DNA of 64,000 nt from Cupriavidus basilensis (GTDB taxonomy: Bacteria > Pseudomonadota > Gammaproteobacteria > Burkholderiales > Burkholderiaceae). How positions within the stretch are numbered: position 1 is the stretch's first letter; each line of letters opens with the position of its first letter. The translations under genes and the position numbers were made by a program. The notes below the pieces were generated by a model. The model had not been told where the DNA came from, searched no databases, and saw only the letters and a program-made list of their open reading frames with translations. The stretch lies in assembly GCF_000832305.1 (NCBI RefSeq), contig NZ_CP010536.1, positions 744,001 to 808,000 of the forward strand. The letters are read 5' to 3'. Positions 1 through 64,000 of the stretch are shown here, one piece after another.

Positions 1-591
1 GCCGCTGGCGTACATCAGCTCCAGCATGGTGCGGTCGCGCAGGCCAAGCGGCGTGGCGGTGTCGGGTGTTTCCAGCAGCGCCTCGACCTGGGCTTCGGTC
101 AGGGTCTTGGGAAAGCGCGGCGGCTGCTTGGCCGGGCGCAGCAGCAGGCAGGGATCGGCCGTGATCATGTGCTCGCGCAGCGCCCACTGGAAAAAGCGCT
201 TGAACACTGTCAGCCGCCGGTTGGCGGACGAGGCGCGGGTTGCCAGGTGGCGTGAGGCGAAGTAGCCGTTGAGGGCGGTGTCGTCCACCGCCAGCAGCGC
301 GCAGGTGCCCGAGGCATGCAGCCAGCGCGACAGCAGGGCCAGGTCGCGCCGGTAGGCGTCGATAGTGTTCTGCGCAAGGCCGTCTTCGAGCCACAGCGCG
401 TCGCAGAAGCGGTCGACCAGGGCCAGGTCGCCGAGCAGGGCGGGGCTGTCCTCGGTGTCGATGGTGTCGATGGCGGCGTTGCCGTCTTCGTTGCCGTCTT
501 CGATGGCGTCTTCGTTGTCGTCTTCGATGTCGTCGATATGGCCGCTGTCGCCGCCGTTGTCACCGTCGTCAATCTGCGCAATGTCGTTCAT
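1..591 (-). CDS. xerD: Tyrosine recombinase XerD, N-terminal part (runs off the window start)
   Basis: This is the first 197 codons of a site-specific tyrosine recombinase that, with XerC, resolves chromosome dimers at dif. After an unusual acidic leader (about residues 1-50, rich in D, E and N) comes a typical N-terminal SAM-like core-binding domain with the segments LVDRFCDALWLEDGLAQNT and AYRRDLALLSRWLHASG. The start of the catalytic domain follows (FPKTLTEAQVEALLETPDT, then LGLRDRTMLELMYASG). The catalytic Arg is just inside the window and the HxxR and Tyr motifs lie outside. The ATG at 591 overlaps the ogt stop codon (ATGA), so the two genes are probably co-transcribed. The acidic leader is encoded by imperfect short repeats and is not part of the usual family length. 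Confidence 0.9.
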   Translation of the reverse strand, partial: MNDIAQIDDGDNGGDSGHIDDIEDDNEDAIEDGNEDGNAAIDTIDTEDSPALLGDLALVDRFCDALWLEDGLAQNTIDAYRRDLALLSRWLHASGTCALLAVDDTALNGYFASRHLATRASSANRRLTVFKRFFQWALREHMITADPCLLLRPAKQPPRFPKTLTEAQVEALLETPDTATPLGLRDRTMLELMYASG

Positions 592-1067
592 GCCAGCATC
601 ACCCCTTCATGGCGCAGCAGCCAGCGTTTGATGTCAAGGAAGAAGCCGTCGCCGTCATGGTTGGCAAAGCCGCCGATGCCGCTGGCGCCGACCACGCGAT
701 GGCAGGGAATCACCAGCGGGAAGAAATTCGCGCCGCACGCCTGCCCGACCGCGCGCGGCGCGCTGGCGATCTGCCGCGCCACCGCGCCATAGGTGGTGAC
801 CTTGCCACGCGGCACGTTCGAGATCGCTTGCCAGACCCGGCGCTGGAAGGCGCTGCCGACCGGCGCCAGCGGGATGTCGAAGCGTGCATCCGGATCGGCG
901 TAGTAGGCCTCCAGTTGCCGCGCCAGGCGTTGCGTGACCGCGTTGGCCGGCGCGACGAGCCGCATGCTCGCGGGCAGGTAGACGATTTCGCGGACGAATT
1001 CGCCGTCGGTGCGCACGCCGATCTTGCCGAAAGGGGCTGGGAGGATGGCGTCGAAGATGGAGTCCAT
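588..1067 (-). CDS. ogt: Methylated-DNA--[protein]-cysteine S-methyltransferase
   Basis: A suicide DNA repair protein of 159 aa that transfers the methyl group from O6-methylguanine to its own cysteine. The active-site motif PCHRVVG is present with the acceptor Cys at about residue 122. It is preceded by the helix-turn-helix DNA-binding region (FQRRVWQAISNVPRGKVTTY and the arginine-finger segment APRAVGQACGANFFPLVIPC). Length matches Ogt without an Ada domain. I chose the ATG at 1067 (MDSIFDAILPAP) over the upstream in-frame ATG at 1151, because the extra 28 residues are basic and not family-like. The last four bases overlap the xerD start. Confidence 0.93.
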   Translation of the reverse strand: MDSIFDAILPAPFGKIGVRTDGEFVREIVYLPASMRLVAPANAVTQRLARQLEAYYADPDARFDIPLAPVGSAFQRRVWQAISNVPRGKVTTYGAVARQIASAPRAVGQACGANFFPLVIPCHRVVGASGIGGFANHDGDGFFLDIKRWLLRHEGVMLA

Positions 1068-1187
1068 GGCAGGGGTGGGAAGCGCGAGCCTGGATTTTAG
1101 AGCATGGCGTCGGCGCCGGGATGCGCGGCGGCCCGTGGGGCGCATCGCCAAGGGCCATGCAACCGCTTGATTGGGGTTTCCCCTTCC

Positions 1188-1230
1188 TTGAGTTCTGGTC
1201 TGGCTTATTATTTAATTCAAACTGAATTAA
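1188..1230 (+). promoter_or_regulatory. Predicted sigma70 promoter with overlapping ROK-type operator
   Basis: A -35 like element TTGAGT (1188-1193) and a -10 like element TTTAAT (1211-1216) are spaced by 17 bp. The -10 is overlapped by a perfect inverted repeat, TTAATTCA (1212-1219), AAC, TGAATTAA (1223-1230), in a locally AT-rich stretch. ROK-family repressors such as NagC, Mlc and XylR bind AT-rich palindromes with TTA ends. The next gene is a ROK regulator, so autorepression with control of the downstream sugar operon is the natural reading. The promoter and operator are read from sequence only. Confidence 0.65.
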
Positions 1231-1312
1231 TTAATGCCGCAGCTAGACGCACCGCCGCCACCCGGTGCGCAACATGCTTCAAGCGGCACTCATAACAGCA
1301 TTCGGAGACCAC

Positions 1313-2572
1313 ATGAACAGTGCCAAGGCCGGCCGCGGCGTGAATTCCGCCAGTTTGCGGCTGTACAACGAGCGCGCTCTGCTGCTGGCGCTGCGGCATG
1401 CCGGGGAAGCGTCCAAGGCGGATCTCGCCCGCATCGCGCAGCTCACCAACACGGCGGTGGGCAGCATCGTGCAGACGCTCACCGAGGATGGCCTGATCCA
1501 TGTGGCCGGCCGCCGCCAGGACGGACAGCGCGGCCAGCCGGCCAGCCTGATCCGCCTGCAACCCAAGGGCGCGTTCGGCATCGGGGTCCGGCTGGACCGC
1601 GGCAGCATCGAGTGCGTGATGGTGGACTTTGGCGGCGAGATTCTCGCCAGCCGCGCCCACCAGATGGTCCTGCCTCACCCGGAGCAAGCGCTGGCGCTGG
1701 TGCGCGACGACGTGGCCGAACTGCGTGCGCTGCTCACGCCGGCCGAGCGCAAGCGCCTGCTTGGCATCGGCGTGGCCCAGCCTTACAACCTGGGCGCCTG
1801 GCTGCGCGAGCTGGACCTGCAGGACGAGGCATCGCAGGCCACCTTCCGCGCCTGGGATGCCGTGGACTTTGCCGCAGCGCTGTCGGATGCCACCGGCCTG
1901 CCGGTGTTTGGCGAGAACGACGGCACCGCTGCTGCCGTGGCCGAGCTGTTCTACGGTAGCCATCACGCGCAGAGCTTCCTCTATGTCTTCGTTGGCCCGG
2001 CCATCGGCGGCGGCGTCGCGCTCAATGGCGACTGCGTGCGCGGCGTGTCGGGCAATGCCGGCGACATCGGCATGATGCCGGTGCAGCCCAGCACCCTGGC
2101 CTCCGCGCCGCGCACCGGCAAGCGGCGCGACATCCTGCTGGCGCGCGCCTCGCTCAACGCGCTGACGCGCCACCTGCGCTACCACGGCGTGGCCATCGAC
2201 GGCCACGCCGATCTGGAAGCGCAGGTGCGCGCCCGGCACCCGGCGGTGGCGCAGTGGCTGGACGACTGCATCGATGCGCTGGCGCCCGCCATGCAATCCG
2301 CGCTGGCGGTGCTCGACGTGCCGCTGATCATCCTTGACGCTGATATCGACGGTGGCCTGGTGCAGGCGCTGATCGAGCGCCTGCAAGGCGAGCTGGATGA
2401 CGGCGCGCCCGAGGCCCGGCGAGCGCCACGCGTGGTGCGTGGCTGCTTTGGCGCCAACGCCGGCGCAGTCGGTGCCGCGTCGCTGCCGATGTTCATGAAT
2501 TTCTCGCCGCGAGCCGACATGCTCAAAGGCGCATCCGCCATGATTCCGGAGGCCAACCATGCCATCGTCTGA
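1313..2572 (+). CDS. ROK-family transcriptional regulator of the sugar operon (FrcR-like)
   Basis: A 419-aa protein with an N-terminal winged helix-turn-helix (about residues 15-75, including [20 protein letters not shown]) followed by a sugar-kinase-like ROK domain. ROK signatures visible are [16 protein letters not shown] and [13 protein letters not shown] with [11 protein letters not shown]. The CxCGxxGCxE zinc motif usual in ROK proteins is not seen; the equivalent stretch reads [18 protein letters not shown]. Start chosen at 1313, where GGAGA sits just upstream; the longer frame from 1265 lacks this. The gene overlaps the ABC ATPase start by 14 bp. Likely a repressor responding to the transported sugar or its phosphate. 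Resembles FrcR of the Cupriavidus fructose locus by gene context. Confidence 0.85.
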
Positions 2573-4250
2573 TCTGTCCGCTTCGGCTATTTCGGCTGCT
2601 TTGTCCGATACTTCGGATGCGTCCGATATGTCCGATATGTCCGATACGTCCACCAAGGCGCCGCTGCTGGCGCTGCGCAATATCTGCAAGACCTTCCCCG
2701 GCGTGCGCGCGCTGCGCAAGGTCGAGCTCACGGCCTACGCCGGCGAGGTCCACGCCCTGATGGGCGAGAACGGCGCCGGCAAGTCGACGCTGATGAAGAT
2801 CCTGTCCGGCGCCTATACCGCGGACCCCGGCGGCGAATGCCATATCGACGGGCAACGGGTGCAGATCGATGGGCCGCAATCGGCGCGCGACCTTGGCGTC
2901 GCGGTGATCTACCAGGAGCTCAGCCTGGCGCCCAACCTGAGCGTGGCCGAGAACATCTACCTGGGCCGCGCCCTGCAGCGGCGCGGGCTGGTGGCGCGCG
3001 GCGACATGGTGCGCGCCTGCGCGCCCACGCTGGCCAGGCTCGGCGCGGATTTCTCGCCTGCGGCGAACGTGGCGAGCCTGTCGATCGCGCAGCGCCAGCT
3101 GGTGGAAATCGCGCGGGCCGTGCACTTCGAGGCGCGCATCCTGGTGATGGACGAGCCCACCACGCCGCTGTCCACGCACGAGACGGATCGCCTGTTCGCG
3201 CTGATTCGCCAGTTGCGTGGCGAAGGCATGGCGATTCTCTATATCAGCCATCGCATGGCCGAGATCGACGAGCTGGCCGATCGCGTGACCGTGTTGCGCG
3301 ACGGCTGCTTCGTTGGCACGCTGGACCGCGCGCACCTGTCGCAGGCGGCGCTGGTCAAGATGATGGTGGGGCGCGACCTGTCAGGCTTCTACACCAAGAC
3401 GCACGGCCAGGCGGTCGAGCGTGAGGTGATGCTGTCCGTGCGCGACGTGGCCGATGGCCGGCGCGTCAAGGGCTGCAGCTTCGACCTGCGCGCCGGCGAG
3501 GTGCTGGGGCTGGCGGGCCTGGTCGGCGCGGGCCGCACGGAGCTGGCGCGGCTGGTGTTTGGCGCCGACGCGCGCACGCGCGGCGAGGTCCGCATTGCCA
3601 ACCCGGCCGGCTCGGGCGGTCTGGTCACGCTGCCGGCCGGCGGCCCGCGCCAGGCCATCGATGCCGGCATCGCCTACCTGACCGAGGACCGCAAGCTGCA
3701 GGGCCTGTTCCTGGACCAGAGCGTGCATGAGAACATCAACCTGATCGTGGCCGCGCGCGACGCACTAGGCCTGGGCCGCCTGAACCGGACCGCCGCGCGC
3801 CGCCGCACGACCGAGGCCATCGACACGCTGGGCATCCGCGTGGCGCATGCGCAGGTCAACGTGGGCGCGCTGTCCGGCGGCAACCAGCAGAAGGTGATGC
3901 TGTCGCGGCTGCTGGAAATCCAGCCGCGCGTGCTGATCCTGGATGAGCCCACGCGTGGCGTGGACATCGGCGCCAAATCGGAGATCTACCGGCTGATCAA
4001 CGCGCTGGCCCAGAGCGGCGTGGCGATCCTGATGATCTCCAGCGAGCTGCCCGAAGTGGTGGGCCTGTGCGACCGCGTGCTGGTCATGCGCGAGGGCACG
4101 CTGGCCGGCGAGGTGCGCCCCGCCGGCAGCGCGGCCGAAACTCAGGAACGCATCATTGCGCTGGCCACCGGCGCGGCGGCGGCGGCGCCCGCCTGGGTGG
4201 ACGTGCCGTTGCCTGGCGCCGGCAACGCAACTGGCATCACGCTGCATTGA
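2559..4250 (+). CDS. frcA: Sugar ABC transporter ATP-binding protein (FrcA/RbsA/XylG type)
   Basis: A 563-aa duplicated ATPase of the CUT2 class that powers monosaccharide import. The first nucleotide-binding domain has Walker [10 protein letters not shown] (about residues 69-77), a signature-like [17 protein letters not shown] and Walker B LVMDEPTT. The second domain has the degenerate Walker [11 protein letters not shown] usual for the class, [11 protein letters not shown] and [16 protein letters not shown] lies 5 bp before the ATG and the start overlaps the regulator gene. The first 35 or so residues form a low-complexity Ser/Asp leader, partly encoded by a 9-bp tandem repeat, before the family domain begins at [13 protein letters not shown]. 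The fructose assignment is inferred from the neighbouring regulator, zwf, pgi and kinase; ribose or another sugar is possible. Confidence 0.88.
2604..2648 (+). repeat. In-frame 9-bp tandem repeat, five units
   Basis: Five 9-bp units related to TCCGATATG (TCCGATACT, TCGGATGCG, TCCGATATG twice, TCCGATACG) lie inside the start of the ABC ATPase gene and encode [15 protein letters not shown]. The unit is a multiple of three, so gain or loss of copies would keep the frame. Confidence 0.9.
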
Positions 4251-4341
4251 GACCCGGTGCAGCCTCTGCACCACCCGCACGAGACAACGATGATCGACAC
4301 CGGCCTGCAGCGCCACGCAGCCGCCGGTGCAGGAGACAACC

Positions 4342-5355
4342 ATGCATGAATCCATTACACGTCCCGCCGCTTCCACGGGCGCTCCGCTGCCCGCGGGCAC
4401 CCTCGGCCGCCTCACCACGCAGGAACGCCTGCGCGCGCTTGGCATGCTGCCCGTGCTGGTGCTGCTATGCATCGGCTTCTCGGTGCTGACCGAGAACTTC
4501 GCCGGCTGGCAGAACCTGTCGATCATCGCGCAGCAAGCCTCCATCAACATGGTGCTGGCCGCGGGCATGACCTTCGTGATCCTGACCGGCGGCATCGATT
4601 TGTCGGTGGGCTCCATCTTGTCGATCTCGGCGGTGGTGGCGATGCTGGTGTCGCTGATGCCGCAGCTCGGCATGCTGAGCGTGCCCGCCGCGCTCTTGTG
4701 CGGCCTGCTGTTCGGCATCGTCAACGGCGCATTGGTCGCTTTCATGAAACTGCCGCCGTTCATCGTCACACTGGGCACGCTCACGGCGGTGCGCGGGCTG
4801 GCGCGGCTGGTCGGCAACGACAGCACGATCTACAACCCGGATATCGGCTTTGCCTTTATCGGCAACGGCGAAGTATTGGGCGTGCCCTGGCTGGTGATCA
4901 TCGCCTTTGCCGTGGTGGCGGTGTCGTGGTTCGTGCTGCGCCGTACCGTGCTGGGCTTGCAGATCTACGCGGTGGGCGGCAATGCCGAGGCGGCGCGCCT
5001 GTCCGGCATCAAGGTGTGGGTTGTGCTGCTGTTCGTGTACGCGGTGTCCGGGCTGCTGGCGGGGCTGGGCGGCGTGATGTCCTCCGCGCGCCTGTACGCG
5101 GCCAACGGACTGCAGCTTGGCCAGTCGTACGAGCTCGATGCCATCGCCGCGGTCATCCTCGGCGGCACCAGCTTCGTGGGCGGCACCGGCTCCATCGTCG
5201 GCACGCTGGTCGGGGCGCTGATCATCGCGGTGCTGTCCAACGGGCTGGTGCTGCTGGGCGTGTCGGATATCTGGCAATACATCATCAAGGGCCTGGTGAT
5301 CATTGGCGCGGTGGCGCTCGACAGCTATCGCCGCAAGGGTTCGGCGCGCACGTGA
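4342..5355 (+). CDS. frcC: Sugar ABC transporter permease (FrcC/RbsC type)
   Basis: A 337-aa inner-membrane permease of the CUT2 family, about 8-10 hydrophobic segments, forming the channel for the cognate ATPase and binding protein. Family motifs include GMTFVILTGGIDLSVGSI in the third membrane region and AAVILGGTSFVGGTGSIVGT near the C-terminus. I chose the ATG at 4342 because AGGAG is 7 bp upstream; a GTG at 4327 would place that site inside the gene. It follows the ATPase gene by 91 bp and precedes the binding-protein gene by 39 bp, in one transcription unit. Confidence 0.9.
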   Translation: MHESITRPAASTGAPLPAGTLGRLTTQERLRALGMLPVLVLLCIGFSVLTENFAGWQNLSIIAQQASINMVLAAGMTFVILTGGIDLSVGSILSISAVVAMLVSLMPQLGMLSVPAALLCGLLFGIVNGALVAFMKLPPFIVTLGTLTAVRGLARLVGNDSTIYNPDIGFAFIGNGEVLGVPWLVIIAFAVVAVSWFVLRRTVLGLQIYAVGGNAEAARLSGIKVWVVLLFVYAVSGLLAGLGGVMSSARLYAANGLQLGQSYELDAIAAVILGGTSFVGGTGSIVGTLVGALIIAVLSNGLVLLGVSDIWQYIIKGLVIIGAVALDSYRRKGSART

Positions 5356-5394
5356 GGCGTGCGTGACCTGACCACTGGCAACCGGAGACACGAT

Positions 5395-6372
5395 ATGTTC
5401 AAGCAATACCTGGCGGCACTGGCAACGGCGGCATTGAGCCTGCTATGCACTGGCGCAGCCGCGCAGAGCGCGCCGGACGCCGCACCGGCGAGCGCAGCCG
5501 CGCAACGGCCGCTGAAGAAAGTCGGCGTCACGCTCGGCTCGCTCGGCAACCCCTACTTCGTCGCGCTGGCGCACGGCGCCGAAGCCGCCGCCAAGAAGAT
5601 CAACCCGGATGCCAAGGTCACGGTGCTGTCCGCCGACTATGACCTCAACAAGCAGTTCTCGCATATCGATAGCTTTATCGTGTCGAAGGTGGACCTGATC
5701 CTGATCAACGCGGCCGACGCGCGCGCCATCGAACCCGCGGTCAGGAAGGCTCGCAAGGCCGGCATCGTGGTGGTGGCGGTGGACGTGGCGGCGGCGGGCG
5801 CCGACGCCACGGTGCAGACCGACAACACGCGGGCCGGCGAGCTGGCCTGCGCCTTCCTCGCCGGGCGGCTGGGCGGGCGCGGTAACCTCATCATCCAGAA
5901 TGGCCCGCCGGTGTCTGCCGTGCTGGATCGCGTGAAGGGCTGCAAGATGGTGCTGGGCAAGCACCCCGGCATCCACGTGCTCTCCGATGACCAGGATGGC
6001 AAGGGCTCGCGCGAGGGCGGCCTCAATGTCATGCAGCTTTACCTGACCCGCTTCCCCAAGATCGACGCGGTCTTCACCATCAACGACCCGCAGGCTGTCG
6101 GCGCCGACCTGGCCGCGCGTCAGCTGAACCGCGGTGGCATCCTGATCGCGTCTGTCGACGGCGCGCCCGATATCGAGGCCGCGCTCAAGGCCAACACGCT
6201 GGTGCAGGCCTCGGCCAGCCAGGACCCGTGGGCCATCGCCCGCACCGCGGTGGAGATCGGCGTGGGGCTGATGCATGGCCAGGCGCCCGCAAACCGCACC
6301 GTGTTGCTGCCGCCCACACTGGTTACGCGAGCCAATGTGAACGAGTACAAGGGCTGGGCCGCGCCGCGCTAG
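5395..6372 (+). CDS. frcB: Periplasmic sugar-binding protein (FrcB/RbsB type)
   Basis: A 325-aa periplasmic binding protein of the ribose/LacI-like type 1 fold that delivers sugar to the permease. An N-terminal signal peptide (MFKQYLAALATAALSLLCTG, cleavage probably after AAAQS or nearby) leads into the family core: VGVTLGSLGNPYFVALAHGAE, then ILINAADARAIEPAV, NDPQAVGADLAA and IASVDGAPDIEAAL. The start at 5395 follows CCGGAGACA and opens directly into the signal peptide; the frame from 5359 adds a non-secretory leader. Third gene of the transporter set; the ligand is inferred to be fructose from context only. Confidence 0.88.
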   Translation: MFKQYLAALATAALSLLCTGAAAQSAPDAAPASAAAQRPLKKVGVTLGSLGNPYFVALAHGAEAAAKKINPDAKVTVLSADYDLNKQFSHIDSFIVSKVDLILINAADARAIEPAVRKARKAGIVVVAVDVAAAGADATVQTDNTRAGELACAFLAGRLGGRGNLIIQNGPPVSAVLDRVKGCKMVLGKHPGIHVLSDDQDGKGSREGGLNVMQLYLTRFPKIDAVFTINDPQAVGADLAARQLNRGGILIASVDGAPDIEAALKANTLVQASASQDPWAIARTAVEIGVGLMHGQAPANRTVLLPPTLVTRANVNEYKGWAAPR

Positions 6373-6416
6373 CCGGGCAGCGGTCCGCGCTCAACCTGCA
6401 ACCGAATCCCGCATAT

Positions 6417-6448
6417 CCGACTAACCGACCAACCGACCAACCGACTGG
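6417..6448 (+). repeat. 8-bp tandem repeat upstream of zwf, four units
   Basis: Four 8-bp units (CCGACTAA, CCGACCAA, CCGACCAA, CCGACTGG) end 7 bp before the zwf ATG, in the position where a ribosome-binding site should be. Only GGTGAAACC follows. Copy number here would change the spacing to the upstream gene and could affect zwf translation. Confidence 0.85.
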
Positions 6449-6455
6449 TGAAACC

Positions 6456-7943
<1,488 letters not shown>

Positions 7944-7946
<3 letters not shown>

Positions 7947-7972
7947 GACGTCAGTGAGACGTCAGTGAGACG
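7944..7972 (+). repeat. 11-bp direct repeat at the zwf stop codon
   Basis: The unit TGAGACGTCAG occurs twice in tandem, followed by the first seven bases of a third copy. The first TGA is the zwf stop codon. The repeat contains the GACGTC palindrome. No function evident. Confidence 0.85.
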
Positions 7973-8045
7973 CGTTGTGAAGCCAGTCTGAAGCATGGCG
8001 CCGCGCCAGCAGTTGCCGGCGGCGGCGAGTACAGGAGTTGATTCG

Positions 8046-8090
8046 ATGTCCACGATGTTCCCGGTGTCCCCGATGTCCCCGATGTCCGAC
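8046..8090 (+). repeat. In-frame 9-bp tandem repeat at the pgi start, five units
   Basis: Units ATGTCCACG, ATGTTCCCG, GTGTCCCCG, ATGTCCCCG, ATGTCCGAC run from the proposed start codon. Four units begin with ATG and one with GTG, so several alternative in-frame starts exist; the upstream ribosome-binding site favours the first. Confidence 0.9.
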
Positions 8091-9722
8091 GGGTCTCGTT
8101 CCCTGCCGACCTGGCAGCGGCTGCAAGCGCATGCGCAAACCATCCGCCATGCCCACCTGCGCGACTGGTTCGACGGCCAGCAGGGCGAAGCGCGTGGCGC
8201 CGGCTTCGTGGCCGAGGCGGCCGGCCTGACACTGGACTACGCCAAGAACCGCGTCACCGACACCACCATGGCGCTGCTCTTCGCGCTGGCCGACGAGGCC
8301 GGCGTGAGCGCGCGGCGCGATGCCATGTACCGCGGCGAAGCAGTCAACACCACCGAGCGCCGCGCCGCGCTGCATATGGCGCTGCGCGCGTGGCCGGAGG
8401 ACGGCTTTCACGCGCAGGGCGTGGCGGTGGCTGGCGACGTGGCCGCGGTGCTCGCGCAGATGGAGCGTTTTGCCTACGCGGTGCGCGGCGGCACGTGGCG
8501 CGGCTGGAACGGCCGCCGGATCACCGACGTGATCAATATCGGCATCGGCGGCTCGGACCTCGGCCCGCGCATGGTCTGCCGCGCGCTCGCGCACCTGGAC
8601 ACCGAAGGGCCGCGCCTGCATTTTGTCGCCAATGTGGATGGCAGCGATCTTGCCGCCGTGCTCGCGCGGCTGGACGCCGCCAGCACGCTGGTGGTGGTTT
8701 GCTCCAAGACCTTCACCACGCTGGAGACCATGGCCAACGCCCACACTGCGCGCACCTGGTTCCTGCTCCACGGCGTGCCGCAGGCACAGTTGGCCAGCCA
8801 CTTCGTCGCGGTCTCCACCAACCGGCAGGCGGTGGCCGCGTTCGGCATCGACCCCGCCAACATGTTCCCGTTCTGGGACTGGGTGGGCGGGCGTTTTTCG
8901 CTGTGGTCCGCGGTGGGGTTGTCGATTGCGCTGGCAGTTGGTTTTGCGCGTTTTCGCCAATTGCTCGACGGCGCCCGCGCCATGGACCGGCATTTCGCCG
9001 AGGCCGACGCGCCGCAGAACATGCCGATGATCCTCGGCCTGCTCGACGTGTGGTATCGCAGCTTCCTGGGCACCGGCAGCCGCTGCGTGGCGCCGTACTG
9101 CGAGCCGCTCGAACTGCTGCCGGCCTTCTTGCAGCAGCTCGAGATGGAGAGCAACGGCAAGTCCGTGCAGCTCGACGGTGCCGCCGCCGCGCAAGGCACC
9201 GCGCCGGTGGTGTGGGGCACCACCGGCACCAACGGACAGCACGCCTACTTCCAGATGGTGCACCAGGGCTCGCACTGGATGCCGGTGGATTTCATCGCCG
9301 CGCTGGAGCCGGTGCACCCGATGCCGGGCCACCACGGCAAGCTGCTCGCCAACTGCTTTGCGCAAGGCGAGGCGTTGCTGCGCGGGCGCACCGCGCAAGA
9401 GGTCAGGGCGCTCGGCGTGCAGGACGAAGCGCTGGTGCCGCACATGGTGTTCGAGGGCAACCGGCCCAGCAACACGCTGTTGCTGCAGCGGCTCGATCCG
9501 TATCACCTGGGCGCATTGATCGCGCTCTCGGAGCACCGCACCTTCGTGCAAGGCGTGCTGTGGAATATCAACTCGTTCGACCAGTGGGGCGTGGAGCTTG
9601 GCAAGCAGCTTGCCGCGCCGATCGCCTGCGAGCTCGACGGCGGGCCGGCGCGCCCGCATGATGCTTCCACCGCCGGCCTGATCCGGCGCGCATTGGCCGC
9701 TGCATCGGCCTGGCAAGGCTGA
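8046..9722 (+). CDS. pgi: Glucose-6-phosphate isomerase
   Basis: A 558-aa cytosolic enzyme interconverting fructose 6-phosphate and glucose 6-phosphate. Family signatures are clear: GIGGSDLGPRM (about residue 167), VCSKTFTTLETM, FWDWVGGRFSLWSAVG, and the second signature GTTGTNGQHAYFQMVHQG. A ribosome-binding site ACAGGAG precedes the ATG at 8046. The first 15 codons are five 9-bp tandem repeats (8046-8090; MST MFP VSP MSP MSD), an odd leader before the usual LPTWQRLQAHA start. With the neighbouring kinase and zwf it would channel fructose 6-phosphate into the Entner-Doudoroff pathway. Confidence 0.95.
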   Translation: MSTMFPVSPMSPMSDGSRSLPTWQRLQAHAQTIRHAHLRDWFDGQQGEARGAGFVAEAAGLTLDYAKNRVTDTTMALLFALADEAGVSARRDAMYRGEAVNTTERRAALHMALRAWPEDGFHAQGVAVAGDVAAVLAQMERFAYAVRGGTWRGWNGRRITDVINIGIGGSDLGPRMVCRALAHLDTEGPRLHFVANVDGSDLAAVLARLDAASTLVVVCSKTFTTLETMANAHTARTWFLLHGVPQAQLASHFVAVSTNRQAVAAFGIDPANMFPFWDWVGGRFSLWSAVGLSIALAVGFARFRQLLDGARAMDRHFAEADAPQNMPMILGLLDVWYRSFLGTGSRCVAPYCEPLELLPAFLQQLEMESNGKSVQLDGAAAAQGTAPVVWGTTGTNGQHAYFQMVHQGSHWMPVDFIAALEPVHPMPGHHGKLLANCFAQGEALLRGRTAQEVRALGVQDEALVPHMVFEGNRPSNTLLLQRLDPYHLGALIALSEHRTFVQGVLWNINSFDQWGVELGKQLAAPIACELDGGPARPHDASTAGLIRRALAAASAWQG

Positions 9723-9766
9723 TGCGCGCCAGCGCGCGCAGATGGAAATACGAGAAAGAGGATGCA

Positions 9767-10696
9767 ATGACAACGACATCATGGCCAGCCTACGTCGTCT
9801 TCGGCGAGGCATTGACCGATATGGTCCACCAGGGCGGGCAGGACTGGCTCGGCCTGCCCGGCGGCTCGTGCTGGAACGTCGCCCGCGTGGGCGCGCGGCT
9901 GGGCGTGCCGACCGCCTTTGCCGGCGCGATCAGCGCCGACACGCTGGGCGACCAGCTAGCCGAGGCCAGTGCCGAGGCGGGCCTGGACCTGCGTTTCCTG
10001 CAGCGCGTGGAGCGCTCGCCGTTGCTGGCCTTTGTCGGCGCGCAGCACCCGCCGCAGTACTTCTTCGTCGGCGACGACAGCGCCGATCTCTACTTTGACC
10101 CCGAGCGCTTGCCGCCGGGCTGGCGCCAGGCGGCGCGCACCGTGCACTTCGGCTCGCTCAGCCTCGCGCGCCAGCCGCTCGCCGCGCGCCTGTGCACGGA
10201 AGCCACGCAGGCCAGGGCCGCGGGCAAGCGCATTGCCTTCGATCCCAACTTCCGCACGCCCATGCGCGCACCGGAGTATCAGGCCGTCTTTGCGCATATG
10301 GCTGGCCTGGCGGACTACATCAAGGTATCGGACGAAGACCTGCGCGGCCTGTACCCGGCGCTGGACGAACACGCCGCGCTCGCCGCGCTCAGGGCGCTGG
10401 CGCCGCAAGCGCGCGTGCTGCTGACGCGCGGCGCGGATGGCATGACGCTGTTGCATGGGGATGGTGCTTGCGAGCAGCCGGTTTTCGCCGTCGATGTGGT
10501 GGATACCGTCGGCTGCGGCGACGCCGCCATGGGCGGATGGATGGCGGGATTGCTGCTGGACCCCGAGGCGACGCTGGCGCGGCAGGCGCGATGGGCTGCC
10601 GCTACCGCGGCGGTGGCGGCCACGCGTGCAGGGGCGTATTCGCCGACGGTGGCCGAGGTGAGCGTGCTGCTGGGTGAGGCGGCGGTCCTGGCCTGA
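9767..10696 (+). CDS. PfkB-family carbohydrate kinase, probable fructokinase
   Basis: A 309-aa ribokinase-fold sugar kinase, probably phosphorylating the imported sugar (fructose to fructose 6-phosphate, CscK-like). The N-terminal substrate region is FGEALTDMVHQGG and LPGGSCWNVARVGARLG. The C-terminal PfkB signature reads DTVGCGDAAMGGWMAG at about residue 245, with the catalytic Asp retained and Cys where Ala is usual in DTxGAGD. The start at 9767 has AAAGAGG upstream; the frame from 9722 overlaps the pgi stop and is not family-like. Last gene of the sugar operon. Sugar specificity is inferred from context. Confidence 0.85.
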   Translation: MTTTSWPAYVVFGEALTDMVHQGGQDWLGLPGGSCWNVARVGARLGVPTAFAGAISADTLGDQLAEASAEAGLDLRFLQRVERSPLLAFVGAQHPPQYFFVGDDSADLYFDPERLPPGWRQAARTVHFGSLSLARQPLAARLCTEATQARAAGKRIAFDPNFRTPMRAPEYQAVFAHMAGLADYIKVSDEDLRGLYPALDEHAALAALRALAPQARVLLTRGADGMTLLHGDGACEQPVFAVDVVDTVGCGDAAMGGWMAGLLLDPEATLARQARWAAATAAVAATRAGAYSPTVAEVSVLLGEAAVLA

Positions 10697-10719
10697 CAAA
10701 GCCGGATCCGCGTTGCCGT

Positions 10720-10761
10720 GCTGTCTCTCCCGCGCCCCCTGAGGGGAGAGGGAGAGACAGC
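10720..10761 (+). terminator. Long hairpin after the sugar operon
   Basis: Perfect 12-bp arms GCTGTCTCTCCC (10720-10731) and GGGAGAGACAGC (10750-10761) enclose a smaller CCCC/GGGG hairpin. No T-run follows on either strand, so it is not a classical intrinsic terminator. It may still stop or stabilise the transcript, being 23 bp after the kinase stop and facing the Bug gene convergently. Confidence 0.5.
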
Positions 10762-10775
10762 CGTCGTCGTGGCGC

Positions 10776-10828
10776 ACGGCTTTGGCCTGTTTGACGGCTT
10801 TGGCCCGCTCGACGGCTTCGGCTAGTGG
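10776..10828 (+). repeat. 18-bp imperfect tandem repeat
   Basis: Three imperfect copies of an 18-bp unit beginning ACGGCTTTGGCC (10776, 10794, 10812) fill the space between the convergent kinase and Bug genes. No coding potential is apparent. Confidence 0.75.
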
Positions 10829-10847
10829 CGCCGGTTTGACACCAGCA

Positions 10848-11816
10848 TCACTGCTCCAGCTTGATGTTCTGCACCTTCACCAGCGTCTTCATCTTCTCGA
10901 ATTCCTTCTTGATCTCCGCCGCATGCTCTGCCGGGGTGTTGCCCGAAGGTTCCGCGCCGGCAGTGCGCAGGCGCTGCTGGAAGTCCTTGTCCTGCAGCGC
11001 CTTGACCGCGGCTTCGTTCAGCTTCTTGATGACTTCGTCGGGCGTGCCGGCCGGGGCCACCAGGCCGTACCAGGCCGGGTCGTTCGGCTCCTTCAGGCCG
11101 AGTTCGCCGAAGGTCGGCACGTTCGGCAGGGAGTCGATGCGCTTGTTCCATGCCACCACGATCGGGCGCAGCTTGCCGGCCTTGATGTAGGGCATCGAGG
11201 AGGGCAGGTTGTCGACCATGATCGGCACCTGGCCGGCCAGCACGTCGTTCAGCGCCGGGCCCGCGCCGCGGTAGGGGATATGGACCATGAAGGTCTTGGT
11301 CGAGACCTTGAACTGCTCGCCCAGCATGTGGCCGAAGGCGCAGGTGCCGGAGGTCGCGTACGAATACTTGCCCGGGTTGGCCTTGAGCACCGCCAGGAAC
11401 TCCTTGTAGTCCTTGGCCGGGAAGTTCGGGTTGACCGCGATGACGTTGGCCACGTTGGCCAGGTTGGTGACGGGCTTGAAGTCCTTGATCGGGTCGTACG
11501 ACAGCTTGGGATTGCAGGCCGGGTTGACGGCCATGGTGGAGACCGTGGAGATGCCGATGGTGTAGCCGTCGGGCGCAGCCTTGGCGATGGCGTCGGCGCC
11601 GATCGAGCCGCCCCCGCCGGCGCGGTTTTCGACCACCACGGGCTGGCCCAGGATGCGGCTCATCTGGTCGGCCGCGCCACGGCCCACGATGTCCGTCGTG
11701 CCGCCGGGCGCAAACGGGATGATCAGCCGGATCGGCTTGGTCGGGAAGCTTTGCGCCTGCGCCGCGCAGGCTGCTGCTGCCAGGCCAAGGGCCAGGGCGA
11801 TTTTGCTGGTTTGCAT
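10848..11816 (-). CDS. Bug-family (TctC-like) periplasmic substrate-binding protein
   Basis: A 322-aa exported protein of the Bug family, which bind carboxylates and related solutes for tripartite tricarboxylate transporters and are greatly expanded in Cupriavidus and Bordetella. Signal peptide MQTSKIALALGLAAAACAAQA. Then the family start FPTKPIRLIIPFAPGGTTDI, followed by VVENRAGGGGSIGADAIAKA and AGTPDEVIKKLNEA. I started it at 11816, the first Met of the signal peptide; the ORF from 11885 has a basic leader. No membrane components (TctA/TctB) are nearby, so it is an orphan of unknown ligand. Confidence 0.9.
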   Translation of the reverse strand: MQTSKIALALGLAAAACAAQAQSFPTKPIRLIIPFAPGGTTDIVGRGAADQMSRILGQPVVVENRAGGGGSIGADAIAKAAPDGYTIGISTVSTMAVNPACNPKLSYDPIKDFKPVTNLANVANVIAVNPNFPAKDYKEFLAVLKANPGKYSYATSGTCAFGHMLGEQFKVSTKTFMVHIPYRGAGPALNDVLAGQVPIMVDNLPSSMPYIKAGKLRPIVVAWNKRIDSLPNVPTFGELGLKEPNDPAWYGLVAPAGTPDEVIKKLNEAAVKALQDKDFQQRLRTAGAEPSGNTPAEHAAEIKKEFEKMKTLVKVQNIKLEQ

Positions 11817-11953
11817 GAGATCGTGTCTCCCGTCAAAGGACCGGGCGGGGATATCCGCCCAAGGTAAAGAACGCCGGCGACGCATCCGCGGTGGCGGGGC
11901 TTTGAAGCCGGCGGCGTGAGTTCTGGCGGGCGAGCCTGGAGGCCGCCCGGGGG

Positions 11954-12580
11954 CTAACCGCCCAGGAGCCCGCGCTTGAGATCCCGGTCGACCGGATGGT
12001 CGCCAAGGAAGATGCGCAGCACGGCCTGGTAGAAATCTTCGCCCGGGATCGGCTTGCCGCGCGGCGTGCCGTTGATGGCGACCACGGTGCCGCCATCGGG
12101 CGAAAAGTCAAAATTGATCACATCGCCCTTGCGAGCGGTGCCCATCTGCTCCATGGTCTGGCGCAGCTGGAGCAGGCGCTCGGACAGCCTCTGGAACTGG
12201 ACCTCGCTGTGGTTTTCGCGGATTCCTTCGTTCAGCGCCTTGATAAAGGCATCGGATGGCACCTCGCGCAACGGCCGGATCTGCAGGCGCTTGGGACCGT
12301 GGGCGCCCAGCACCACGGTCGCGTTGCGCGCCTTCTCCGGCAGGTAAAGGGCGGCCACATAGCCCTTGATGATGAACATCGAGCGCAGGCCGGTGCCGTT
12401 GAGCTGCAGTTCCTTGCCGCCGACCCGTGTGGCGTCGTCGATCCGCATGCCCTCGATTTCGTTGGCGCGCGCGGGCTCCGGCGCCATGGCCAGGGCGGCG
12501 CCCACGCAGAGGGTGAGCGCCAGCAGGCCTGCGCGGCGGACGAGCGGTTCGCACGCGAACGGGGTACGACGGGAAAACAT
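11954..12580 (-). CDS. Chalcone isomerase-like domain protein, exported
   Basis: A 208-aa protein with an N-terminal signal segment (RRAGLLALTLCVGAALAMAPEPARA) followed by a bacterial chalcone-isomerase-like domain: ATRVGGKELQLNGTGLRSM, FIIKGYVAALYLPEKARNA, then IPGEDFYQAVLRIFLGDHPV at the C-terminus. Bacterial members are periplasmic proteins of unknown role with no shown flavonoid activity. Start at 12580, the Met before the signal peptide. It is followed, convergently with nothing, by the Bug gene on the same strand 137 bp away. Confidence 0.8.
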   Translation of the reverse strand: MFSRRTPFACEPLVRRAGLLALTLCVGAALAMAPEPARANEIEGMRIDDATRVGGKELQLNGTGLRSMFIIKGYVAALYLPEKARNATVVLGAHGPKRLQIRPLREVPSDAFIKALNEGIRENHSEVQFQRLSERLLQLRQTMEQMGTARKGDVINFDFSPDGGTVVAINGTPRGKPIPGEDFYQAVLRIFLGDHPVDRDLKRGLLGG

Positions 12581-12702
12581 AAAGGCTGGACGGTACGACG
12601 GAACGTGCCATAGTCCACGATTTCTGAAACAATACCAATCGGTATCTGCCCTAGGCTGCACTTGGCGTGCGCGGCGGCCATCACAATAACTAGAACGAAC
12701 CG

Positions 12703-13596
12703 ATGTCTTCTGCTCTCCTGTTGGTGCCGGATTTCAGCCTGATCCTGATCGGCTGGCTGCTGGTGCGCTATTCCCCGTTCGACCGCGCGTTCTGGGCTGG
12801 GGTGGAGCGCCTGGTGTACTTCGTGCTTTTCCCCGCGCTACTGTTGCAGTCCACCAACAGCGCCAGATTCGATTTTTCCTCCACGTCGGCCATGCTCGGC
12901 CTGGCGTTGTTGACCACCGCCTTCGGCATGGTGGGCGGCTATGCCGTCAAATGGACGATGCGGCTGGCGCCGCTCGATTTCGCCTCCGGCCTGCAGACCG
13001 CATTCCGCTTCAATTCCTATATCGGGCTGGCGCTGGCCTCGCGCCTGGGCGGCAGCGAGGGCCTGGCCATGATGGCGGTGATCGTCGGCTGCACGGTGCC
13101 GCTGTGCAATGTGGCCGCGGTATGGGCGCTGGCCCGTCACGGCGAGACCCGCCTGTGGCGCGAGCTGGCGCGCAACCCGCTGATCCTCGCTACCGCAGGG
13201 GGCTTGCTGACCAACCTGGCGGGCCTGCACCCGCCCGAGGTGGTGGGCATGACGCTGGCCCGGCTGGGCTCCGCATCCACCGCGCTGGGGCTGATGACAG
13301 TTGGCGCGGGCCTGCAGATGAGCGGGGTGACGGGGGCGGTCGGGCCGGTGGCGTGGTGGAGCGGCGTCAAGCTGGTGGCCATGCCCTGCTTTGCCTGGGC
13401 GGTGGGGCGCTTGCTGCCGCTGACCGAGCTGCAGTCGCAGATCGTGGTGCTGTTCGCCTCGCTGCCGACCGCGTCGAGCGCCTATATCCTGGCCGTGCGC
13501 ATGGGCGGCAACGGGCCGATGGTGGCGGCGACGATCTCGGTGATGACCGTGGCGGCCATCGTCACCACGCCGTTCTGGCTGTCGCTCGTCAGTTAG
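12703..13596 (+). CDS. AEC-family (auxin efflux carrier-like) transporter
   Basis: A 297-aa membrane protein with about 10 hydrophobic segments and the AEC layout: an N-terminal half (LLVPDFSLILIGWLLVRYSP, FWAGVERLVYFVLFPALLLQ) and a related C-terminal half ending PTASSAYILAVRMGGNGPMV. Such carriers in bacteria export or import small organic acids; the substrate here is unknown. Its 3' end overlaps the convergent queG stop by 8 bp. Confidence 0.88.
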   Translation: MSSALLLVPDFSLILIGWLLVRYSPFDRAFWAGVERLVYFVLFPALLLQSTNSARFDFSSTSAMLGLALLTTAFGMVGGYAVKWTMRLAPLDFASGLQTAFRFNSYIGLALASRLGGSEGLAMMAVIVGCTVPLCNVAAVWALARHGETRLWRELARNPLILATAGGLLTNLAGLHPPEVVGMTLARLGSASTALGLMTVGAGLQMSGVTGAVGPVAWWSGVKLVAMPCFAWAVGRLLPLTELQSQIVVLFASLPTASSAYILAVRMGGNGPMVAATISVMTVAAIVTTPFWLSLVS

Positions 13597-14809
13597 CGGG
13601 CGCCTGGGCCAGCGCCCAGTCGATATGCTCGCGCACCAGCGGGCTGGCCTCGGCCTGGCGCGCGCCGAGCGCCGCGCGGATGCGCGTGGCCAGCGCCGTG
13701 TCGCCGCTGGCGACGGCCGCGCGCAGGCTGTTGCCCAGCCCTACCGCCAGGTTGCGCAGCCAGCGTTCATGGCCGATGCGGCGGATCGGGCTGCCTTCCA
13801 GCCGCTGGTTGAATTGCGCCTGCGTCCAGCCGAACAGCTCGGCCATGTCGGGCGCGTCCAAGCCATTGCGCACGTCGAAGTCCGGCAACGTGGCACGGTG
13901 GGCGAACTTGTTCCACGGGCAAGCCAGCTGGCAGTCGTCGCAGCCGTACACGCGGTTGCCCATTGGCGCGCGCAGTGCCTCGGGGATGGCGCCCTTGTGC
14001 TCGATGGTCAGGTAGGAGATGCAGCGGCGCGCGTCGATCCGGTAGGGCTCCAGGATGGCCTGGGTCGGGCAGATATCGATGCAGCGGCGGCAATTGCCGC
14101 AGTGGCCGGGTTCCGGCGCGTCGGCGGGGAAGGGCACATCGACCAGGATCTCGCCGAGGAAGAACATCGAGCCGCCATCGCGGTCGAGCAGCAGCGTGTG
14201 CTTGCCGCGCCAGCCCAGCCCGCCCTGCGCGGCCAGCGCCACCTCCATCACCGGCGCCGAGTCTGTGAAGACACGATAGCCGAACGGGCCGATGGCGGCT
14301 TCGATGCGGCTGGCGAGCTGCTGCAGGCGGTTGCGCAGCACCTTGTGATAATCGCGGCCCCGCGCGTAGAGCGAGACCACGGCGGTGGCGGGGTCGTCGA
14401 GCCGGGCGAGTTCATGGGCGCGCCAGTCGTGCGGGCCCGCGGCGCTCAGGTACGGCATGCGTGCCACGATGGCGCGCACCGTGCCCGGCACGAGTTCGGC
14501 GGGACGGGCGCGCCGCAAGCCGTGGTTCGCCATATAATCCATGTCGCCGTGGTAGCCCTGCGCCAGCCACGCCAACAATCCTGCTTCAGCCCGGCTCAGA
14601 TCCACGTCGGCAATGCTGAGCGCATCGAAGCCGAGCTCCGTGCCCCAGGCCCGGATCGAGCCCACCAGCGCCTCCAGCCCGGCGGCGTCCGTGCCTGCAT
14701 GCACAACGGACGACGCCAAGGGCGGCGCAAGGCCAGGCGCCGCCCCGTGGGCGGCGCTGCTGGCAGGAGGGGGCGAGGCGGTTGGCGCCTGGGCTGCTCG
14801 GTCGATCAT
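13589..14809 (-). CDS. queG: Epoxyqueuosine reductase
   Basis: A 406-aa cobalamin-dependent iron-sulfur enzyme performing the last step of queuosine synthesis in tRNA. Two ferredoxin-type clusters are visible: CGNCRRCIDICPTQAI (about residue 238) and CDDCQLACPW (about 290). The active-site region FTDSAPVMEVALAAQGGLGW carries the catalytic Asp. Start at 14809 (MIDRAAQ). The first 40 residues are a low-complexity Ala/Pro leader before the family begins, so a later start is possible but no better one is seen. Divergent from tsaE, with only 16 bp between the starts. Confidence 0.94.
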   Translation of the reverse strand: MIDRAAQAPTASPPPASSAAHGAAPGLAPPLASSVVHAGTDAAGLEALVGSIRAWGTELGFDALSIADVDLSRAEAGLLAWLAQGYHGDMDYMANHGLRRARPAELVPGTVRAIVARMPYLSAAGPHDWRAHELARLDDPATAVVSLYARGRDYHKVLRNRLQQLASRIEAAIGPFGYRVFTDSAPVMEVALAAQGGLGWRGKHTLLLDRDGGSMFFLGEILVDVPFPADAPEPGHCGNCRRCIDICPTQAILEPYRIDARRCISYLTIEHKGAIPEALRAPMGNRVYGCDDCQLACPWNKFAHRATLPDFDVRNGLDAPDMAELFGWTQAQFNQRLEGSPIRRIGHERWLRNLAVGLGNSLRAAVASGDTALATRIRAALGARQAEASPLVREHIDWALAQAPAN

Positions 14810-14825
14810 TCCCGAATTGTACGCA

Positions 14826-15338
14826 ATGCCCCTGCTCCAAGAACGCACACTCAACCTGCCCGACGAAGCGGCCACCGCCCGGCTGGGCGCGGCGCTGGCC
14901 GAGGCCGTGCGCAACCTGCCGCCCCAGGCCGTGCACCTGCAGCTCTCGGGCGACCTTGGCGCCGGCAAGACCACGCTGTCGCGCGCCATCCTGCGCGCGC
15001 TAGGCCACGCGGGCAAGGTGCGCAGCCCCACCTACACGCTTTGCGAGCCGTATTCGGTCACGCGTGCCGATGGCTCGCCGCTGACCGCCTACCACTTCGA
15101 CTTGTACCGATTCGCCGATCCGGAGGAATGGGTCGACGCCGGTTTTCGTGATTGTTTTGCCGAACCGGCCGTGAGCCTGGTGGAGTGGCCGGAGAAAGCC
15201 GGGCGCTTGCTTGGGGAACCGGACCTGCACTTGTTGCTCCAATCGGACATCAGCGACGCCGACGACGCGGCCGAACGCCGTATCGTTACGCTTCGTGCCT
15301 ATACTCAGACTGGACTTATCCTGCTTTGCGCATGCTGA
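14826..15338 (+). CDS. tsaE: tRNA threonylcarbamoyladenosine biosynthesis ATPase TsaE
   Basis: A 170-aa P-loop protein of the TsaBDE complex that makes t6A37 in ANN-decoding tRNAs. Walker A is SGDLGAGKTTLSRA (about residues 41-54). The family motifs KVRSPTYTLCEPY and YHFDLYRFADPEEW and the Walker B-like VSLVEWPEKAG follow. The stop overlaps the start of the amidase gene by 7 bp (ATGCTGA), a common tsaE-amiC arrangement. The C-terminal tail, ending LLCAC, is slightly longer than usual. Confidence 0.93.
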   Translation: MPLLQERTLNLPDEAATARLGAALAEAVRNLPPQAVHLQLSGDLGAGKTTLSRAILRALGHAGKVRSPTYTLCEPYSVTRADGSPLTAYHFDLYRFADPEEWVDAGFRDCFAEPAVSLVEWPEKAGRLLGEPDLHLLLQSDISDADDAAERRIVTLRAYTQTGLILLCAC

Positions 15339-16837
15339 TCAAGCGACTCGCCACCGACCGACCCGACGATATCCAGCTGGCCCGCCGCAAATGGCTGGCG
15401 CAGTGCCTCAAGGCCGGCGCCGGCAGCGTGGTGCTCACGCTGGCCGGGCCACAGATCGCCTTTGGCGCCGGCATCGTCGCGGTGCGGGTCTGGCCCGCCG
15501 AGGAATACACCCGCGTCACCATCGAATCCGATGAGCCGCTAGCCGCCGTCCACCAGATGATCCACGGCCCCGACCGGCTGGTGGTGGACATCGATGGCCT
15601 CGATCTCTCGCCCACCCTGCGCGAGCTGGTGGCCAAGATCACCTCCAACGATCCCTACATCCAGACCGTGCGCGTGGGCCAGAACCGGCCGCGCGTGGTG
15701 CGGCTGGTGTTCGACCTGAAGGAAAACGTCTCGCCGCAGGTGTTTACGCTGGCGCCGATTGGCAGTTACCGCAACCGCCTGGTGTTTGACCTGTATCCCG
15801 TCAACCCGCCGGATCCGTTGTGGACGCTGGTGCGCGACACCGAGGACAAGCAGCGCAGGTTTGCCGCCACGCAGCCCCCGGCCGGCGCGGACGGCGTGTC
15901 CGGCGCGCCTGCCTCCGGCGAGGAAGACGCCATTGGCGCACTGGTGCGCAAGTTCGAGGGCAAGGGCGCCAACCCGGTGCCGGCCCTGCCGCCGATGGCA
16001 GCCGTCAAGCCCAGGCCGCCGGCGCCTTCCTCGCCAGCGCTGCCATCGGCACCGCCGCTGGCGCAGAACAGCCCGCCTGCGGCCCTGCCTGCCAACAACC
16101 CGCCGGCGGACCGCTCCTTCAAGATGCGCCGCCTGCTGACCGTCGCGATCGATCCCGGCCATGGCGGCGAGGATCCGGGCGCCACCGGCGCGTCCGGCTC
16201 GCGCGAGAAAGACGTGGTGCTGCAGATCGCGCAGCGGCTGCGCGCCAAGATCGACTCCCAGCCCAATATGCGCGCCATGATGACGCGCGACGCGGACTTC
16301 TTCGTGCCGCTCAACGTACGCGTGCAGAAGGCGCGCCGGGTGCAGGCCGACCTGTTCGTGTCCATCCACGCCGATGCCTTCCTCTCGCCGGAAGCCAAGG
16401 GCGCCTCGGTGTTCGCCTTGTCCGAGCGCGGCGCGTCCAGCACCGCCGCGCGCTGGATGGCCAACAAGGAGAACGCCTCCGACCTGATCGGTGGCGCCAA
16501 CATGGGCAACAAGGATGCGCAGGTGGCGCGGGTGCTGCTGGACTTGTCCACGACCGCGCAGATCAACGACAGCTTGCAGGTGGGCAAGGCTGTGCTGGCT
16601 GAGATCGGCGGCGTCAACCGGCTGCACAAGGGCAGCGTGGAGCAGGCGGGCTTTGCCGTGCTGAAGGCGCCGGATATCCCGTCGATCCTGGTCGAGACCG
16701 CTTTCATCAGCAATCCCGAGGAAGAGCGCAAGCTCAACGACGAGAGCCACCAGGAGCAACTGGCCAACGCCATCCTGCGTGGCATCAAGAACTACTTCGC
16801 GCGCAATCCGCCGCTGGCGAAGAATCCGTCGGTGTAA
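15332..16837 (+). CDS. amiC: N-acetylmuramoyl-L-alanine amidase, AmiC type
   Basis: A 501-aa periplasmic zinc amidase that cleaves septal peptidoglycan during daughter-cell separation. The N-terminus carries a twin-arginine-like signal (ARRKWLAQCL then a hydrophobic stretch ending IAFGAG), as AmiA and AmiC in enterics use Tat. An AMIN domain (about residues 50-150) is followed by a Pro/Ala-rich linker (about 185-260). The Amidase_3 domain has zinc and catalytic motifs VAIDPGHGGEDPG, REKD, FVSIHADAF and ILVETAFISN. Overlaps tsaE by 7 bp. Confidence 0.94.
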   Translation: MLIKRLATDRPDDIQLARRKWLAQCLKAGAGSVVLTLAGPQIAFGAGIVAVRVWPAEEYTRVTIESDEPLAAVHQMIHGPDRLVVDIDGLDLSPTLRELVAKITSNDPYIQTVRVGQNRPRVVRLVFDLKENVSPQVFTLAPIGSYRNRLVFDLYPVNPPDPLWTLVRDTEDKQRRFAATQPPAGADGVSGAPASGEEDAIGALVRKFEGKGANPVPALPPMAAVKPRPPAPSSPALPSAPPLAQNSPPAALPANNPPADRSFKMRRLLTVAIDPGHGGEDPGATGASGSREKDVVLQIAQRLRAKIDSQPNMRAMMTRDADFFVPLNVRVQKARRVQADLFVSIHADAFLSPEAKGASVFALSERGASSTAARWMANKENASDLIGGANMGNKDAQVARVLLDLSTTAQINDSLQVGKAVLAEIGGVNRLHKGSVEQAGFAVLKAPDIPSILVETAFISNPEEERKLNDESHQEQLANAILRGIKNYFARNPPLAKNPSV

Positions 16838-16855
16838 GAGGCGGCGCCTGAAAAC

Positions 16856-16888
16856 AAAACGGCCGGCAACATCGTTGCCGGCCGTTTG
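16856..16888 (+). terminator. Bidirectional intrinsic terminator
   Basis: A perfect hairpin GGCCGGCAAC - ATC - GTTGCCGGCC (16861-16883) is flanked by AAAAC on the left and GTTT on the right, which extends the stem. It lies between the convergent amidase and SBF-transporter genes and can serve both. Confidence 0.8.
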
Positions 16889-16907
16889 CCGTGCGGCGCG
16901 CTGACAC

Positions 16908-17930
16908 TCAGGCGCGGGCGGTAGCCCCGTCGGGCAGCGCGTCGCGGCTGGCGTAACGCGAGGCAATCACCGAGCACACGATCAGTTGCAACTGGTGGTA
17001 GACCATCAGCGGCAGCACCAGCAGGCCCAGCGCCGGATGGCCGGCAAACAGGATCTTGGCCATCGGGATGCCGTTGGCCAGGCTTTTCTTGGAGCCGCAG
17101 AACACCGCGGTGATCTCATCTTCCACCGAGAAGCCGAGGCGGCGCGCCGTGAAGGTGGTGGTGGCCAGGATCACCACCAGCAGCACGGCGGCGAGCGCCA
17201 TGACGGCCCCGATGGTTTCCCAGCTGTACTTGTGCCACAGGCCGGCGGCGGTGGCGTCGCAGAACGACGAATACACGATCAGCACGATCACGCCGCGGTC
17301 GATCTTGTTGGTGATCTGCTTCTTCTTGGCCAGCCAGCTGCCGATCAGCGGGCGGGCCAGCTGGCCGAGCGCGAACGGCAGCAGCAGTTGCAGCGCCACG
17401 CCGGTCAGCGCCTTGCCCAGCGGCATAGAGGCGCCGCTGGCGCTGATCACCAGGCCCATCAAAAGCGGCGTGACGGCCATGCCGATCAGGCCCGAGATGG
17501 TGGCATTGAAGATCGCGCCGGGCACGTTGCCGCGCGCCATCGAGGTCATCGCCACGGACGACGACACGGTGGACGGCAGCGCGCACAGGTAGAACACGCC
17601 CAGCAGCAGCTCGGCGGGCAGCATGTTGCGCAGGCCAAACATCAACGCCAGCCCGACCACCGGGAAGACGATGTAGGTGAAGCTCTGCACGAACGCATGC
17701 AGGCGCCAGTGGCGCGCGCCGGCCACCAGCTTGTCGCGCGACAGCGCGGCGCCGTGCAGGAAGAACACCAGGGCCACGCCCAGGTTGGTGACCATGCCCA
17801 GGTGCAGCGGGCCGTCGCCGGCGCCGATTTGCGGGGCCAGCAGCGCGATGCCGATGGCGCTCAGCATGATCAATACGAACCCGTCGATCAGGTCGTAGAT
17901 TTTCTTGAAGGGTGAGAGGATGGCGGACAT
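16908..17930 (-). CDS. SBF-like (bile acid:sodium symporter family) transporter
   Basis: A 340-aa membrane protein with about 9-10 hydrophobic segments, of the SBF-like CPA family (YfeH type). Recognisable segments are GVALVFFLHGAALSRDKLVAG, FYLCALPSTVSSSVAMTSMA (the conserved Pro-Ser-Thr region), and TAVFCGSKKSLANGIPMAK in the C-terminal half. Its substrate is unknown. It is divergent from a LysR gene 95 bp away, which probably regulates it. Confidence 0.88.
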   Translation of the reverse strand: MSAILSPFKKIYDLIDGFVLIMLSAIGIALLAPQIGAGDGPLHLGMVTNLGVALVFFLHGAALSRDKLVAGARHWRLHAFVQSFTYIVFPVVGLALMFGLRNMLPAELLLGVFYLCALPSTVSSSVAMTSMARGNVPGAIFNATISGLIGMAVTPLLMGLVISASGASMPLGKALTGVALQLLLPFALGQLARPLIGSWLAKKKQITNKIDRGVIVLIVYSSFCDATAAGLWHKYSWETIGAVMALAAVLLVVILATTTFTARRLGFSVEDEITAVFCGSKKSLANGIPMAKILFAGHPALGLLVLPLMVYHQLQLIVCSVIASRYASRDALPDGATARA

Positions 17931-18025
17931 GACAGCAAGGTTGGATAAGGGCTTCGCCTGGTATTGGACGCCACCGAAGCCTAGAATGCAAATTCATTTA
18001 TCGCATCCATTCATCTCATAAACGC

Positions 18026-18934
18026 ATGAATTACACATTGCGCCAGTTGCGCGTCTTCCTCGCTGTGGTCGGGCATGGCAGTTTCAGCCGTGCCGCGGAC
18101 GCTGTTGGCCTGACGCAGCCCGCGGTCAGCCGGGGTGTTGCCGAGCTGGAAGAGGCACTTGGCGTGCGCTTGCTCGACCGCACCACGCGGGAGGTGGTGG
18201 TGACCGACGCGGGGCAGGCCCTGGCGCCTGCCATCGAGCGCCTGCTTGGCCAGCTGGACGATACGCTGGAAGAAACGCGTCAGCTTGGAGAGCGCTATCG
18301 TGGCCGGGTCGTGATTGCCAGCGCACCCACGATCTCCGCGCGGCTGATGCCGCTGTATGTGTCGACCTGCGCGCGCCAGTATCCGGATATCCGCCTCAGC
18401 GTGCGCGACAACGTGCAGGCCGATGGCCTCGAACAGATCCGCGCGGGGGCTGTGGACTTTGGCGTATTGATCGATCCGTTGGCGCATGAAGGCTTGACCA
18501 TCGCGCCGCTGGCCACCGATCCGTTTTGCTTCGTGTGCCGGCGTGATCACCCGCTGGCCAATGCCGACTCGGTGCCGTGGTCCGCGCTGGACGGCATACC
18601 GCTGGTGCTGCTGGATTTCGCCTCGGGCAGCCGGCCCCTGATCGACCGCATTTTCGCCAGCCATGGCGTGGCGCCCAGCGTGGTGCAGGAGCTGGGGCAT
18701 TCAGCCAGCGTGTTTGGCATGGTCGAGGCCGGCATCGGCGCTTCGGTCCTGCCCTCGTTCTCGCTGCCGTTGCCGGCGGCCTCTCCTCTGGTCTGGCGGC
18801 CGCTCACGCCGCGCGAGGAGCGGCGCATCGTCATGGTCTGCCGGGAAGACCGCTCCCTGTCGCCCTCGGCCGCCGCCGTGTGGCAGATGGTACAGAGCCT
18901 GCCATTGCCGGCCGAACCGGCCATGCCGCAATGA
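18026..18934 (+). CDS. LysR-family transcriptional regulator
   Basis: A 302-aa LysR protein with an N-terminal winged helix-turn-helix (LRQLRVFLAVVGHGSFSRAA, DAVGLTQPAVSRGVAELEEA, about residues 5-62) and a periplasmic-binding-like effector domain. Divergent from the SBF-like transporter gene. The 95-bp gap holds ATTCAT and ATGAAT half-sites around 17990-18030 that could be its operator. The effector is unknown. Confidence 0.92.
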   Translation: MNYTLRQLRVFLAVVGHGSFSRAADAVGLTQPAVSRGVAELEEALGVRLLDRTTREVVVTDAGQALAPAIERLLGQLDDTLEETRQLGERYRGRVVIASAPTISARLMPLYVSTCARQYPDIRLSVRDNVQADGLEQIRAGAVDFGVLIDPLAHEGLTIAPLATDPFCFVCRRDHPLANADSVPWSALDGIPLVLLDFASGSRPLIDRIFASHGVAPSVVQELGHSASVFGMVEAGIGASVLPSFSLPLPAASPLVWRPLTPREERRIVMVCREDRSLSPSAAAVWQMVQSLPLPAEPAMPQ

Positions 18935-18947
18935 CGGGCGCCCGCCT

Positions 18948-19043
18948 GGCTTAGCGGTTTGGCGGCTTAACGGCTTAGCGGCTTAACGGCTTAGCGGCTT
19001 AACGGCTTAACGGCTTAACGGCTTAACGGCTTAACGGCTTAGC
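18948..19043 (+). repeat. 8-bp tandem repeat GGCTTARC, twelve units
   Basis: Ten perfect tandem copies of GGCTTAAC or GGCTTAGC run from 18964 to 19043, preceded by one GGCTTAGC (18948) and one degenerate GGTTTGGC (18956). The array lies between the LysR and methyltransferase genes. Its last unit contains the TAA stop codon of the minus-strand methyltransferase. Because 8 is not a multiple of 3, it places stop codons in all frames, so copy changes leave the protein ends unaffected. Confidence 0.93.
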
Positions 19044-19797
19044 CGCGCGTCGCCGTGACCATCACCGCTTCCAGTGCAAAGCTGCCGTCGGCCTTGACGA
19101 GGTAGTGGTCGCGTACTTCCGCCGGCGCCAGTTGCCACAGGTGCTGGATGGCGGCTACCGCCACGGGCGGCGTGCGCATGCGCTGCACCCAGGTGGCGAA
19201 CTCCAGCTCGATGCGCCAGGCCGGCGAAACGCTGGCCGTGAAGCCCGCCGTCTCCAGCATCGCTTTCCACTCGGTACCGGTGTAGTCACGGATATGCGAC
19301 GGGTCGCGCAGCAACTCCACCGATTGCAGCCAAGTGTCGGGTAGCGGGTCGTCCGAGCCGGCGATATCGATCAGCACGACCTTGCCGCCCGGCTTGAGCA
19401 CCCGGTACATCTGCGCCAGCGCCGCCGGCACATTGCGCCAGTGGTGCGCGCTCATGCGCGAGATCACCGCGTCGAAGCTGGCATCGTCGAAGGGCAGCGA
19501 TTCCGCGGCGCCCTGGCGGGTGCGGATGTTCGCCAGTCCCTTGTCGCGCGCCGCGCCTTGCACGACCGCCAGCATTTCCGCGGACAGGTCGTAAGCCGTC
19601 ACTTGCGCCGCGACCCCCGCTGCGGCAAAGCTGGCGTGGCCCGCGCCGCATCCCAGGTCGAGCACCTGCGCCGCCGGCAGCACCGCCAGTTCCTGTGCAA
19701 GCTGCTGCAGGTCCGCGCCCTGGGCGTGGACCGCGCTGGTGAGGTAGGCGCTGGCGGTGGCGCCGAACTGGGCGGCAACGAGTTCTTGTTGTTGCAT
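19039..19797 (-). CDS. Class I SAM-dependent methyltransferase (Methyltransf_11 type)
   Basis: A 252-aa methyltransferase. The SAM-binding motif VLDLGCGAGHASFAAAG is at about residue 45. It is followed by an acidic strand end TAYDLSAEMLAV, then LPFDDASFDAVISRMSAHHW and YRVLKPGGKVVLIDIAG. This pattern is shared by UbiE-like and YcgJ-like enzymes, and the substrate cannot be read from sequence. Start at 19797, preceded by AGGAGT; the longer frame from 19920 crosses the promoter region. Divergent from an XRE regulator that may control it. Confidence 0.88.
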   Translation of the reverse strand: MQQQELVAAQFGATASAYLTSAVHAQGADLQQLAQELAVLPAAQVLDLGCGAGHASFAAAGVAAQVTAYDLSAEMLAVVQGAARDKGLANIRTRQGAAESLPFDDASFDAVISRMSAHHWRNVPAALAQMYRVLKPGGKVVLIDIAGSDDPLPDTWLQSVELLRDPSHIRDYTGTEWKAMLETAGFTASVSPAWRIELEFATWVQRMRTPPVAVAAIQHLWQLAPAEVRDHYLVKADGSFALEAVMVTATRG

Positions 19798-19926
19798 GTG
19801 GCACTCCTGGCGGCAATGGCCGCTAGTGGGTTCTGGTGACCGGGGACCTTTGGATTGGTCATGGGGGCTTGCCCGCGCAACGGGTTCGACGTACTGTAGC
19901 AGCCTGTTTTCCCGGTACAAGTCAGG

Positions 19927-19946
19927 GTTTTATCCTGGTATAAAAC
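19927..19946. promoter_or_regulatory. Inverted repeat between methyltransferase and XRE regulator
   Basis: Perfect 7-bp arms GTTTTAT (19927-19933) and ATAAAAC (19940-19946) around CCTGGT, in an AT-rich patch 45 bp before the XRE regulator start. Probable operator for the divergent pair; the binding protein is inferred to be the adjacent regulator. Confidence 0.55.
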
Positions 19947-19991
19947 GCACCAGCTTTTGCCTGGCTATCCGCATTGCCCGCTCAGCCCTCC

Positions 19992-20801
19992 ATGACAGAA
20001 TACGCGCCCCCCGATCCCGCCAGGCCACACGAACTGACGCGCGAAGCCGTGCTGGGCCGCTTCCTGCGGGCGCACCGCGAGCGCCTGGCCCCCGCCGAAG
20101 TCGGCCTGGCCCCCGGCCGGCGGCGGCGCACGCCGGGCTTGCGCCGCGAGGAGCTGGCGCAGCTCGCCGGCCTGAGCGCCACCTGGGTGACGTGGCTGGA
20201 ACAGGGCCGGCCGGTGGCGCTATCGGCCCGCGCGCTGGCCAGCCTGGCAGGCGCACTGCGGCTGTCGCGCGCGGAACGGGCCTACCTGTTCGAGCTGGCT
20301 GGACGGCGCGACCCTATGCAGGCGCAGGACGAACACGCGCCGGCAGCAGTCCTCGCCAGCGTGGAGGCCATCAACGGCCCGGCTTACCTGCTGGACCGGC
20401 AATGGAGCGCGCTAGCCTGGAATGCCGCCGCCGCCGACCTGTTCGTGGGCTGGCTCGATCCCGCCAGCGAAGACCGCAACCTGCTGCGCAGCATGTTTTT
20501 ATCGCCGGGTTTGCAGGCATTGGTGGAGGACTGGCCGCACCGGGCGGCGCGGCTGGTGTCGGAGTTTCGCGCGCACAGCATCCGCCATGCCGACGATCCG
20601 CCGATGCGCGCGCTGGTGGAGGGGCTCATTGCGCAGAGCCCGGTGTTCCGGGCCGACTGGCTGTCGCAGGATGTGGAAGAGCGGCAGGGCGGGCGCCGCG
20701 GCTTTCAGCATCCATTGCGCGGGCTGTTGCATTTCGAGCAGCTCACGCTGGTGCCGGCCGCCGCGCCGGGCCTGACGCTGGTGATGCTGATGCCGGCGTG
20801 A
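19992..20801 (+). CDS. Helix-turn-helix regulator with MmyB-like ligand-binding domain
   Basis: A 269-aa XRE-type regulator. The N-terminal HTH spans about residues 20-85 (LGRFLRAHRERLAP, RRTPGLRREELAQLAGLSAT, WVTWLEQGR). It is followed by the MmyB-like PAS-related domain (YLLDRQWSALAWNAAAADLF, then a C-terminal FQHPLRGLLHFEQLTLVPA). Members typically repress adjacent dehydrogenase or methyltransferase genes. The ATG at 19992 is preferred over a TTG at 19974. Divergent from the methyltransferase. Confidence 0.9.
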   Translation: MTEYAPPDPARPHELTREAVLGRFLRAHRERLAPAEVGLAPGRRRRTPGLRREELAQLAGLSATWVTWLEQGRPVALSARALASLAGALRLSRAERAYLFELAGRRDPMQAQDEHAPAAVLASVEAINGPAYLLDRQWSALAWNAAAADLFVGWLDPASEDRNLLRSMFLSPGLQALVEDWPHRAARLVSEFRAHSIRHADDPPMRALVEGLIAQSPVFRADWLSQDVEERQGGRRGFQHPLRGLLHFEQLTLVPAAAPGLTLVMLMPA

Positions 20802-20828
20802 AACCTGCCGGCAAAGGCCAGGACGGCG

Positions 20829-21587
20829 TTACTTCGGCTGCATGCGGATGGCGCCGTCGAGCCGGATCACTTCGCCGTTGAGCATGGTGTTGGCAATGAT
20901 GGATTCCACCAGCTTCGCGTACTCGGCCGGGCGCCCCAGGCGTGGCGGGAACGGCACCATCTTGCCGAGCGCGTCCTGCACCTCCTGCGGCATGCCCAGC
21001 AGCATCGGCGTCTCGAACAGCCCCGGGGCAATCGTCATGCAGCGCACGCCGTCGCGCGACAGGTCGCGCGCGATGGCCAGCGTCATGGCGACCACGCCAC
21101 CCTTGGAGGCCGCGTAGGCGGCCTGCCCGATCTGGCCGTCGAAGGCCGCCACCGACGCTGTATTGATGATCACGCCACGCTCGCCTTGCGCGTCGGGCGT
21201 GTTCTGCACCATGGCCGCGGCAGCCAGCCGGATCATGTTGAAGGTGCCGATCAGGTTGACGCGGATGGTCTTGTCGAAGGCGTCGAGCGGGTGCGGGCCG
21301 TTCTTGCCCACCGTCTTGTTGGCGGTGGCAATGCCGGCGCAATTGACCAGCCCGGCCAGGCGGCCCAGCGTGGTGGCTGCCGCCACGGTGGCTTGCCCGT
21401 CGGCCTCGCTGCTGACGTCGCAGCGCACGAACTTCCCGCCCAGCTCGGCGGCCAGCGCGGTGCCGGCGGCTTCGTTAAGGTCGGCGATCACAACCTTGCC
21501 GCCCGCGGCGGCCAGCATGCGGGCGCTGCCCTCGCCGAGCCCGGAGGCGCCGCCGGTGACGATAAATACGTTGTCGCGGATTTCCAT
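20829..21587 (-). CDS. SDR-family 3-hydroxyacyl-CoA dehydrogenase (HSD17B10-like)
   Basis: A 252-aa short-chain dehydrogenase. The cofactor motif is [12 protein letters not shown] near the N-terminus, then NCAGIA, and the catalytic Ser-Tyr-Lys in [20 protein letters not shown]. The overall pattern ([20 protein letters not shown], then [19 protein letters not shown]) matches type II 3-hydroxyacyl-CoA dehydrogenases, which act in isoleucine and fatty-acid breakdown. A strong palindrome lies 70 bp upstream. Start at 21587 ([13 protein letters not shown]). Confidence 0.88.
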
Positions 21588-21656
21588 CTTTGTCTTCCTC
21601 GCTTGGATGTGTGGTCTTCTGGTTTTCTGGCGCTGCAGATACGGCATGTTGGCATA

Positions 21657-21672
21657 ACGTTTACGTAAACGT
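21657..21672. promoter_or_regulatory. 16-bp perfect palindrome, candidate LiuR-type operator
   Basis: ACGTTTACGTAAACGT is fully self-complementary and lies 70 bp upstream of the SDR start, in its promoter region. It resembles, from memory, the TTACGTAAACG-type box of LiuR, a MerR regulator of branched-chain amino acid catabolism in proteobacteria. That role would suit an HSD10-type enzyme. The regulator gene is not in this window. Confidence 0.55.
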
Positions 21673-21711
21673 CAATTCGGCAGTGCCATCAAGGCGGACG
21701 GCGGCGGCAAT

Positions 21712-21739
21712 AAAAAAGGCGACCCGAGGGTCGCCTTTT
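21712..21739 (-). terminator. Intrinsic terminator of adk
   Basis: Arms AAAAGGCGACCC (21714-21725) and GGGTCGCCTTTT (21728-21739) give a strong hairpin. On the minus strand it is followed by a T-run (complement of 21712-21717), so it ends the adk transcript, 28 bp after its stop. Confidence 0.88.
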
Positions 21740-21766
21740 CCACCTGCAGCGCCGGATGCGCGTGGC

Positions 21767-22792
<1,026 letters not shown>

Positions 22793-23602
22793 TCAGGGGC
22801 CTTCCTGCGCCATGGCTTGCGCCCACAGCGCACGCACGCGGTCCAGGTCGGCCTGCGTGTCGACGCCCGGCGCGGGCACAGCCGCCGTTTCCAGCACGCC
22901 GATGCGCTCGCCATGCCACATCGCGCGCAGCTGCTCCAGGGCCTCCGTCTGCTCCACCGGCGACAGCGCCAGCGTGGGAAATCGCCGCAGGAATCCGGCG
23001 CGGTAAGCATACAGGCCAATGTGGCGCAATACCGGCATGGCCGGCAAAGCCACCTGGGCGGTGGCCGCCGCCGCGGCCGGAACGCCCGCCCAGGCGTCGC
23101 GGGCCCAGGGGATCGGCGCGCGGGAGAAATACAGCGCGCGGCCGGCGGCATCGCACACCACTTTCACCACATTGGGGTTGAACACCTCGGCAACTTCGCT
23201 GATCGGATGCGCGGCGGTGGCGATGGCGCAATCGGCATGGTGCGCCAGGTGCAGCGCCACCTCGTCGATCAGGCTGGGCTCGATCAGCGGCTCGTCGCCC
23301 TGCACATTGACCACGATGGCGTCGTCCGGCAGGCCTAGCAATGTCGCCACTTCGGCTAGGCGGTCGGTGCCCGAGGGGTGATCGGCACGCGTGATCACGG
23401 CTTCGATGCCATGCGCCGCGCAGGCTGCCGCCACTTCGGGTGCGTCGGTGGCGACCACCGTGCGCTGCGCCGACGAGGCATGGGCGCGCTCGGCCACGCG
23501 CACGATCATGGGCTTGCCGCCGATATCGGCCAGCGGCTTGTTGGGCAGCCGGGTGGAGGCCAGGCGCGCCGGGATGACGACGGTAAAAGCGGGCAGCGAC
23601 AT
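22793..23602 (-). CDS. kdsB: 3-deoxy-manno-octulosonate cytidylyltransferase
   Basis: A 269-aa enzyme activating Kdo as CMP-Kdo for lipopolysaccharide inner core synthesis. The N-terminal nucleotide-binding signature is [22 protein letters not shown]. Then come [34 protein letters not shown] and the C-terminal [15 protein letters not shown] and [14 protein letters not shown]. Full length. Twelve bp after the Trm112-like gene on the same strand, in the conserved lpxK-trm112-kdsB order. Confidence 0.96.
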
Positions 23603-23614
23603 GGTGCGAGCCGC

Positions 23615-23803
23615 TTATTCCGGCGAGACCAGCCGGCCCGGCACGGTCTGGCGTGCTTCATCGGCCAGCATGATGGGAATGCCGTCGCGGATCGGATAGG
23701 CCAGTTTGTCGACCTGGCAGATCAGTTCCTGGGCGGCGCGGTCATGTTCCAGCTTGCTCTTGCACAGCGGGCAGACCAGGATTTCAAGCAGCCGGTTGTC
23801 CAT
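23615..23803 (-). CDS. Trm112 family protein (YcaR-like)
   Basis: A 62-aa protein, [20 protein letters not shown] at its N-terminus, with one CPLC pair and a C-terminal [16 protein letters not shown] typical of the family. Role in bacteria unclear; eukaryotic Trm112 activates methyltransferases. Its start overlaps the lpxK end by 20 bp and it is followed by kdsB. The conserved location and length make the start at 23803 preferable to the in-frame ATG at 23869. Confidence 0.93.
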
Positions 23804-24893
23804 CTCGGGTTTCCTTGGTGTGGCCGGCGGCGGTCGCGGCGCCCGGCGCTGCGGGAGCGGCCTGGGCATGCGCGGCGACGGCGCGGCGAATTTTTTCGAT
23901 CAGGCCCGCGTCGATCACGGGCGTGGTGGGGACGACCCAGATCCGCGGGTCCAGCGGGTCACTGAGGCGCTCGCATTTTACGGCATCCTTCTCGGTGATC
24001 AGGATCGCATCGGCCGCCTGCGCGACAGGATCGCCGGCGAACGGGTCTTCGGCGAAGTCGTAGTGGTCCGGCAGCGGCATGGTGTCCGGCGCGAGGCCGG
24101 CGGCGCGCAGGCTGGCGAAGAAGCGCTCGGGGTTGCCGATGCCGGCGGCGGCCAGCACGCGCTGCCCGGCAAATGCCGACAGCGGCTTGGCCATGGCTGG
24201 GTCGGCCAGTTGCCAGGCATCGTCCAGCACCAGGCGCATGCCATAGACATCCGGCTGGCCCGGGCTGGGGCGGAAGTCCGGGTCGTTGATCAGTGTGGCG
24301 TCGCGATGCCGCGAGAGCGATTCGCGCAGCGGGCCGGCCGGCAGCAGCAAGCCGTTGCCGCCCATGCGCGAATCGAACATCACGATCTCGAAGTCGCGTT
24401 GCAGCTTGTAGTGCTGCAGGCCATCGTCGAGCAGCAACACGTTGATGCCGGGATGCGAGACCAGCATGGTCTGCGCGCACAGCGCCCGGTCGGGGAAGAC
24501 CCAGACCGGCACGTCGGTGGCGCGCGCGATCAGGAGCGGCTCGTCACCCACGTCCTTGGCCTGCGAGGTGGGCTTGACCCGGCGCGGATGCTTGAGCTTG
24601 ACGCCGTAGCCACGCGAGACCACGCCCGGGCGCAGGCCGGACTCGGCCAGCGCGTGGGCCAGCGCGATCACCGCGGGGGTCTTGCCGGTGCCGCCCACGG
24701 TCACGTTGCCGACCACCACCACCGGCATCGGCAGGCGTGTCGAGCTGTACCAGCCGCGCCGGTATGCCAGGCGCCGCCAGGCGCTGACCAGGCCAAACAC
24801 CCACGACAGCGGCAGCATCAGCCAGGCGAACCAGCCGCGGCGTTGCCACTGGGCGGTCACGAAGTCGGCAAGGGCGTTGCGGGGAGCGGGCAT
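23784..24893 (-). CDS. lpxK: Tetraacyldisaccharide 4'-kinase
   Basis: A 369-aa inner-membrane-associated kinase adding the 4'-phosphate of lipid A. N-terminal amphipathic or membrane helix ([20 protein letters not shown]), then Walker [20 protein letters not shown] (about residues 61-79), [14 protein letters not shown], and the Walker B-like [20 protein letters not shown]. Start at 24893 ([11 protein letters not shown]); the frame continues far upstream without family similarity. The 207-bp gap to exbD has no evident gene. Confidence 0.96.
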
Positions 24894-25100
24894 GGGCGTG
24901 GTAGGCAGGGCTGGGCGGTAATGCTGCGTTGAAAGGAACAGGGGTGGGGCCGGGGACGGTAGCACGGCGCGCCGGCGCGATGGCGTCATCGCCGCATCGC
25001 GGCATCGCCTCATGGCGGAGGGGCGCAAGCGAGCTACCCAGCCATTATGGGCACCTTGCGGCGCCCGCCGCAAGGTGCGTGCATCCTCGCGCCGGGCCGC

Positions 25101-25529
25101 TCAGCGCGCCTGTGAGCTTTGCGTGGCGAAGGTCAGGCGGGGCAGCCCGGCCAAGCGGGCCGCTTCCATGACGTTGATCACCGACTGATGCGTGGCCTGC
25201 GCATCCGCATTGACGATCAGTACGGGCGGCTGGCCATCGGCCGGGCCGGCTACCTCGCGCAGGCGCTGGGCCAGGCTGGTCACGTCCTGCTGGTCCATGA
25301 CCTGCTTGTTGATCGAATAGACACCCTTGGCGGAGACGGATACCACGATCTCGCCGGGGCGCTGCTGCGCCTTTTCGGCGTCGGCGGTCGGCAGCTGGAT
25401 CTGCAGCTCGGTATAGCGCGAGTACGTGGTCGTGATCATCAGGAAGATCAGGATCACGAGCAGGACGTCGATCAACGGGATGAGGTTGATCTCCGGTTCT
25501 TCACGCCGCTGGCGGGATCGGAAGTGCAT
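25101..25529 (-). CDS. exbD: Biopolymer transport protein ExbD
   Basis: A 142-aa proton-channel partner. One transmembrane helix (INLIPLIDVLLVILIFLMITT) carries the conserved membrane Asp, followed by a periplasmic domain. With ExbB and a TonB protein it energises outer-membrane receptors. It follows exbB by 6 bp. The basic start MHFRSRQRREEPEINLIP is typical of the family. Confidence 0.94.
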   Translation of the reverse strand: MHFRSRQRREEPEINLIPLIDVLLVILIFLMITTTYSRYTELQIQLPTADAEKAQQRPGEIVVSVSAKGVYSINKQVMDQQDVTSLAQRLREVAGPADGQPPVLIVNADAQATHQSVINVMEAARLAGLPRLTFATQSSQAR

Positions 25530-25535
25530 GGCGTA

Positions 25536-26189
25536 TCAGGCGCGGCGCTGCGGCAGGATGGCGTCCAGGAAGGCGGTGGCGCGAAATTCCAGCTCGGCCA
25601 CGTAGTCGTCCACGCGCCGGCGGAAGTAGCGCCAGAAGATCAGTGCTGGAATCGCGATGATCAGGCCGAAGGCGGTGTTATAGAGCGCCACCGAGATGCC
25701 ATGTGCAAGCTGCTCCGGGCTGGCGCCGGCGCCGCCCTGGCTGCCGAAGATCTCGATCATGCCGATCACGGTGCCCAGCAGGCCCATCAGCGGCGCCACC
25801 GAGGCGATCGTGCCGAGTGCGTTCAGGTAGCGCTCCAGCTCGTGTGCCACGGCGCGCCCGGCTTCCTCGACCACTTCCTTGGCGGCATCGCGGGACGTAT
25901 GGGGCTGCAGCACCACATGGCGCAGGCCAGCGGCCAGCACGCGGCCCAGCGGGGAGTCCTGCTCCAGCGTGTTGACCACCTCCGGCGTGGCGCGGCGCTG
26001 GTGCGCTACCGACAGGGCTTCGTCGTACAGCTTGGGCGGCAGCACCTTGCTGCGCTTCAGGCTGAGGAAACGCTCGACGATCAGCGCCAGGGCGATGACC
26101 GAGGCGAGCAACAAGGGCCAGATCGGCCAGCCGGCAGCTTGAATGATGGAAAACACGTGGAACCCCGAGTCAACGGCTTGTGTGCTCAT
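25536..26189 (-). CDS. exbB: MotA/TolQ/ExbB proton channel family protein ExbB
   Basis: A 217-aa inner-membrane protein with three membrane helices (WPIWPLLLASVIALALIVERF; TIASVAPLMGLLGTVIGMIEIF; YNTAFGLIIAIPALIFWRYF). The family motif APLMGLLGTVIGMI is clear. Forms the proton channel with the downstream ExbD. Start uncertain: MSTQAVDSG at 26189 is chosen, but MASARTAAAPG at 26222 is in frame and neither has a strong ribosome-binding site. Two direct copies of ATGTTCGAAA lie around 26221-26240 just upstream. Confidence 0.9.
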   Translation of the reverse strand: MSTQAVDSGFHVFSIIQAAGWPIWPLLLASVIALALIVERFLSLKRSKVLPPKLYDEALSVAHQRRATPEVVNTLEQDSPLGRVLAAGLRHVVLQPHTSRDAAKEVVEEAGRAVAHELERYLNALGTIASVAPLMGLLGTVIGMIEIFGSQGGAGASPEQLAHGISVALYNTAFGLIIAIPALIFWRYFRRRVDDYVAELEFRATAFLDAILPQRRA

Positions 26190-26352
26190 GCCAGGCGCCG
26201 CGGCCGTGCGCGCGCTGGCCATGTTCGAAAATGTTCGAAAAAATCAGGCGCCACTCTAACCCGCAGCACGGGGCGGGGCAAGACGCAGCATCGCGGTGTG
26301 TCTGCCGCGCATCGTGCGTACGCGGCGCTGGAGGGGGGCGACTGGCGGGATG

Positions 26353-26425
26353 TCCACATGGAACAGGGACAGTGCTGTGGATGAATTGTGGACAGAGGGC
26401 TGACAAGGCGGTCAACTCACTGATT
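26353..26425 (+). repeat. DnaA-box-like module 1
   Basis: A 40-bp core (26353-26392) begins with TCCACAT and ends with two direct TGTGGA elements 11 bp apart (26376 and 26387). After a fixed 24-bp spacer comes TCACTGATT (26417-26425). The TCCACA to TGTGGA pair is inverted. The elements match 6-7 of the 9 bases of the DnaA box TTATCCACA. Confidence 0.85.
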
Positions 26426-26526
26426 AATAATGAAAAATTGTATGTCGCTTAAAAAATGGGCAAGCGGTGAGTGACGAGGACATCCTCTAGGCGGGCGCGA
26501 ACCGCTCAAAACCGGAGTCCGGTCTA

Positions 26527-26599
26527 TCCACATTAAAACAGGACAGTGCTGTGGACCGTTTGTGGACAGACGCCGGAAAAGAAAGCTAAGTCATTGATT
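26527..26599 (+). repeat. DnaA-box-like module 2
   Basis: Same architecture as module 1 with no length change. CTATCCACA (26524-26532, 8 of 9 to the consensus box) opens the core. TGTGGA elements follow at 26550 and 26561, the shared GGACAGTGCTGTGGA block ends at 26555, and TCATTGATT (26591-26599) comes after 24 bp. Starts 174 bp after module 1. Confidence 0.87.
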
Positions 26600-26709
26600 G
26601 GAAAGGCAGGTATACGTGGTGCCTAAATAATGTGCAGGGCACGCCAGATGGGCTTCGCGGGGGCCTCCGACGTCCCGTGAAGGAAAAAATCCCGCCATGT
26701 CTCCCCCTT

Positions 26710-26782
26710 TCCACATTCCGCCGGGACAGTCTTGTGGACGGGTTGTGGAAAACTATCTGAGAAGCCACTTAAGTCATTGATT
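26710..26782 (+). repeat. DnaA-box-like module 3
   Basis: Same spacing again. CTTTCCACA opens at 26707, TTGTGGA elements are at 26732 and 26743, and TCATTGATT (26774-26782) follows 24 bp after the core. Starts 183 bp after module 2. Sequence outside the shared positions is unrelated between modules, so the spacing is what is conserved. Confidence 0.87.
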
Positions 26783-26947
26783 AAAAAGCGCTTCATGGAT
26801 GCTGATTAAAAAACGGGCAACGGCCGTTTGCACGGTGTTTTCCAGTCTCCGCGCTCGTGCTCAGGACATGGCCATGCCATGTCGCGGCAAGGAGGCCTTG
26901 GGGTCTCTTTTGGCCGCCGGATGGGCACTCCGGCGGGCAGGAAATAG

Positions 26948-27042
26948 TTTTCCACAGAAAATGCGTTCTACCCAAGGTTGTCCAGAGTTCCTGTGGATAA
27001 CTTTGTGAACAAGCCGGGGGGGCGGCCGGTAAGTGTTTGACG
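26948..27042 (+). repeat. Diverged module 4 with a perfect DnaA box
   Basis: Contains TTTTCCACA (26948-26956), an exact DnaA box TGTGGATAA (26992-27000) and TTGTGAA (27003-27009). AAGTGTTTGAC (27031-27041) stands at the same distance from the last box as the AAGTCATTGATT element in modules 2 and 3. The left half is 18 bp longer than in modules 1-3. Confidence 0.7.
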
Positions 27043-27220
27043 CATAAGGGGTTTGCTTACATTGCCTAAAAAATAAGACAGCCGAAAGCGCATAAGAATC
27101 AAAGGCTTGTGTCAAGTCATGCGGCTTTGCGGGGTTATTGCCTCCCCCACTCCAAGAGACTTGACAGACCAGTTATGCTGTGGACATGTCAATTCCACGC
27201 CGCTTGCCCGGCCGTGCGCC

Positions 27221-28606
27221 ATGTCAGAACCGCTGAATTTTTCGCGTGAAACCCAGCCTATGGCCCCTCCCGGGGCGCGTGAGGCGATTCCCGTCGGAGA
27301 GCTGAACCACGCGATCGCCCAGGTACTGGAACGTAGTTTCCCGCTGACCTGGGTCCGGGGCGAAATCTCAAATTTCACACGCGCCGCCAGCGGCCACTGG
27401 TATTTCTCGCTCAAGGATGCGCGCGCGCAGATCCGCTGCGTGATGTTCCGCGGGCGCAACCAGCATGTCGACTTCACGCCGCGCGAGGGCGAGGCGGTCG
27501 AGGTGCGGGCGCTTGTATCCATGTATGAGGCGCGCGGCGAGTTGCAGCTCGGCGTGGAGGGCATGCGCCGCGCCGGCCTTGGCAATCTGTACGAGGCATT
27601 CCTGCGCCTGAAGGAAAAGCTCTCGCAGGCCGGGCTGTTCGCGCCCGAGCGCAAGCGGCCGCTGCCGGTCCACGCCCGCACCATTGGCGTGATCACCTCG
27701 CTGCAGGCAGCGGCCCTGCGCGACGTGATCAGCACGCTGCGCCGGCGCGCCCCGCATGTGCCCGTCGTGGTTTACCCGGTGCCGGTACAGGGCGCCGGCG
27801 CCGCGGTGAAGATCGCCGCCATGATCGACACCGCCAGCGAGCGCAACGAATGCGATGTGTTGATCCTGTGCCGCGGCGGCGGCAGCATCGAGGACCTGTG
27901 GTCGTTCAATGAGGAGAGCGTGGTGCAGGCCATTGCGCGCTGCGCCGTGCCGGTGGTCTCCGGCGTGGGCCACGAGACCGATTTCACCATCGCCGACTTC
28001 GTTGCTGACGTGCGCGCGCCCACGCCCACCGGCGCCGCTGAGCTGGTCAGCCCGGACCGCAGCCATATGCTGCTGCAAGCCAGCCGCGCGCGCGACGCGC
28101 TGGCCCAGTGCATGCAGCGCCAGCTCGACCGGCGCGCCCAGAACCTTGACTGGCTGGCCCGCCGCCTGCGCAGCCCGCAAGCGCAGCTGCAGGAGCGCCG
28201 CCTGCAGATCGACAACCTCATGCGTCACTTGCGCTCAGCGCTGCGCGATACCGTGGCCGCCCAGCGGCACCGCCAGCAGGTGCTGGCCATGCGCTGGGCG
28301 GCTGGCCGGCCTGACCTGGCCCTGGCCCAGGCCGAGTTGCGCCGCACCGCGCTGCGCCTGCGCGATGCCACGCAGCGCCAGGTTGAGCGCGCCGGCCAGC
28401 GCTGGCAGCGTGCCGCCGGCACGCTCGAGGTGCTGGCGCCGCAGCGCACCCTGGAGCGCGGCTATGCTGTGCTGCTGGACCAGCGCGGACGCGCCTTGCG
28501 CTCGCCGTCGGAGCTGCGCGCGGGCACCGTGATCGAAGTCCACCTGGCCGAAGGCGTGGCCGATGCCAGCCTCGCCAGCGTTCAGCCCCGGCTGGTGGAA
28601 CGCTAA
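27221..28606 (+). CDS. xseA: Exodeoxyribonuclease VII large subunit
   Basis: A 461-aa nuclease subunit degrading single-stranded DNA. It has an N-terminal OB fold ([40 protein letters not shown]), a catalytic core ([65 protein letters not shown]) and a long Arg/Gln-rich coiled coil before ERGYAVL. Start at 27221 ([10 protein letters not shown]); the in-frame region back to 27107 overlaps the putative promoter. The small subunit xseB is not adjacent. Confidence 0.96.
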
Positions 28607-28688
28607 GCCCGGCGCGCGCCGGCGGGCCGCCGACAGCGCTTGCATATCGATCAAACTAATATGAGCAAAGGGGCTTTGTTTGCCGCGT

Positions 28689-28717
28689 TTGCGCGGGTAT
28701 GGCAAGTCCCCTACAAT
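28689..28717 (+). promoter_or_regulatory. Predicted sigma70 promoter of sodB
   Basis: TTGCGC (28689-28694), 17 bp, TACAAT (28712-28717); the start codon is 43 bp after the -10. Confidence 0.6.
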
Positions 28718-28759
28718 CGACAATTCCTGATCTTCAACCCCACAGAAAGAGACAGAACA

Positions 28760-29341
28760 ATGGAACATACTCTCCCCCCGCTGCCTTACGCTCATGATGC
28801 GCTCGCTCCGCACATCTCCAAGGAGACCCTGGAGTTCCACCACGACAAGCACCACCAGACCTACGTCACTAACCTGAACAACCTGATCAAGGGCACCGAG
28901 TTCGAAAACTCGACGCTCGAAGAGATCGTCAAGAAGTCCTCCGGCGGCATTTTCAACAACGCCGCGCAGGTGTGGAACCACACCTTCTACTGGGACTCGC
29001 TCAAGCCCAACGGCGGCGGCCAGCCGACCGGCGCGCTGGCTGATGCCATCAACGCCAAGTTCGGCTCCTTCGACAAGTTCAAGGAAGAATTCACCAAGAC
29101 CGCGGTCGGCACCTTCGGTTCGGGCTGGGCCTGGCTGGTGAAGAAGGCCGACGGTTCGCTGGACCTGGTCTCGACCTCCAACGCCGCTACCCCGCTGACC
29201 ACCGACGCCAAGCCGCTGCTGACCTGCGACGTGTGGGAACACGCTTACTACATCGACTACCGCAATGCCCGCCCGAAGTATGTCGAGGCATTCTGGAACG
29301 TCGTGAACTGGGACTTCGCCAGCAAGAACTTCGCTGGTTGA
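28760..29341 (+). CDS. sodB: Superoxide dismutase [Fe]
   Basis: A 193-aa cytosolic superoxide dismutase. Metal ligands are in [12 protein letters not shown] (His27), WNHTFYW (His about 74) and [13 protein letters not shown] (Asp and His). The [20 protein letters not shown] stretch is characteristic of iron SodB. The start at 28760 follows AAAGAGACAG; the longer frame from 28640 overlaps the promoter. A strong terminator follows. Confidence 0.97.
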
Positions 29342-29373
29342 TTCAGCGGTTGCTGCTACACAAGACGTTGAAG

Positions 29374-29402
29374 AAAGCCCCTGGATTCAGGGGCTTTTTT
29401 TT
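29374..29402 (+). terminator. Intrinsic terminator of sodB
   Basis: Arms AAAGCCCCTG (29374-29383) and CAGGGGCTTT (29388-29397) with loop GATT, followed by an uninterrupted T-run to 29402. Confidence 0.95.
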
Positions 29403-29543
29403 GTCTCGATGGGGGACCCGCGCCGGCGATGGCGGCGCTACCCACGCCGGCGATAGCGGCAGTCGCTCGAAGCAATACGTTCTGGTGTCTCCGGGCTTAC
29501 TCAAAAATGCATGGGACGATGCACTCCCCGAACGGTTGGAAGA

Positions 29544-30581
29544 TCACGAATTGTCCTGCGCCCAGCGCTCCACCAGCTCGGCGGGGATTGCCTGGAACAC
29601 TTCATCGAAGCGCTTGCCGGTCAGCCGCTCGGCTTGCCTGAGCAGTAGCGCTACGGGGCTGCTGGGTTCATGCAGTTCGAACCATTGACGAGCGGTGCGC
29701 ACGCCGGCCAAGGCGGCATCGCGGTCCCGCGGCATGTCGGCGGCTGCATGCCCGGTGGCCGCCATAGGGCCAAAACCACCTGCGGCACCGTCGCCTGTCG
29801 AGGCCGCGATGCTCAAATCGGGCAGCGGCGGGGCGGCGGCCGCGACATTGCCCGTCATCGTGCCGAGCAGCTTGAGCAGCGGGCTCAGGTCAGGGCGGTC
29901 GTGCTGGAGGTTGGCTTTCGCCCAGCCGTCGATGGCAGCGGCATATCCCGCGGCTTCGTCCAATGCGAGGAGGGCGGGGCTGTGCTGCTGGCGCAGATCC
30001 TGCAATTGCAGGCGCACCGATTCCGGCGCCGGGGCGTCCACGGGCCGTGGCACACCGAGCGAACGCTCGACGTCCCGGACCTGCAGCCGAAGCGCGGCAT
30101 TGCCCGTGATCGTCAACGCCCGCACGTCCCGCATCAGCCCTTCCGGGTCGGCCAGCGCGGCCAGTGCGTTGGCGCGCATGGCAGGATCGGCTTCGTCATC
30201 GACCATCAACTGCGGATGGATCGCATCCGGCCATTTCGTCAGCAGTTGCGCCAGCGCCTCGAGGCCGTCTCTCAGCCCGGCCGTCTGGGCTAGCCGGGTA
30301 CGGCACCGCAGCTGCAGCACCAAAATGCGGATGTCGCGCGTTCGCAAGAGCAGGCGCCGGCAGTCGCGCTCCAGCTCGGCCCAGTTGCAGGCTTCCGGCT
30401 CACTGACGAAGTCGCCGTACTGTGCATCCGCCTTCGGAGCGGCCTTGGCCAGAAGCACGACGAATTCAGGGTCGTACTCCAGGTCATCGCCGCATGGCCC
30501 GTCGGGAGAGACCGGTTCCAGCAGCTCTGGGAAGGGAAATTCAGGTCTTGGCGCCGGTACGGGCCTGGTTTTGGCTTTCAT
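29544..30581 (-). CDS. tssA: Type VI secretion protein TssA
   Basis: A 345-aa cap and baseplate-coordination protein. The N-terminal ImpA domain is clear: FPELLEPVSPDGPCGDDLEYDPEF, then ILVLQLRCRTRLAQTAGLRDGLEAL and WPDAIHPQLMVDDEADPAMRANALAAL. The C-terminus (RDAALAGVRTARQWFELHEPSSPVALLLRQAERL) is the short type. Last gene of the minus arm, starting 2 bp after tssG. Start at 30581 (MKAKTRP). Confidence 0.93.
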   Translation of the reverse strand: MKAKTRPVPAPRPEFPFPELLEPVSPDGPCGDDLEYDPEFVVLLAKAAPKADAQYGDFVSEPEACNWAELERDCRRLLLRTRDIRILVLQLRCRTRLAQTAGLRDGLEALAQLLTKWPDAIHPQLMVDDEADPAMRANALAALADPEGLMRDVRALTITGNAALRLQVRDVERSLGVPRPVDAPAPESVRLQLQDLRQQHSPALLALDEAAGYAAAIDGWAKANLQHDRPDLSPLLKLLGTMTGNVAAAAPPLPDLSIAASTGDGAAGGFGPMAATGHAAADMPRDRDAALAGVRTARQWFELHEPSSPVALLLRQAERLTGKRFDEVFQAIPAELVERWAQDNS

Positions 30582-30583
30582 GG

Positions 30584-31624
30584 TCAATGTGTCGCGTAGT
30601 GTTCGGGCTCGAACACCATGCCGGTGATGGCGCGGCTGCGATCCGGTTCGCCCAGCCATGTCGACCAGCCCAGGCGTTCCTGTGAGCCCAGGATGGCAGG
30701 TGGCGCCGAGTCAGGGATCACCTGCAGCTCGGCTTCCCAAACGAATTCATGGCCTACGAAGGCGCGCACCCATTCAATGAGCGTCGGAAGGTCCCGGCCG
30801 TTGGGCGTAAAGTTCAGGTACTGCTGCAGCCCGAGCGGACCGATCACCAGGCGGAACTTGTGCTGGCGGTCCGGTACCATCTCGCCAAGCATGGCGCCTT
30901 GCCCCATGACGCTTGGGGCGCCCGGATGCCCCAGGCGGCTGTGCTCGGCCGGATCGATGGCGATCCAGTGCAGCACATATTCTTCCAGCCTGACGGATAC
31001 CCCGAAGAAGTGCGAGAGCGTGGCTGCAATGCCATCGGGATTGCGTGCTTCGCGCACCTGATGCGCACCGGCGGCGAGCCGCGCGTGCGGGGGCAGGGGA
31101 CTGTGCGCGATCTCTTCGGCTTCGTTGCCCGTCAGCCAACCGATATAGCGGGAGAACACCTCGTCGTCGCGCCGATCGAGGCCCGCCGCGGCTTGCGAGC
31201 CGGCCCAGGCACGGTAGAACTGCGTGAAAGCGCGATGGTGGAACAGATCCAGGAAATCGGCGGTGGTGCTGTCCCGGTGTGTTTCACTGCGCTCCCGTAC
31301 GATTTCCGTCAGGTGGATCGGCAGTGCCCCGTTCGGCCCCAGCATGCCCAGGCCAAACAACTGCACCTTGAGCCGGCCAGGCAGCGGCTGCACCTGCGCG
31401 ATCTCGCGGGGCGCGAAGGTGAGCGCGGCCTGCTGGCCAGCCCGGAATGGCTCGTCGCGCGGGCGGCTGGCTCGCCCGATCGGGGGCAAGCCAGGGTGCC
31501 GGGCGGACAGATGCCGCAGGAGCCCCAGAAAGCTCAGCTTCCACGGCGCCTGGCCGGCGTAGCTTCCCGGTGGCGCCGTGGCCGTTAGCGCTGGCGGCGC
31601 ATTGTCGTCGTGTCCTTTGAACAT
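30584..31624 (-). CDS. tssG: Type VI secretion baseplate protein TssG
   Basis: A 346-aa baseplate wedge subunit. Family features: FLGLLRHLSARHPGLPPIGRA near the N-terminus, then VQLFGLGMLGPNGALPIHLTE, DLFHHRAFTQFYRAWAGSQ and LGQGAMLGEMV-like text (VMGQGAMLGEMVPDRQHKF). Lies 2 bp after tssF and 2 bp before tssA, so translation is probably coupled. Confidence 0.94.
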   Translation of the reverse strand: MFKGHDDNAPPALTATAPPGSYAGQAPWKLSFLGLLRHLSARHPGLPPIGRASRPRDEPFRAGQQAALTFAPREIAQVQPLPGRLKVQLFGLGMLGPNGALPIHLTEIVRERSETHRDSTTADFLDLFHHRAFTQFYRAWAGSQAAAGLDRRDDEVFSRYIGWLTGNEAEEIAHSPLPPHARLAAGAHQVREARNPDGIAATLSHFFGVSVRLEEYVLHWIAIDPAEHSRLGHPGAPSVMGQGAMLGEMVPDRQHKFRLVIGPLGLQQYLNFTPNGRDLPTLIEWVRAFVGHEFVWEAELQVIPDSAPPAILGSQERLGWSTWLGEPDRSRAITGMVFEPEHYATH

Positions 31625-31626
31625 GG

Positions 31627-33507
31627 CTACACGGCGCTACGGCCGCCCATGCGCACGGGCCAGCGATGCACCAGGCCGCGTTGCATCGAGTGCAGTTCGG
31701 TCTGCGTGAAGACGTTGACCGACACGTGACGCGCCAGGAAATGCTCCAGCACCACGCCGAACAGGTATGGGCTGATGCCGGAGAAGCCGCCTTCGTCCAC
31801 GGTAAGCTGGCACCGGATACCACGGCCGTAGATCAACGGGCCGTTGCCCGGCAACCGTCTCATGACCGGCTCCACCTTCGAGCCGATCAGGCTCTGGATC
31901 TGCGCCTGGTGCGCCAGATCGTCGCTCGCCACGAAAAGCCGCAGCATGTCACGCAGCCCCTGGCCGCCTGAGCGATGCTCCAGGTCGGTCAGCGACAGGT
32001 AGTTGAAGCCCAACAGCCGAATCAGGCGCCAGGCCATTTCGCCGTCCGCGTAAGGTGGCCGAGGTGCCGACGGCGCGCGGATCAGCCCGATCCCGTCCAC
32101 GGGGATGGATGCCGCCGGGGTCAGGTCGTGCAGGCCATTGCGCGGTACCAGATTGGGCAGGTCGCGATTGGTGACCAGTGACTCCACCGACAGGTAGCGC
32201 AAGGTGTCCGGGTAAGGGGCCTCGTGCTGGTCCACCAGCGACACGAACAGCTCGGTGCCGACGTATGCGGTGCGGGTGCCGTACTTGCGAGCCTGCTCCG
32301 AGATCAGCCGGCGCTCGCGCCGCAGGGAAAAGTAACGGCCGTGATTGCCCTCGTCACTGTTCAGCGTGGCAAAGAGCGGCTGGAAGGCGATGCTGGCACT
32401 GTGCTCGGACTTCTGTCCGGAGAGCTGTTTGACGGCGTAGATTTCGTAGTCGAGCGGATGCTGTCGGTCGGCGACCAAATGGAAGTCGGTGCGCCCGGGC
32501 GTGATCTCGATGCGATCGGTGCGTTTTGGGAACAGATTGACCACCGGTGTGCAAAAGAGCGCGAACTGGTCCCGGTCGACCTGGCTGATCAGATTGCCGG
32601 GCGGCGTTGACAGCAGCACGACGATCTCGGCTTCCTTGCCGCGGATCTGGCCGAACCCTTGCGCCAGCTTGTTGAGACCGAAGAAGTAGAAGCGTTGCGG
32701 GCACGCGAAATATTCATGCAACAGGTTGTGCCCAAAGAAGTTGTTCCACGGCAACGGCAGCGCACCCTCGCCCGGACCCATGCCCACATAGCTGACGGCA
32801 TCCTCTGTCACCGCGCAGGGGCGTTCGCTCATGGCGCCGGGTTGTCCGATCAGCGTGGCGACGCTGGCGCTGTGCAAGAGTTCGAACAGGTGCGAGGCGA
32901 TCTGGTCGTCCCCGCACAGATAGACCGGCAGCTGGTCCAGGCCGGGCAATTGATCGAAGGTGGCATCGTGCGTGCAGCGCAGGCGTAGGCGCAGCGCTCC
33001 CTGTACCGTCAGGTGGGCAGGCACATAGCGCTCCAGCCCGCGAATGTCCGGTGGAATGCCAGTGAGCCGGGCTTCGGCGATTTCGAGCGGCCACAGCGTT
33101 AGCGGTTGCGTGGTCCTGAATTGGCAGGCCGTCTTCTCGCCCGGCGCCGGCGCGGCATCGACCTGCGCGCCGCGCGGCACCTCCACGCCACGGGCAAAAT
33201 CGCCCGCGACCCGGCTGGGGCGGAACTGTGCGACAGCAATCGACGGCGTCGGCGCAACGTAGTTCGGGTAGACCACCTCCAGCAGCCGCTGCGTAAAGCG
33301 CGGAAACTCCGCATCGAGCTTGATCTGGGTGCGCGCCGACAGAAAGCAGAACGCCTCGATCAGGCGTTCCACATAGGGGTCGGCCACCTCGGTGCCATGC
33401 ATGCCCAGGCGCCTCGCCACCTTCGGGTGCTGATTGGCGAATTCCCCGGCCAGCTCGCGCATGTAGACGAGCTCGCGGTTGTAATAGTCGAGCAGTTGCG
33501 GATCCAT
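31627..33507 (-). CDS. tssF: Type VI secretion baseplate protein TssF
   Basis: A 626-aa baseplate subunit. N-terminus MDPQLLDYYNRELVYMRELA, followed by EFANQHPKVARRLGMHGTEV and DPYVERLIEAFCFLSARTQI, all strongly family-typical. Near the C-terminus comes FSGISPYLFGVVLEHFLARH VSVNVFTQTEL. Full length. Four bp separate it from tssE and two from tssG. Confidence 0.95.
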   Translation of the reverse strand: MDPQLLDYYNRELVYMRELAGEFANQHPKVARRLGMHGTEVADPYVERLIEAFCFLSARTQIKLDAEFPRFTQRLLEVVYPNYVAPTPSIAVAQFRPSRVAGDFARGVEVPRGAQVDAAPAPGEKTACQFRTTQPLTLWPLEIAEARLTGIPPDIRGLERYVPAHLTVQGALRLRLRCTHDATFDQLPGLDQLPVYLCGDDQIASHLFELLHSASVATLIGQPGAMSERPCAVTEDAVSYVGMGPGEGALPLPWNNFFGHNLLHEYFACPQRFYFFGLNKLAQGFGQIRGKEAEIVVLLSTPPGNLISQVDRDQFALFCTPVVNLFPKRTDRIEITPGRTDFHLVADRQHPLDYEIYAVKQLSGQKSEHSASIAFQPLFATLNSDEGNHGRYFSLRRERRLISEQARKYGTRTAYVGTELFVSLVDQHEAPYPDTLRYLSVESLVTNRDLPNLVPRNGLHDLTPAASIPVDGIGLIRAPSAPRPPYADGEMAWRLIRLLGFNYLSLTDLEHRSGGQGLRDMLRLFVASDDLAHQAQIQSLIGSKVEPVMRRLPGNGPLIYGRGIRCQLTVDEGGFSGISPYLFGVVLEHFLARHVSVNVFTQTELHSMQRGLVHRWPVRMGGRSAV

Positions 33508-33511
33508 GGCG

Positions 33512-34042
33512 TCAGCTGGTGTGAATCGATTGGACGCTCATCCGGCTGGTTTCCAGGTCGAGCGAGCTTTGGGCAGTGAATGCCATCGGGTACGGGTCCA
33601 TATGGATCAGGCCCTTGATCTCGAAAACCAGGGTGTTGTAGCGCTGCGGCGCGTCTTCCTTCAAAAGCGCCTTCACGTCCAGAGAGCCGGGAATGAGCCG
33701 CGGCTCGAAGTCCAGGATAGCGCGCCTGACGATGTTGACGATGTCGTTCCATTTACGCTCGGACAGGTAACTGCCGGCGACCGGTGGTACCCCGTAGTTG
33801 ATTGTCGATGCTGCGGCAGCGGGATAGCGCTCGCGATCGATTTCGTCCTCGCGGCTGGTGGTATTGAGCAGATAGGTGAGATCGCGCTGGATGATCTCGC
33901 GCATCTGGGCGCGCGTGACGGTGTATTCGCTCGCGCTTTCGGTCTGCCGTTGGGGCGCGTCGTCGCGCAGCCGGTCAAAGAGCGTCGGCAGCAGTTGCGT
34001 ATTCGGGCGGCGCGGTACCCGCGGTGGGCGGTGGTCAGCCAT
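33512..34042 (-). CDS. tssE: Type VI secretion baseplate protein TssE (gp25-like)
   Basis: A 176-aa protein with the phage gp25 lysozyme-like baseplate fold: LLPTLFDRLRDDAP, then REIIQRDLTYLLNTTSRE, YPAAAASTINYGVPPVAG and NIVRRAILDFEPRLIPGSL. Slightly longer than typical. Its first 8 bp overlap the preceding 225-aa gene. Confidence 0.93.
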   Translation of the reverse strand: MADHRPPRVPRRPNTQLLPTLFDRLRDDAPQRQTESASEYTVTRAQMREIIQRDLTYLLNTTSREDEIDRERYPAAAASTINYGVPPVAGSYLSERKWNDIVNIVRRAILDFEPRLIPGSLDVKALLKEDAPQRYNTLVFEIKGLIHMDPYPMAFTAQSSLDLETSRMSVQSIHTS

Positions 34043-34712
34043 GCCCGGTTACCGGAGTGAGGGTCGCCACATCGAGCATGGCCGCATCGCCCGCATCCGG
34101 ATCAGGCTCCGGCGTTTGCGTTTGCGTTTGTGCCTGTGCAGGGCGGTAGGCGCTATCCATCGAGATGAGGTGGTGTTCGCGGCGGGTAAGGGGAGCGGCG
34201 ACGTCACGGCGCCTGGTGGGCACGATGTCCCCTGCGAAGAGCCAGAGCACGTCCGGCGCAGGCGGGATCACAAAGAACGGGTGGTCATCCTGGGTCTGCG
34301 GGGAGCCAATCAGGGTGTTGGCGTGGCTGGCGGTGGCAAGCATGTCCATCAGGCTGTGGGCATCACCGGCCTCGCGTGCGAGCATCTGCAGCGGGTTCCG
34401 AGCGATCTGCGCCGGTACAGCCGATACAGCCGATGCCGCCCCGGTGCTGGCCTCCGCGTGGGTGCTCACGTAGTCGGGATCGCGCAGCGCCGCCTCGGCC
34501 TGGCGTTTGAGCTGCTCGATCACGTCAGTCCGATCGGGGGCGGCAGCTTGCGCTGCGCGCTCGCCAGCGGCTGGTCTCAGCACCGAGAACGGATCGGCAG
34601 TGCCCGGGTGCATCCCGCCGGGCGTGTCCCAAGGCCAGGGCGTAGCGCTATCGCGGTCGAATCCGGGGTCGGTGGCGCCGGTCCGTGCCGGGCGGGTCTG
34701 CGAGTCGCTCAT
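34035..34712 (-). CDS. Unassigned T6SS-cluster protein, first gene of the minus arm
   Basis: A 225-aa protein I do not recognise. It has no signal peptide or membrane helix. The first 70 residues are hydrophilic and Pro/Asp/Ala-rich. A middle stretch (NPLQMLAREAGDAHSLMDML, then ANTLIGSPQTQDDHPFFVIP and PDVLWLFAGDIVPTRRRD) looks folded. The tail is a QTQTQT and Asp-rich run. It overlaps tssE by 8 bp and heads the operon, so it probably serves the baseplate or acts as an accessory (Tag-type) component. Some Burkholderiales T6SS loci have a poorly conserved accessory protein at this place; homology to it is not established here. Confidence 0.7.
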   Translation of the reverse strand: MSDSQTRPARTGATDPGFDRDSATPWPWDTPGGMHPGTADPFSVLRPAAGERAAQAAAPDRTDVIEQLKRQAEAALRDPDYVSTHAEASTGAASAVSAVPAQIARNPLQMLAREAGDAHSLMDMLATASHANTLIGSPQTQDDHPFFVIPPAPDVLWLFAGDIVPTRRRDVAAPLTRREHHLISMDSAYRPAQAQTQTQTPEPDPDAGDAAMLDVATLTPVTGHG

Positions 34713-35189
34713 GGCCTTGCCTCGCTAGTGATTGGTTCAGGAATGGATCCGATGATAATCGAAAATCACGGCTAGACAAAATGCAAAATGATGTCATTCA
34801 TTGCGGTCTGCGCGGTGGCGTTGAATGAATGATCCATCGTCCTAATTTTTATAGGACTTGTCCTATAAAACGCCGCCATTTTCGGAATCAATATTGGGAA
34901 ATTTCCGAATTTTCCATGTCTCTGTGCGTGATCGTCGTAAATTGTCGCGCCTCCATGCTGGACGTGGTCTTGGCGTGGTCTTTCCGTGATAACCGTGCGC
35001 GTATTGGTTATTTGACCGCCAAGGATCCACGGCGATCAGGCTTCTTGTCTGGTCACGGAAGTCACTCTGCGATGATCGCGGAAGGGGTTTACGCCTCGAA
35101 TGGTTTTGCCATATCCTAAAAAAGAGTTAATCAAGAACTCCATTGGGAATGGCGCAGTCGATCATTCAAAAAACAGAGCAAGGCATCAA
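34713..35189. promoter_or_regulatory. Divergent T6SS control region with inverted repeats
   Basis: The 477 bp between the two T6SS arms are AT-richer than the flanks and hold no convincing gene. A near-perfect palindrome has 11-bp arms TTTTATAGGAC (34847-34857) and GTCCTATAAAA (34860-34870) around TT. A third half-site GTCCTA is at 34839-34844. A second inverted repeat is TTCGGAA (34881-34887) with TTCCGAA (34903-34909). Both divergent promoters should lie here. I found no good sigma54 site by eye. Confidence 0.65.
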
Positions 35190-37910
35190 ATGGAAATTTC
35201 GCGTCAGGCGCTGTTCGGCCGACTCAATCCCACCCTGTTCAAGGCGATCGAAAGCGCGACCGCCTTCTGCAAACTCCGCGGCAACCCGTACGTGGAGCTT
35301 GTGCATTGGCTGCACCAGTTGCTGCAGGCCCCCGATGGCGACCTGCAGCGGATCCTGCGCCATGCCGGTGCCGACCTGCCCGCGCTGGAAGCCGACCTGA
35401 CGCGCGCGCTGGGATTGCTGCCGGCCGGCGCCACGTCGATCAGCGACTTCTCGTTCCAGATCGAGTCCGCCATGGAGAGGGCGTGGGTCTACGCGACACT
35501 TGCCTTCGCCGATGACCACGTGCGCGGCGCGTACCTGCTGAGCGCACTGCTCAAGACGCCGGAATTGCGCCGTACGATGCTGAGCATCTCGAATCAGTTC
35601 GCGAAGGTACGTGCCGATGACTTGGGCGAAGCCGTTTCCGCGTTGGTCGCGCAGTCGCCCGAAAGCCGGGAAGCGGCCTACGACGGTAGTGGCCTCGCAC
35701 CGGCCACGCCTGGCGAGGCCAGCGGCGCCATGGCGCCCACCGGTTCCGGCAAGTCCGCCCTTGGCCAGTACTGCCGCGACCTGACCGAGGAGGCCCGCGC
35801 CGGCCGGCTGGATCCGGTGATTGGCCGCGAGCACGAGATCCGCACCATGACGGACATCCTGCTGCGCCGCCGCCAGAACAATCCGCTCCTGACGGGAGAG
35901 GCTGGGGTTGGCAAGACCGCCGTCATCGAGGGGCTCGCCCAGGCCATCGCCGCGGGCACGGTGCCGCCGAGCTTGAAGGATGTCCGGCTCCTGAGTCTCG
36001 ACGTCGGGGCGCTGCTGGCCGGCGCTAGCATGAAAGGTGAATTCGAGGCGCGGCTCAAAGGCGTGCTGGAGGAAGCCGCCAGGTCCGAGAAGCCGGTGAT
36101 CCTGTTTGTGGATGAAGTCCACACGCTGGTCGGCGCCGGCGGCCAGGCCGGCACGGGCGACGCTGCCAATCTGCTCAAGCCGGCGCTGGCGCGAGGCGCG
36201 CTGCGCACGATCGGTGCTACGACCTGGAGCGAATACAAGCGCCACATCGAGAAAGATCCGGCGCTCACGCGCCGGTTCCAGGTCCTGCAGGTGATGGAGC
36301 CGGAAGAAGCCAAGGCTGTCGCCATGGTGCGGGGGCTGGTCGCCACCTTCGAGGCGCACCACCAGGTGTTCATCCGCGACGAAGCGGTGCGCGCCGCCGT
36401 CAAGCTCTCCCATCGTTACATCCCCTCCCGGCAGTTGCCGGACAAGGCCATCAGCCTGCTCGACACCGCTTGCGCCCGAGTGGCGCTGTCACTGCACGCC
36501 CCACCGGCGCAAGTCGAGCACCTGCGCCAGCAATTGGCCGCTGCCGACGCCGAACGTGCGCTGCTCGCCAGGGAAGCCGGCTTCGGCAAAGCGGATGTCG
36601 CGCGGACAGCCGTCGCACGTGCCCGGCGCGAGCAGATCGATGCCGACCTGGCGCAGGCCGAAGCGCGCTGGGAGCGCGAACGAAGCCTGGCGAGCGACCT
36701 GGTTGCACGCCGGCAGGCGCTGGTCCAACCCCCGGCGATCGAGCCGGCGATCACGGCGCAGGTTCAGCCGTCTCTGGCCGAGCTCGAAGCCGACCTTTGT
36801 GCAGCGCAAGGGGATGCGCCGCTTGTGTACACGGAAGTGGACGAAGCCGTGGTCGCAGCCATTGTCGCCGACTGGACGGGCATCCCGGTTGGGCGCATGG
36901 TTGCGGACGAGGTGGCCACGGTCATGCGGTTGCCGCAGACCCTTGGCACTCGCGTCGTTGGCCAGGACCACGCGCTGGCCCAGCTCGGCGAGCGTGTCCA
37001 GACCGCCCGCGCGCAATTGACTGATCCCTGCAAGCCGGTCGGCGTGTTCCTGCTGGCAGGTCCCTCCGGCGTCGGCAAGACCGAGACTGCCCTGGCGCTG
37101 GCCGATGCCCTCTATGGCGGCGAGCAGAACCTCATCACCATCAACCTCTCCGAATTCCAGGAACCGCACACTGTTTCGACCCTCAAGGGCGCACCGCCGG
37201 GCTATGTCGGCTACGGCGAAGGGGGCGTGCTGACCGAAGCGGTGCGCCGCAGGCCCTACAGCGTGGTGCTGCTTGACGAGGTCGAGAAGGCGCATTCCGA
37301 CGTCCACGAAGTCTTCTATCAGGTGTTCGACAAGGGCTACATGGAAGACGGCGAAGGGCGCCACATCGACTTCAGGAACACCATCCTGCTGCTGACCAGC
37401 AACGCAGGCTCGGATCTGCTGGCGCATCTCTGCGAAGACCCGGCGCGGATGCCGGAGCCCGCCGCGCTGCGCGACGCGCTGATGCCGGAGCTGCGCAAAG
37501 TCTTTCCGGCGGCGTTCCTCGGCCGCCTGGTGATCGTGCCCTACCTGCCGCTTGCCGCCGAACACCTCGGCCGCATCGTGCGCCTGCACCTGGGCCGCGT
37601 CGTGGCACGCATGCACGACCAGCACGGCATTGCGCTCACCTATGGCGACGCCGTGGTCGGGTTCATCGTGGCGCGCTGCCCGGCTGGCGAAACCGGCGCT
37701 CGCCGTTTGATCAGCTTTATCGAGCAGGTCGTCCAGCCGCAACTGGCTCGCCTGTGGCTGTCAGCGATATCCGAGAAGCGCCAGCTGGCCGCGATCGACA
37801 TCCGGCTGGCGGAAGAACCGCCAGATGCGCCCGTACTGACCTATCACACCGAGTACCGTGCCGGCCACGACGCTGTTGCGCCGGAACATCCCGAAGCCGA
37901 AGCGGCCTGA
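35190..37910 (+). CDS. tssH: Type VI secretion AAA+ ATPase TssH (ClpV)
   Basis: A 906-aa ATPase that disassembles the contracted TssB-TssC sheath. The N-terminal ClpN domain covers about residues 1-150. The first AAA domain has Walker A GEAGVGKTA (about 236) and ILFVDEVHTLVGAGG. A middle coiled coil follows. The second AAA domain has Walker A GPSGVGKTETA (about 623) and VVLLDEVEKAH. I started it at 35190 (MEISRQALFGRLNPTLFKA), the ClpV N-terminus; the frame from 35100 adds 30 non-family residues. First gene of the plus arm. Confidence 0.95.
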   Translation: MEISRQALFGRLNPTLFKAIESATAFCKLRGNPYVELVHWLHQLLQAPDGDLQRILRHAGADLPALEADLTRALGLLPAGATSISDFSFQIESAMERAWVYATLAFADDHVRGAYLLSALLKTPELRRTMLSISNQFAKVRADDLGEAVSALVAQSPESREAAYDGSGLAPATPGEASGAMAPTGSGKSALGQYCRDLTEEARAGRLDPVIGREHEIRTMTDILLRRRQNNPLLTGEAGVGKTAVIEGLAQAIAAGTVPPSLKDVRLLSLDVGALLAGASMKGEFEARLKGVLEEAARSEKPVILFVDEVHTLVGAGGQAGTGDAANLLKPALARGALRTIGATTWSEYKRHIEKDPALTRRFQVLQVMEPEEAKAVAMVRGLVATFEAHHQVFIRDEAVRAAVKLSHRYIPSRQLPDKAISLLDTACARVALSLHAPPAQVEHLRQQLAAADAERALLAREAGFGKADVARTAVARARREQIDADLAQAEARWERERSLASDLVARRQALVQPPAIEPAITAQVQPSLAELEADLCAAQGDAPLVYTEVDEAVVAAIVADWTGIPVGRMVADEVATVMRLPQTLGTRVVGQDHALAQLGERVQTARAQLTDPCKPVGVFLLAGPSGVGKTETALALADALYGGEQNLITINLSEFQEPHTVSTLKGAPPGYVGYGEGGVLTEAVRRRPYSVVLLDEVEKAHSDVHEVFYQVFDKGYMEDGEGRHIDFRNTILLLTSNAGSDLLAHLCEDPARMPEPAALRDALMPELRKVFPAAFLGRLVIVPYLPLAAEHLGRIVRLHLGRVVARMHDQHGIALTYGDAVVGFIVARCPAGETGARRLISFIEQVVQPQLARLWLSAISEKRQLAAIDIRLAEEPPDAPVLTYHTEYRAGHDAVAPEHPEAEAA

Positions 37911-37973
37911 CGCCGTGCGGCACGTCCCTGTAACCCCGCTTGTCACCCCGCTTGTCACTCATTGAGGAGACCT

Positions 37974-38507
37974 ATGTCTGTTGTGAACAGTTCGCAGAAA
38001 TTCATCGCGCGCAATCGCGCGCCGCGTGTACAGATCGAGTACGACGTCGAGGTCTATGGCTCGGAGAAGCGCATCGAGTTGCCCTTCGTGATGGGCGTCC
38101 TGGCCGATCTGTCCGGCAAGCCCGCCGAGCCGCTGCCGCCAGTCGCCGACCGCAAGTTCCTCGAGATCGATATCGACAACTTCGACGAGCGCATGAAGGC
38201 GATGAAGCCTCGTGTTGCGTTCGCGGTTCCCAATACGCTGGGCGGCAGCGGCCAGTTGATGGTCGACATGACGTTCGAGAGCATCGAGGACTTCTCGCCG
38301 GCGGCGGTGGCCGGGAAGGTCGATGCGCTGCGGCAATTGCTGGAAGCCCGCACGCAACTCGCGAACCTGCAGACGTACATGGACGGCAAGTCGGGTGCCG
38401 AATCGCTGATCAATCAACTGCTGCAGGACCCCGCGCTGCTGCAGTCGCTCGCCAAGGCGCCCAGGCCCCAGCCTACGGATGGCGACACCCAGGCGCCCCA
38501 GTCCTGA
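37974..38507 (+). CDS. tssB: Type VI secretion sheath small subunit TssB
   Basis: A 177-aa VipA-like protein that forms the contractile sheath with TssC. The family pattern begins SSQKFIARNRAPRVQIEYDV, then KRIELPFVMGVLADLSG, KFLEIDIDNFDERMKAMKPR and a C-terminal RTQLANLQTYMDGKSGAE. The start at 37974 follows TGAGGAGACCT. A 12-bp direct repeat (ACCCCGCTTGTC twice, 37933-37956) lies just upstream. Confidence 0.96.
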   Translation: MSVVNSSQKFIARNRAPRVQIEYDVEVYGSEKRIELPFVMGVLADLSGKPAEPLPPVADRKFLEIDIDNFDERMKAMKPRVAFAVPNTLGGSGQLMVDMTFESIEDFSPAAVAGKVDALRQLLEARTQLANLQTYMDGKSGAESLINQLLQDPALLQSLAKAPRPQPTDGDTQAPQS

Positions 38508-38556
38508 CCGGAACGGCTTCTTGCCTACCTGAACAACCACATCGAGCAAGGACTCC

Positions 38557-40050
38557 ATGGCTTCCGCCCAACAAACACAACAGCAAGCCCTCGCGACCGC
38601 AGAGCATTCGGACTTCGCCGCACTGATCGGCCGCGAGTTTTCGCCCAAGACGGACCAGGCCCGCGAAGCCGTCGATCTCGCCGTCAAGACCCTGGCCGAG
38701 CAGGCGCTCGCCAGTTCGTTCACCATGAGCGACGATGCGTACAAGAGCATCGAAGCCATCATCGGCGCCATCGACACGAAGCTCTCCGAGCAGATCAACC
38801 TGATCCTGCACCACCAGGACTTCCAGAAGCTGGAGTCGGCCTGGCGCGGCCTGCATCATCTGGTCTCGAACACCGAGACCGACGACAAGCTGCGCATCCG
38901 CGTGATGGATGTGTCCAAGGAGGACCTACGCCGCACGCTGCGCCGGTACAAGGGTATCGGCTGGGACCAGAGCCCGTTCTTCAAGCGCATCTACGAAGAG
39001 GAATACGGCCAGCTCGGCGGCGAACCGTACGGCTGCCTGGTCGCCGACTACTACTTCGACCACACCCCGCCCGACGTGGAACTGCTGGGGTCGCTCGCCA
39101 AGATTTCGGCGGCGGCCCATGCGCCGTTCATCGCCGGCGCATCGCCGTCCGTGCTGCAGATGGACTCGTGGCAGGAGTTGGCCAACCCGCGCGACCTGTC
39201 CAAGATCTTCCAGAACCTGGAATACGCGCCGTGGAACGGCCTGCGCAACTCGGAAGACGCACGCTACGTGGGGCTGGCCATGCCGCGCTTCCTGTCGCGC
39301 TTGCCATACGGCATCAAGACCAACCCGGTTGATGAATTCGACTTCGAGGAAGACACCGACGGCGCCGACCACCGCAAGTATGTGTGGAGCAACGCCGCCT
39401 ACGCCATGGCGGTGAACATCAACCGCTCGTTCAAGCTGTACGGCTGGTGCACGCTGATTCGCGGCGTGGAGAGCGGTGGTGTGGTGGAGAACCTGCCGTG
39501 CCACACCTTCCCGACCGACGACGGCGGCCTCGACATGAAGTGCCCGACCGAAATCGCCATCTCCGATCGCCGTGAAGCCGAGTTGTCGAAGAACGGCTTT
39601 ATCTCGCTGGTCCACCGTAAGAACACCGACTATGCCGCCTTCATCGGCGCGCAGTCGATGCAGAAGCCGGCCGAGTATTACGACGCCGACGCCACCGCCA
39701 ATGCCAACCTGTCGGCCCGCCTGCCGTACCTGTTTGCCTGCTCGCGCTTCGCCCACTACCTGAAGTGCATCGTGCGCGACAAGATCGGGGCGTTCAAGGA
39801 GCGCGAGGACATGCAGCGCTGGCTCAACGAATGGATCATGAACTACGTTGACGCCGACCCGGCCAACTCCTCGCAGGAGACCAAGGCCCGCCGTCCGCTC
39901 GCGGCCGCCGAAGTGGTCGTCGAAGACATGGAAGGCAACCCTGGCTACTACAGCGCCAAGTTCTTCCTGCGCCCGCACTTCCAGCTCGAAGGCCTGACGG
40001 TGTCGCTGCGGCTGGTGGCGCGCCTGCCATCGGTCAAGGACGCTGCCTGA
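38557..40050 (+). CDS. tssC: Type VI secretion sheath large subunit TssC
   Basis: A 497-aa VipB-like sheath protein. Family motifs: LILHHQDFQKLESAWRGLHH, then GGEPYGCLVADYYFDHTPPD, RYVGLAMPRFLSRLPYGIKT, FTVRLACS-like C-terminal part and GYYSAKFFLRPHFQLEGLTV. Full length, 49 bp after tssB. Confidence 0.96.
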   Translation: MASAQQTQQQALATAEHSDFAALIGREFSPKTDQAREAVDLAVKTLAEQALASSFTMSDDAYKSIEAIIGAIDTKLSEQINLILHHQDFQKLESAWRGLHHLVSNTETDDKLRIRVMDVSKEDLRRTLRRYKGIGWDQSPFFKRIYEEEYGQLGGEPYGCLVADYYFDHTPPDVELLGSLAKISAAAHAPFIAGASPSVLQMDSWQELANPRDLSKIFQNLEYAPWNGLRNSEDARYVGLAMPRFLSRLPYGIKTNPVDEFDFEEDTDGADHRKYVWSNAAYAMAVNINRSFKLYGWCTLIRGVESGGVVENLPCHTFPTDDGGLDMKCPTEIAISDRREAELSKNGFISLVHRKNTDYAAFIGAQSMQKPAEYYDADATANANLSARLPYLFACSRFAHYLKCIVRDKIGAFKEREDMQRWLNEWIMNYVDADPANSSQETKARRPLAAAEVVVEDMEGNPGYYSAKFFLRPHFQLEGLTVSLRLVARLPSVKDAA

Positions 40051-40093
40051 GCGTCGTCCCAGGCCTGAAATGTACCGGTAGTCCCACATCAGG

Positions 40094-40127
40094 CGCCCCC
40101 GCCCCCGATCCCTTTGGGGCGGGGGCG
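40094..40127 (+). terminator. GC-rich hairpin between tssC and hcp
   Basis: Perfect 12-bp arms CGCCCCCGCCCC (40094-40105) and GGGGCGGGGGCG (40116-40127), then TTGTTG rather than a pure T-run. Probably a partial terminator or mRNA-stabilising hairpin that sets Hcp levels apart from the sheath genes. Confidence 0.6.
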
Positions 40128-40178
40128 TTGTTGTGGCTCTTGTCTGCAGTACCCGTCTTAACTTGAAGGAGTTTCGCA

Positions 40179-40664
40179 ATGGCACAGGACATTTTCCTGA
40201 AGATCAACGGCATCGACGGCGAGTCGCAGGACACCTCGCACAAGAACGAAATCGAGGTGCTGGCCTGGGACTGGAGCATCGAGCAGCAGTCCACCATGCA
40301 TGCCGGTAGCGGCGGCGGCGCCGGCAAGGCGACCGTGTCGGACCTGTCCTTCGACCACTTCATCGATCGCGCTTCGCCCAATCTGATGAAGTACTGCCTG
40401 ACTGGCAAGCACATCAACGAGGCGGTGCTGGTCGTGCGCAAGGCCGGCGGCAATCCGCTCGAATACCTCAAGCTCACCATGACGGACGTGGTCGTTACCA
40501 AGGTGAGCCCGAAGGGTTCGGTGGATGACGAGTTGCGCATGCGCGAGAAGGTCTCGCTGTCGTTCTCCAAGATCAAGCAGGAGTACGTGGTGCAGAACGC
40601 CCAGGGCGGCAGCGGCGGCGCCGTGACCGCGGGCTACGACATCAAGGGCAACAAGGAAGCCTGA
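40179..40664 (+). CDS. hcp: Type VI secretion tube protein Hcp (TssD)
   Basis: A 161-aa tube subunit and effector carrier. N-terminus MAQDIFLKINGIDGESQDTS HKNEIEVLAWDW, then GKATVSDLSFDHFIDRASPN and a C-terminal VSLSFSKIKQEYVVQNAQGG. A ribosome-binding site GAAGGAG precedes the start. A hairpin (CCCGCCGGC 40679-40687 with GCCGGCGGG 40701-40709) follows the gene. Confidence 0.96.
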   Translation: MAQDIFLKINGIDGESQDTSHKNEIEVLAWDWSIEQQSTMHAGSGGGAGKATVSDLSFDHFIDRASPNLMKYCLTGKHINEAVLVVRKAGGNPLEYLKLTMTDVVVTKVSPKGSVDDELRMREKVSLSFSKIKQEYVVQNAQGGSGGAVTAGYDIKGNKEA

Positions 40665-40739
40665 TTGTCATGACTGTGCCCGCCGGCCACGCCTGACGTA
40701 GCCGGCGGGATCGCTGACCTGATCTGACCACCAACGGAC

Positions 40740-41339
40740 ATGGCTCTCTCACTGCGCTTCGATGACCTCTGGCATGCCTATCCGAAGCCCGAGCACGGGG
40801 ACGAGGCCGCCCCGCGCCGGTCCCGGCTGGCTTTGTTCCGCCAGATTGGCTGGGAAAGCCGCGTTGACCATCCGGCTTATGAGAACGCCTGCGCGATCCG
40901 GATGAGCCTTGCGTTGATCGAGTGCGGCATCCATGTGGACGGCGGCGAGCCGATTCTGGCCGGTCGCTAGAAGGGCATGAAGATCGAGACCAACCACGCA
41001 CGCCTGGCCGAGCAGCTTAGCGGTCCGGCTTGCCTGGGCGCCCCTCGTCGGCTTGATGTCACGAGCCTGCGGGATCTGATGACGCGGGCTGAGCAGGGAA
41101 TCATTGCCTTTGACGAGACGCCCGGCTACGACGGCGCGCATATTGATTTGCTGCGAAACGGCTGGCTGGCCTCGGCGTTCGGATCGCATGACCTGGTTCG
41201 TGTGCTGGAAGCTTCGACGCGTCGCATGACGTGGCGTGACAGCAAGCTCGGCTACGAGGGCATGGGCTACGCCGGCATGGCCGATGCGGATAGCGGCTAC
41301 GGGTTCCGCTCGACGCTTTACTTCTGGCCACTGGCCTGA
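40740..41339 (+). pseudogene. Tae4-like T6SS amidase effector interrupted by an in-frame amber codon
   Basis: Two ORFs in the same frame, 40740-40970 (76 aa) and 40977-41339 (120 aa), are separated by TAG (40968-40970), AAG, GGC. Together they read as one Tae4-family peptidoglycan amidase of about 199 residues. The first part has RFDDLWHAYPKPEHG and the catalytic-Cys motif ENACAIRMSLAL (Cys51). The second has QGIIAFDETPGYDGAHIDLL with the catalytic His (position 134 if read through). The 83-residue Cys-His spacing is like that of known Tae4 enzymes. The codon could have been CAG. ATG 40977 has AGAAGGG just before it, so re-initiation giving two chains is possible. No Tai4-type immunity gene is adjacent. 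A sequencing error cannot be excluded. Confidence 0.8.
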
Positions 41340-41349
41340 GAGATGACTC

Positions 41350-43818
41350 ATGAGCACGCGAAACGATGTGGGGAACCTCAATGCAAGACGGCGCCGGACA
41401 GTCAGCGTCTCCAGCGCAGCCATCCCCGATCTGCTCGGGCAGCCGCAGTTGGAATTCGTGCGGCTCTCTGGCCATGAAGGGTTGAGCGAACTGTTTACCT
41501 ACAAGGTGGATCTGCGGCCGGTTTCGCCAGCGGCCGAGCAGTTCCTCGCCGAGGCGGACCCCGATGAAATGATCGGGCGCGAGATGACGGTGACGATCGA
41601 GCTCGATGGCATGGGCACGGGCCTGCTGGGCGGCATTGGTGCCGGGCATCGGGAAATCACTGGTGTCATCTCGGAGATCGAACAGGTTGGCGGCGCCGCG
41701 GAGAATCGTCTGTACCGGTTCACGCTGCGGCCCTGGTTGTGGCTCGCCACGCAGACTTCGGATTTCAAGCCCTTCCAGAAGAAGACCGTCATCGAGATCC
41801 TGGATGAGGTCCTGGCGGACTATCCGTTCTCGGTGGAGAAGCGTCTTGACGTATCGATCTACCCCAAGCTGGTCTGGGAAGTGCAGAGCGGGGAAACCGA
41901 TGCCCATTTCATCCAGCGCCTGACCGAAGAATATGGCATCACGTACTTCTTTGAGCACGATGGCGGGCACCATCGGCTGATCCTGGCTTCCGAAACCGGA
42001 GCGTTTCGCAATTTCCCCAGTGAGGCCTATCACACGCTGCCCATCTATCCGCATGGATTCAAGGTGGACCAGGAACATCTGGTGCGCCTCGACCCGGTCA
42101 ACCGCTTGCGCACGGGCAAGGTCACGCTGAATGACTACGACTTCCGCAAGCCGCGGGCGGACCTGACCACCGGCAACAGCCAGCCACGCGAAACCGGCTT
42201 CGCCGACTTTGAGCGGTACGAATACCCGGGCGACTATGTCGAGCCGGCGGTAGGCGACATGCGGGCGAGGATTCGCATGGAGGAGCGCCGTGCCCGGGGC
42301 CGGCGCGTGCGCGGTGTCGGTGCCTTGCGTGGCGTGGCGCCGGGCTGCACCTACATGGTGAGCAATCACGGCAATCCCGCGTTGAACCGGGAGTTCCTCG
42401 TGACCAGCACGGCGTTCGACCTGGAGGACGTCGGCGGCGCGTCCGGCAGCCGGCAGCGCTTTGCCTGCCGCGTGGCTTTTGAAGGCCATCCCACCGACGA
42501 AGTCTTCCGTCCGCCGCGCACGGTCGGCAAGCCGCGCGTCGCCGGCCTGCAGCGGGCGGTCGTGACCGGGCCGAAGAACCAGGAAATCTGGTGCAATGAG
42601 CACGGCAGCGTGAACATTCAGTTTGAATGGGACCGCTACGGGAAGCACGACGAGAACTCTTCACCGTGGATTCGTGTCGTCAACGGCTGGTCCGGCGATC
42701 AGTTTGGCGCCATGCATATTCCGCGCATCGGCCAGGAAGTCATTGTTGCCTTTCTCAACGGCGATCCGGATTGCCCGCTGATCGTCGGGCGGGCACCGAA
42801 CCAGCACAATATGTCGCCGTGGGCGCTGCCGGGGCAGCATGCGCTGTCGGGAATTCGCAGCAAGGAGTTGTTTGGCGGACGCCACAATCACCTGTTGATG
42901 GACGATACGAAGGACCAGATACAGAGTCAGCTTTCATCGGATCATCAGCTATCCCAACTCAACCTGGGTTATCTGACGAACGTACCCGATCACGCCGGTC
43001 GCAAGGACCACCGGGGAGAAGGCGCAGAGCTGCGGACCGACGGTCATATGGCGCTCCGATCAGGTGCGGGGACACTGGTTTCCACTGAGCTGCGTACGCA
43101 CGGACAAGGCGCGGCGCTGGACCTGTCCGAGGCAATGGATCGTTTGCGCGGCGCGCTTTCGCTCGCGGAGCAGTTGCAGCAAGCCTCTGTTCAGGCTCAG
43201 GCGCAGCGCGATGAGCAAGAGGGTGTTGCCAAGGCGATCGCGCGCCAGAACGATGCGATCAAAGGAGACCAAAGCCCGTCCGGTACGCTGGCAGAGCCTC
43301 ACATTGTTGTCGCCAGCGCGGCGGGTATCGTTGCTACAGCCACTACCGATACCCACTTGCACAGTAGCAGGCACGCGACGATCACAACCGGAGAGCATCT
43401 GTCGCTGAATACTGGCAAAGGATTCTTCGCGAGTGTTCGCGGCATGTTCTCCTTGTGCGCGCATCTGCTAGGCATCCGTCTGTTCGCCGCAAAGGGTCCG
43501 ATCACCTTGCAAGCACAGAACGATGTCATGCAGTTCTTTGCGAAGCTTGGCATCGACATCATCAGCACCGACGACAACATCCGCATTCTGGCCAGGAAGG
43601 AACTGCTGATTGGAGGCGGTAGCAGTCATACACGCTACAACGACGGCGGGATCACGCACCTCACGCGCGCAACAATTACCGCCCATGCCGCGGGGCATAG
43701 CTTCACTGGCCCTTCGACAGAGACCGTGGCGTGGCCAAAGCTGGCCAAGAGCTCGGTCTGCGAGTTCGGGATGCGCGACGCCGCCAGTAGTGGACAGGCC
43801 GTTGTGGCGGTGAGCTGA
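41350..43818 (+). CDS. vgrG: Type VI secretion tip protein VgrG (TssI)
   Basis: An 822-aa spike protein. The gp27-like part holds VRLSGHEGLSELFTYKVDLR and FIQRLTEEYGITYFFEHDGG. The gp5-like OB part has the diagnostic NIQFEWDRYGKHDENSSPWI, then IPRIGQEVIVAFLNGDPDCP and ALSGIRSKELFGGRHNHLLM. A DUF2345 region follows (about residues 640-800), ending soon after without an evident enzymatic extension. It is followed 8 bp later by the adaptor gene, so it probably carries the downstream effector. Confidence 0.95.
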   Translation: MSTRNDVGNLNARRRRTVSVSSAAIPDLLGQPQLEFVRLSGHEGLSELFTYKVDLRPVSPAAEQFLAEADPDEMIGREMTVTIELDGMGTGLLGGIGAGHREITGVISEIEQVGGAAENRLYRFTLRPWLWLATQTSDFKPFQKKTVIEILDEVLADYPFSVEKRLDVSIYPKLVWEVQSGETDAHFIQRLTEEYGITYFFEHDGGHHRLILASETGAFRNFPSEAYHTLPIYPHGFKVDQEHLVRLDPVNRLRTGKVTLNDYDFRKPRADLTTGNSQPRETGFADFERYEYPGDYVEPAVGDMRARIRMEERRARGRRVRGVGALRGVAPGCTYMVSNHGNPALNREFLVTSTAFDLEDVGGASGSRQRFACRVAFEGHPTDEVFRPPRTVGKPRVAGLQRAVVTGPKNQEIWCNEHGSVNIQFEWDRYGKHDENSSPWIRVVNGWSGDQFGAMHIPRIGQEVIVAFLNGDPDCPLIVGRAPNQHNMSPWALPGQHALSGIRSKELFGGRHNHLLMDDTKDQIQSQLSSDHQLSQLNLGYLTNVPDHAGRKDHRGEGAELRTDGHMALRSGAGTLVSTELRTHGQGAALDLSEAMDRLRGALSLAEQLQQASVQAQAQRDEQEGVAKAIARQNDAIKGDQSPSGTLAEPHIVVASAAGIVATATTDTHLHSSRHATITTGEHLSLNTGKGFFASVRGMFSLCAHLLGIRLFAAKGPITLQAQNDVMQFFAKLGIDIISTDDNIRILARKELLIGGGSSHTRYNDGGITHLTRATITAHAAGHSFTGPSTETVAWPKLAKSSVCEFGMRDAASSGQAVVAVS

Positions 43819-43826
43819 GGCAAATC

Positions 43827-44687
43827 ATGATGCTCGAATACCTGGATAGCCATGACTGTCTGTTGCTCGACCCGCTGAACCTGGATAGCGACAGCGACTT
43901 GCATGGCCTGCCTCACAGTTCACTGGTGCTGGAACCGATGGGCGAGCAGAGGCACCTGTTTCCATGGCAGATAGATCTGAGAGGTCTGAGCGACGCGCAA
44001 CGCAAGGCGCTGGCAGACCGCCATAGCTATGAGGCGTCGTCGGGTGTGGCACCCGCGATATCCGGCCTGATCTCAACCAGCGCGACATTCGGCGAGACCC
44101 ATGGCCATCTCGGCCGCAGACTCCGCCTTCATGTCGAAGGAGAACCGGAGGCGCTGTTCCGCTACTACGACCCGAGAGTGTTTCGGCATCTGTTGCGCAT
44201 TCTCGGGCCTCGCAAACAGCGGTCGCTCTACGGACCGATCACGAAATGGAGCTACTGCCTCCTCGGCAAGGGATGGGTGACCGAAGCCGCTCCGCAGATC
44301 GACGACGAACGAAGTGAAATCCTCTCAAGCGAAGAAGCCTTGGCGTTGGGCCGCATCGTTCTTGTGAATGCCGTTCACGACGAGCTGGAGCGCGCCGGCG
44401 GCTTCACGGCATCCATGGACGCCATGCGCAGGATCGATGTCCTGCTGCAGCGTGGACAGGACCGGCACAAGCTTGATGGCGTCGACCTGATCGCGTACGT
44501 GCAGCACAGCATGACCATCCATCCCGATCTGGATGCCCATCCCGAGGTGGACGACCTGATCAAACGAAGTGCTGACGAACGTGGACTGTTTGCCGCGATG
44601 GCGAGCAAATGGGGCTTTGAACAGCGTGCGCGGATCTCAAGCCATCTCGGCTTGCGCAAACCGGCGTCGGAGAGAGGATATCAATGA
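43827..44687 (+). CDS. DUF4123 T6SS adaptor/chaperone
   Basis: A 286-aa protein with a DUF4123 (Tap/TEC) pattern: an N-terminal segment with LLLDPLN and the domain centre GRRLRLHVEGEPEALFRYYDPRVFRHLLR. DUF4123 proteins load a specific effector onto VgrG. Position between vgrG and the effector, with a 4-bp ATGA overlap to the effector gene, supports that role. The C-terminal 100 residues are helical and not recognised. Confidence 0.85.
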   Translation: MMLEYLDSHDCLLLDPLNLDSDSDLHGLPHSSLVLEPMGEQRHLFPWQIDLRGLSDAQRKALADRHSYEASSGVAPAISGLISTSATFGETHGHLGRRLRLHVEGEPEALFRYYDPRVFRHLLRILGPRKQRSLYGPITKWSYCLLGKGWVTEAAPQIDDERSEILSSEEALALGRIVLVNAVHDELERAGGFTASMDAMRRIDVLLQRGQDRHKLDGVDLIAYVQHSMTIHPDLDAHPEVDDLIKRSADERGLFAAMASKWGFEQRARISSHLGLRKPASERGYQ

Positions 44688-47272
44688 AGGGCTGCAAGTT
44701 CTGCGACAAGAGCGGACTGGCGATCTATCCAGTGCGTTACGGCATTGCGCCGGAGACGAGCACGGTACCCGAGCCGACCGGGCCGTTTGCACAATGGATC
44801 ACCGCTGTGCCGGTGGCGCCCGCGAAGTACGTGCTGCGCCGTCTGCGAGCCAGCTATCTGTACTGCTGGAATGAAGCGGACAAGGCGCAGCCATTGAAGG
44901 GCTATATGGTGCTTCCGGAGGGGTATCTGTATGAATTCGATCCCAGGAAGCCCGCGCCATCCGCCGAGGAGGCGAAGTTCAATTGCGAGCAGGCGGGGCA
45001 CGCCGCTATCGCCATGTGCATCACGGTTCCGCGCGCGGAGCAGGCGACCAAAGTCTGGCTGGGGGTCTCGGACACCGAGTGGACGGCGGCAACCATCGAG
45101 CGGCACCGCGATGCCGCATACCGGGACAGGCACATGCGTGTGCTTGACGTGCAGAAATGGTTGACCACGCAGAATCACCAGCACGCCGAGCGGATCGCGC
45201 AACTGGACAAGCGGGTCGCCGACTTCTATCTGACCAATCGTACCAAGCCAGCATCCTTTGACTTTGCGCCGTGGCCCTGGCACCCGGTCGATGATCAGTA
45301 TGCCGCGTTGTGCGAAAGGACGGCCGTGCTTGAAGGCGTGAAGCCGGCACAGAGCAAAGCCCTGTTCCTTGCCCTGCCAGACCCGGCTGGCATTGCCCAG
45401 GAGCTCTCCTTCCTGATGCAGTACGAACTGCGGCGCTTCAACAGCCGACCCGACTGGGCGCGTGAGGTGACGGTCAATGCCGCCATTCTGGGCATGAAGG
45501 AGGCGGTCGAGCATAGCGCGGAGCTGGCTGAGCTGACCGCTGCGGAGAATCTGAAGGCACAAGCATACGGCAACGAAAGCGGTGCGATGGCGCTGGAAAA
45601 TGTCATTGACTACGTTGGCGGGACCCAGCTTGCCCAACGCCGTGTCGAGCGCATCGAAACGGGATACGAGGTCACCGCCGAAGGACTGAAGAAGGTGAAG
45701 GACCAGGCGTGGGGACCCTACCTTGGCAAATACAACGAGCCGGCGCGCGCCAGCTTTGATAAGCGCTACAAGGAAGCGCTGGGGAAATTCGACCAGCGCA
45801 TGATCCTGCCGCTGGCCAAGGCACATGCCGCCTGGTTGAAAAACAGCCGCACGACGCACTACTTCACCTGCAACTTCGATACCGCGGATCTGGCCAGCGG
45901 CTTCGACTACGAAAGCGTCCTGACCCGGATGATCATGGGTACGGAGGACAAGCAACCGTGCAGCCTGCTCTATCAGGAATGGCTGGATGGCGATATCTCC
46001 GACCCGAAGAATCACCTGCTGCGAGCCCTGGGCGTCAATAGCGACGCCCTCATCAACAAGCTGAAGGAGGGTGTTGCCGGCAGCCCGGATCTGGCGGCGC
46101 TGCCCTGGGACAGCCTGATGGATAGCTACAAGCGTCTGGTGGAGGGGGCGGAGAAGCTGTTCGGCCAGACGGTGGAACAAAAGGCAGGCGCCGACAATCT
46201 GGCGCGCCTGGTCATGTACATCGCTGGCTCCGGCGCCGCGTTTCTGGGTCGCGGATTGGACAAGGCCGCAGGCAAGTCATGGATGACCCTGGTCGCAACG
46301 CTTGGCGTGCGCATCGGCAGGCCGATCGTGGTGGTCGATGTGGTGGGCACCAAGAAGAAGTTCCGCGAACAGATTCTGCGGGGCATGCTGCGCCTGCAAT
46401 CCGGTGCCGGAGGCAAGCCAGCCTATTCCGACAACCAGATCAAGAAGGCGGTGGCAGACGAGATGCGCCTGCTGCAGATCAAGGGCGAAGTACGGGAGGG
46501 AACCTTCAAGGGCCGGTTCCTGGTGGTGGTGGACGGGGCGCATCTCGAGCGCATGCCGGCAGGCCTCAAACCGGCGGAGCGGGCGAAGTGGGCGGCAAAG
46601 TCCATCCGCACGCTGGAGCAGTACGAGAGCAGCCTGGCCGCGCGCTTCCGGTTGGCCGTCACCAGCGGCATCCGCCTGGGTGCGGTCATGGCACTGATAC
46701 AGGTCGCGGGCTTGTCGAAGGCCATCGGCGACGAAGAGAAGGCGTCCGGATGGGAAAAGTCGGAGAAGGGCTGGCGGATGCGTGCGGCGGGCGCAGCGCT
46801 TGCTGCGACGATCGTCGACGTTACGGAGAAGGTTCTGGAAAAGACGTCTTGGGGCAGGACGCCGCTTGGGCGCTTGCTGCTTATGCGGCCACTGGCGAAC
46901 GTCACTTGGATCGGCTTGGCTGGGCGTGTGTTTGGCGGGGGCGCGGCGGCGATCGTGGCTGTCTGGGACAGCGTCAACGCGATCGAGCAGCTTCGACAGA
47001 AGAATTTCGGTTTGGTTGCGCTCTATGCCTTCTCCGCGGGAACTGGGGGCTTCCTTGCCTTCGCTGCAATGGGGGCATTGTCTGGGCCATTTGTCATCTT
47101 GGCGCTGGTTGCGTTCTTCGCGCTGCAGGTGATTATCGGGCTGGTGGTCGACAACAAGCTGCAAGAGTGGCTAAAGCGCTGCGTTTGGGGGGAGTTCCAA
47201 AGCAAAGGACTTGAGAACGCATTCCAGACTGGCCATCAGGAAATGCGGGAACTACAGAAAGCACTAGGATAA
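44684..47272 (+). CDS. VasX-like membrane-targeting T6SS effector (BTH_I2691-type)
   Basis: An 862-aa protein that opens with CKFCDKSGLAIYPVRYGIAP, the N-terminal hallmark of VasX/BTH_I2691-type T6SS toxins. This is followed by RRLRASYLYCWNEADK and YMVLPEGYLYEFDP. The middle is long and helical. Hydrophobic segments occur at about residues 505-520, 660-680 and, most clearly, 735-830 (VTWIGLAGRVFGGGAAAIVA, FGLVALYAFSAGTGGFLAFA, GPFVILALVAFFALQVIIGL). This suggests a pore-forming, colicin-like C-terminus acting on the target inner membrane. It is encoded between its DUF4123 adaptor and three membrane-bound putative immunity proteins. The pore-forming activity is inferred from VasX, not shown here. 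Confidence 0.85.
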   Translation: MKGCKFCDKSGLAIYPVRYGIAPETSTVPEPTGPFAQWITAVPVAPAKYVLRRLRASYLYCWNEADKAQPLKGYMVLPEGYLYEFDPRKPAPSAEEAKFNCEQAGHAAIAMCITVPRAEQATKVWLGVSDTEWTAATIERHRDAAYRDRHMRVLDVQKWLTTQNHQHAERIAQLDKRVADFYLTNRTKPASFDFAPWPWHPVDDQYAALCERTAVLEGVKPAQSKALFLALPDPAGIAQELSFLMQYELRRFNSRPDWAREVTVNAAILGMKEAVEHSAELAELTAAENLKAQAYGNESGAMALENVIDYVGGTQLAQRRVERIETGYEVTAEGLKKVKDQAWGPYLGKYNEPARASFDKRYKEALGKFDQRMILPLAKAHAAWLKNSRTTHYFTCNFDTADLASGFDYESVLTRMIMGTEDKQPCSLLYQEWLDGDISDPKNHLLRALGVNSDALINKLKEGVAGSPDLAALPWDSLMDSYKRLVEGAEKLFGQTVEQKAGADNLARLVMYIAGSGAAFLGRGLDKAAGKSWMTLVATLGVRIGRPIVVVDVVGTKKKFREQILRGMLRLQSGAGGKPAYSDNQIKKAVADEMRLLQIKGEVREGTFKGRFLVVVDGAHLERMPAGLKPAERAKWAAKSIRTLEQYESSLAARFRLAVTSGIRLGAVMALIQVAGLSKAIGDEEKASGWEKSEKGWRMRAAGAALAATIVDVTEKVLEKTSWGRTPLGRLLLMRPLANVTWIGLAGRVFGGGAAAIVAVWDSVNAIEQLRQKNFGLVALYAFSAGTGGFLAFAAMGALSGPFVILALVAFFALQVIIGLVVDNKLQEWLKRCVWGEFQSKGLENAFQTGHQEMRELQKALG

Positions 47273-47277
47273 AAAAT

Positions 47278-48225
47278 ATGACGATGGACTATACCGGGAA
47301 CACGCCAAAGTACAAGGTGAACCGGAATCTGACCGAGCAGGAGCGCACGGACCGGCTATTTCAGAAACGAAAGGCAACGGTGAGTAAGAGCGAGGACGTA
47401 CAGGATTGGGATGCGCTGATTCGATTGAACTCGACCTTCATCGAGGTGGTGGATAAATTCTACGCATGGAAGGGGATCCTTTTTGCTTTCGTTTTTGTAA
47501 TGGGTTGCGGATGGAGCGCAATGATTATATGGATGACGTGGTACGGATTGTTCGTGATCATAGACGAAATCCCGGGTAGGGTTGGTGAATTAATATCACT
47601 TCTTGTATTCCTTTGGGTTTTATCAATTGCACTTCTTACATTCCTGGGCTGGGTTGGTCACTTCGAAGCTTTTACCTTTACGCACTGGCCCGTACGCTTG
47701 AATAGGCGAAACCGTATGGTTTACGTTTTCCGCCGCAAAAGCGCTGGAGGAATGTTGACGCTCAAGTGGGAAGACATCTATTTCTGTATGGGGCCGGGCC
47801 AACCTTATGCAGGCCAGCCCTCGCTAGTCTGGGATATTCGCGGCCATGTGCTGGCGCCGGACAAGAAGACGGTGCTCGATACTTTCTCGGTGGGCATTCA
47901 CTGCACCAAGGACCTGCTGCCTGCTCACTGGGAATACCTGCGCCGCTATATGGAAGAGGGCCCGCAGAGTATTCCGATGCCGCGCCGGTACCTGCCGATT
48001 GCGGAGAAGCGGGAGTCTTTCTTGTTCGCTACCAAAGTGGCCTTCAGCAACTTCAGCTATGGCTATGCGTTCCTGCTGTTTGGCACGCCGTTCGCGCTGG
48101 TTACGTTGTTTGGGCGTTTGCTTTGCATGCCGACGAACAAGGTGCCGGTTTGGCCCGGGGAGGTGGAGGAGGCGTGCCGGATCGAGCCTGGCGACCCGTA
48201 TGAGCAGCGTGTTTCAGGAGAGTGA
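47278..48225 (+). CDS. DUF6708-type putative T6SS immunity protein, copy 1
   Basis: A 315-aa membrane protein, start MTMDYTGNTPKYKVNRNLTE. Residues 1-62 are soluble, about 63-135 form two or more membrane helices (WKGILFAFVFVMGCG; LLVFLWVLSIALLTFLGWVG), and the rest is a cytoplasmic-type domain with one more hydrophobic patch (YGYAFLLFGTPFALVTLFGR). It begins 5 bp after the effector gene and is the likely cognate immunity protein. The DUF6708 family name is from memory of similar T6SS neighbours. The two following paralogues share the C-terminal half but not the membrane segment. Confidence 0.82.
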   Translation: MTMDYTGNTPKYKVNRNLTEQERTDRLFQKRKATVSKSEDVQDWDALIRLNSTFIEVVDKFYAWKGILFAFVFVMGCGWSAMIIWMTWYGLFVIIDEIPGRVGELISLLVFLWVLSIALLTFLGWVGHFEAFTFTHWPVRLNRRNRMVYVFRRKSAGGMLTLKWEDIYFCMGPGQPYAGQPSLVWDIRGHVLAPDKKTVLDTFSVGIHCTKDLLPAHWEYLRRYMEEGPQSIPMPRRYLPIAEKRESFLFATKVAFSNFSYGYAFLLFGTPFALVTLFGRLLCMPTNKVPVWPGEVEEACRIEPGDPYEQRVSGE

Positions 48226-48369
48226 GAAATCAGAAGCAGGTCAATCTCGAACCGAGGCAGCAAGCGCCGGCAGATAGTCGTGAGTTGAACGGTACTTGTG
48301 AGTGGGACTGCTTCCAGCAATGCCCTACTGGTCTGGGGGAATTGCAGCAGGCATTGAGGTGAGAAACGT
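48226..48369 (+). repeat. Duplication spacer 1 with an effector-end remnant
   Basis: The spacer begins with a block shared by all three copies (TCTCGAACCGAGGCAG, about 48244-48259). It ends with a short reading frame WDCFQQCPTGLGELQQALR and a stop, resembling the effector C-terminus (FQTGHQEMRELQKALG). It appears to be the junction left by duplication of an effector-end plus immunity unit. Confidence 0.65.
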
Positions 48370-49317
48370 ATGACGATGGACTATACCGGGTACTCGCCAA
48401 AGTACAAACTCAATCGACCATTGACTGAGGAGGAGCGAAACGGCCGGCTGTTCCAGAAGCGGCGAGCAGCCGTGAACAAGGCCGAAGACGTACAGGATTG
48501 GGATGCGCTGATCATGCTGAACTCCACCTTCATGGAGCTTGTGGACAAGTTCTATGCGTGGAAAGGATTCATGTTTTCATTGATGGTAATTATGGGAAGT
48601 GGATGTTTTTTATTTTTATTTAATGTTACATGGATGGGCATTTTTGAAATGCCACATAGATTTCCAGAGAAATTGATAGAGCTAACATTGTCAATAATTG
48701 CTGTCTGGATGATGGCAATACCGTTGATGATTCTATTTATTTGGGCGGCTCATTTCGAATCCTTCACATGTAGTCACTGGCCGGTCCGACTAAACCGGAG
48801 AAACCGAATGGTCTATGTATTCCGCCGCAAAAGCGCCGGGGGAATGCTGACACTCAAATGGGACGACATCTATTTCTGCATGGGGCCGGGCCAGCCCTAT
48901 GCAGGCCGGCCTTCGCTAGTCTGGGATATTCGCGGCCACGTGCTGGCGCCGGACAAGAAGACGGTGCTCGATACCTTCTCGGTGGGGATTCACTGCACCA
49001 AGGACCTGCTGCCCGCTCACTGGGAATACTTGCGCCGCTATATGGAAGAGGGCCCGCAGAGTATTCCGATGCCGCGCCGGTACCTGCCGATTGCGGAGAA
49101 GCGCGAGTCTTTCCTGTTTGCTGCCAAGGTGGCCTTCAGCAACTTCAGCTATGGCTATGCGTTCCTGCTGTTTGGCACGCCGTTCGCGCTGGTTACCTTG
49201 TTTGGGCGTTTGCTTTGCATGCCGACGAACAAGGTGCCTGTTTGGCCCAAGGAGGTGGAGGAGGCGTGCCGGATTGAGCCTGGTGACCCGTATGCGCAGC
49301 GCGTTTCAGGAGAGTGA
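48370..49317 (+). CDS. DUF6708-type putative T6SS immunity protein, copy 2
   Basis: A 315-aa paralogue of copy 1. From HWPVRLNRRN (about residue 139) to the end it differs from copy 1 at only five positions by my count. Residues 64-135 (FMFSLMVIMGSGCFLFLFNV, then VWMMAIPLMILFIWAAHFES) share little beyond hydrophobicity and a TW pair. The DNA of this middle segment is markedly AT-rich. Likely an orphan immunity protein against a related effector of other strains. Confidence 0.8.
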   Translation: MTMDYTGYSPKYKLNRPLTEEERNGRLFQKRRAAVNKAEDVQDWDALIMLNSTFMELVDKFYAWKGFMFSLMVIMGSGCFLFLFNVTWMGIFEMPHRFPEKLIELTLSIIAVWMMAIPLMILFIWAAHFESFTCSHWPVRLNRRNRMVYVFRRKSAGGMLTLKWDDIYFCMGPGQPYAGRPSLVWDIRGHVLAPDKKTVLDTFSVGIHCTKDLLPAHWEYLRRYMEEGPQSIPMPRRYLPIAEKRESFLFAAKVAFSNFSYGYAFLLFGTPFALVTLFGRLLCMPTNKVPVWPKEVEEACRIEPGDPYAQRVSGE

Positions 49318-49683
49318 AACATCAGAAGCGGGTCAATCTCGAACCGAGGCAGCAAGGGCCGGCAGATAGTCGCGCTCTGAGCGGTATTTGTGCGTGGGAC
49401 CGATTCCAGCGGTGCCCCACTGGTCTGGAGGTTCTCTATCGCATCGGTGGCTACCTGGGGCGTTCGCCGCGCTGTTTGTTTGGTCGGGACCATTTGTCGT
49501 CCTGGCGCTGGTGGCCCTCTTCGCGCTGCAAGTGCTCATTGCACTGGTGGTCGACAACAAGCTGCAGGAGTGGCTTAAGCGCAGTGTCTGGGGGAAAGCT
49601 CAAAAGCGAGAGACCTGATGAGGCTTTCAAGACGGGTCATCAGGAAATGCAGGAATTACAGCTGGCATTAGGGTAAGAGACGT
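49318..49683 (+). pseudogene. Truncated, frameshifted remnant of an effector C-terminus
   Basis: After the shared tail block (TCTCGAACCGAGGCAG near 49336), a frame ending at 49618 encodes SGPFVVLALVALFALQVLIA, then LVVDNKLQEWLKRSVWG. This is nearly identical to the last membrane segment of the 862-aa effector. It stops early (KAQKRET). The final part continues in another frame to 49676 as DEAFKTGHQEMQELQLALG, matching the effector's last residues. So it is a decayed 3' end of a second effector, with no 5' part left. Confidence 0.82.
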
Positions 49684-50631
49684 ATGTCGATAGACTTTAC
49701 AGGGCAGATACCAAAGTACAAGATCAACCGTCCTTTGACCGAGCAGGAGCGCGCAGAACACCTGTCTCAGAAGCGGCCGGCGATGGTGAGCAAGGGCGAA
49801 GACGTGCAGGATTGGGATGCGCTTATCCGCTTGAACTCGACCTTCATTGAGGTGGTTGATAAGTACTATGCTTGGAAGGGATTCGCATTTGCCATTTTAT
49901 TTATTCTGGGGTGTGGGTCGTTGGTCTTGGTGCTCAGCATAACGTGGCTTGAACTGTTTGAAAATCTTGGAAAAGTAAAGGAAGAGACAGGGGAGATAAT
50001 ATTGTTCTTGGTAGCATTCTGGTCGATGACCATATTTCTCATCATATTTATTGGGTGGTTTGTTCGATTTGAAGTATTTTCCGTTACTCATTGGCCGGTC
50101 CGCCTTAACCGGCGAAACCGAATGGTTTATGTATTCCGCCGTAAAAGTGCCGGAGGAGTTCTGGCGCTCAGATGGGAAGACATCTACTTCTGCATGGGGC
50201 CTGGTCAGCCTAATGCAGGGCGGCCTCCGCTAGTCTGGGATATTCGAGGCCACGTGCTGGCGCCGGACAGGAAGACGGTGCTCGATACCTTCTCGATGGG
50301 GATTCACTGCACCAAGGACCTGCTGCCCGCTCACTGGGAATACCTGCGCCGCTATATGGAAGAGGGCCCGCAGAGTATTCCGATGCCGCGCCGGTACCTG
50401 CCGATTGCGGAGAAGCGCGAGTCTTTCCTGTTTGCTACCAAGGTGGCCTTCAGCAACTTCAGCTATGGCTATGCGTTCCTGCTGTTTGGCACGCCGTTTG
50501 CGCTGGTTACGTTGTTTGGGCGTTTGCTTTGCATGCCGACGAACAAGGTGCCGGTTTGGCCCGGGGAAGTGGAGGAGGCGTGCCGGATCGAGCCTGGTGA
50601 CCCGTATGCGCAGCGTGTTTCAGGAGACTGA
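49684..50631 (+). CDS. DUF6708-type putative T6SS immunity protein, copy 3
   Basis: A 315-aa paralogue, start MSIDFTGQIPKYKINRPLTE. Its C-terminal half differs from copy 1 at about ten positions. The membrane segment (FAFAILFILGCGSLVLVLSI, then VAFWSMTIFLIIFIGWFVRF) is again divergent and AT-rich. The preceding effector remnant suggests it once paired with that lost toxin. The following 85 bp repeat the shared tail block before the PAAR gene. Confidence 0.8.
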   Translation: MSIDFTGQIPKYKINRPLTEQERAEHLSQKRPAMVSKGEDVQDWDALIRLNSTFIEVVDKYYAWKGFAFAILFILGCGSLVLVLSITWLELFENLGKVKEETGEIILFLVAFWSMTIFLIIFIGWFVRFEVFSVTHWPVRLNRRNRMVYVFRRKSAGGVLALRWEDIYFCMGPGQPNAGRPPLVWDIRGHVLAPDRKTVLDTFSMGIHCTKDLLPAHWEYLRRYMEEGPQSIPMPRRYLPIAEKRESFLFATKVAFSNFSYGYAFLLFGTPFALVTLFGRLLCMPTNKVPVWPGEVEEACRIEPGDPYAQRVSGD

Positions 50632-50716
50632 AAAGTCAGAAGTGGGTCGATCTCGAACCGAGGCAGGAAATGCCGGCGGATACCGCGACCGGCTTGGGTC
50701 ATTTTGGAGTGAGAAC

Positions 50717-50998
50717 ATGAACTTGCCAATTATCACAGTGGGTGACACTACCACGCACGGCGGACGCGTCATTACCGGTTCCGCATCCCATCTCTTGCAA
50801 GGCCGGCCTATTGCCCGGCAGGGCGACCTGGTCGATTGCCCGGAGCACTACTCGGACGGGCGTCCACACGGGGTCAACGCCATCACCGAAGGGCACCCAG
50901 CCTTTCTGGTGGAAGGGCGGCCAGTTGCGCTGCACGGACATCGCTGCGAATGCGGTTGCGAGCTGATCGGCTCGCAGCTTGCCGCCGTCGGAGGCTGA
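50717..50998 (+). CDS. PAAR-domain spike-tip protein
   Basis: A 93-aa protein that sharpens the VgrG tip. The PAAR pattern is evident: ITVGDTTTHGGRVITGSASH, RPIARQGDLVDCPEH, HGVNAITEGHPAFLVEGRPVA and the metal-site HGHRCECGCELIGS. GGAGTGAGAAC precedes the ATG. It carries no C-terminal toxin extension. Confidence 0.93.
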   Translation: MNLPIITVGDTTTHGGRVITGSASHLLQGRPIARQGDLVDCPEHYSDGRPHGVNAITEGHPAFLVEGRPVALHGHRCECGCELIGSQLAAVGG

Positions 50999-51000
50999 GC

Positions 51001-51501
51001 ATGCGTCAGTTGTACCGCTATTGGCCGATGGCGATTGCCTTGCTTGCCGGTTGCGCGGCCAGTCCCGTGCAGAATGAACAGATGAAGCTGGTGCTCCGTG
51101 CGGAAGCCAAGCCAACCGTCAATCCGGATGCGAGGGGGCGAGCGAGTCCTGTTCTGGTGCGCATGTACGAGCTGAAGTCCGATGGGACATTCGCAAACGC
51201 AGACTATTTCACGCTGCAAAGCGCAGACAAGACGCTGCTTCTTGACGATCTCCTCGCTCGTGACGAGTTCATCCTTCGGCCGGACGAAACCCGGGATTTC
51301 GAAAGAAAGCTGAATCCGGCAACCACGGCACTGGGCTTTCTTGTTGGTTACAACGATCTTGGGAAGGCCACCTGGCGAACGGTCTACAAGCTGCCGCCAG
51401 CAACGGAAGCCGCGTGGTACAGGGCGGTAGTGCCGGCACGCAAGATCAAGCTGCAGGTCTTGCTTGATCAGTTGACCATCAACATTACAAAAATCGAGTG
51501 A
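51001..51501 (+). CDS. tssJ: Type VI secretion outer-membrane lipoprotein TssJ
   Basis: A 166-aa lipoprotein with lipobox LLAGC (Cys18) and a transthyretin-like domain: LVLRAEAKPTVNPDARGRAS, PVLVRMYELKSDGTFANADY, DDLLARDEFILRP. It anchors the TssLM membrane complex at the outer membrane. Two bp after the PAAR gene and 4 bp before tssK. Confidence 0.94.
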   Translation: MRQLYRYWPMAIALLAGCAASPVQNEQMKLVLRAEAKPTVNPDARGRASPVLVRMYELKSDGTFANADYFTLQSADKTLLLDDLLARDEFILRPDETRDFERKLNPATTALGFLVGYNDLGKATWRTVYKLPPATEAAWYRAVVPARKIKLQVLLDQLTINITKIE

Positions 51502-51505
51502 TTCA

Positions 51506-52849
51506 ATGAGTTGGTATAACAAAGTCGTCTGGAGCGAAGGCCTCTTTTTGCGTCCACAGCTGTTCCAGCAACAAGAACGCTATCTTGAGCATTACGCCCA
51601 TAAGCGTAGCGCGGCGCTTGGCCCGTTCTTCTGGGGTTTCAATCAGGTTGACATTGATACCGAAGCGCTCGCGGTAGGGAAGCTCGTTGTCTCCGCTGCC
51701 GCCGGCATCTTTCCGGACGGCACGCCATTCGATGCGCCGGGGCAGGTTTCATCGCCAGCGCCGCTGGCGCTCCGGCATGAGCATGTTGGCCAGATGGTCT
51801 GTCTGGCCGTGCCGATCCGCACGCCGAACGCACAGGAGACCGACTTTGACGATGCCGCGGATTCGTTGGCGCGATTCCGGACGTTTGAGGAAGATCTGCT
51901 CGACGCCAACTCGATCTCGCAGGGTCCGAAGCTGATCCAGCTGGCCGACCTGCGCCTGCGCTTGCTCACGGAGAAGGAGTTGACCAGTGCGTGGCTCGGC
52001 ATGCCGCTGGCACGAGTCAGCGAGGTTCGCGCCGATGGTAGCGCGAGGCTTGACGGGGCATTGATTCCACCGGTCAGCACCTTTGCCGCCAGCCCATTGC
52101 TGTACAGCTGGCTTACCGAAATCCACGGCCTGCTGCGCATGCGTGCTACGGCCATGGCCGAGCGCCTTTGCGCCGCGAGCATGCGGGGTGGGGATGCGGC
52201 GGAAGTCAGCGAGTATCTGATTCTGCAGCTGCTGAACCGCTATGAGCCAATTCTGACGCATCTGCTGGCCGTCAAAGCTGCCTCGCCGGAAGTCCTCTAT
52301 GTCCATTTGGCGGCGCTGTCTGGTGAGCTATCGACGTTCGTGCGCACGCACAGCCGTCGACCTGTGGAGCATGCCGCTTACCGACACGATGCCCCGCATA
52401 TTTGCCTGAAGCCGTTGTTCGACGACCTGCGCTTCCTGCTCAATGTGGTCCTTGAGCGTGCCGCCCAGAGGATCGAGCTTGAACTTCAGCCGCACGGCAT
52501 CCGGCTGGCTGTGCTGGACCCTGCGGAGATCCAGCGCTTCACGACATTCGTGCTGGCTGTCGCGGCGCAAATGCCCGTGGATACGCTGCAGCAGCAATTT
52601 CCGGCCAAGGCAAAGGCGGGCCCGTCCGAGCGCCTGGTCGACTTGATACGGTCTCATTTGCCGGGGATTCCACTCCAGGCGCTGCCGGTACCGCCGCGGC
52701 AGATTCCGTTCAATGCGGGCTATGTCTACTTCGAGCTTACCCGAGAGAATCCTCTCTGGAAGCAAGTCGAGAAATTTGGTGGGCTGGCATTACATGTTGC
52801 CGGCGATTTTCCTGATCTGCAGGTTGACCTTTGGGGAGTTCGTAGCTGA
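51506..52849 (+). CDS. tssK: Type VI secretion baseplate protein TssK
   Basis: A 447-aa connector between baseplate and membrane complex. The start MSWYNKVVWSEGLFLRPQLF QQQERY is highly family-typical, followed by ALGPFFWGFNQVDIDTEALA and FPDGTPFDAP. The C-terminal part ends NAGYVYFELTRENPLWKQVE. Its stop overlaps the tssL start by 1 bp (TGATG). Confidence 0.96.
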   Translation: MSWYNKVVWSEGLFLRPQLFQQQERYLEHYAHKRSAALGPFFWGFNQVDIDTEALAVGKLVVSAAAGIFPDGTPFDAPGQVSSPAPLALRHEHVGQMVCLAVPIRTPNAQETDFDDAADSLARFRTFEEDLLDANSISQGPKLIQLADLRLRLLTEKELTSAWLGMPLARVSEVRADGSARLDGALIPPVSTFAASPLLYSWLTEIHGLLRMRATAMAERLCAASMRGGDAAEVSEYLILQLLNRYEPILTHLLAVKAASPEVLYVHLAALSGELSTFVRTHSRRPVEHAAYRHDAPHICLKPLFDDLRFLLNVVLERAAQRIELELQPHGIRLAVLDPAEIQRFTTFVLAVAAQMPVDTLQQQFPAKAKAGPSERLVDLIRSHLPGIPLQALPVPPRQIPFNAGYVYFELTRENPLWKQVEKFGGLALHVAGDFPDLQVDLWGVRS

Positions 52850-54036
52850 TGACTAAAAAGGATAGGCACAATCCGGACGCCACGTTTTCCTCTGAGACGG
52901 TGGCTGCGCTGGCAGGCGCAGGATCCCCCTTGCTGGAAGCCGCACGCCCACTTCTGCGAGCACTTGCCGATGTCCCGGAGGGGTTGGACGAGGAGGATGT
53001 GCCACGGCTCCGGGCCTTGTTGACATCTGAAGTGCAACGCTTTCAAGGTTTGTGCGAAAGGGCCAATGTGCGCCGCGAGCATTTCCAGGCAGCGAGCTAT
53101 GCCTTGTGCACAGCGCTGGACGAGGCTGTACAAAATCAGGCATGGGGCATACACAGTTGGCCGCAGCAAGGGTTGCTTGTCAGCTTGCACGGGGACACCG
53201 AGGGCGGCACCAAATGCTTTCATGTGCTCGGCCGGCTGGTGACCAGTCCCCACGAACATATACCGGTCATCGAGGTGTTCTATCACCTTCTATCGCTGGG
53301 ATTCCAAGGGCGCTATGCCGGGCAGACCGATGGTCCCCGGCAATTGGAGGAGATCCGCCAGCGCCTCTTCCACCTGATCAGTGGCGCACGCGAGAGCGTG
53401 CCGCGCGAGCTTTCGCCCAACTGGCGTGGCGGGGACGCAGGACGACTCCGCCGACTACGCACGGTGCCGGTCTGGGTCACGGCCTTGGTGCTGACCCTGG
53501 CGCTCTGTGGCTTGTTCGCCTGGTACAAATACCAGCTGTTGCTCCGCACGCACGATCTCGAGCGACAGATCCTTGCCATTGGGATGATCACACCGCCGGA
53601 GCCGCCCAAGGCGCTGCGCCTGGCTGAACTGCTCAAGGACGAGATTGCGCGTGGGGTCGTCAGCGTGCAGGAGGACGCGGCGCGTAGTGCCGTGACCTTC
53701 CGTGGCGATGACATGTTCGGCGGCGGGCGCGCCGAGGTAAGCGGCAAGATCTTGCCGCTGCTGGACAAGGTCGCAGGGGAGATCAGCAAGGTCTCCGGCA
53801 AGGTGACCGTCATCGGCCATAGCGATAACGCGCCCATCAAGACGGCCAGGTTCCCCTCGAATCAGGCGTTGTCCGAGGAGCGTGCCGCGACCGTGACGGA
53901 GTACCTGGCCAGCAAGGGCGTGGCCAAGGGGCGCCTCGAAGCCATTGGCAAGGGTGATACCGAGCCACTTGTCGACAACAAGACGCCGGCAGCCCGAGCG
54001 AAGAATCGCCGGGTTGAGATCGTCGTTACACAGTGA
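52849..54036 (+). CDS. tssL: Type VI secretion membrane protein TssL with OmpA-like C-terminus
   Basis: A 395-aa inner-membrane protein. The cytoplasmic DotU domain spans about residues 20-200 (ALCTALDEAVQNQAWG, HEHIPVIEVFYHLLSLGFQGRY). It is followed by one membrane helix (VPVWVTALVLTLALCGLFAW) and a periplasmic OmpA peptidoglycan-binding domain (VTVIGHSDNAPIKT, then NQALSEERAATVTEYLASKG and KNRRVEIVV). This is the evolved TssL form that binds the cell wall itself. 13 bp before tssM. Confidence 0.95.
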   Translation: MTKKDRHNPDATFSSETVAALAGAGSPLLEAARPLLRALADVPEGLDEEDVPRLRALLTSEVQRFQGLCERANVRREHFQAASYALCTALDEAVQNQAWGIHSWPQQGLLVSLHGDTEGGTKCFHVLGRLVTSPHEHIPVIEVFYHLLSLGFQGRYAGQTDGPRQLEEIRQRLFHLISGARESVPRELSPNWRGGDAGRLRRLRTVPVWVTALVLTLALCGLFAWYKYQLLLRTHDLERQILAIGMITPPEPPKALRLAELLKDEIARGVVSVQEDAARSAVTFRGDDMFGGGRAEVSGKILPLLDKVAGEISKVSGKVTVIGHSDNAPIKTARFPSNQALSEERAATVTEYLASKGVAKGRLEAIGKGDTEPLVDNKTPAARAKNRRVEIVVTQ

Positions 54037-54049
54037 CCGGGGTCAAGGC

Positions 54050-57000
54050 ATGGAATTTCTGAAACGTATTGGGGGCGCGCTCGTCTCCCGGCAGGCGCTC
54101 GCACTTGTCGCCGTGCTTCTGGTGGCGGCGGCCATCTGGTTTATCGGACCGCTGCTTGGATTCAATGGCATGCATCCGCTGGCGGGTCTCGGCGCACGTG
54201 TCATGGTCATCGTCCTGCTGATGGCGCTTGCGCTGTTCTGGCTGCTTGGCTGGCCGGTCTCCACCACCGGGGTCGCCGCGCTTTGCCTGCTGATCTGGCA
54301 TGCGGGGCCGCTACTTGCCATAGGCGCCAGCCATCCGCTGGAACCGAGTTCGGTCCGCATCCTGCTGATCTCGGTGATCGTTTTCCTATTCGCCGCGTAT
54401 CTCTTGTACCTGCTTTGGCAGCATGCCCGCACGAACAAGTCGTTCGTGGAAGGCCTGCTGAATGTTGGCGGCAAGCGCCAGGAGGTGGTGGCCAAGGATG
54501 AAATCGCCACGCTGAACACGGCCATCCAGACTGCGCTGCGCCAGCTTAAGGGCATGCGCACCGGCAGCCGGATCGGCCGGCTGTTCGAGGGACGGCGCTA
54601 CCTCCACGAACTGCCCTGGTACATGATGGTCGGCGTGCCAGGTTCTGGCAAGACGACGGCCTTGTTGAACGCCGGGCTGCAATTCCCGATTGCCGAGCAA
54701 ATGAGCGCGGCGGCTCGCGCACGGCAGCGCACCGAGCAGACGAATTGGTGGTTCACCAACGAGGCGGTCCTGATCGACACGGCAGGCCGCTACACGGCGC
54801 AAAAATCGGGTTCGGCGATCGAGCTGGCCGAATGGAAGGGCTTTCTTGGCCTGCTGCGCAAACACCGTGCCCGCGCCCCGATCAACGGTGCGCTGGTGAC
54901 GATCAGCGTGACTGACCTGCTTCGGCATTCCGCTGATGAGCGCGTTGCCGAAGCGGCCAGGATTCGGGCGCGCCTGGCCGAACTGCGTGAGGAACTGGGC
55001 ATCCGGTTTCCCATCTATGTGCTGGTGACCAAGCTCGATCAGCTTGCCGGCTTCACTGACTACTTCCAATGCCTGACCAGCGAGGGACGGGCCCAGCCCT
55101 GGGGGTTCACCTTGCCGGTTGCGGGCAAGCGGTGGCCGCGACAGCCAGCTGTCGATGTCGTTGCGCAGTGCCGCAAGGAGATGCAGTCGTTGGTGACGCG
55201 GTTGGCGGATGGGCTGGCGGGCCGGCTGTCCGAGGAGTTCGATCAGGGCCGGCGCAAGGCGCTCTACGCCTTGCTCTATGAGCTTGGGAGCCTGACGGAA
55301 CCGCTTGTCGCGATGCTGGAGCAGATGTTCCTGGACTCACGGTACGACGACACTGAGCGCAACGCCATGCTGCGCGGCGTGTATTTCACCAGTGCCGCGC
55401 AAACGGAGGGGGCAGTGGTCGCAGATGCAAGCGCCGTCTTCCGGCAACTGCGTGGCATTGGAAAGGCGGGCGCCCAAGCTGCCGGCGCCACCGTGGACAC
55501 GGCCACCGGCAACCGCAGCTACTTCCTGCAGGATGTTTTCAAGCGCATCATCGTGCCCGATGCGAACCTCGTGAAGCCGAACCTGCGCTGGGAATTCCGC
55601 TTCCGCCTGCTGCGCCTGCTTGGCCACGCGCTGCTAGTGGTGATCTTCCTGTGGCTGGTCGGTGCGCTCCATAACAGCTTCGGCCACAACCATAACTATC
55701 TGGACGTGGTGCAGGAGAAAGCCAGGGGGCTGGCCGCGACGGTGACGGCGTTCTACAAGAAGCCGCAGCCGGATACGATGCCCGAGGTGCTGGCCGCAGC
55801 CCGCGACCTGCCCGCCTATGCCAGCCTGAATCAGGCCGATCCGTCTGTCGACTGGCGGTATGGCCTCTACAGCGTGCCGCCGGTGCTGGGCGCTGCGACC
55901 CAGACCCATACGAGATTGCAGGACAACCTGCTGGTGCCATACCTGGTAGGTCGGGTCGAATCCGTGCTGTCGACCGCAGTCAATCGACGCGACGCCAAGC
56001 AGACCTACGACACCCTGCGGGTCTACCTGATGCTGCACGACAAGGACAAGTTCAACGCGTCCGACGTGCGTAGCTGGCTGCAAGGCGACTGGGCAGCCGG
56101 CAACGGGGCGGACGCCTTCGGCGGTCGCGTGGCAGTGATCGGGCACCTGGACAGCCTGCTGGACGGCAGCCGCGCGGTGCAGTCGCCTTATGCCAGGAAC
56201 GAGGCGCTGATCCGCTCGGCGCGGGATTTCCTGGATGGAAATACTTCCGTCGAACGCCTCTACGACCGCGCCAAGGCGGCCATGATGGAGGAGGCGCCGC
56301 AGGATTTCACGCTGGTGCGCGCGGTCGGGCCGCAGGCTGGCACGGTCTTCACCCGAGCCAGTGGTGAGCCGCTGGAGCGGGGCATCCCTGGGCTCTTCAC
56401 CTACGCCGGCTACCACGACCTGTTCAATGCGCGCCTGCCGGAATTCGTTGGCAAGGCACAGGCGGTCGATACTTGGGTAATGGGCAGGGGCACGGGGCTC
56501 GGCGCTCAAAAAAAAACGCTTGAGCGCGCCGCGGGCAAGCTGACCGGCAACGATCCTCTGACGCGCGAGATTCGGCGCCTGTACCTGAGCGAGTATGCGC
56601 GGCACTGGGAGGCATTCCTGGGCGATATCCGGACGGTGACCGGCGACAACCTGGCCTTTGACCTGGAGATCCTGCGCAATTTCGCCGCGCCGGACTCCCC
56701 GCTGGCCCGGCTGGGCCGGGCAGCGGTGCAGGAAACCACGCTGAGCCGTCCGGTGGATCCCGAGGATAAGTCCCTGGCGGAGAAGGCGCTGTCCGCGCTG
56801 GACAAGACATCCGGCACGGTCAACGCACTGACCGCGCGCGCCGAGGCTCGCCAGGAGCGCGAGGTGGTCGACAACCGCTTCGCCGCGCTGCGCGAAGTGG
56901 TGACTGGCCAGGCCGATGCCGCTAACCCGGGTGCGCAGGCTGCGCCCGGGAAGCCGCAACTGGATGCGATAGCCGGCATGGTCAACGCCTATTACACCAG

Positions 57001-57874
57001 TCTGGTAGTGGCCAACAATGCGCTGAACACCCGGAACCTGCCGCCCCCGTCAGATGCCGGGGCGCAGTTGCGCATGGAGGCGGCCAAGCTGCCCGCGCCC
57101 TTCAAGGCGGTGCTGGCCGATCTGGTCGTGCAGGGCACCCGGGATGTCAACAAGGGCGTCGGCGATATCCTGATCGCCCAGATGGACGCTGTGATCGGCG
57201 AAAGCTGCCGCAGTGCCGTCGACGGCAAGTATCCGTTCACGCCGACGTCGATGCAGGACGTGGATCCGGAGGATCTTGCGCGCATCTTCGCGACCGGGGG
57301 TGTGCTGGACGACTTCTTCCAGAAGGTACTGGCTCCACACGTGGATACCACCATCTCGCCGTGGCGCTACAAGTTGACCGCGCCCGACGTGCCACCGGTG
57401 GCCGGCCCGAGCCTGGTGCCGTTCCAGCGCGCCAAGGAGATCCGGGAGGTGTTTTTCCGTGATCCGGGCGCAAAGAAGATGGCCTGGAAGGTCGACCTGA
57501 AGGTCGTGGAGCTCGATCCCGAAATCGTCGAGCTGAACATGGATTTCGATGGGCAGAGCCAGCGCTACGTGCACGGCCCGGTGATCCCGCTCAAGGTGAC
57601 CTGGCCAGGCCCGCGCGGCGGGCAGGGTGCCGAGATCACCGCCAGCCCGCGCATCCGCCCCGACACCTCGACGTTGACCGCCAACGGCCCCTGGGCCCTG
57701 ATGCGCGTGATTGCCAAGGGCAAGCTGGCCGGCTCGGCGACAGCCAGCCACTTCATGGCCGAGTATGACTTTGACGGCCGCAAGGCGAAGCTCGACATCA
57801 ACACCGGCAGCCTCGCGAATCCATGGACCACCGCCTTGCTGCAGGGCTTCCAGTGTCCGGGGAGGTCGGGGTGA
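54050..57874 (+). CDS. tssM: Type VI secretion membrane protein TssM (IcmF)
   Basis: A 1274-aa inner-membrane scaffold. N-terminal membrane helices (ALALVAVLLVAAAIWFIGPL; VMVIVLLMALALFWLLGW; ILLISVIVFLFAAYLLYLLW), a cytoplasmic NTPase domain with Walker A MVGVPGSGKTTALLN (about residue 193), then another helix (LRLLGHALLVVIFLWLVGAL) and a large periplasmic domain ending in the TssJ-contacting beta part (GPWALMRVI). Start at 54050 (MEFLKRIGGALVSRQ). Its stop overlaps the tagF GTG start. Confidence 0.96.
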   Translation: MEFLKRIGGALVSRQALALVAVLLVAAAIWFIGPLLGFNGMHPLAGLGARVMVIVLLMALALFWLLGWPVSTTGVAALCLLIWHAGPLLAIGASHPLEPSSVRILLISVIVFLFAAYLLYLLWQHARTNKSFVEGLLNVGGKRQEVVAKDEIATLNTAIQTALRQLKGMRTGSRIGRLFEGRRYLHELPWYMMVGVPGSGKTTALLNAGLQFPIAEQMSAAARARQRTEQTNWWFTNEAVLIDTAGRYTAQKSGSAIELAEWKGFLGLLRKHRARAPINGALVTISVTDLLRHSADERVAEAARIRARLAELREELGIRFPIYVLVTKLDQLAGFTDYFQCLTSEGRAQPWGFTLPVAGKRWPRQPAVDVVAQCRKEMQSLVTRLADGLAGRLSEEFDQGRRKALYALLYELGSLTEPLVAMLEQMFLDSRYDDTERNAMLRGVYFTSAAQTEGAVVADASAVFRQLRGIGKAGAQAAGATVDTATGNRSYFLQDVFKRIIVPDANLVKPNLRWEFRFRLLRLLGHALLVVIFLWLVGALHNSFGHNHNYLDVVQEKARGLAATVTAFYKKPQPDTMPEVLAAARDLPAYASLNQADPSVDWRYGLYSVPPVLGAATQTHTRLQDNLLVPYLVGRVESVLSTAVNRRDAKQTYDTLRVYLMLHDKDKFNASDVRSWLQGDWAAGNGADAFGGRVAVIGHLDSLLDGSRAVQSPYARNEALIRSARDFLDGNTSVERLYDRAKAAMMEEAPQDFTLVRAVGPQAGTVFTRASGEPLERGIPGLFTYAGYHDLFNARLPEFVGKAQAVDTWVMGRGTGLGAQKKTLERAAGKLTGNDPLTREIRRLYLSEYARHWEAFLGDIRTVTGDNLAFDLEILRNFAAPDSPLARLGRAAVQETTLSRPVDPEDKSLAEKALSALDKTSGTVNALTARAEARQEREVVDNRFAALREVVTGQADAANPGAQAAPGKPQLDAIAGMVNAYYTSLVVANNALNTRNLPPPSDAGAQLRMEAAKLPAPFKAVLADLVVQGTRDVNKGVGDILIAQMDAVIGESCRSAVDGKYPFTPTSMQDVDPEDLARIFATGGVLDDFFQKVLAPHVDTTISPWRYKLTAPDVPPVAGPSLVPFQRAKEIREVFFRDPGAKKMAWKVDLKVVELDPEIVELNMDFDGQSQRYVHGPVIPLKVTWPGPRGGQGAEITASPRIRPDTSTLTANGPWALMRVIAKGKLAGSATASHFMAEYDFDGRKAKLDINTGSLANPWTTALLQGFQCPGRSG

Positions 57875-58602
57875 TTACGGCACCGTCGATTTTCGGCAAG
57901 CTGCCTGCGCAAGGGGACTTTGTTCGCCACAATGCGCCCCTGGCCCAGGTGGCGATGTGGCGGAACTGGTTCGACCCCGGGCACGCCGAAGCCCCGGTCC
58001 GGGCGCCAGCGCTTTCCATCGTCGGCCATGCGCCGCATTGGTTGCATCTGACGCCACCCAGCCTCACGGGCCAAGCTCGATTGCGCGCGGCTGAGCCGTG
58101 TCATTTCATCCTGCGCACGCGCGGCCTGAAGTTCCCCGGCGAGGGCAGCTACCTGATTGGTGTCGTGGCCGCGTCCCGGGACCGGGTGGGGCGCCGCTAC
58201 CCGCTGGTGGTATGGCAGAGCGTCAGCGCCCAATGGGCCGAGGAGCTCCTCAGCGCACCGGCGCACTGGCTCACCGATCTGGTGCAGCTGGTGCATGACC
58301 ACACCCGCCTGCCGGACCGATCGGGCCTGGCCGCGGCGGTCGATGCCCTGTGGGCCAGCCATCGGCCCGGCTGGCGGGGTCGCATCCGGGTGTCGTTCAA
58401 GCGCCTGGCCGGCGCACGGAATCAGGCCGCCTCGGGGAATTTGCCCGATGACAGCTTCACCGGGCCCGAAGCCATCCGTGACGACTGGCCGCCGCACCTG
58501 TTGCGCAGTGGCAGCCTTGGCAGCGTCTGGCAGGCCGGTACTGGCTGCGCCATTGAAATCGACGGCGTCCCGGCCATTCGCGACATTGTGGCCGGGCTTT
58601 GA
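57871..58602 (+). CDS. tagF: Type VI secretion-associated protein TagF
   Basis: A 243-aa protein of the TagF/ImpM family, a post-translational repressor of T6SS assembly in Pseudomonas. The N-terminus ITAPSIFGKLPAQGDFVRHN and the segments GVVAASRDRVGRRYPLVVWQ and SLGSVWQAGTG are typical. The start is taken as GTG at 57871, overlapping the tssM stop (GTGA) and preceded by GGAGG; an ATG at 57823 lies inside tssM. No PppA/PpkA pair is in this window, so the regulation may differ. Confidence 0.92.
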   Translation: MITAPSIFGKLPAQGDFVRHNAPLAQVAMWRNWFDPGHAEAPVRAPALSIVGHAPHWLHLTPPSLTGQARLRAAEPCHFILRTRGLKFPGEGSYLIGVVAASRDRVGRRYPLVVWQSVSAQWAEELLSAPAHWLTDLVQLVHDHTRLPDRSGLAAAVDALWASHRPGWRGRIRVSFKRLAGARNQAASGNLPDDSFTGPEAIRDDWPPHLLRSGSLGSVWQAGTGCAIEIDGVPAIRDIVAGL

Positions 58603-58735
58603 TTTCATTCCCCGACCAGGGGCATCTTCACTGCATATCGACAAAACCACAGCGGTATGGAACGGCCTGCAGCGGCGGCACCTTGTTGATCTTGGTTATC
58701 CTGCTGGCGGCCGGTTCGGGCCGGTTCGGGCCCGC

Positions 58736-59653
58736 TCAGGCAAACAGATCCATGCCCTGCACCAGGCGCTTCGCCAGCCGCGGCTGGCGAAACTGGTCCA
58801 GCCACCATGCGAGCGCGCGGCCCTCATGGTCGCCCCGCCACGCCACATACAGCGTGTTGGGCTCGCGCGGATCGGCCGTGCGCTTTTCCACCAGCTCCCC
58901 GCGCCTGAGCAGCGAAGCCACGCGGTGCCGCGGCAGCCAGCCGATGCCCAGCCCCTCGCGCTGCGCCAGGATCTTGGCGCGCATGCTCGGCACGGCCAGC
59001 GAGGCTTGCCCGCCCACCAGCCCGTAGGCCCGCCCCGCGCTACCGCGCGATGAATCCGCCACGGCCACGCCCCGGTGCGCCGAGATATGCTGGCGCGTGA
59101 GTGGCTCGGCTACGCTGGCAAGCGGGTGGCGTGGCGCCACGGCAAAGACCCATTCGACCACGCCGAGCTCGAACCAGCGCAGGCCGGGGATGGCGGGTGG
59201 CTCATTGGTCGCGCCGACGATCACATCGGCGCGGCCGTCGCGCAGCGCTTCCCAGGTCCCGCTGAGGACTTCGTGGGTCAGGCGCAGCGCCACCCCGGAT
59301 TTGAGCGCATCGAAGCTGCGGATCACCGGCATCAGCAATTCGAACTCGAGCACTTCATCCGTGACGATCCACAGGCGGTCTTCCCAGCCGCTGGCGACCT
59401 GCCGCACGCGCTGGGTCATGCGCGATACGTCCTGCATCAGGCGCGCGGCCTCTTCGGCTAGCAGGTGGCCGGCAGGGGTGAGCTGCAGGCGGTAGCGGCG
59501 GCGATCGAACAGCAGGGCGTCAAAGCGGCCCTCCAGTTGCCGGGCGGCGTGGGAGACGGTCGATGGCGCCTTGCCCAGGCGCGCCGCGGCGCGCGACAGG
59601 CTGCCGCTGTCCCGGATGGCTTCCAGCAAGGCCAGTTCGTCTTCTGACAACAT
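58736..59653 (-). CDS. LysR-family transcriptional regulator
   Basis: A 305-aa LysR protein. Its N-terminal helix-turn-helix includes LLEAIRDSGSLSRAAARLGK and APSTVSHAARQLEGRFDALL, followed by an effector-binding domain. The ATG at 59653 has GGAG 7 bp upstream; the TTG at 59659 is not needed. Divergent from the hydrolase - glutathione reductase - hydrolase operon (166-bp gap), which it probably controls. The 133 bp between tagF and this gene hold only a short GGCCGGTTCG repeat near 58710. Confidence 0.92.
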   Translation of the reverse strand: MLSEDELALLEAIRDSGSLSRAAARLGKAPSTVSHAARQLEGRFDALLFDRRRYRLQLTPAGHLLAEEAARLMQDVSRMTQRVRQVASGWEDRLWIVTDEVLEFELLMPVIRSFDALKSGVALRLTHEVLSGTWEALRDGRADVIVGATNEPPAIPGLRWFELGVVEWVFAVAPRHPLASVAEPLTRQHISAHRGVAVADSSRGSAGRAYGLVGGQASLAVPSMRAKILAQREGLGIGWLPRHRVASLLRRGELVEKRTADPREPNTLYVAWRGDHEGRALAWWLDQFRQPRLAKRLVQGMDLFA

Positions 59654-59819
59654 GTTCAACTCCGTCGAACGAGTTCATCGGGAAAATCGTACGGCAAAAC
59701 ACGTGTGCCGGCGCAATATTCGTCACAGTGCATCACCCGATTCCCGCAACCCCTTTGTTTGCAAGCGCCGTCGGCCAGGAGAGTTCGTCCTGCCATGGCA
59801 CGATCACCGGAGAAAAGTC

Positions 59820-60791
59820 ATGGCCCTCATCCACCGTATGGCACGGTACGCTGGCGCCGCATTGCTCATGTTTGGCGTGTTCGGCGCGCTCGCGCCGCCC
59901 GTGCATGCCGCAGAACCTGGCGGCGACGCTGCGATCCAGCAGCACACGATCAACGCGAATGGCGTTGACCTGCACTATCTGCAGTCCGGGCGCGGCAGCG
60001 GCACACCGGTCGTGCTGTTGCATGGTTATGCGGAATCCAGCCATATGTGGCTGCCGCTGATGGCACAGCTTGGCGACAAGCGCACCGTCATCGCACCGGA
60101 CCTGCGCGGCGCGGGCGGGTCGGCGATTACGCAGTCGGGCTACGACAAGAAGACCATGGCGCAGGACATCCACGCCCTGGTCCAGACGCTCGGCTACCGC
60201 AAGATCAACATCGTCGGGCATGATATCGGCCTGATGGTCGCCTATGCCTACGCCGCGCAATACCCGGACGAAGTGGAAAGCGTAACGCTGATGGACGCGT
60301 TCCTGCCTGGCGTGGGCGACTGGCAACAGGTCTGGCTGCTGCGCGACAAGTGGCACTTCAACTTCTACGGCGACACGCCTGAAAAGCTGGTGAAGGGCCG
60401 CGAGCGCACCTACTTTGAACACTTCTGGAACGACTTCGCCGCCGACCCCAAGCACTCGGTGCCGGAAGCCGCCCGCCAGCGTTACGCCGCCAACTATGCC
60501 AGGCCGGGCCGGATGCGCGCGGGATTCGAGTTCTTCCGTGCATTCCCGCAGGATGCCGAAGACTTCGCGGCGCTGGCAAAGCACCCGCTGCCGATGCCCA
60601 TGCTGGTGCTGGCGGGCGAGAAGGCTTCTGGCAATTTCCTGATCGACCAGGCGCGCCTCGTTGCCACCAATGTGCAAGGCGTGATTGTCAAGGGCTCGGG
60701 ACATTGGCTGATGGAGGAAGCGCCGGGGCAGACCATTCCGGCTATCGTGCATTTCATCAATGCGCCGTCGCAACCCGTCGGCGCCGAATAA
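59820..60791 (+). CDS. Exported alpha/beta hydrolase, epoxide hydrolase-like
   Basis: A 323-aa protein with a signal peptide (MARYAGAALLMFGVFGALAP PVHA). The alpha/beta hydrolase fold shows an oxyanion segment VVLLHGYAESSHMW, nucleophile motif VGHDIGLM with Asp135 in place of Ser, and the catalytic His in KGSGHWLMEE. An Asp nucleophile is typical of epoxide hydrolases and haloalkane or fluoroacetate dehalogenases, not esterases. The ATG at 59820 follows CCGGAGAAAAGTC. First gene of a three-gene unit. Confidence 0.87.
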   Translation: MALIHRMARYAGAALLMFGVFGALAPPVHAAEPGGDAAIQQHTINANGVDLHYLQSGRGSGTPVVLLHGYAESSHMWLPLMAQLGDKRTVIAPDLRGAGGSAITQSGYDKKTMAQDIHALVQTLGYRKINIVGHDIGLMVAYAYAAQYPDEVESVTLMDAFLPGVGDWQQVWLLRDKWHFNFYGDTPEKLVKGRERTYFEHFWNDFAADPKHSVPEAARQRYAANYARPGRMRAGFEFFRAFPQDAEDFAALAKHPLPMPMLVLAGEKASGNFLIDQARLVATNVQGVIVKGSGHWLMEEAPGQTIPAIVHFINAPSQPVGAE

Positions 60792-60827
60792 GAACGCGTA
60801 CCTCACCGCATCAGAAGGAGTATCGAA

Positions 60828-61811
60828 ATGGGACTGCTCGTCAATGGCAAATGGCAAGACCGCTGGTATGACACGGCATCCACCGGCGGGCGCTTCGTTC
60901 GCAAGGACGCCGCCTTTCGCAACTGGGTGACGTCCGATGGCGCCGCCGGCCCAAGCGGCACCGGTGGCTTCAAGGCCGAGGCCGGGCGCTATCACCTGTA
61001 CGTGAGCCTGGCCTGCCCGTGGGCGCACCGCACGCTGATCATGCGCGCGCTCAAAGGGCTGGAGGGGATGATCAGCGTCTCCACGGTGCACTGGCTGATG
61101 CTCGGCGAGGGCTGGACGTTCGCCGAGGGCCCGGGCGTCGTGCCGGACACGGTCAACGGCGCGCGGCTCCTGCACCAGGTCTACACTGGCGCCGATCCCG
61201 ACTACACCGGGCGCGTCACCGTGCCGGTGCTGTGGGACAAGCAGCGGGGAACCATCGTCAGCAACGAGTCGTCGGAGATCATCCGCATGTTCAACACCGC
61301 CTTCGACGATGTTGGCGCCAAGTCGGGCGACTATTATCCGGCGGCGCTGCGCGCGGAAATCGACGAAGTCAACGCACGGGTGTACGACACGCTCAACAAC
61401 GGTGTCTACAAATCCGGCTTTGCCACCACGCAGGGCGCGTATGAAGAAGCGGTGACGCCGTTGTTCGACACGCTCGACTGGCTCGAGGCGCGGCTCGCCA
61501 CGCGCCGCTTCCTGCTGGGCGATCAGATTACCGAGGCCGACATCCGCCTGTTCACGACGCTGGTGCGCTTTGACGCGGTCTACGTGGGGCACTTCAAGTG
61601 CAACCTGCGGCGCATCGCCGACTACCCGAACCTGTCTGGCTTTACGCGCGACATCTACCAGTTGCCGGGGATTGCGGCGACGGTCAATATCGACCATATC
61701 AAGCGCCACTACTATGAAAGCCACCGCTCTATCAACCCGAGCGGCGTGGTGCCGGCAGGGCCTGTGCTGGACTTTGCCGCGCCGCCGGAGCGCGCGCGGC
61801 TGGCCGCGTAA
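60828..61811 (+). CDS. yqjG: Glutathionyl-hydroquinone reductase (YqjG/EcfG-like GST)
   Basis: A 327-aa Xi-class glutathione transferase that reduces glutathionylated hydroquinones. The catalytic motif is SLACPWAHRTLIMRALKGLE (Cys63), preceded by the family N-terminus and followed by VPVLWDKQRGTIVSNESSEI IRMFN. The C-terminal helical domain has ITEADIRLFTTLVRFDAVYV. Located 36 bp after the hydrolase gene; a role in detoxifying quinones or halogenated aromatics fits the Asp-hydrolase neighbour. Confidence 0.93.
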   Translation: MGLLVNGKWQDRWYDTASTGGRFVRKDAAFRNWVTSDGAAGPSGTGGFKAEAGRYHLYVSLACPWAHRTLIMRALKGLEGMISVSTVHWLMLGEGWTFAEGPGVVPDTVNGARLLHQVYTGADPDYTGRVTVPVLWDKQRGTIVSNESSEIIRMFNTAFDDVGAKSGDYYPAALRAEIDEVNARVYDTLNNGVYKSGFATTQGAYEEAVTPLFDTLDWLEARLATRRFLLGDQITEADIRLFTTLVRFDAVYVGHFKCNLRRIADYPNLSGFTRDIYQLPGIAATVNIDHIKRHYYESHRSINPSGVVPAGPVLDFAAPPERARLAA

Positions 61812-61851
61812 TGCCGCCGTCTTTTTTTCTTCGATAGCCGAGACCACGCTC

Positions 61852-62886
61852 ATGACGTTTCATCGCCAATTCCTGCTTGCCTTGCTCGCGGCGGCAGCCG
61901 TTGCCGTCCCGCCCGCCGCGCTGGCGGCCGCGGACGATGGCCCCGTGTATGGCCCCGAGCTGCAAGGCTTCGACTATCCGGCGCCGGTCCAGCAGTTCGC
62001 GTTCACCTCGCAAGGCGAGGCGATGCACATGGCTTACATGGACATCAAGCCCGAGCATGCCAACGGCCGCACCGCGGTGTTGCTGCATGGAAAGAACTTC
62101 TGCGCGGCGACCTGGGGCGACACGATCAAGGTGCTCAGCACGGCCGGGTATCGCGTCATTGCGCCGGACCAGATCGGCTTTTGCAAATCCAGCAAGCCGG
62201 CGCACTATCAATACAGTTTCCAGCAACTGGCGCGCAACACCCACGCCTTGCTGGAGTCCATCGGAATCCGGCTGGCGACGGTGATCGGGCATTCCACGGG
62301 CGGCATGCTGGCGATGCGCTATGCGCTGATGTACCCGGAGCAAACCGAGCAGCTTGCGCTCGTCAACCCGATCGGACTGGAGGATTGGAAGGCGTTGGGC
62401 GTGCCGTCCCTGTCGGTGGACCAATGGTATGCCCGTGAGCTTGCCACCAATGCTGACAAGATCCGCAGCTACGAACAGGCTACCTACTATGTCGGCACAT
62501 GGCGCCCCGAGTACGAGCCCTGGGTGCAGATGCTGGCGGGCATCAACCGCGGCCCGGGCAAGCAGCAGGTGGCCTGGAACTCCGCGCTGATCTACGACAT
62601 GATCTTCACGCAGCCGGTCGTGTACGAGTTGGGCGCGTTGAAGACGCCAACCTTGCTGCTGATCGGCGACAAGGACACGACGGCCATCGCCAAGGACGCG
62701 GCACCGCCGGAGGTCCGCACCAAGGTCGGCAACTATCCGGTGCTGGCGCAGCGCACCTTGAAGGCGCTGCCGAACGCCAGGCTGGTGGAGTTTCCCGAGT
62801 TGGGCCACGCGCCGCAGATGCAAGATCCAGTGGCGTTCCACAAGGCGCTGCTGGATGGCCTGGCGGCGTTGCCGGCAAACCGGTAG
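61852..62886 (+). CDS. Exported alpha/beta hydrolase, Ser-nucleophile type
   Basis: A 344-aa protein with a signal peptide (FLLALLAAAAVAVPPAALAA). The fold is shown by TAVLLHGKNFCAATWGD, nucleophile motif VIGHSTGGMLAMRYA (Ser148), the acid in LLLIGDKDTTA and the His in FPELGHAPQMQDP. Substrate unknown. It follows the glutathione reductase gene by 40 bp and ends the three-gene unit. Unlike the first hydrolase it has the usual Ser. Confidence 0.88.
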   Translation: MTFHRQFLLALLAAAAVAVPPAALAAADDGPVYGPELQGFDYPAPVQQFAFTSQGEAMHMAYMDIKPEHANGRTAVLLHGKNFCAATWGDTIKVLSTAGYRVIAPDQIGFCKSSKPAHYQYSFQQLARNTHALLESIGIRLATVIGHSTGGMLAMRYALMYPEQTEQLALVNPIGLEDWKALGVPSLSVDQWYARELATNADKIRSYEQATYYVGTWRPEYEPWVQMLAGINRGPGKQQVAWNSALIYDMIFTQPVVYELGALKTPTLLLIGDKDTTAIAKDAAPPEVRTKVGNYPVLAQRTLKALPNARLVEFPELGHAPQMQDPVAFHKALLDGLAALPANR

Positions 62887-63004
62887 CACGGCGCCTTGCC
62901 GCCAAAGCGCTGACCGGCCGTGCCGGGGTGCTACCATGCGCGCAGCTGGCTAGCCTGGGCATCAGGCCCGGGCGGCAGAGTTCGACTTTTGCAGGGGAAT
63001 CTGG

Positions 63005-63199
63005 ATGGATCCGACAGTAGTGATCAGCACCTTCGAGCGCATCGCCAACGACGACACGGTGGAGCTATCGGTGGACGACGCCGTGGCCGGCCTGGCCGCG
63101 CTGCTTGCCAGCGAGCCGTTTTCCGACGCGGCGCGTGCGCTGCTGGAGACGGTGGGCGCCACGCTTTATCGCGTGGGCCTGGATGGCTACGAAGGCTGA
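63005..63199 (+). CDS. Small hypothetical protein
   Basis: A 64-aa acidic protein, MDPTVVISTFERIANDDTVE at its start and LYRVGLDGYEG at its end. No known family recognised; it is likely a compact helical protein. A purine-rich GGGGAAT lies upstream of the ATG. It stands alone between the hydrolase unit and the convergent acyltransferase, so its status as a gene rests on frame and codon use. Confidence 0.5.
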   Translation: MDPTVVISTFERIANDDTVELSVDDAVAGLAALLASEPFSDAARALLETVGATLYRVGLDGYEG

Positions 63200-63238
63200 A
63201 GGGAACGCGGGCGGCGCGCTCGCGCCGCTCCAGGCATC

Positions 63239-64000
63239 TCAGTAGACAGGCGCTTCGCCCTCGGGGCGGTGCTTGAAGCGGCGATGCACCCAGTAGTATT
63301 GCTCCGGCATGGCGCGGACCTGCTGCTCCAGGAACGCGTTCATGCGCAGCGCGTCAGCCTTCTCGTCGCCGCAGGGGTAGCCCGCCAGCGCATCGAATAT
63401 CTTCAGCTTGTAGCCGCGGTAGCCAGGCAGGACAGAGGTGGTGAAGGGCACGACGCGCGCGCCGCTGAGCGCGGCGAGACGCGACACCGAGGTGAGCGTG
63501 CAAGCGGCGACGTTGAAAAACGGCACGAATACCGAATCGCGCAAGCCGAAATCCATGTCCGCCGCGAGCATCAGCGGCGTGCCCGACTTGAGCGTGCGCA
63601 AGGCCTGGCGCACGCTGCCATTGCGCGGGATCATCTCCGTGCCGAACCTGGCGCGCTGCCGCTTGGCGAGTTGTTCCAGCAACGGGTTCGACATCTTCGA
63701 GTAGAGCGAGGCCACCGGATGCTTGATCGAGTAGAACATGCAGCCGGCCTCGATCGCCACGAAATGGAATCCCAGGAAGATGGTCGGCCCGGCCTCGGTG
63801 TTGCCGAGCTCGATGGCGGACTCCAGCTCGACCAGGTCATTGAGCTTGCCGGCACAGCCATACCATTGCACGCCGCGTTCCAGGTAGCTCCGAATCACGT
63901 GGCTGAAATGCGCCTGCCCCAGGGCATGCCGATGCGCTTCGCTCTGGTCGGGAAAGCAAAGCCGCAGGTTGGTCTGGACGACACTGCGGCGCCGGCTTGG
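63239..64000 (-). CDS. Lipid A biosynthesis acyltransferase (LpxL/LpxM family), 5' end outside the window
   Basis: At least 253 codons of an inner-membrane acyltransferase. The frame runs open to the window edge and reads VVQTNLRLCFPDQSEAHRHA near the edge, the usual early motif of LpxL/HtrB proteins. The catalytic HX4E is in LGFHFVAIEAG, then YSKMSNPLLEQLAKRQRARF GTEMIPRNGSVRQALRTLKS and the C-terminal YYWVHRRFKHRPEGE. The start codon is beyond 64000, so GTG 63898 should not be taken as the start. It probably adds a secondary acyl chain to lipid A. Confidence 0.93.
   Translation of the reverse strand, partial: PSRRRSVVQTNLRLCFPDQSEAHRHALGQAHFSHVIRSYLERGVQWYGCAGKLNDLVELESAIELGNTEAGPTIFLGFHFVAIEAGCMFYSIKHPVASLYSKMSNPLLEQLAKRQRARFGTEMIPRNGSVRQALRTLKSGTPLMLAADMDFGLRDSVFVPFFNVAACTLTSVSRLAALSGARVVPFTTSVLPGYRGYKLKIFDALAGYPCGDEKADALRMNAFLEQQVRAMPEQYYWVHRRFKHRPEGEAPVY

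Follow-up and report, generated by a model that had tools for sequence, protein, structure and literature searches.

A tandem array of DnaA-box modules with DARS2-like architecture upstream of xseA in Cupriavidus basilensis

To our knowledge, the reactivation of DnaA outside Escherichia coli and its kin has been little worked out. The closest described systems are DARS1 and DARS2 of E. coli. According to PMC5742627, the cores of both contain three DnaA boxes at the same spacing, with box I opposed to boxes II and III, and DARS1 works in vitro without IHF or Fis. DARS2 requires IHF and Fis sites and loses activity when its IHF site is displaced by 5 or 10 bp, as stated in a 2014 paper (PMC4245941), where the DARS2 core and Fis are described as specific to gammaproteobacteria related to E. 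coli. A 2023 review regards DARS-like sequences as conserved in many proteobacteria (PMC10380432). Concerning Cupriavidus, Ralstonia and other betaproteobacteria, we found no description of such an element in the open-licence literature, which was covered mostly as titles and abstracts. The C. metallidurans genome paper reports DnaA boxes near oriC and, at 3,707,588, four putative boxes clustered within 65 nt; origin boxes are also mentioned in the paper on C. necator NH9.

Anatomy of the array

The window, that is, the whole stretch of 64,000 nucleotides that was analysed, corresponds to C1:744001-808000 of the C. basilensis genome (8.42 Mb, two contigs), and positions without a contig prefix refer to it. 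Three 115-bp modules lie in non-coding DNA at 26350-26461, 26524-26635 and 26707-26818. They are flanked by an ExbB/TolQ-like gene on the minus strand (25536..26222; the TolQ model scores higher than the ExbB model, both below cut-off) and by xseA on the plus strand, encoding the large subunit of exodeoxyribonuclease VII (27221..28606; TIGR00237, 479 bits, the cut-off being 180). In each module an inverted DnaA box is followed by a degenerate one (GGGACAG) and a pair of direct DnaA-type boxes; behind these lie an IHF consensus site (+60) and a Fis-type site (+94), with offsets counted from the TCCACA of the inverted box. Strong conservation among Cupriavidus modules spans about -2 to +111 and then ends.

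In module 1, the inverted box I (ATGTCCACA, 26350..26358, minus strand) matches TTWTNCACA at 7/9 positions. The degenerate box II (CAGGGACAG, 26364..26372, plus) occupies the box II position of DARS, 5 bp past box I, matches TGTGNAWAA at 4/9 positions and is conserved as GGGACAG. Box III (TGTGGATGA, 26376..26384, plus; 8/9) follows with a 12-bp period from box II, like in E. coli DARS, and an extra box IV (TGTGGACAG, 26387..26395, plus; 7/9) with an 11-bp period from box III. The IHF consensus site is written CAACTCACTGATT (26413..26425, minus); its reverse complement matches WATCARNNNNTTR with 0 mismatches, and the Fis-type 15-mer GCTTAAAAAATGGGC (26447..26461, no strand assigned) fits GNNYRNNWNNYRNNC. 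Module 2 repeats this order with box I (CTATCCACA, 26524..26532, minus; 8/9), degenerate box II at the DARS position (ACAGGACAG, 26538..26546, plus; 4/9), box III (TGTGGACCG, 26550..26558, plus; 6/9), box IV (TGTGGACAG, 26561..26569, plus; 7/9), a perfect IHF consensus at +60 (TAAGTCATTGATT, 26587..26599, minus) and a Fis-type 15-mer (GCCTAAATAATGTGC, 26621..26635, no strand). In module 3 the corresponding sites are box I (CTTTCCACA, 26707..26715, minus; 8/9), degenerate box II, again at the DARS position (CCGGGACAG, 26721..26729, plus; 4/9), box III (TGTGGACGG, 26733..26741, plus; 6/9), box IV (TGTGGAAAA, 26744..26752, plus; 9/9 to TGTGNAWAA), a perfect IHF consensus at +60 (TAAGTCATTGATT, 26770..26782, minus) and the Fis-type 15-mer GATTAAAAAACGGGC (26804..26818, no strand), which fits the broad consensus and fails the stricter GNNYANNNNNTRNNC at position 11.

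A first-pass annotation, made from the letters of this DNA, had described a geometry of TCCACA, 17 bp, TGTGGA, 5 bp and TGTGGA at 26353, 26527 and 26710, with an AT-rich TCAYTGATT element 24 bp beyond the boxes. The geometry is present exactly there and the element in all three modules. TCAYTGATT is part of the 13-bp IHF consensus, the AT-rich element being one strand of it. The annotation had also taken the sequence between the common positions to be unrelated, which did not hold: GGGACAG, the whole 13-bp IHF consensus and the 15-bp Fis-type site at +94 are common as well. Many similar patterns elsewhere in the genome, which the annotation had named as a point against it, did not turn up: spacers of 16-18 and 4-6 gave three occurrences in the 8.42-Mb genome, all in the array, and the backwards-pattern control gave 0. 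Searched with a profile of the module, the genome yielded the three modules and, at E 2.9e-4, a fourth element; the one other place was insignificant (E 0.72). PLSDB, searched for plasmid-borne copies, gave no match.

The statistics of the sites were examined in 120 distinct modules picked by the DnaA-box pattern alone. The IHF consensus with at most one mismatch stood at +60 in 99% of them and in 42 of the 43 representatives under 75% identity (without mismatch in 20/43); the mean fraction at other offsets was 0.0004 among these representatives. The Fis consensus was found at +94 in 86% of the 120 modules and in 36/43 representatives, with a mean fraction of 0.003 elsewhere. The broad Fis form gave a second, lower peak at +26 (33%; 8/43), and the stricter published form occurred at +94 in only 16/43 representatives. 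For the DnaA boxes, whose hexamers at -3, +23 and +34 are the selection criterion itself, the 9-bp consensus with at most one mismatch was present in 71% for the inverted box at -3, in 55% for the direct box at +34 and in only 4% at +23 (43% with two mismatches).

When the DARS spacing is applied to modules 1-3, the conserved GGGACAG takes the place of box II and the first TGTGGA that of box III, with the fourth box 2 bp later. GGGACAG matches the DnaA consensus at 4/9 positions, and the mean match at that offset is 4.06 versus 3.15 overall. Four rumen-type MAG contigs carry a canonical box II at this very spot (scores for I-II-III-IV of 9-9-9-9) and Geomonas has scores of 6-8-9-7; these five contigs were found by the hexamers of boxes I, III and IV, so that box II is the only independent one. 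Among weak matches of profile R2 (see below) from the same class, L252 scores 9-9-8 and L245 has the intermediate TGGGGATAA. Since canonical boxes occupy the same spot in other DNA, we take GGGACAG to be a box II that has diverged and would still be a DnaA site. DnaA binding to box II of modules 1-3, with its 4/9 match, may fail.

The contigs with canonical boxes have features of their own. L071, L072, L090 and L145 (the rumen-type proteobacterial MAG contigs) and L081 (Geomonas propionica) carry the boxes as I-5-II-3-III-2-IV, and all five have a TGCYTAA-type palindrome at the Fis position of the modules. The neighbours in L071, L072 and L081 (transposase-like, ankyrin, AMP-binding) do not include dnaA. 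The weak same-class matches L242, L244, L245, L248, L252 and L254 have DARS-type cores and may be undescribed DARS sites; the genes beside them vary (tsaD, fructosamine kinase, phosphate transporter and others).

The fourth element lies closest to xseA, which it abuts, and is strongly conserved. Its core, TTGTCCAGA-5-TGTGGATAA-3-TGTGAACAA (26978-27012), keeps the spacing of the DARS core, and its boxes are near-canonical: an inverted box I (26978..26986, minus; 7/9), a perfect box II exactly 5 bp past it (26992..27000, plus; 9/9) and box III a further 3 bp on (27004..27012, plus; 8/9). The first-pass annotation had correctly noted the perfect DnaA box here but had called the module diverged; in fact nothing else in the window comes as close to an E. 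coli DARS core. An IHF-like site (TAAGTGTTTGACG, 27030..27042, minus) is placed 26 bp past the beginning of box III, its last box, the same distance as in modules 1-3. The incomplete Fis-type half site (GCCTAAAAAATAAGA, 27064..27078, no strand) may belong to the xseA promoter. From all loci collected, 60 distinct sequences with the II-III motif TGTGGATAAC-NN-TGTGAA were compared. Box I of at least 7/9 stood at the fourth-element spacing in 57/60, the misses being two clostridial contigs and the copy of 'Burkholderiaceae bacterium PBA' (PBA), which is without box I. The IHF core YAANNNNYTGA was located at +38 or +39 from box II in 57/60 copies, and the full Fis consensus at the fourth-element offset in 8/60 copies only, 52/60 being without it.

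Conservation and spread of the modules

The first-pass annotation had proposed that the spacing be looked for in relatives, and there it is conserved. In a family sample of 150 genomes, searched with spacers of 15-19 and 3-7, 30 genomes match. All 14 Cupriavidus genomes have exactly three copies, all 13 Ralstonia genomes (g24) have two or three, and PBA, in g4, has two. Two g9 genomes have an oriC-like palindrome or a single site. Among the public genomes described below, Cupriavidus AU9028 (L097) has two exact copies only. In the family sample, four of the five Ralstonia genomes with two exact copies have a further module with TCCCCA replacing TCCACA. BLAST with the intergenic region detected 23/24 same-genus genomes, the missing one having 54% completeness, and beyond the genus gave only one 26-bp match.

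A scan of public genomes with the exact pattern returned at least 119 stretches, each cut at 8 kb or less. Among the 119 matches listed, 40 have two or three modules on one strand, 76 have one and 3 are palindromic. All 40 multi-module stretches listed also encode ExbB or XseA, and 28 of them encode both. When 56 listed loci (54 without an array, PBA and one Burkholderiaceae MAG) were re-scored with profile R1, built from the Cupriavidus, Ralstonia and PBA modules, most matched in the boxes only or not at all, and these are probably chance or oriC-type DNA. In PBA (L084:538-3604), a 3-kb block lies between two full-length modules, a natural insertion; judged by eye, its genes are a tripartite-transporter pair and a MarR-type regulator.

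R1 matches 85/399 genomes of the order. Profile R2, made from 51 modules of other families, matches 178/399 genomes and 89/158 genera when the threshold is E 1e-3. A single genome has as many as nine matches, often clustered. At E 1e-10, R2 matches 41 genomes in nine families; beyond the 178, the other 221/399 genomes of the order gave no R2 match. The modules of the window, absent from R2 training, score down to 2.9e-14 with R2, and the profiles from family f1 and from other families detect each other. In G172 (family f8) the array's flanking genes exbB and xseA are found again, with weaker and partial module matches. Elsewhere the neighbours are an asparaginase in f28, a pseudouridine synthase in f22 and an aconitase gene in G518. 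Matches outside the order are weak: 18/274 genomes in a class search (16 of these outside the order; best 3.7e-8) and 21/299 in a phylum search (11 outside the order, the best of which was 1.3e-5).

The profiles also allowed the distances between sites to be compared. The last box lies 26 bp from the IHF site in 31 of the 32 modules of the R1 set (Cupriavidus, Ralstonia, PBA) and 15 bp from it in 42 of the 51 modules of other families, of which one has 6 bp and eight have no IHF core. The 26 versus 15 bp amounts to an 11-bp step, one helical turn, so the box and IHF site stay on the same face of the helix. From IHF to Fis, where both were found, the distance is 34 bp in 25/32 modules of the R1 set and 33 or 34 bp in 39/51 of the other families. 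Only 24/51 modules of other families contain the full IHF 13-mer when up to one mismatch is allowed, and the presence of IHF and Fis sites there is partly selected, because the R2 training modules were found by R1, including its IHF and Fis columns. The 11-bp spacing step is free of this selection.

Weighing a DARS2-type function

Taken together, the sites and their order in the array point to a tandem DARS2-type locus for the reactivation of DnaA, which would probably convert ADP-DnaA to ATP-DnaA through three self-contained modules and a fourth core. The first-pass annotation had suggested a datA/DARS-like DnaA control locus; the DARS half of that suggestion is supported, and specifically the DARS2 form, with the DARS core spacing followed by IHF and then Fis. 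The core I-5-II-3-III of E. coli DARS1 and DARS2 is identical to that of the fourth element, and to those of modules 1-3 if GGGACAG is box II. DARS2 shares further traits with the modules, as its box I is inverted and followed by IHF and then Fis, and as it is non-coding and away from oriC. For this comparison the E. coli sites were assigned from the core spacing and from remarks in PMC4245941, giving two IHF-like sites, each with one mismatch and separated by the 3 bp which that paper states, and a Fis consensus behind them. DARS2 differs in that its IHF site stands 67 bp past the beginning of the last box versus 26 bp in modules 1-3 or 15 bp in most other-family modules, and in its length of 455 bp versus the 115-bp modules, which stand in tandem. 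Modules 1-3 in turn have the degenerate box II and an extra box IV without E. coli counterpart. As for DARS1, the fourth element TCCAGAGTTCCTGTGGATAAC resembles its TCCACTATTCCTGTGGATAAC and shares the core spacing, but no IHF consensus with up to 1 mismatch was found in the DARS1 stretch, unlike in the modules. E. coli DARS1, DARS2 and datA gave no match to R1 or R2 at E up to 10, and the link is thus one of architecture and not direct sequence homology. DARS2 fits the architecture better than any rival; modules 1-3 fit in spacing, IHF and Fis and not in the sequence of box II, and the fourth core is the firmest case for DARS membership.

A datA-like or purely titrating locus, in which boxes and IHF bind ATP-DnaA and promote its hydrolysis or hold DnaA, lowering initiation, is unlikely, though of the other readings it has the most in its favour. 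The datA of E. coli is likewise built from DnaA boxes with one IHF site (PMC5742627), several boxes in the array are imperfect, and multiple copies would suit a sink. That paper, however, places the IHF site of datA between the DnaA boxes, whereas in the modules the boxes are on one side of it and a conserved Fis-type site on the other; no Fis consensus was found in datA. Box I opposing box II is the signature of DARS, and pure titration would need no fixed IHF and Fis offsets. In addition, datA is near oriC in E. coli, according to PMC4585315, and the array is not. We consider it improbable that the array is a promoter region for xseA or exbB controlled by DnaA, IHF and Fis, a reading that the first-pass annotation had offered with DnaA as the regulator. 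It does lie in the divergent exbB-xseA region, and the fourth element, with its strong conservation, overlaps a candidate seen by eye upstream of xseA (TTGACG, then TACATT). A consensus scan of 26200-27260 nevertheless gave no sigma-70-type site. Moreover, the modules extend 870 bp upstream, those of PBA stand on both sides of the 3-kb block, and modules in other families adjoin asparaginase, pseudouridine synthase, aconitase and other genes. A promoter therefore leaves the array unexplained, with modules split in PBA and other neighbours elsewhere; for the fourth element the proposal can stand, and that element may double as promoter DNA.

DnaA boxes, IHF sites and AT-rich patches are also parts of an origin, and a relic or cryptic replication origin had been among the annotation's suggestions. 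This is very unlikely: dnaA and canonical oriC-type boxes beside it (C1:250-290) are about 770 kb away, the skew of the window has no clear switch at 26-27 kb, and clusters occur at varied loci across the order. The oriC of the same chromosome shares DnaA boxes with the array but differs by its canonical boxes beside dnaA and by having no R2 match at E up to 10. The annotation was right that the neighbours are not replication initiators, since the flanking genes, checked by models, are not initiator genes. Equally doubtful is a trigger on chromosome 1 that times the replication of a second chromosome, like crtS of Vibrio. Such a trigger would suit a genome with two large replicons and an array on the one with dnaA, but strong module matches occur in one-contig genomes, e.g. 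G522, G412 and G365, and the sites, compared with DnaA, IHF and Fis consensuses, fit these. Small RNA genes in tandem or a structured RNA, suggested by three near-repeats in an intergenic region whose TCCACA/TGTGGA arms could pair, seem hardly credible. The only matches from Rfam, two to snoRNAs at E 0.52, were below threshold and lay outside the array. The stem would have 6 bp, with compensatory change in 0/6 pairs and one broken pair (32 sequences, 31 of them chosen by that pattern), and the 11-bp spacing step and the DNA-site consensuses at fixed offsets fit DNA-binding proteins.

Genome setting, proposed working and wider bearing

The genome encodes the proteins that a DARS2-type locus would use. 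DnaA is encoded, dnaA lying at C1:619, and contains the stretch GGRDHTTVLHA, which we take to be part of its DNA-binding domain. Genes for Hda, IHF alpha and IHF beta are present, each over the model cut-off. A 77-aa Fis-family protein passes the cut-off of NCBIfam PRK01905 but not that of the Fis model PRK00430; its gene sits between dusB- and purH-like reading frames, both named by eye. Across the order, a Fis-type match was obtained in 385/399 genomes, a search that also picked up related helix-turn-helix proteins and in which only 48/399 pass the cut-off. Among the 14 genomes without any Fis-type match, 12 belong to family f41, and none of these 12 has an R2 match; one of the remaining two has a weak R2 match (6.5e-4). 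Because f41 is one lineage, the link between Fis and the modules across the order is only suggestive.

When one contig is treated as the whole chromosome, which simplifies the several assemblies with more contigs, the distance from the array to dnaA is 0.34 of the half-chromosome. It is 0.22-0.37 in seven Cupriavidus including the source and 0.56-0.57 in four Ralstonia; the value for E. coli DARS2 is 0.41. In seven genomes of other families, the module distance is not constant (0.30 to 0.97). Second module sites were noticed near the point opposite dnaA at G379:C1:2961400 (0.95 of the half-chromosome) and G365:C1:2032400 (0.97).

The sites with their spacing and order, their conservation, the distance from dnaA and the presence of these genes constitute the observed architecture. 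From it we infer that DnaA, IHF and Fis bind at the array and that ADP is released there. ADP-DnaA, made after initiation by Hda-dependent inactivation, would assemble on box I, which is inverted, and on boxes II-III(-IV), which are direct. IHF would introduce a bend immediately past the last box; in growing cells, Fis bound about two helical turns beyond IHF would complete a folded complex. Head-to-head contact between DnaA on box I and DnaA on box II would loosen ADP. Apo-DnaA would then leave and bind ATP, providing more ATP-DnaA for the next initiation at oriC some 0.77 Mb away. Three copies might raise the output or make the response steeper.

It is possible, and offered here tentatively, that a DnaA-recharging element is far wider than the DARS of E. 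coli. Such an element would be a compact unit of an inverted box, a specialised GGGACAG box, two direct boxes, IHF and Fis, arranged in tandem in betaproteobacteria as a station tuned to dosage or growth phase, with canonical-box relatives in other proteobacteria and Geomonas. If this is true, control of this type predates the split between gamma- and betaproteobacteria. A mapped 115-bp unit, at one locus in Cupriavidus and with up to nine profile matches per genome elsewhere, makes the question of DnaA reactivation testable. Between lineages, the shift of one helical turn is in effect nature's own test of spacing in a complex bent by IHF. The GGGACAG box, for its part, may be tuned to one nucleotide state of DnaA.

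Two further features of the window were noted. At 46000-52000 the GC content falls to 0.52-0.59 and the GC skew rises to 0.16, suggesting a foreign segment. On the minus strand at 29544-34042, a run of reading frames resembles type VI secretion genes by eye.
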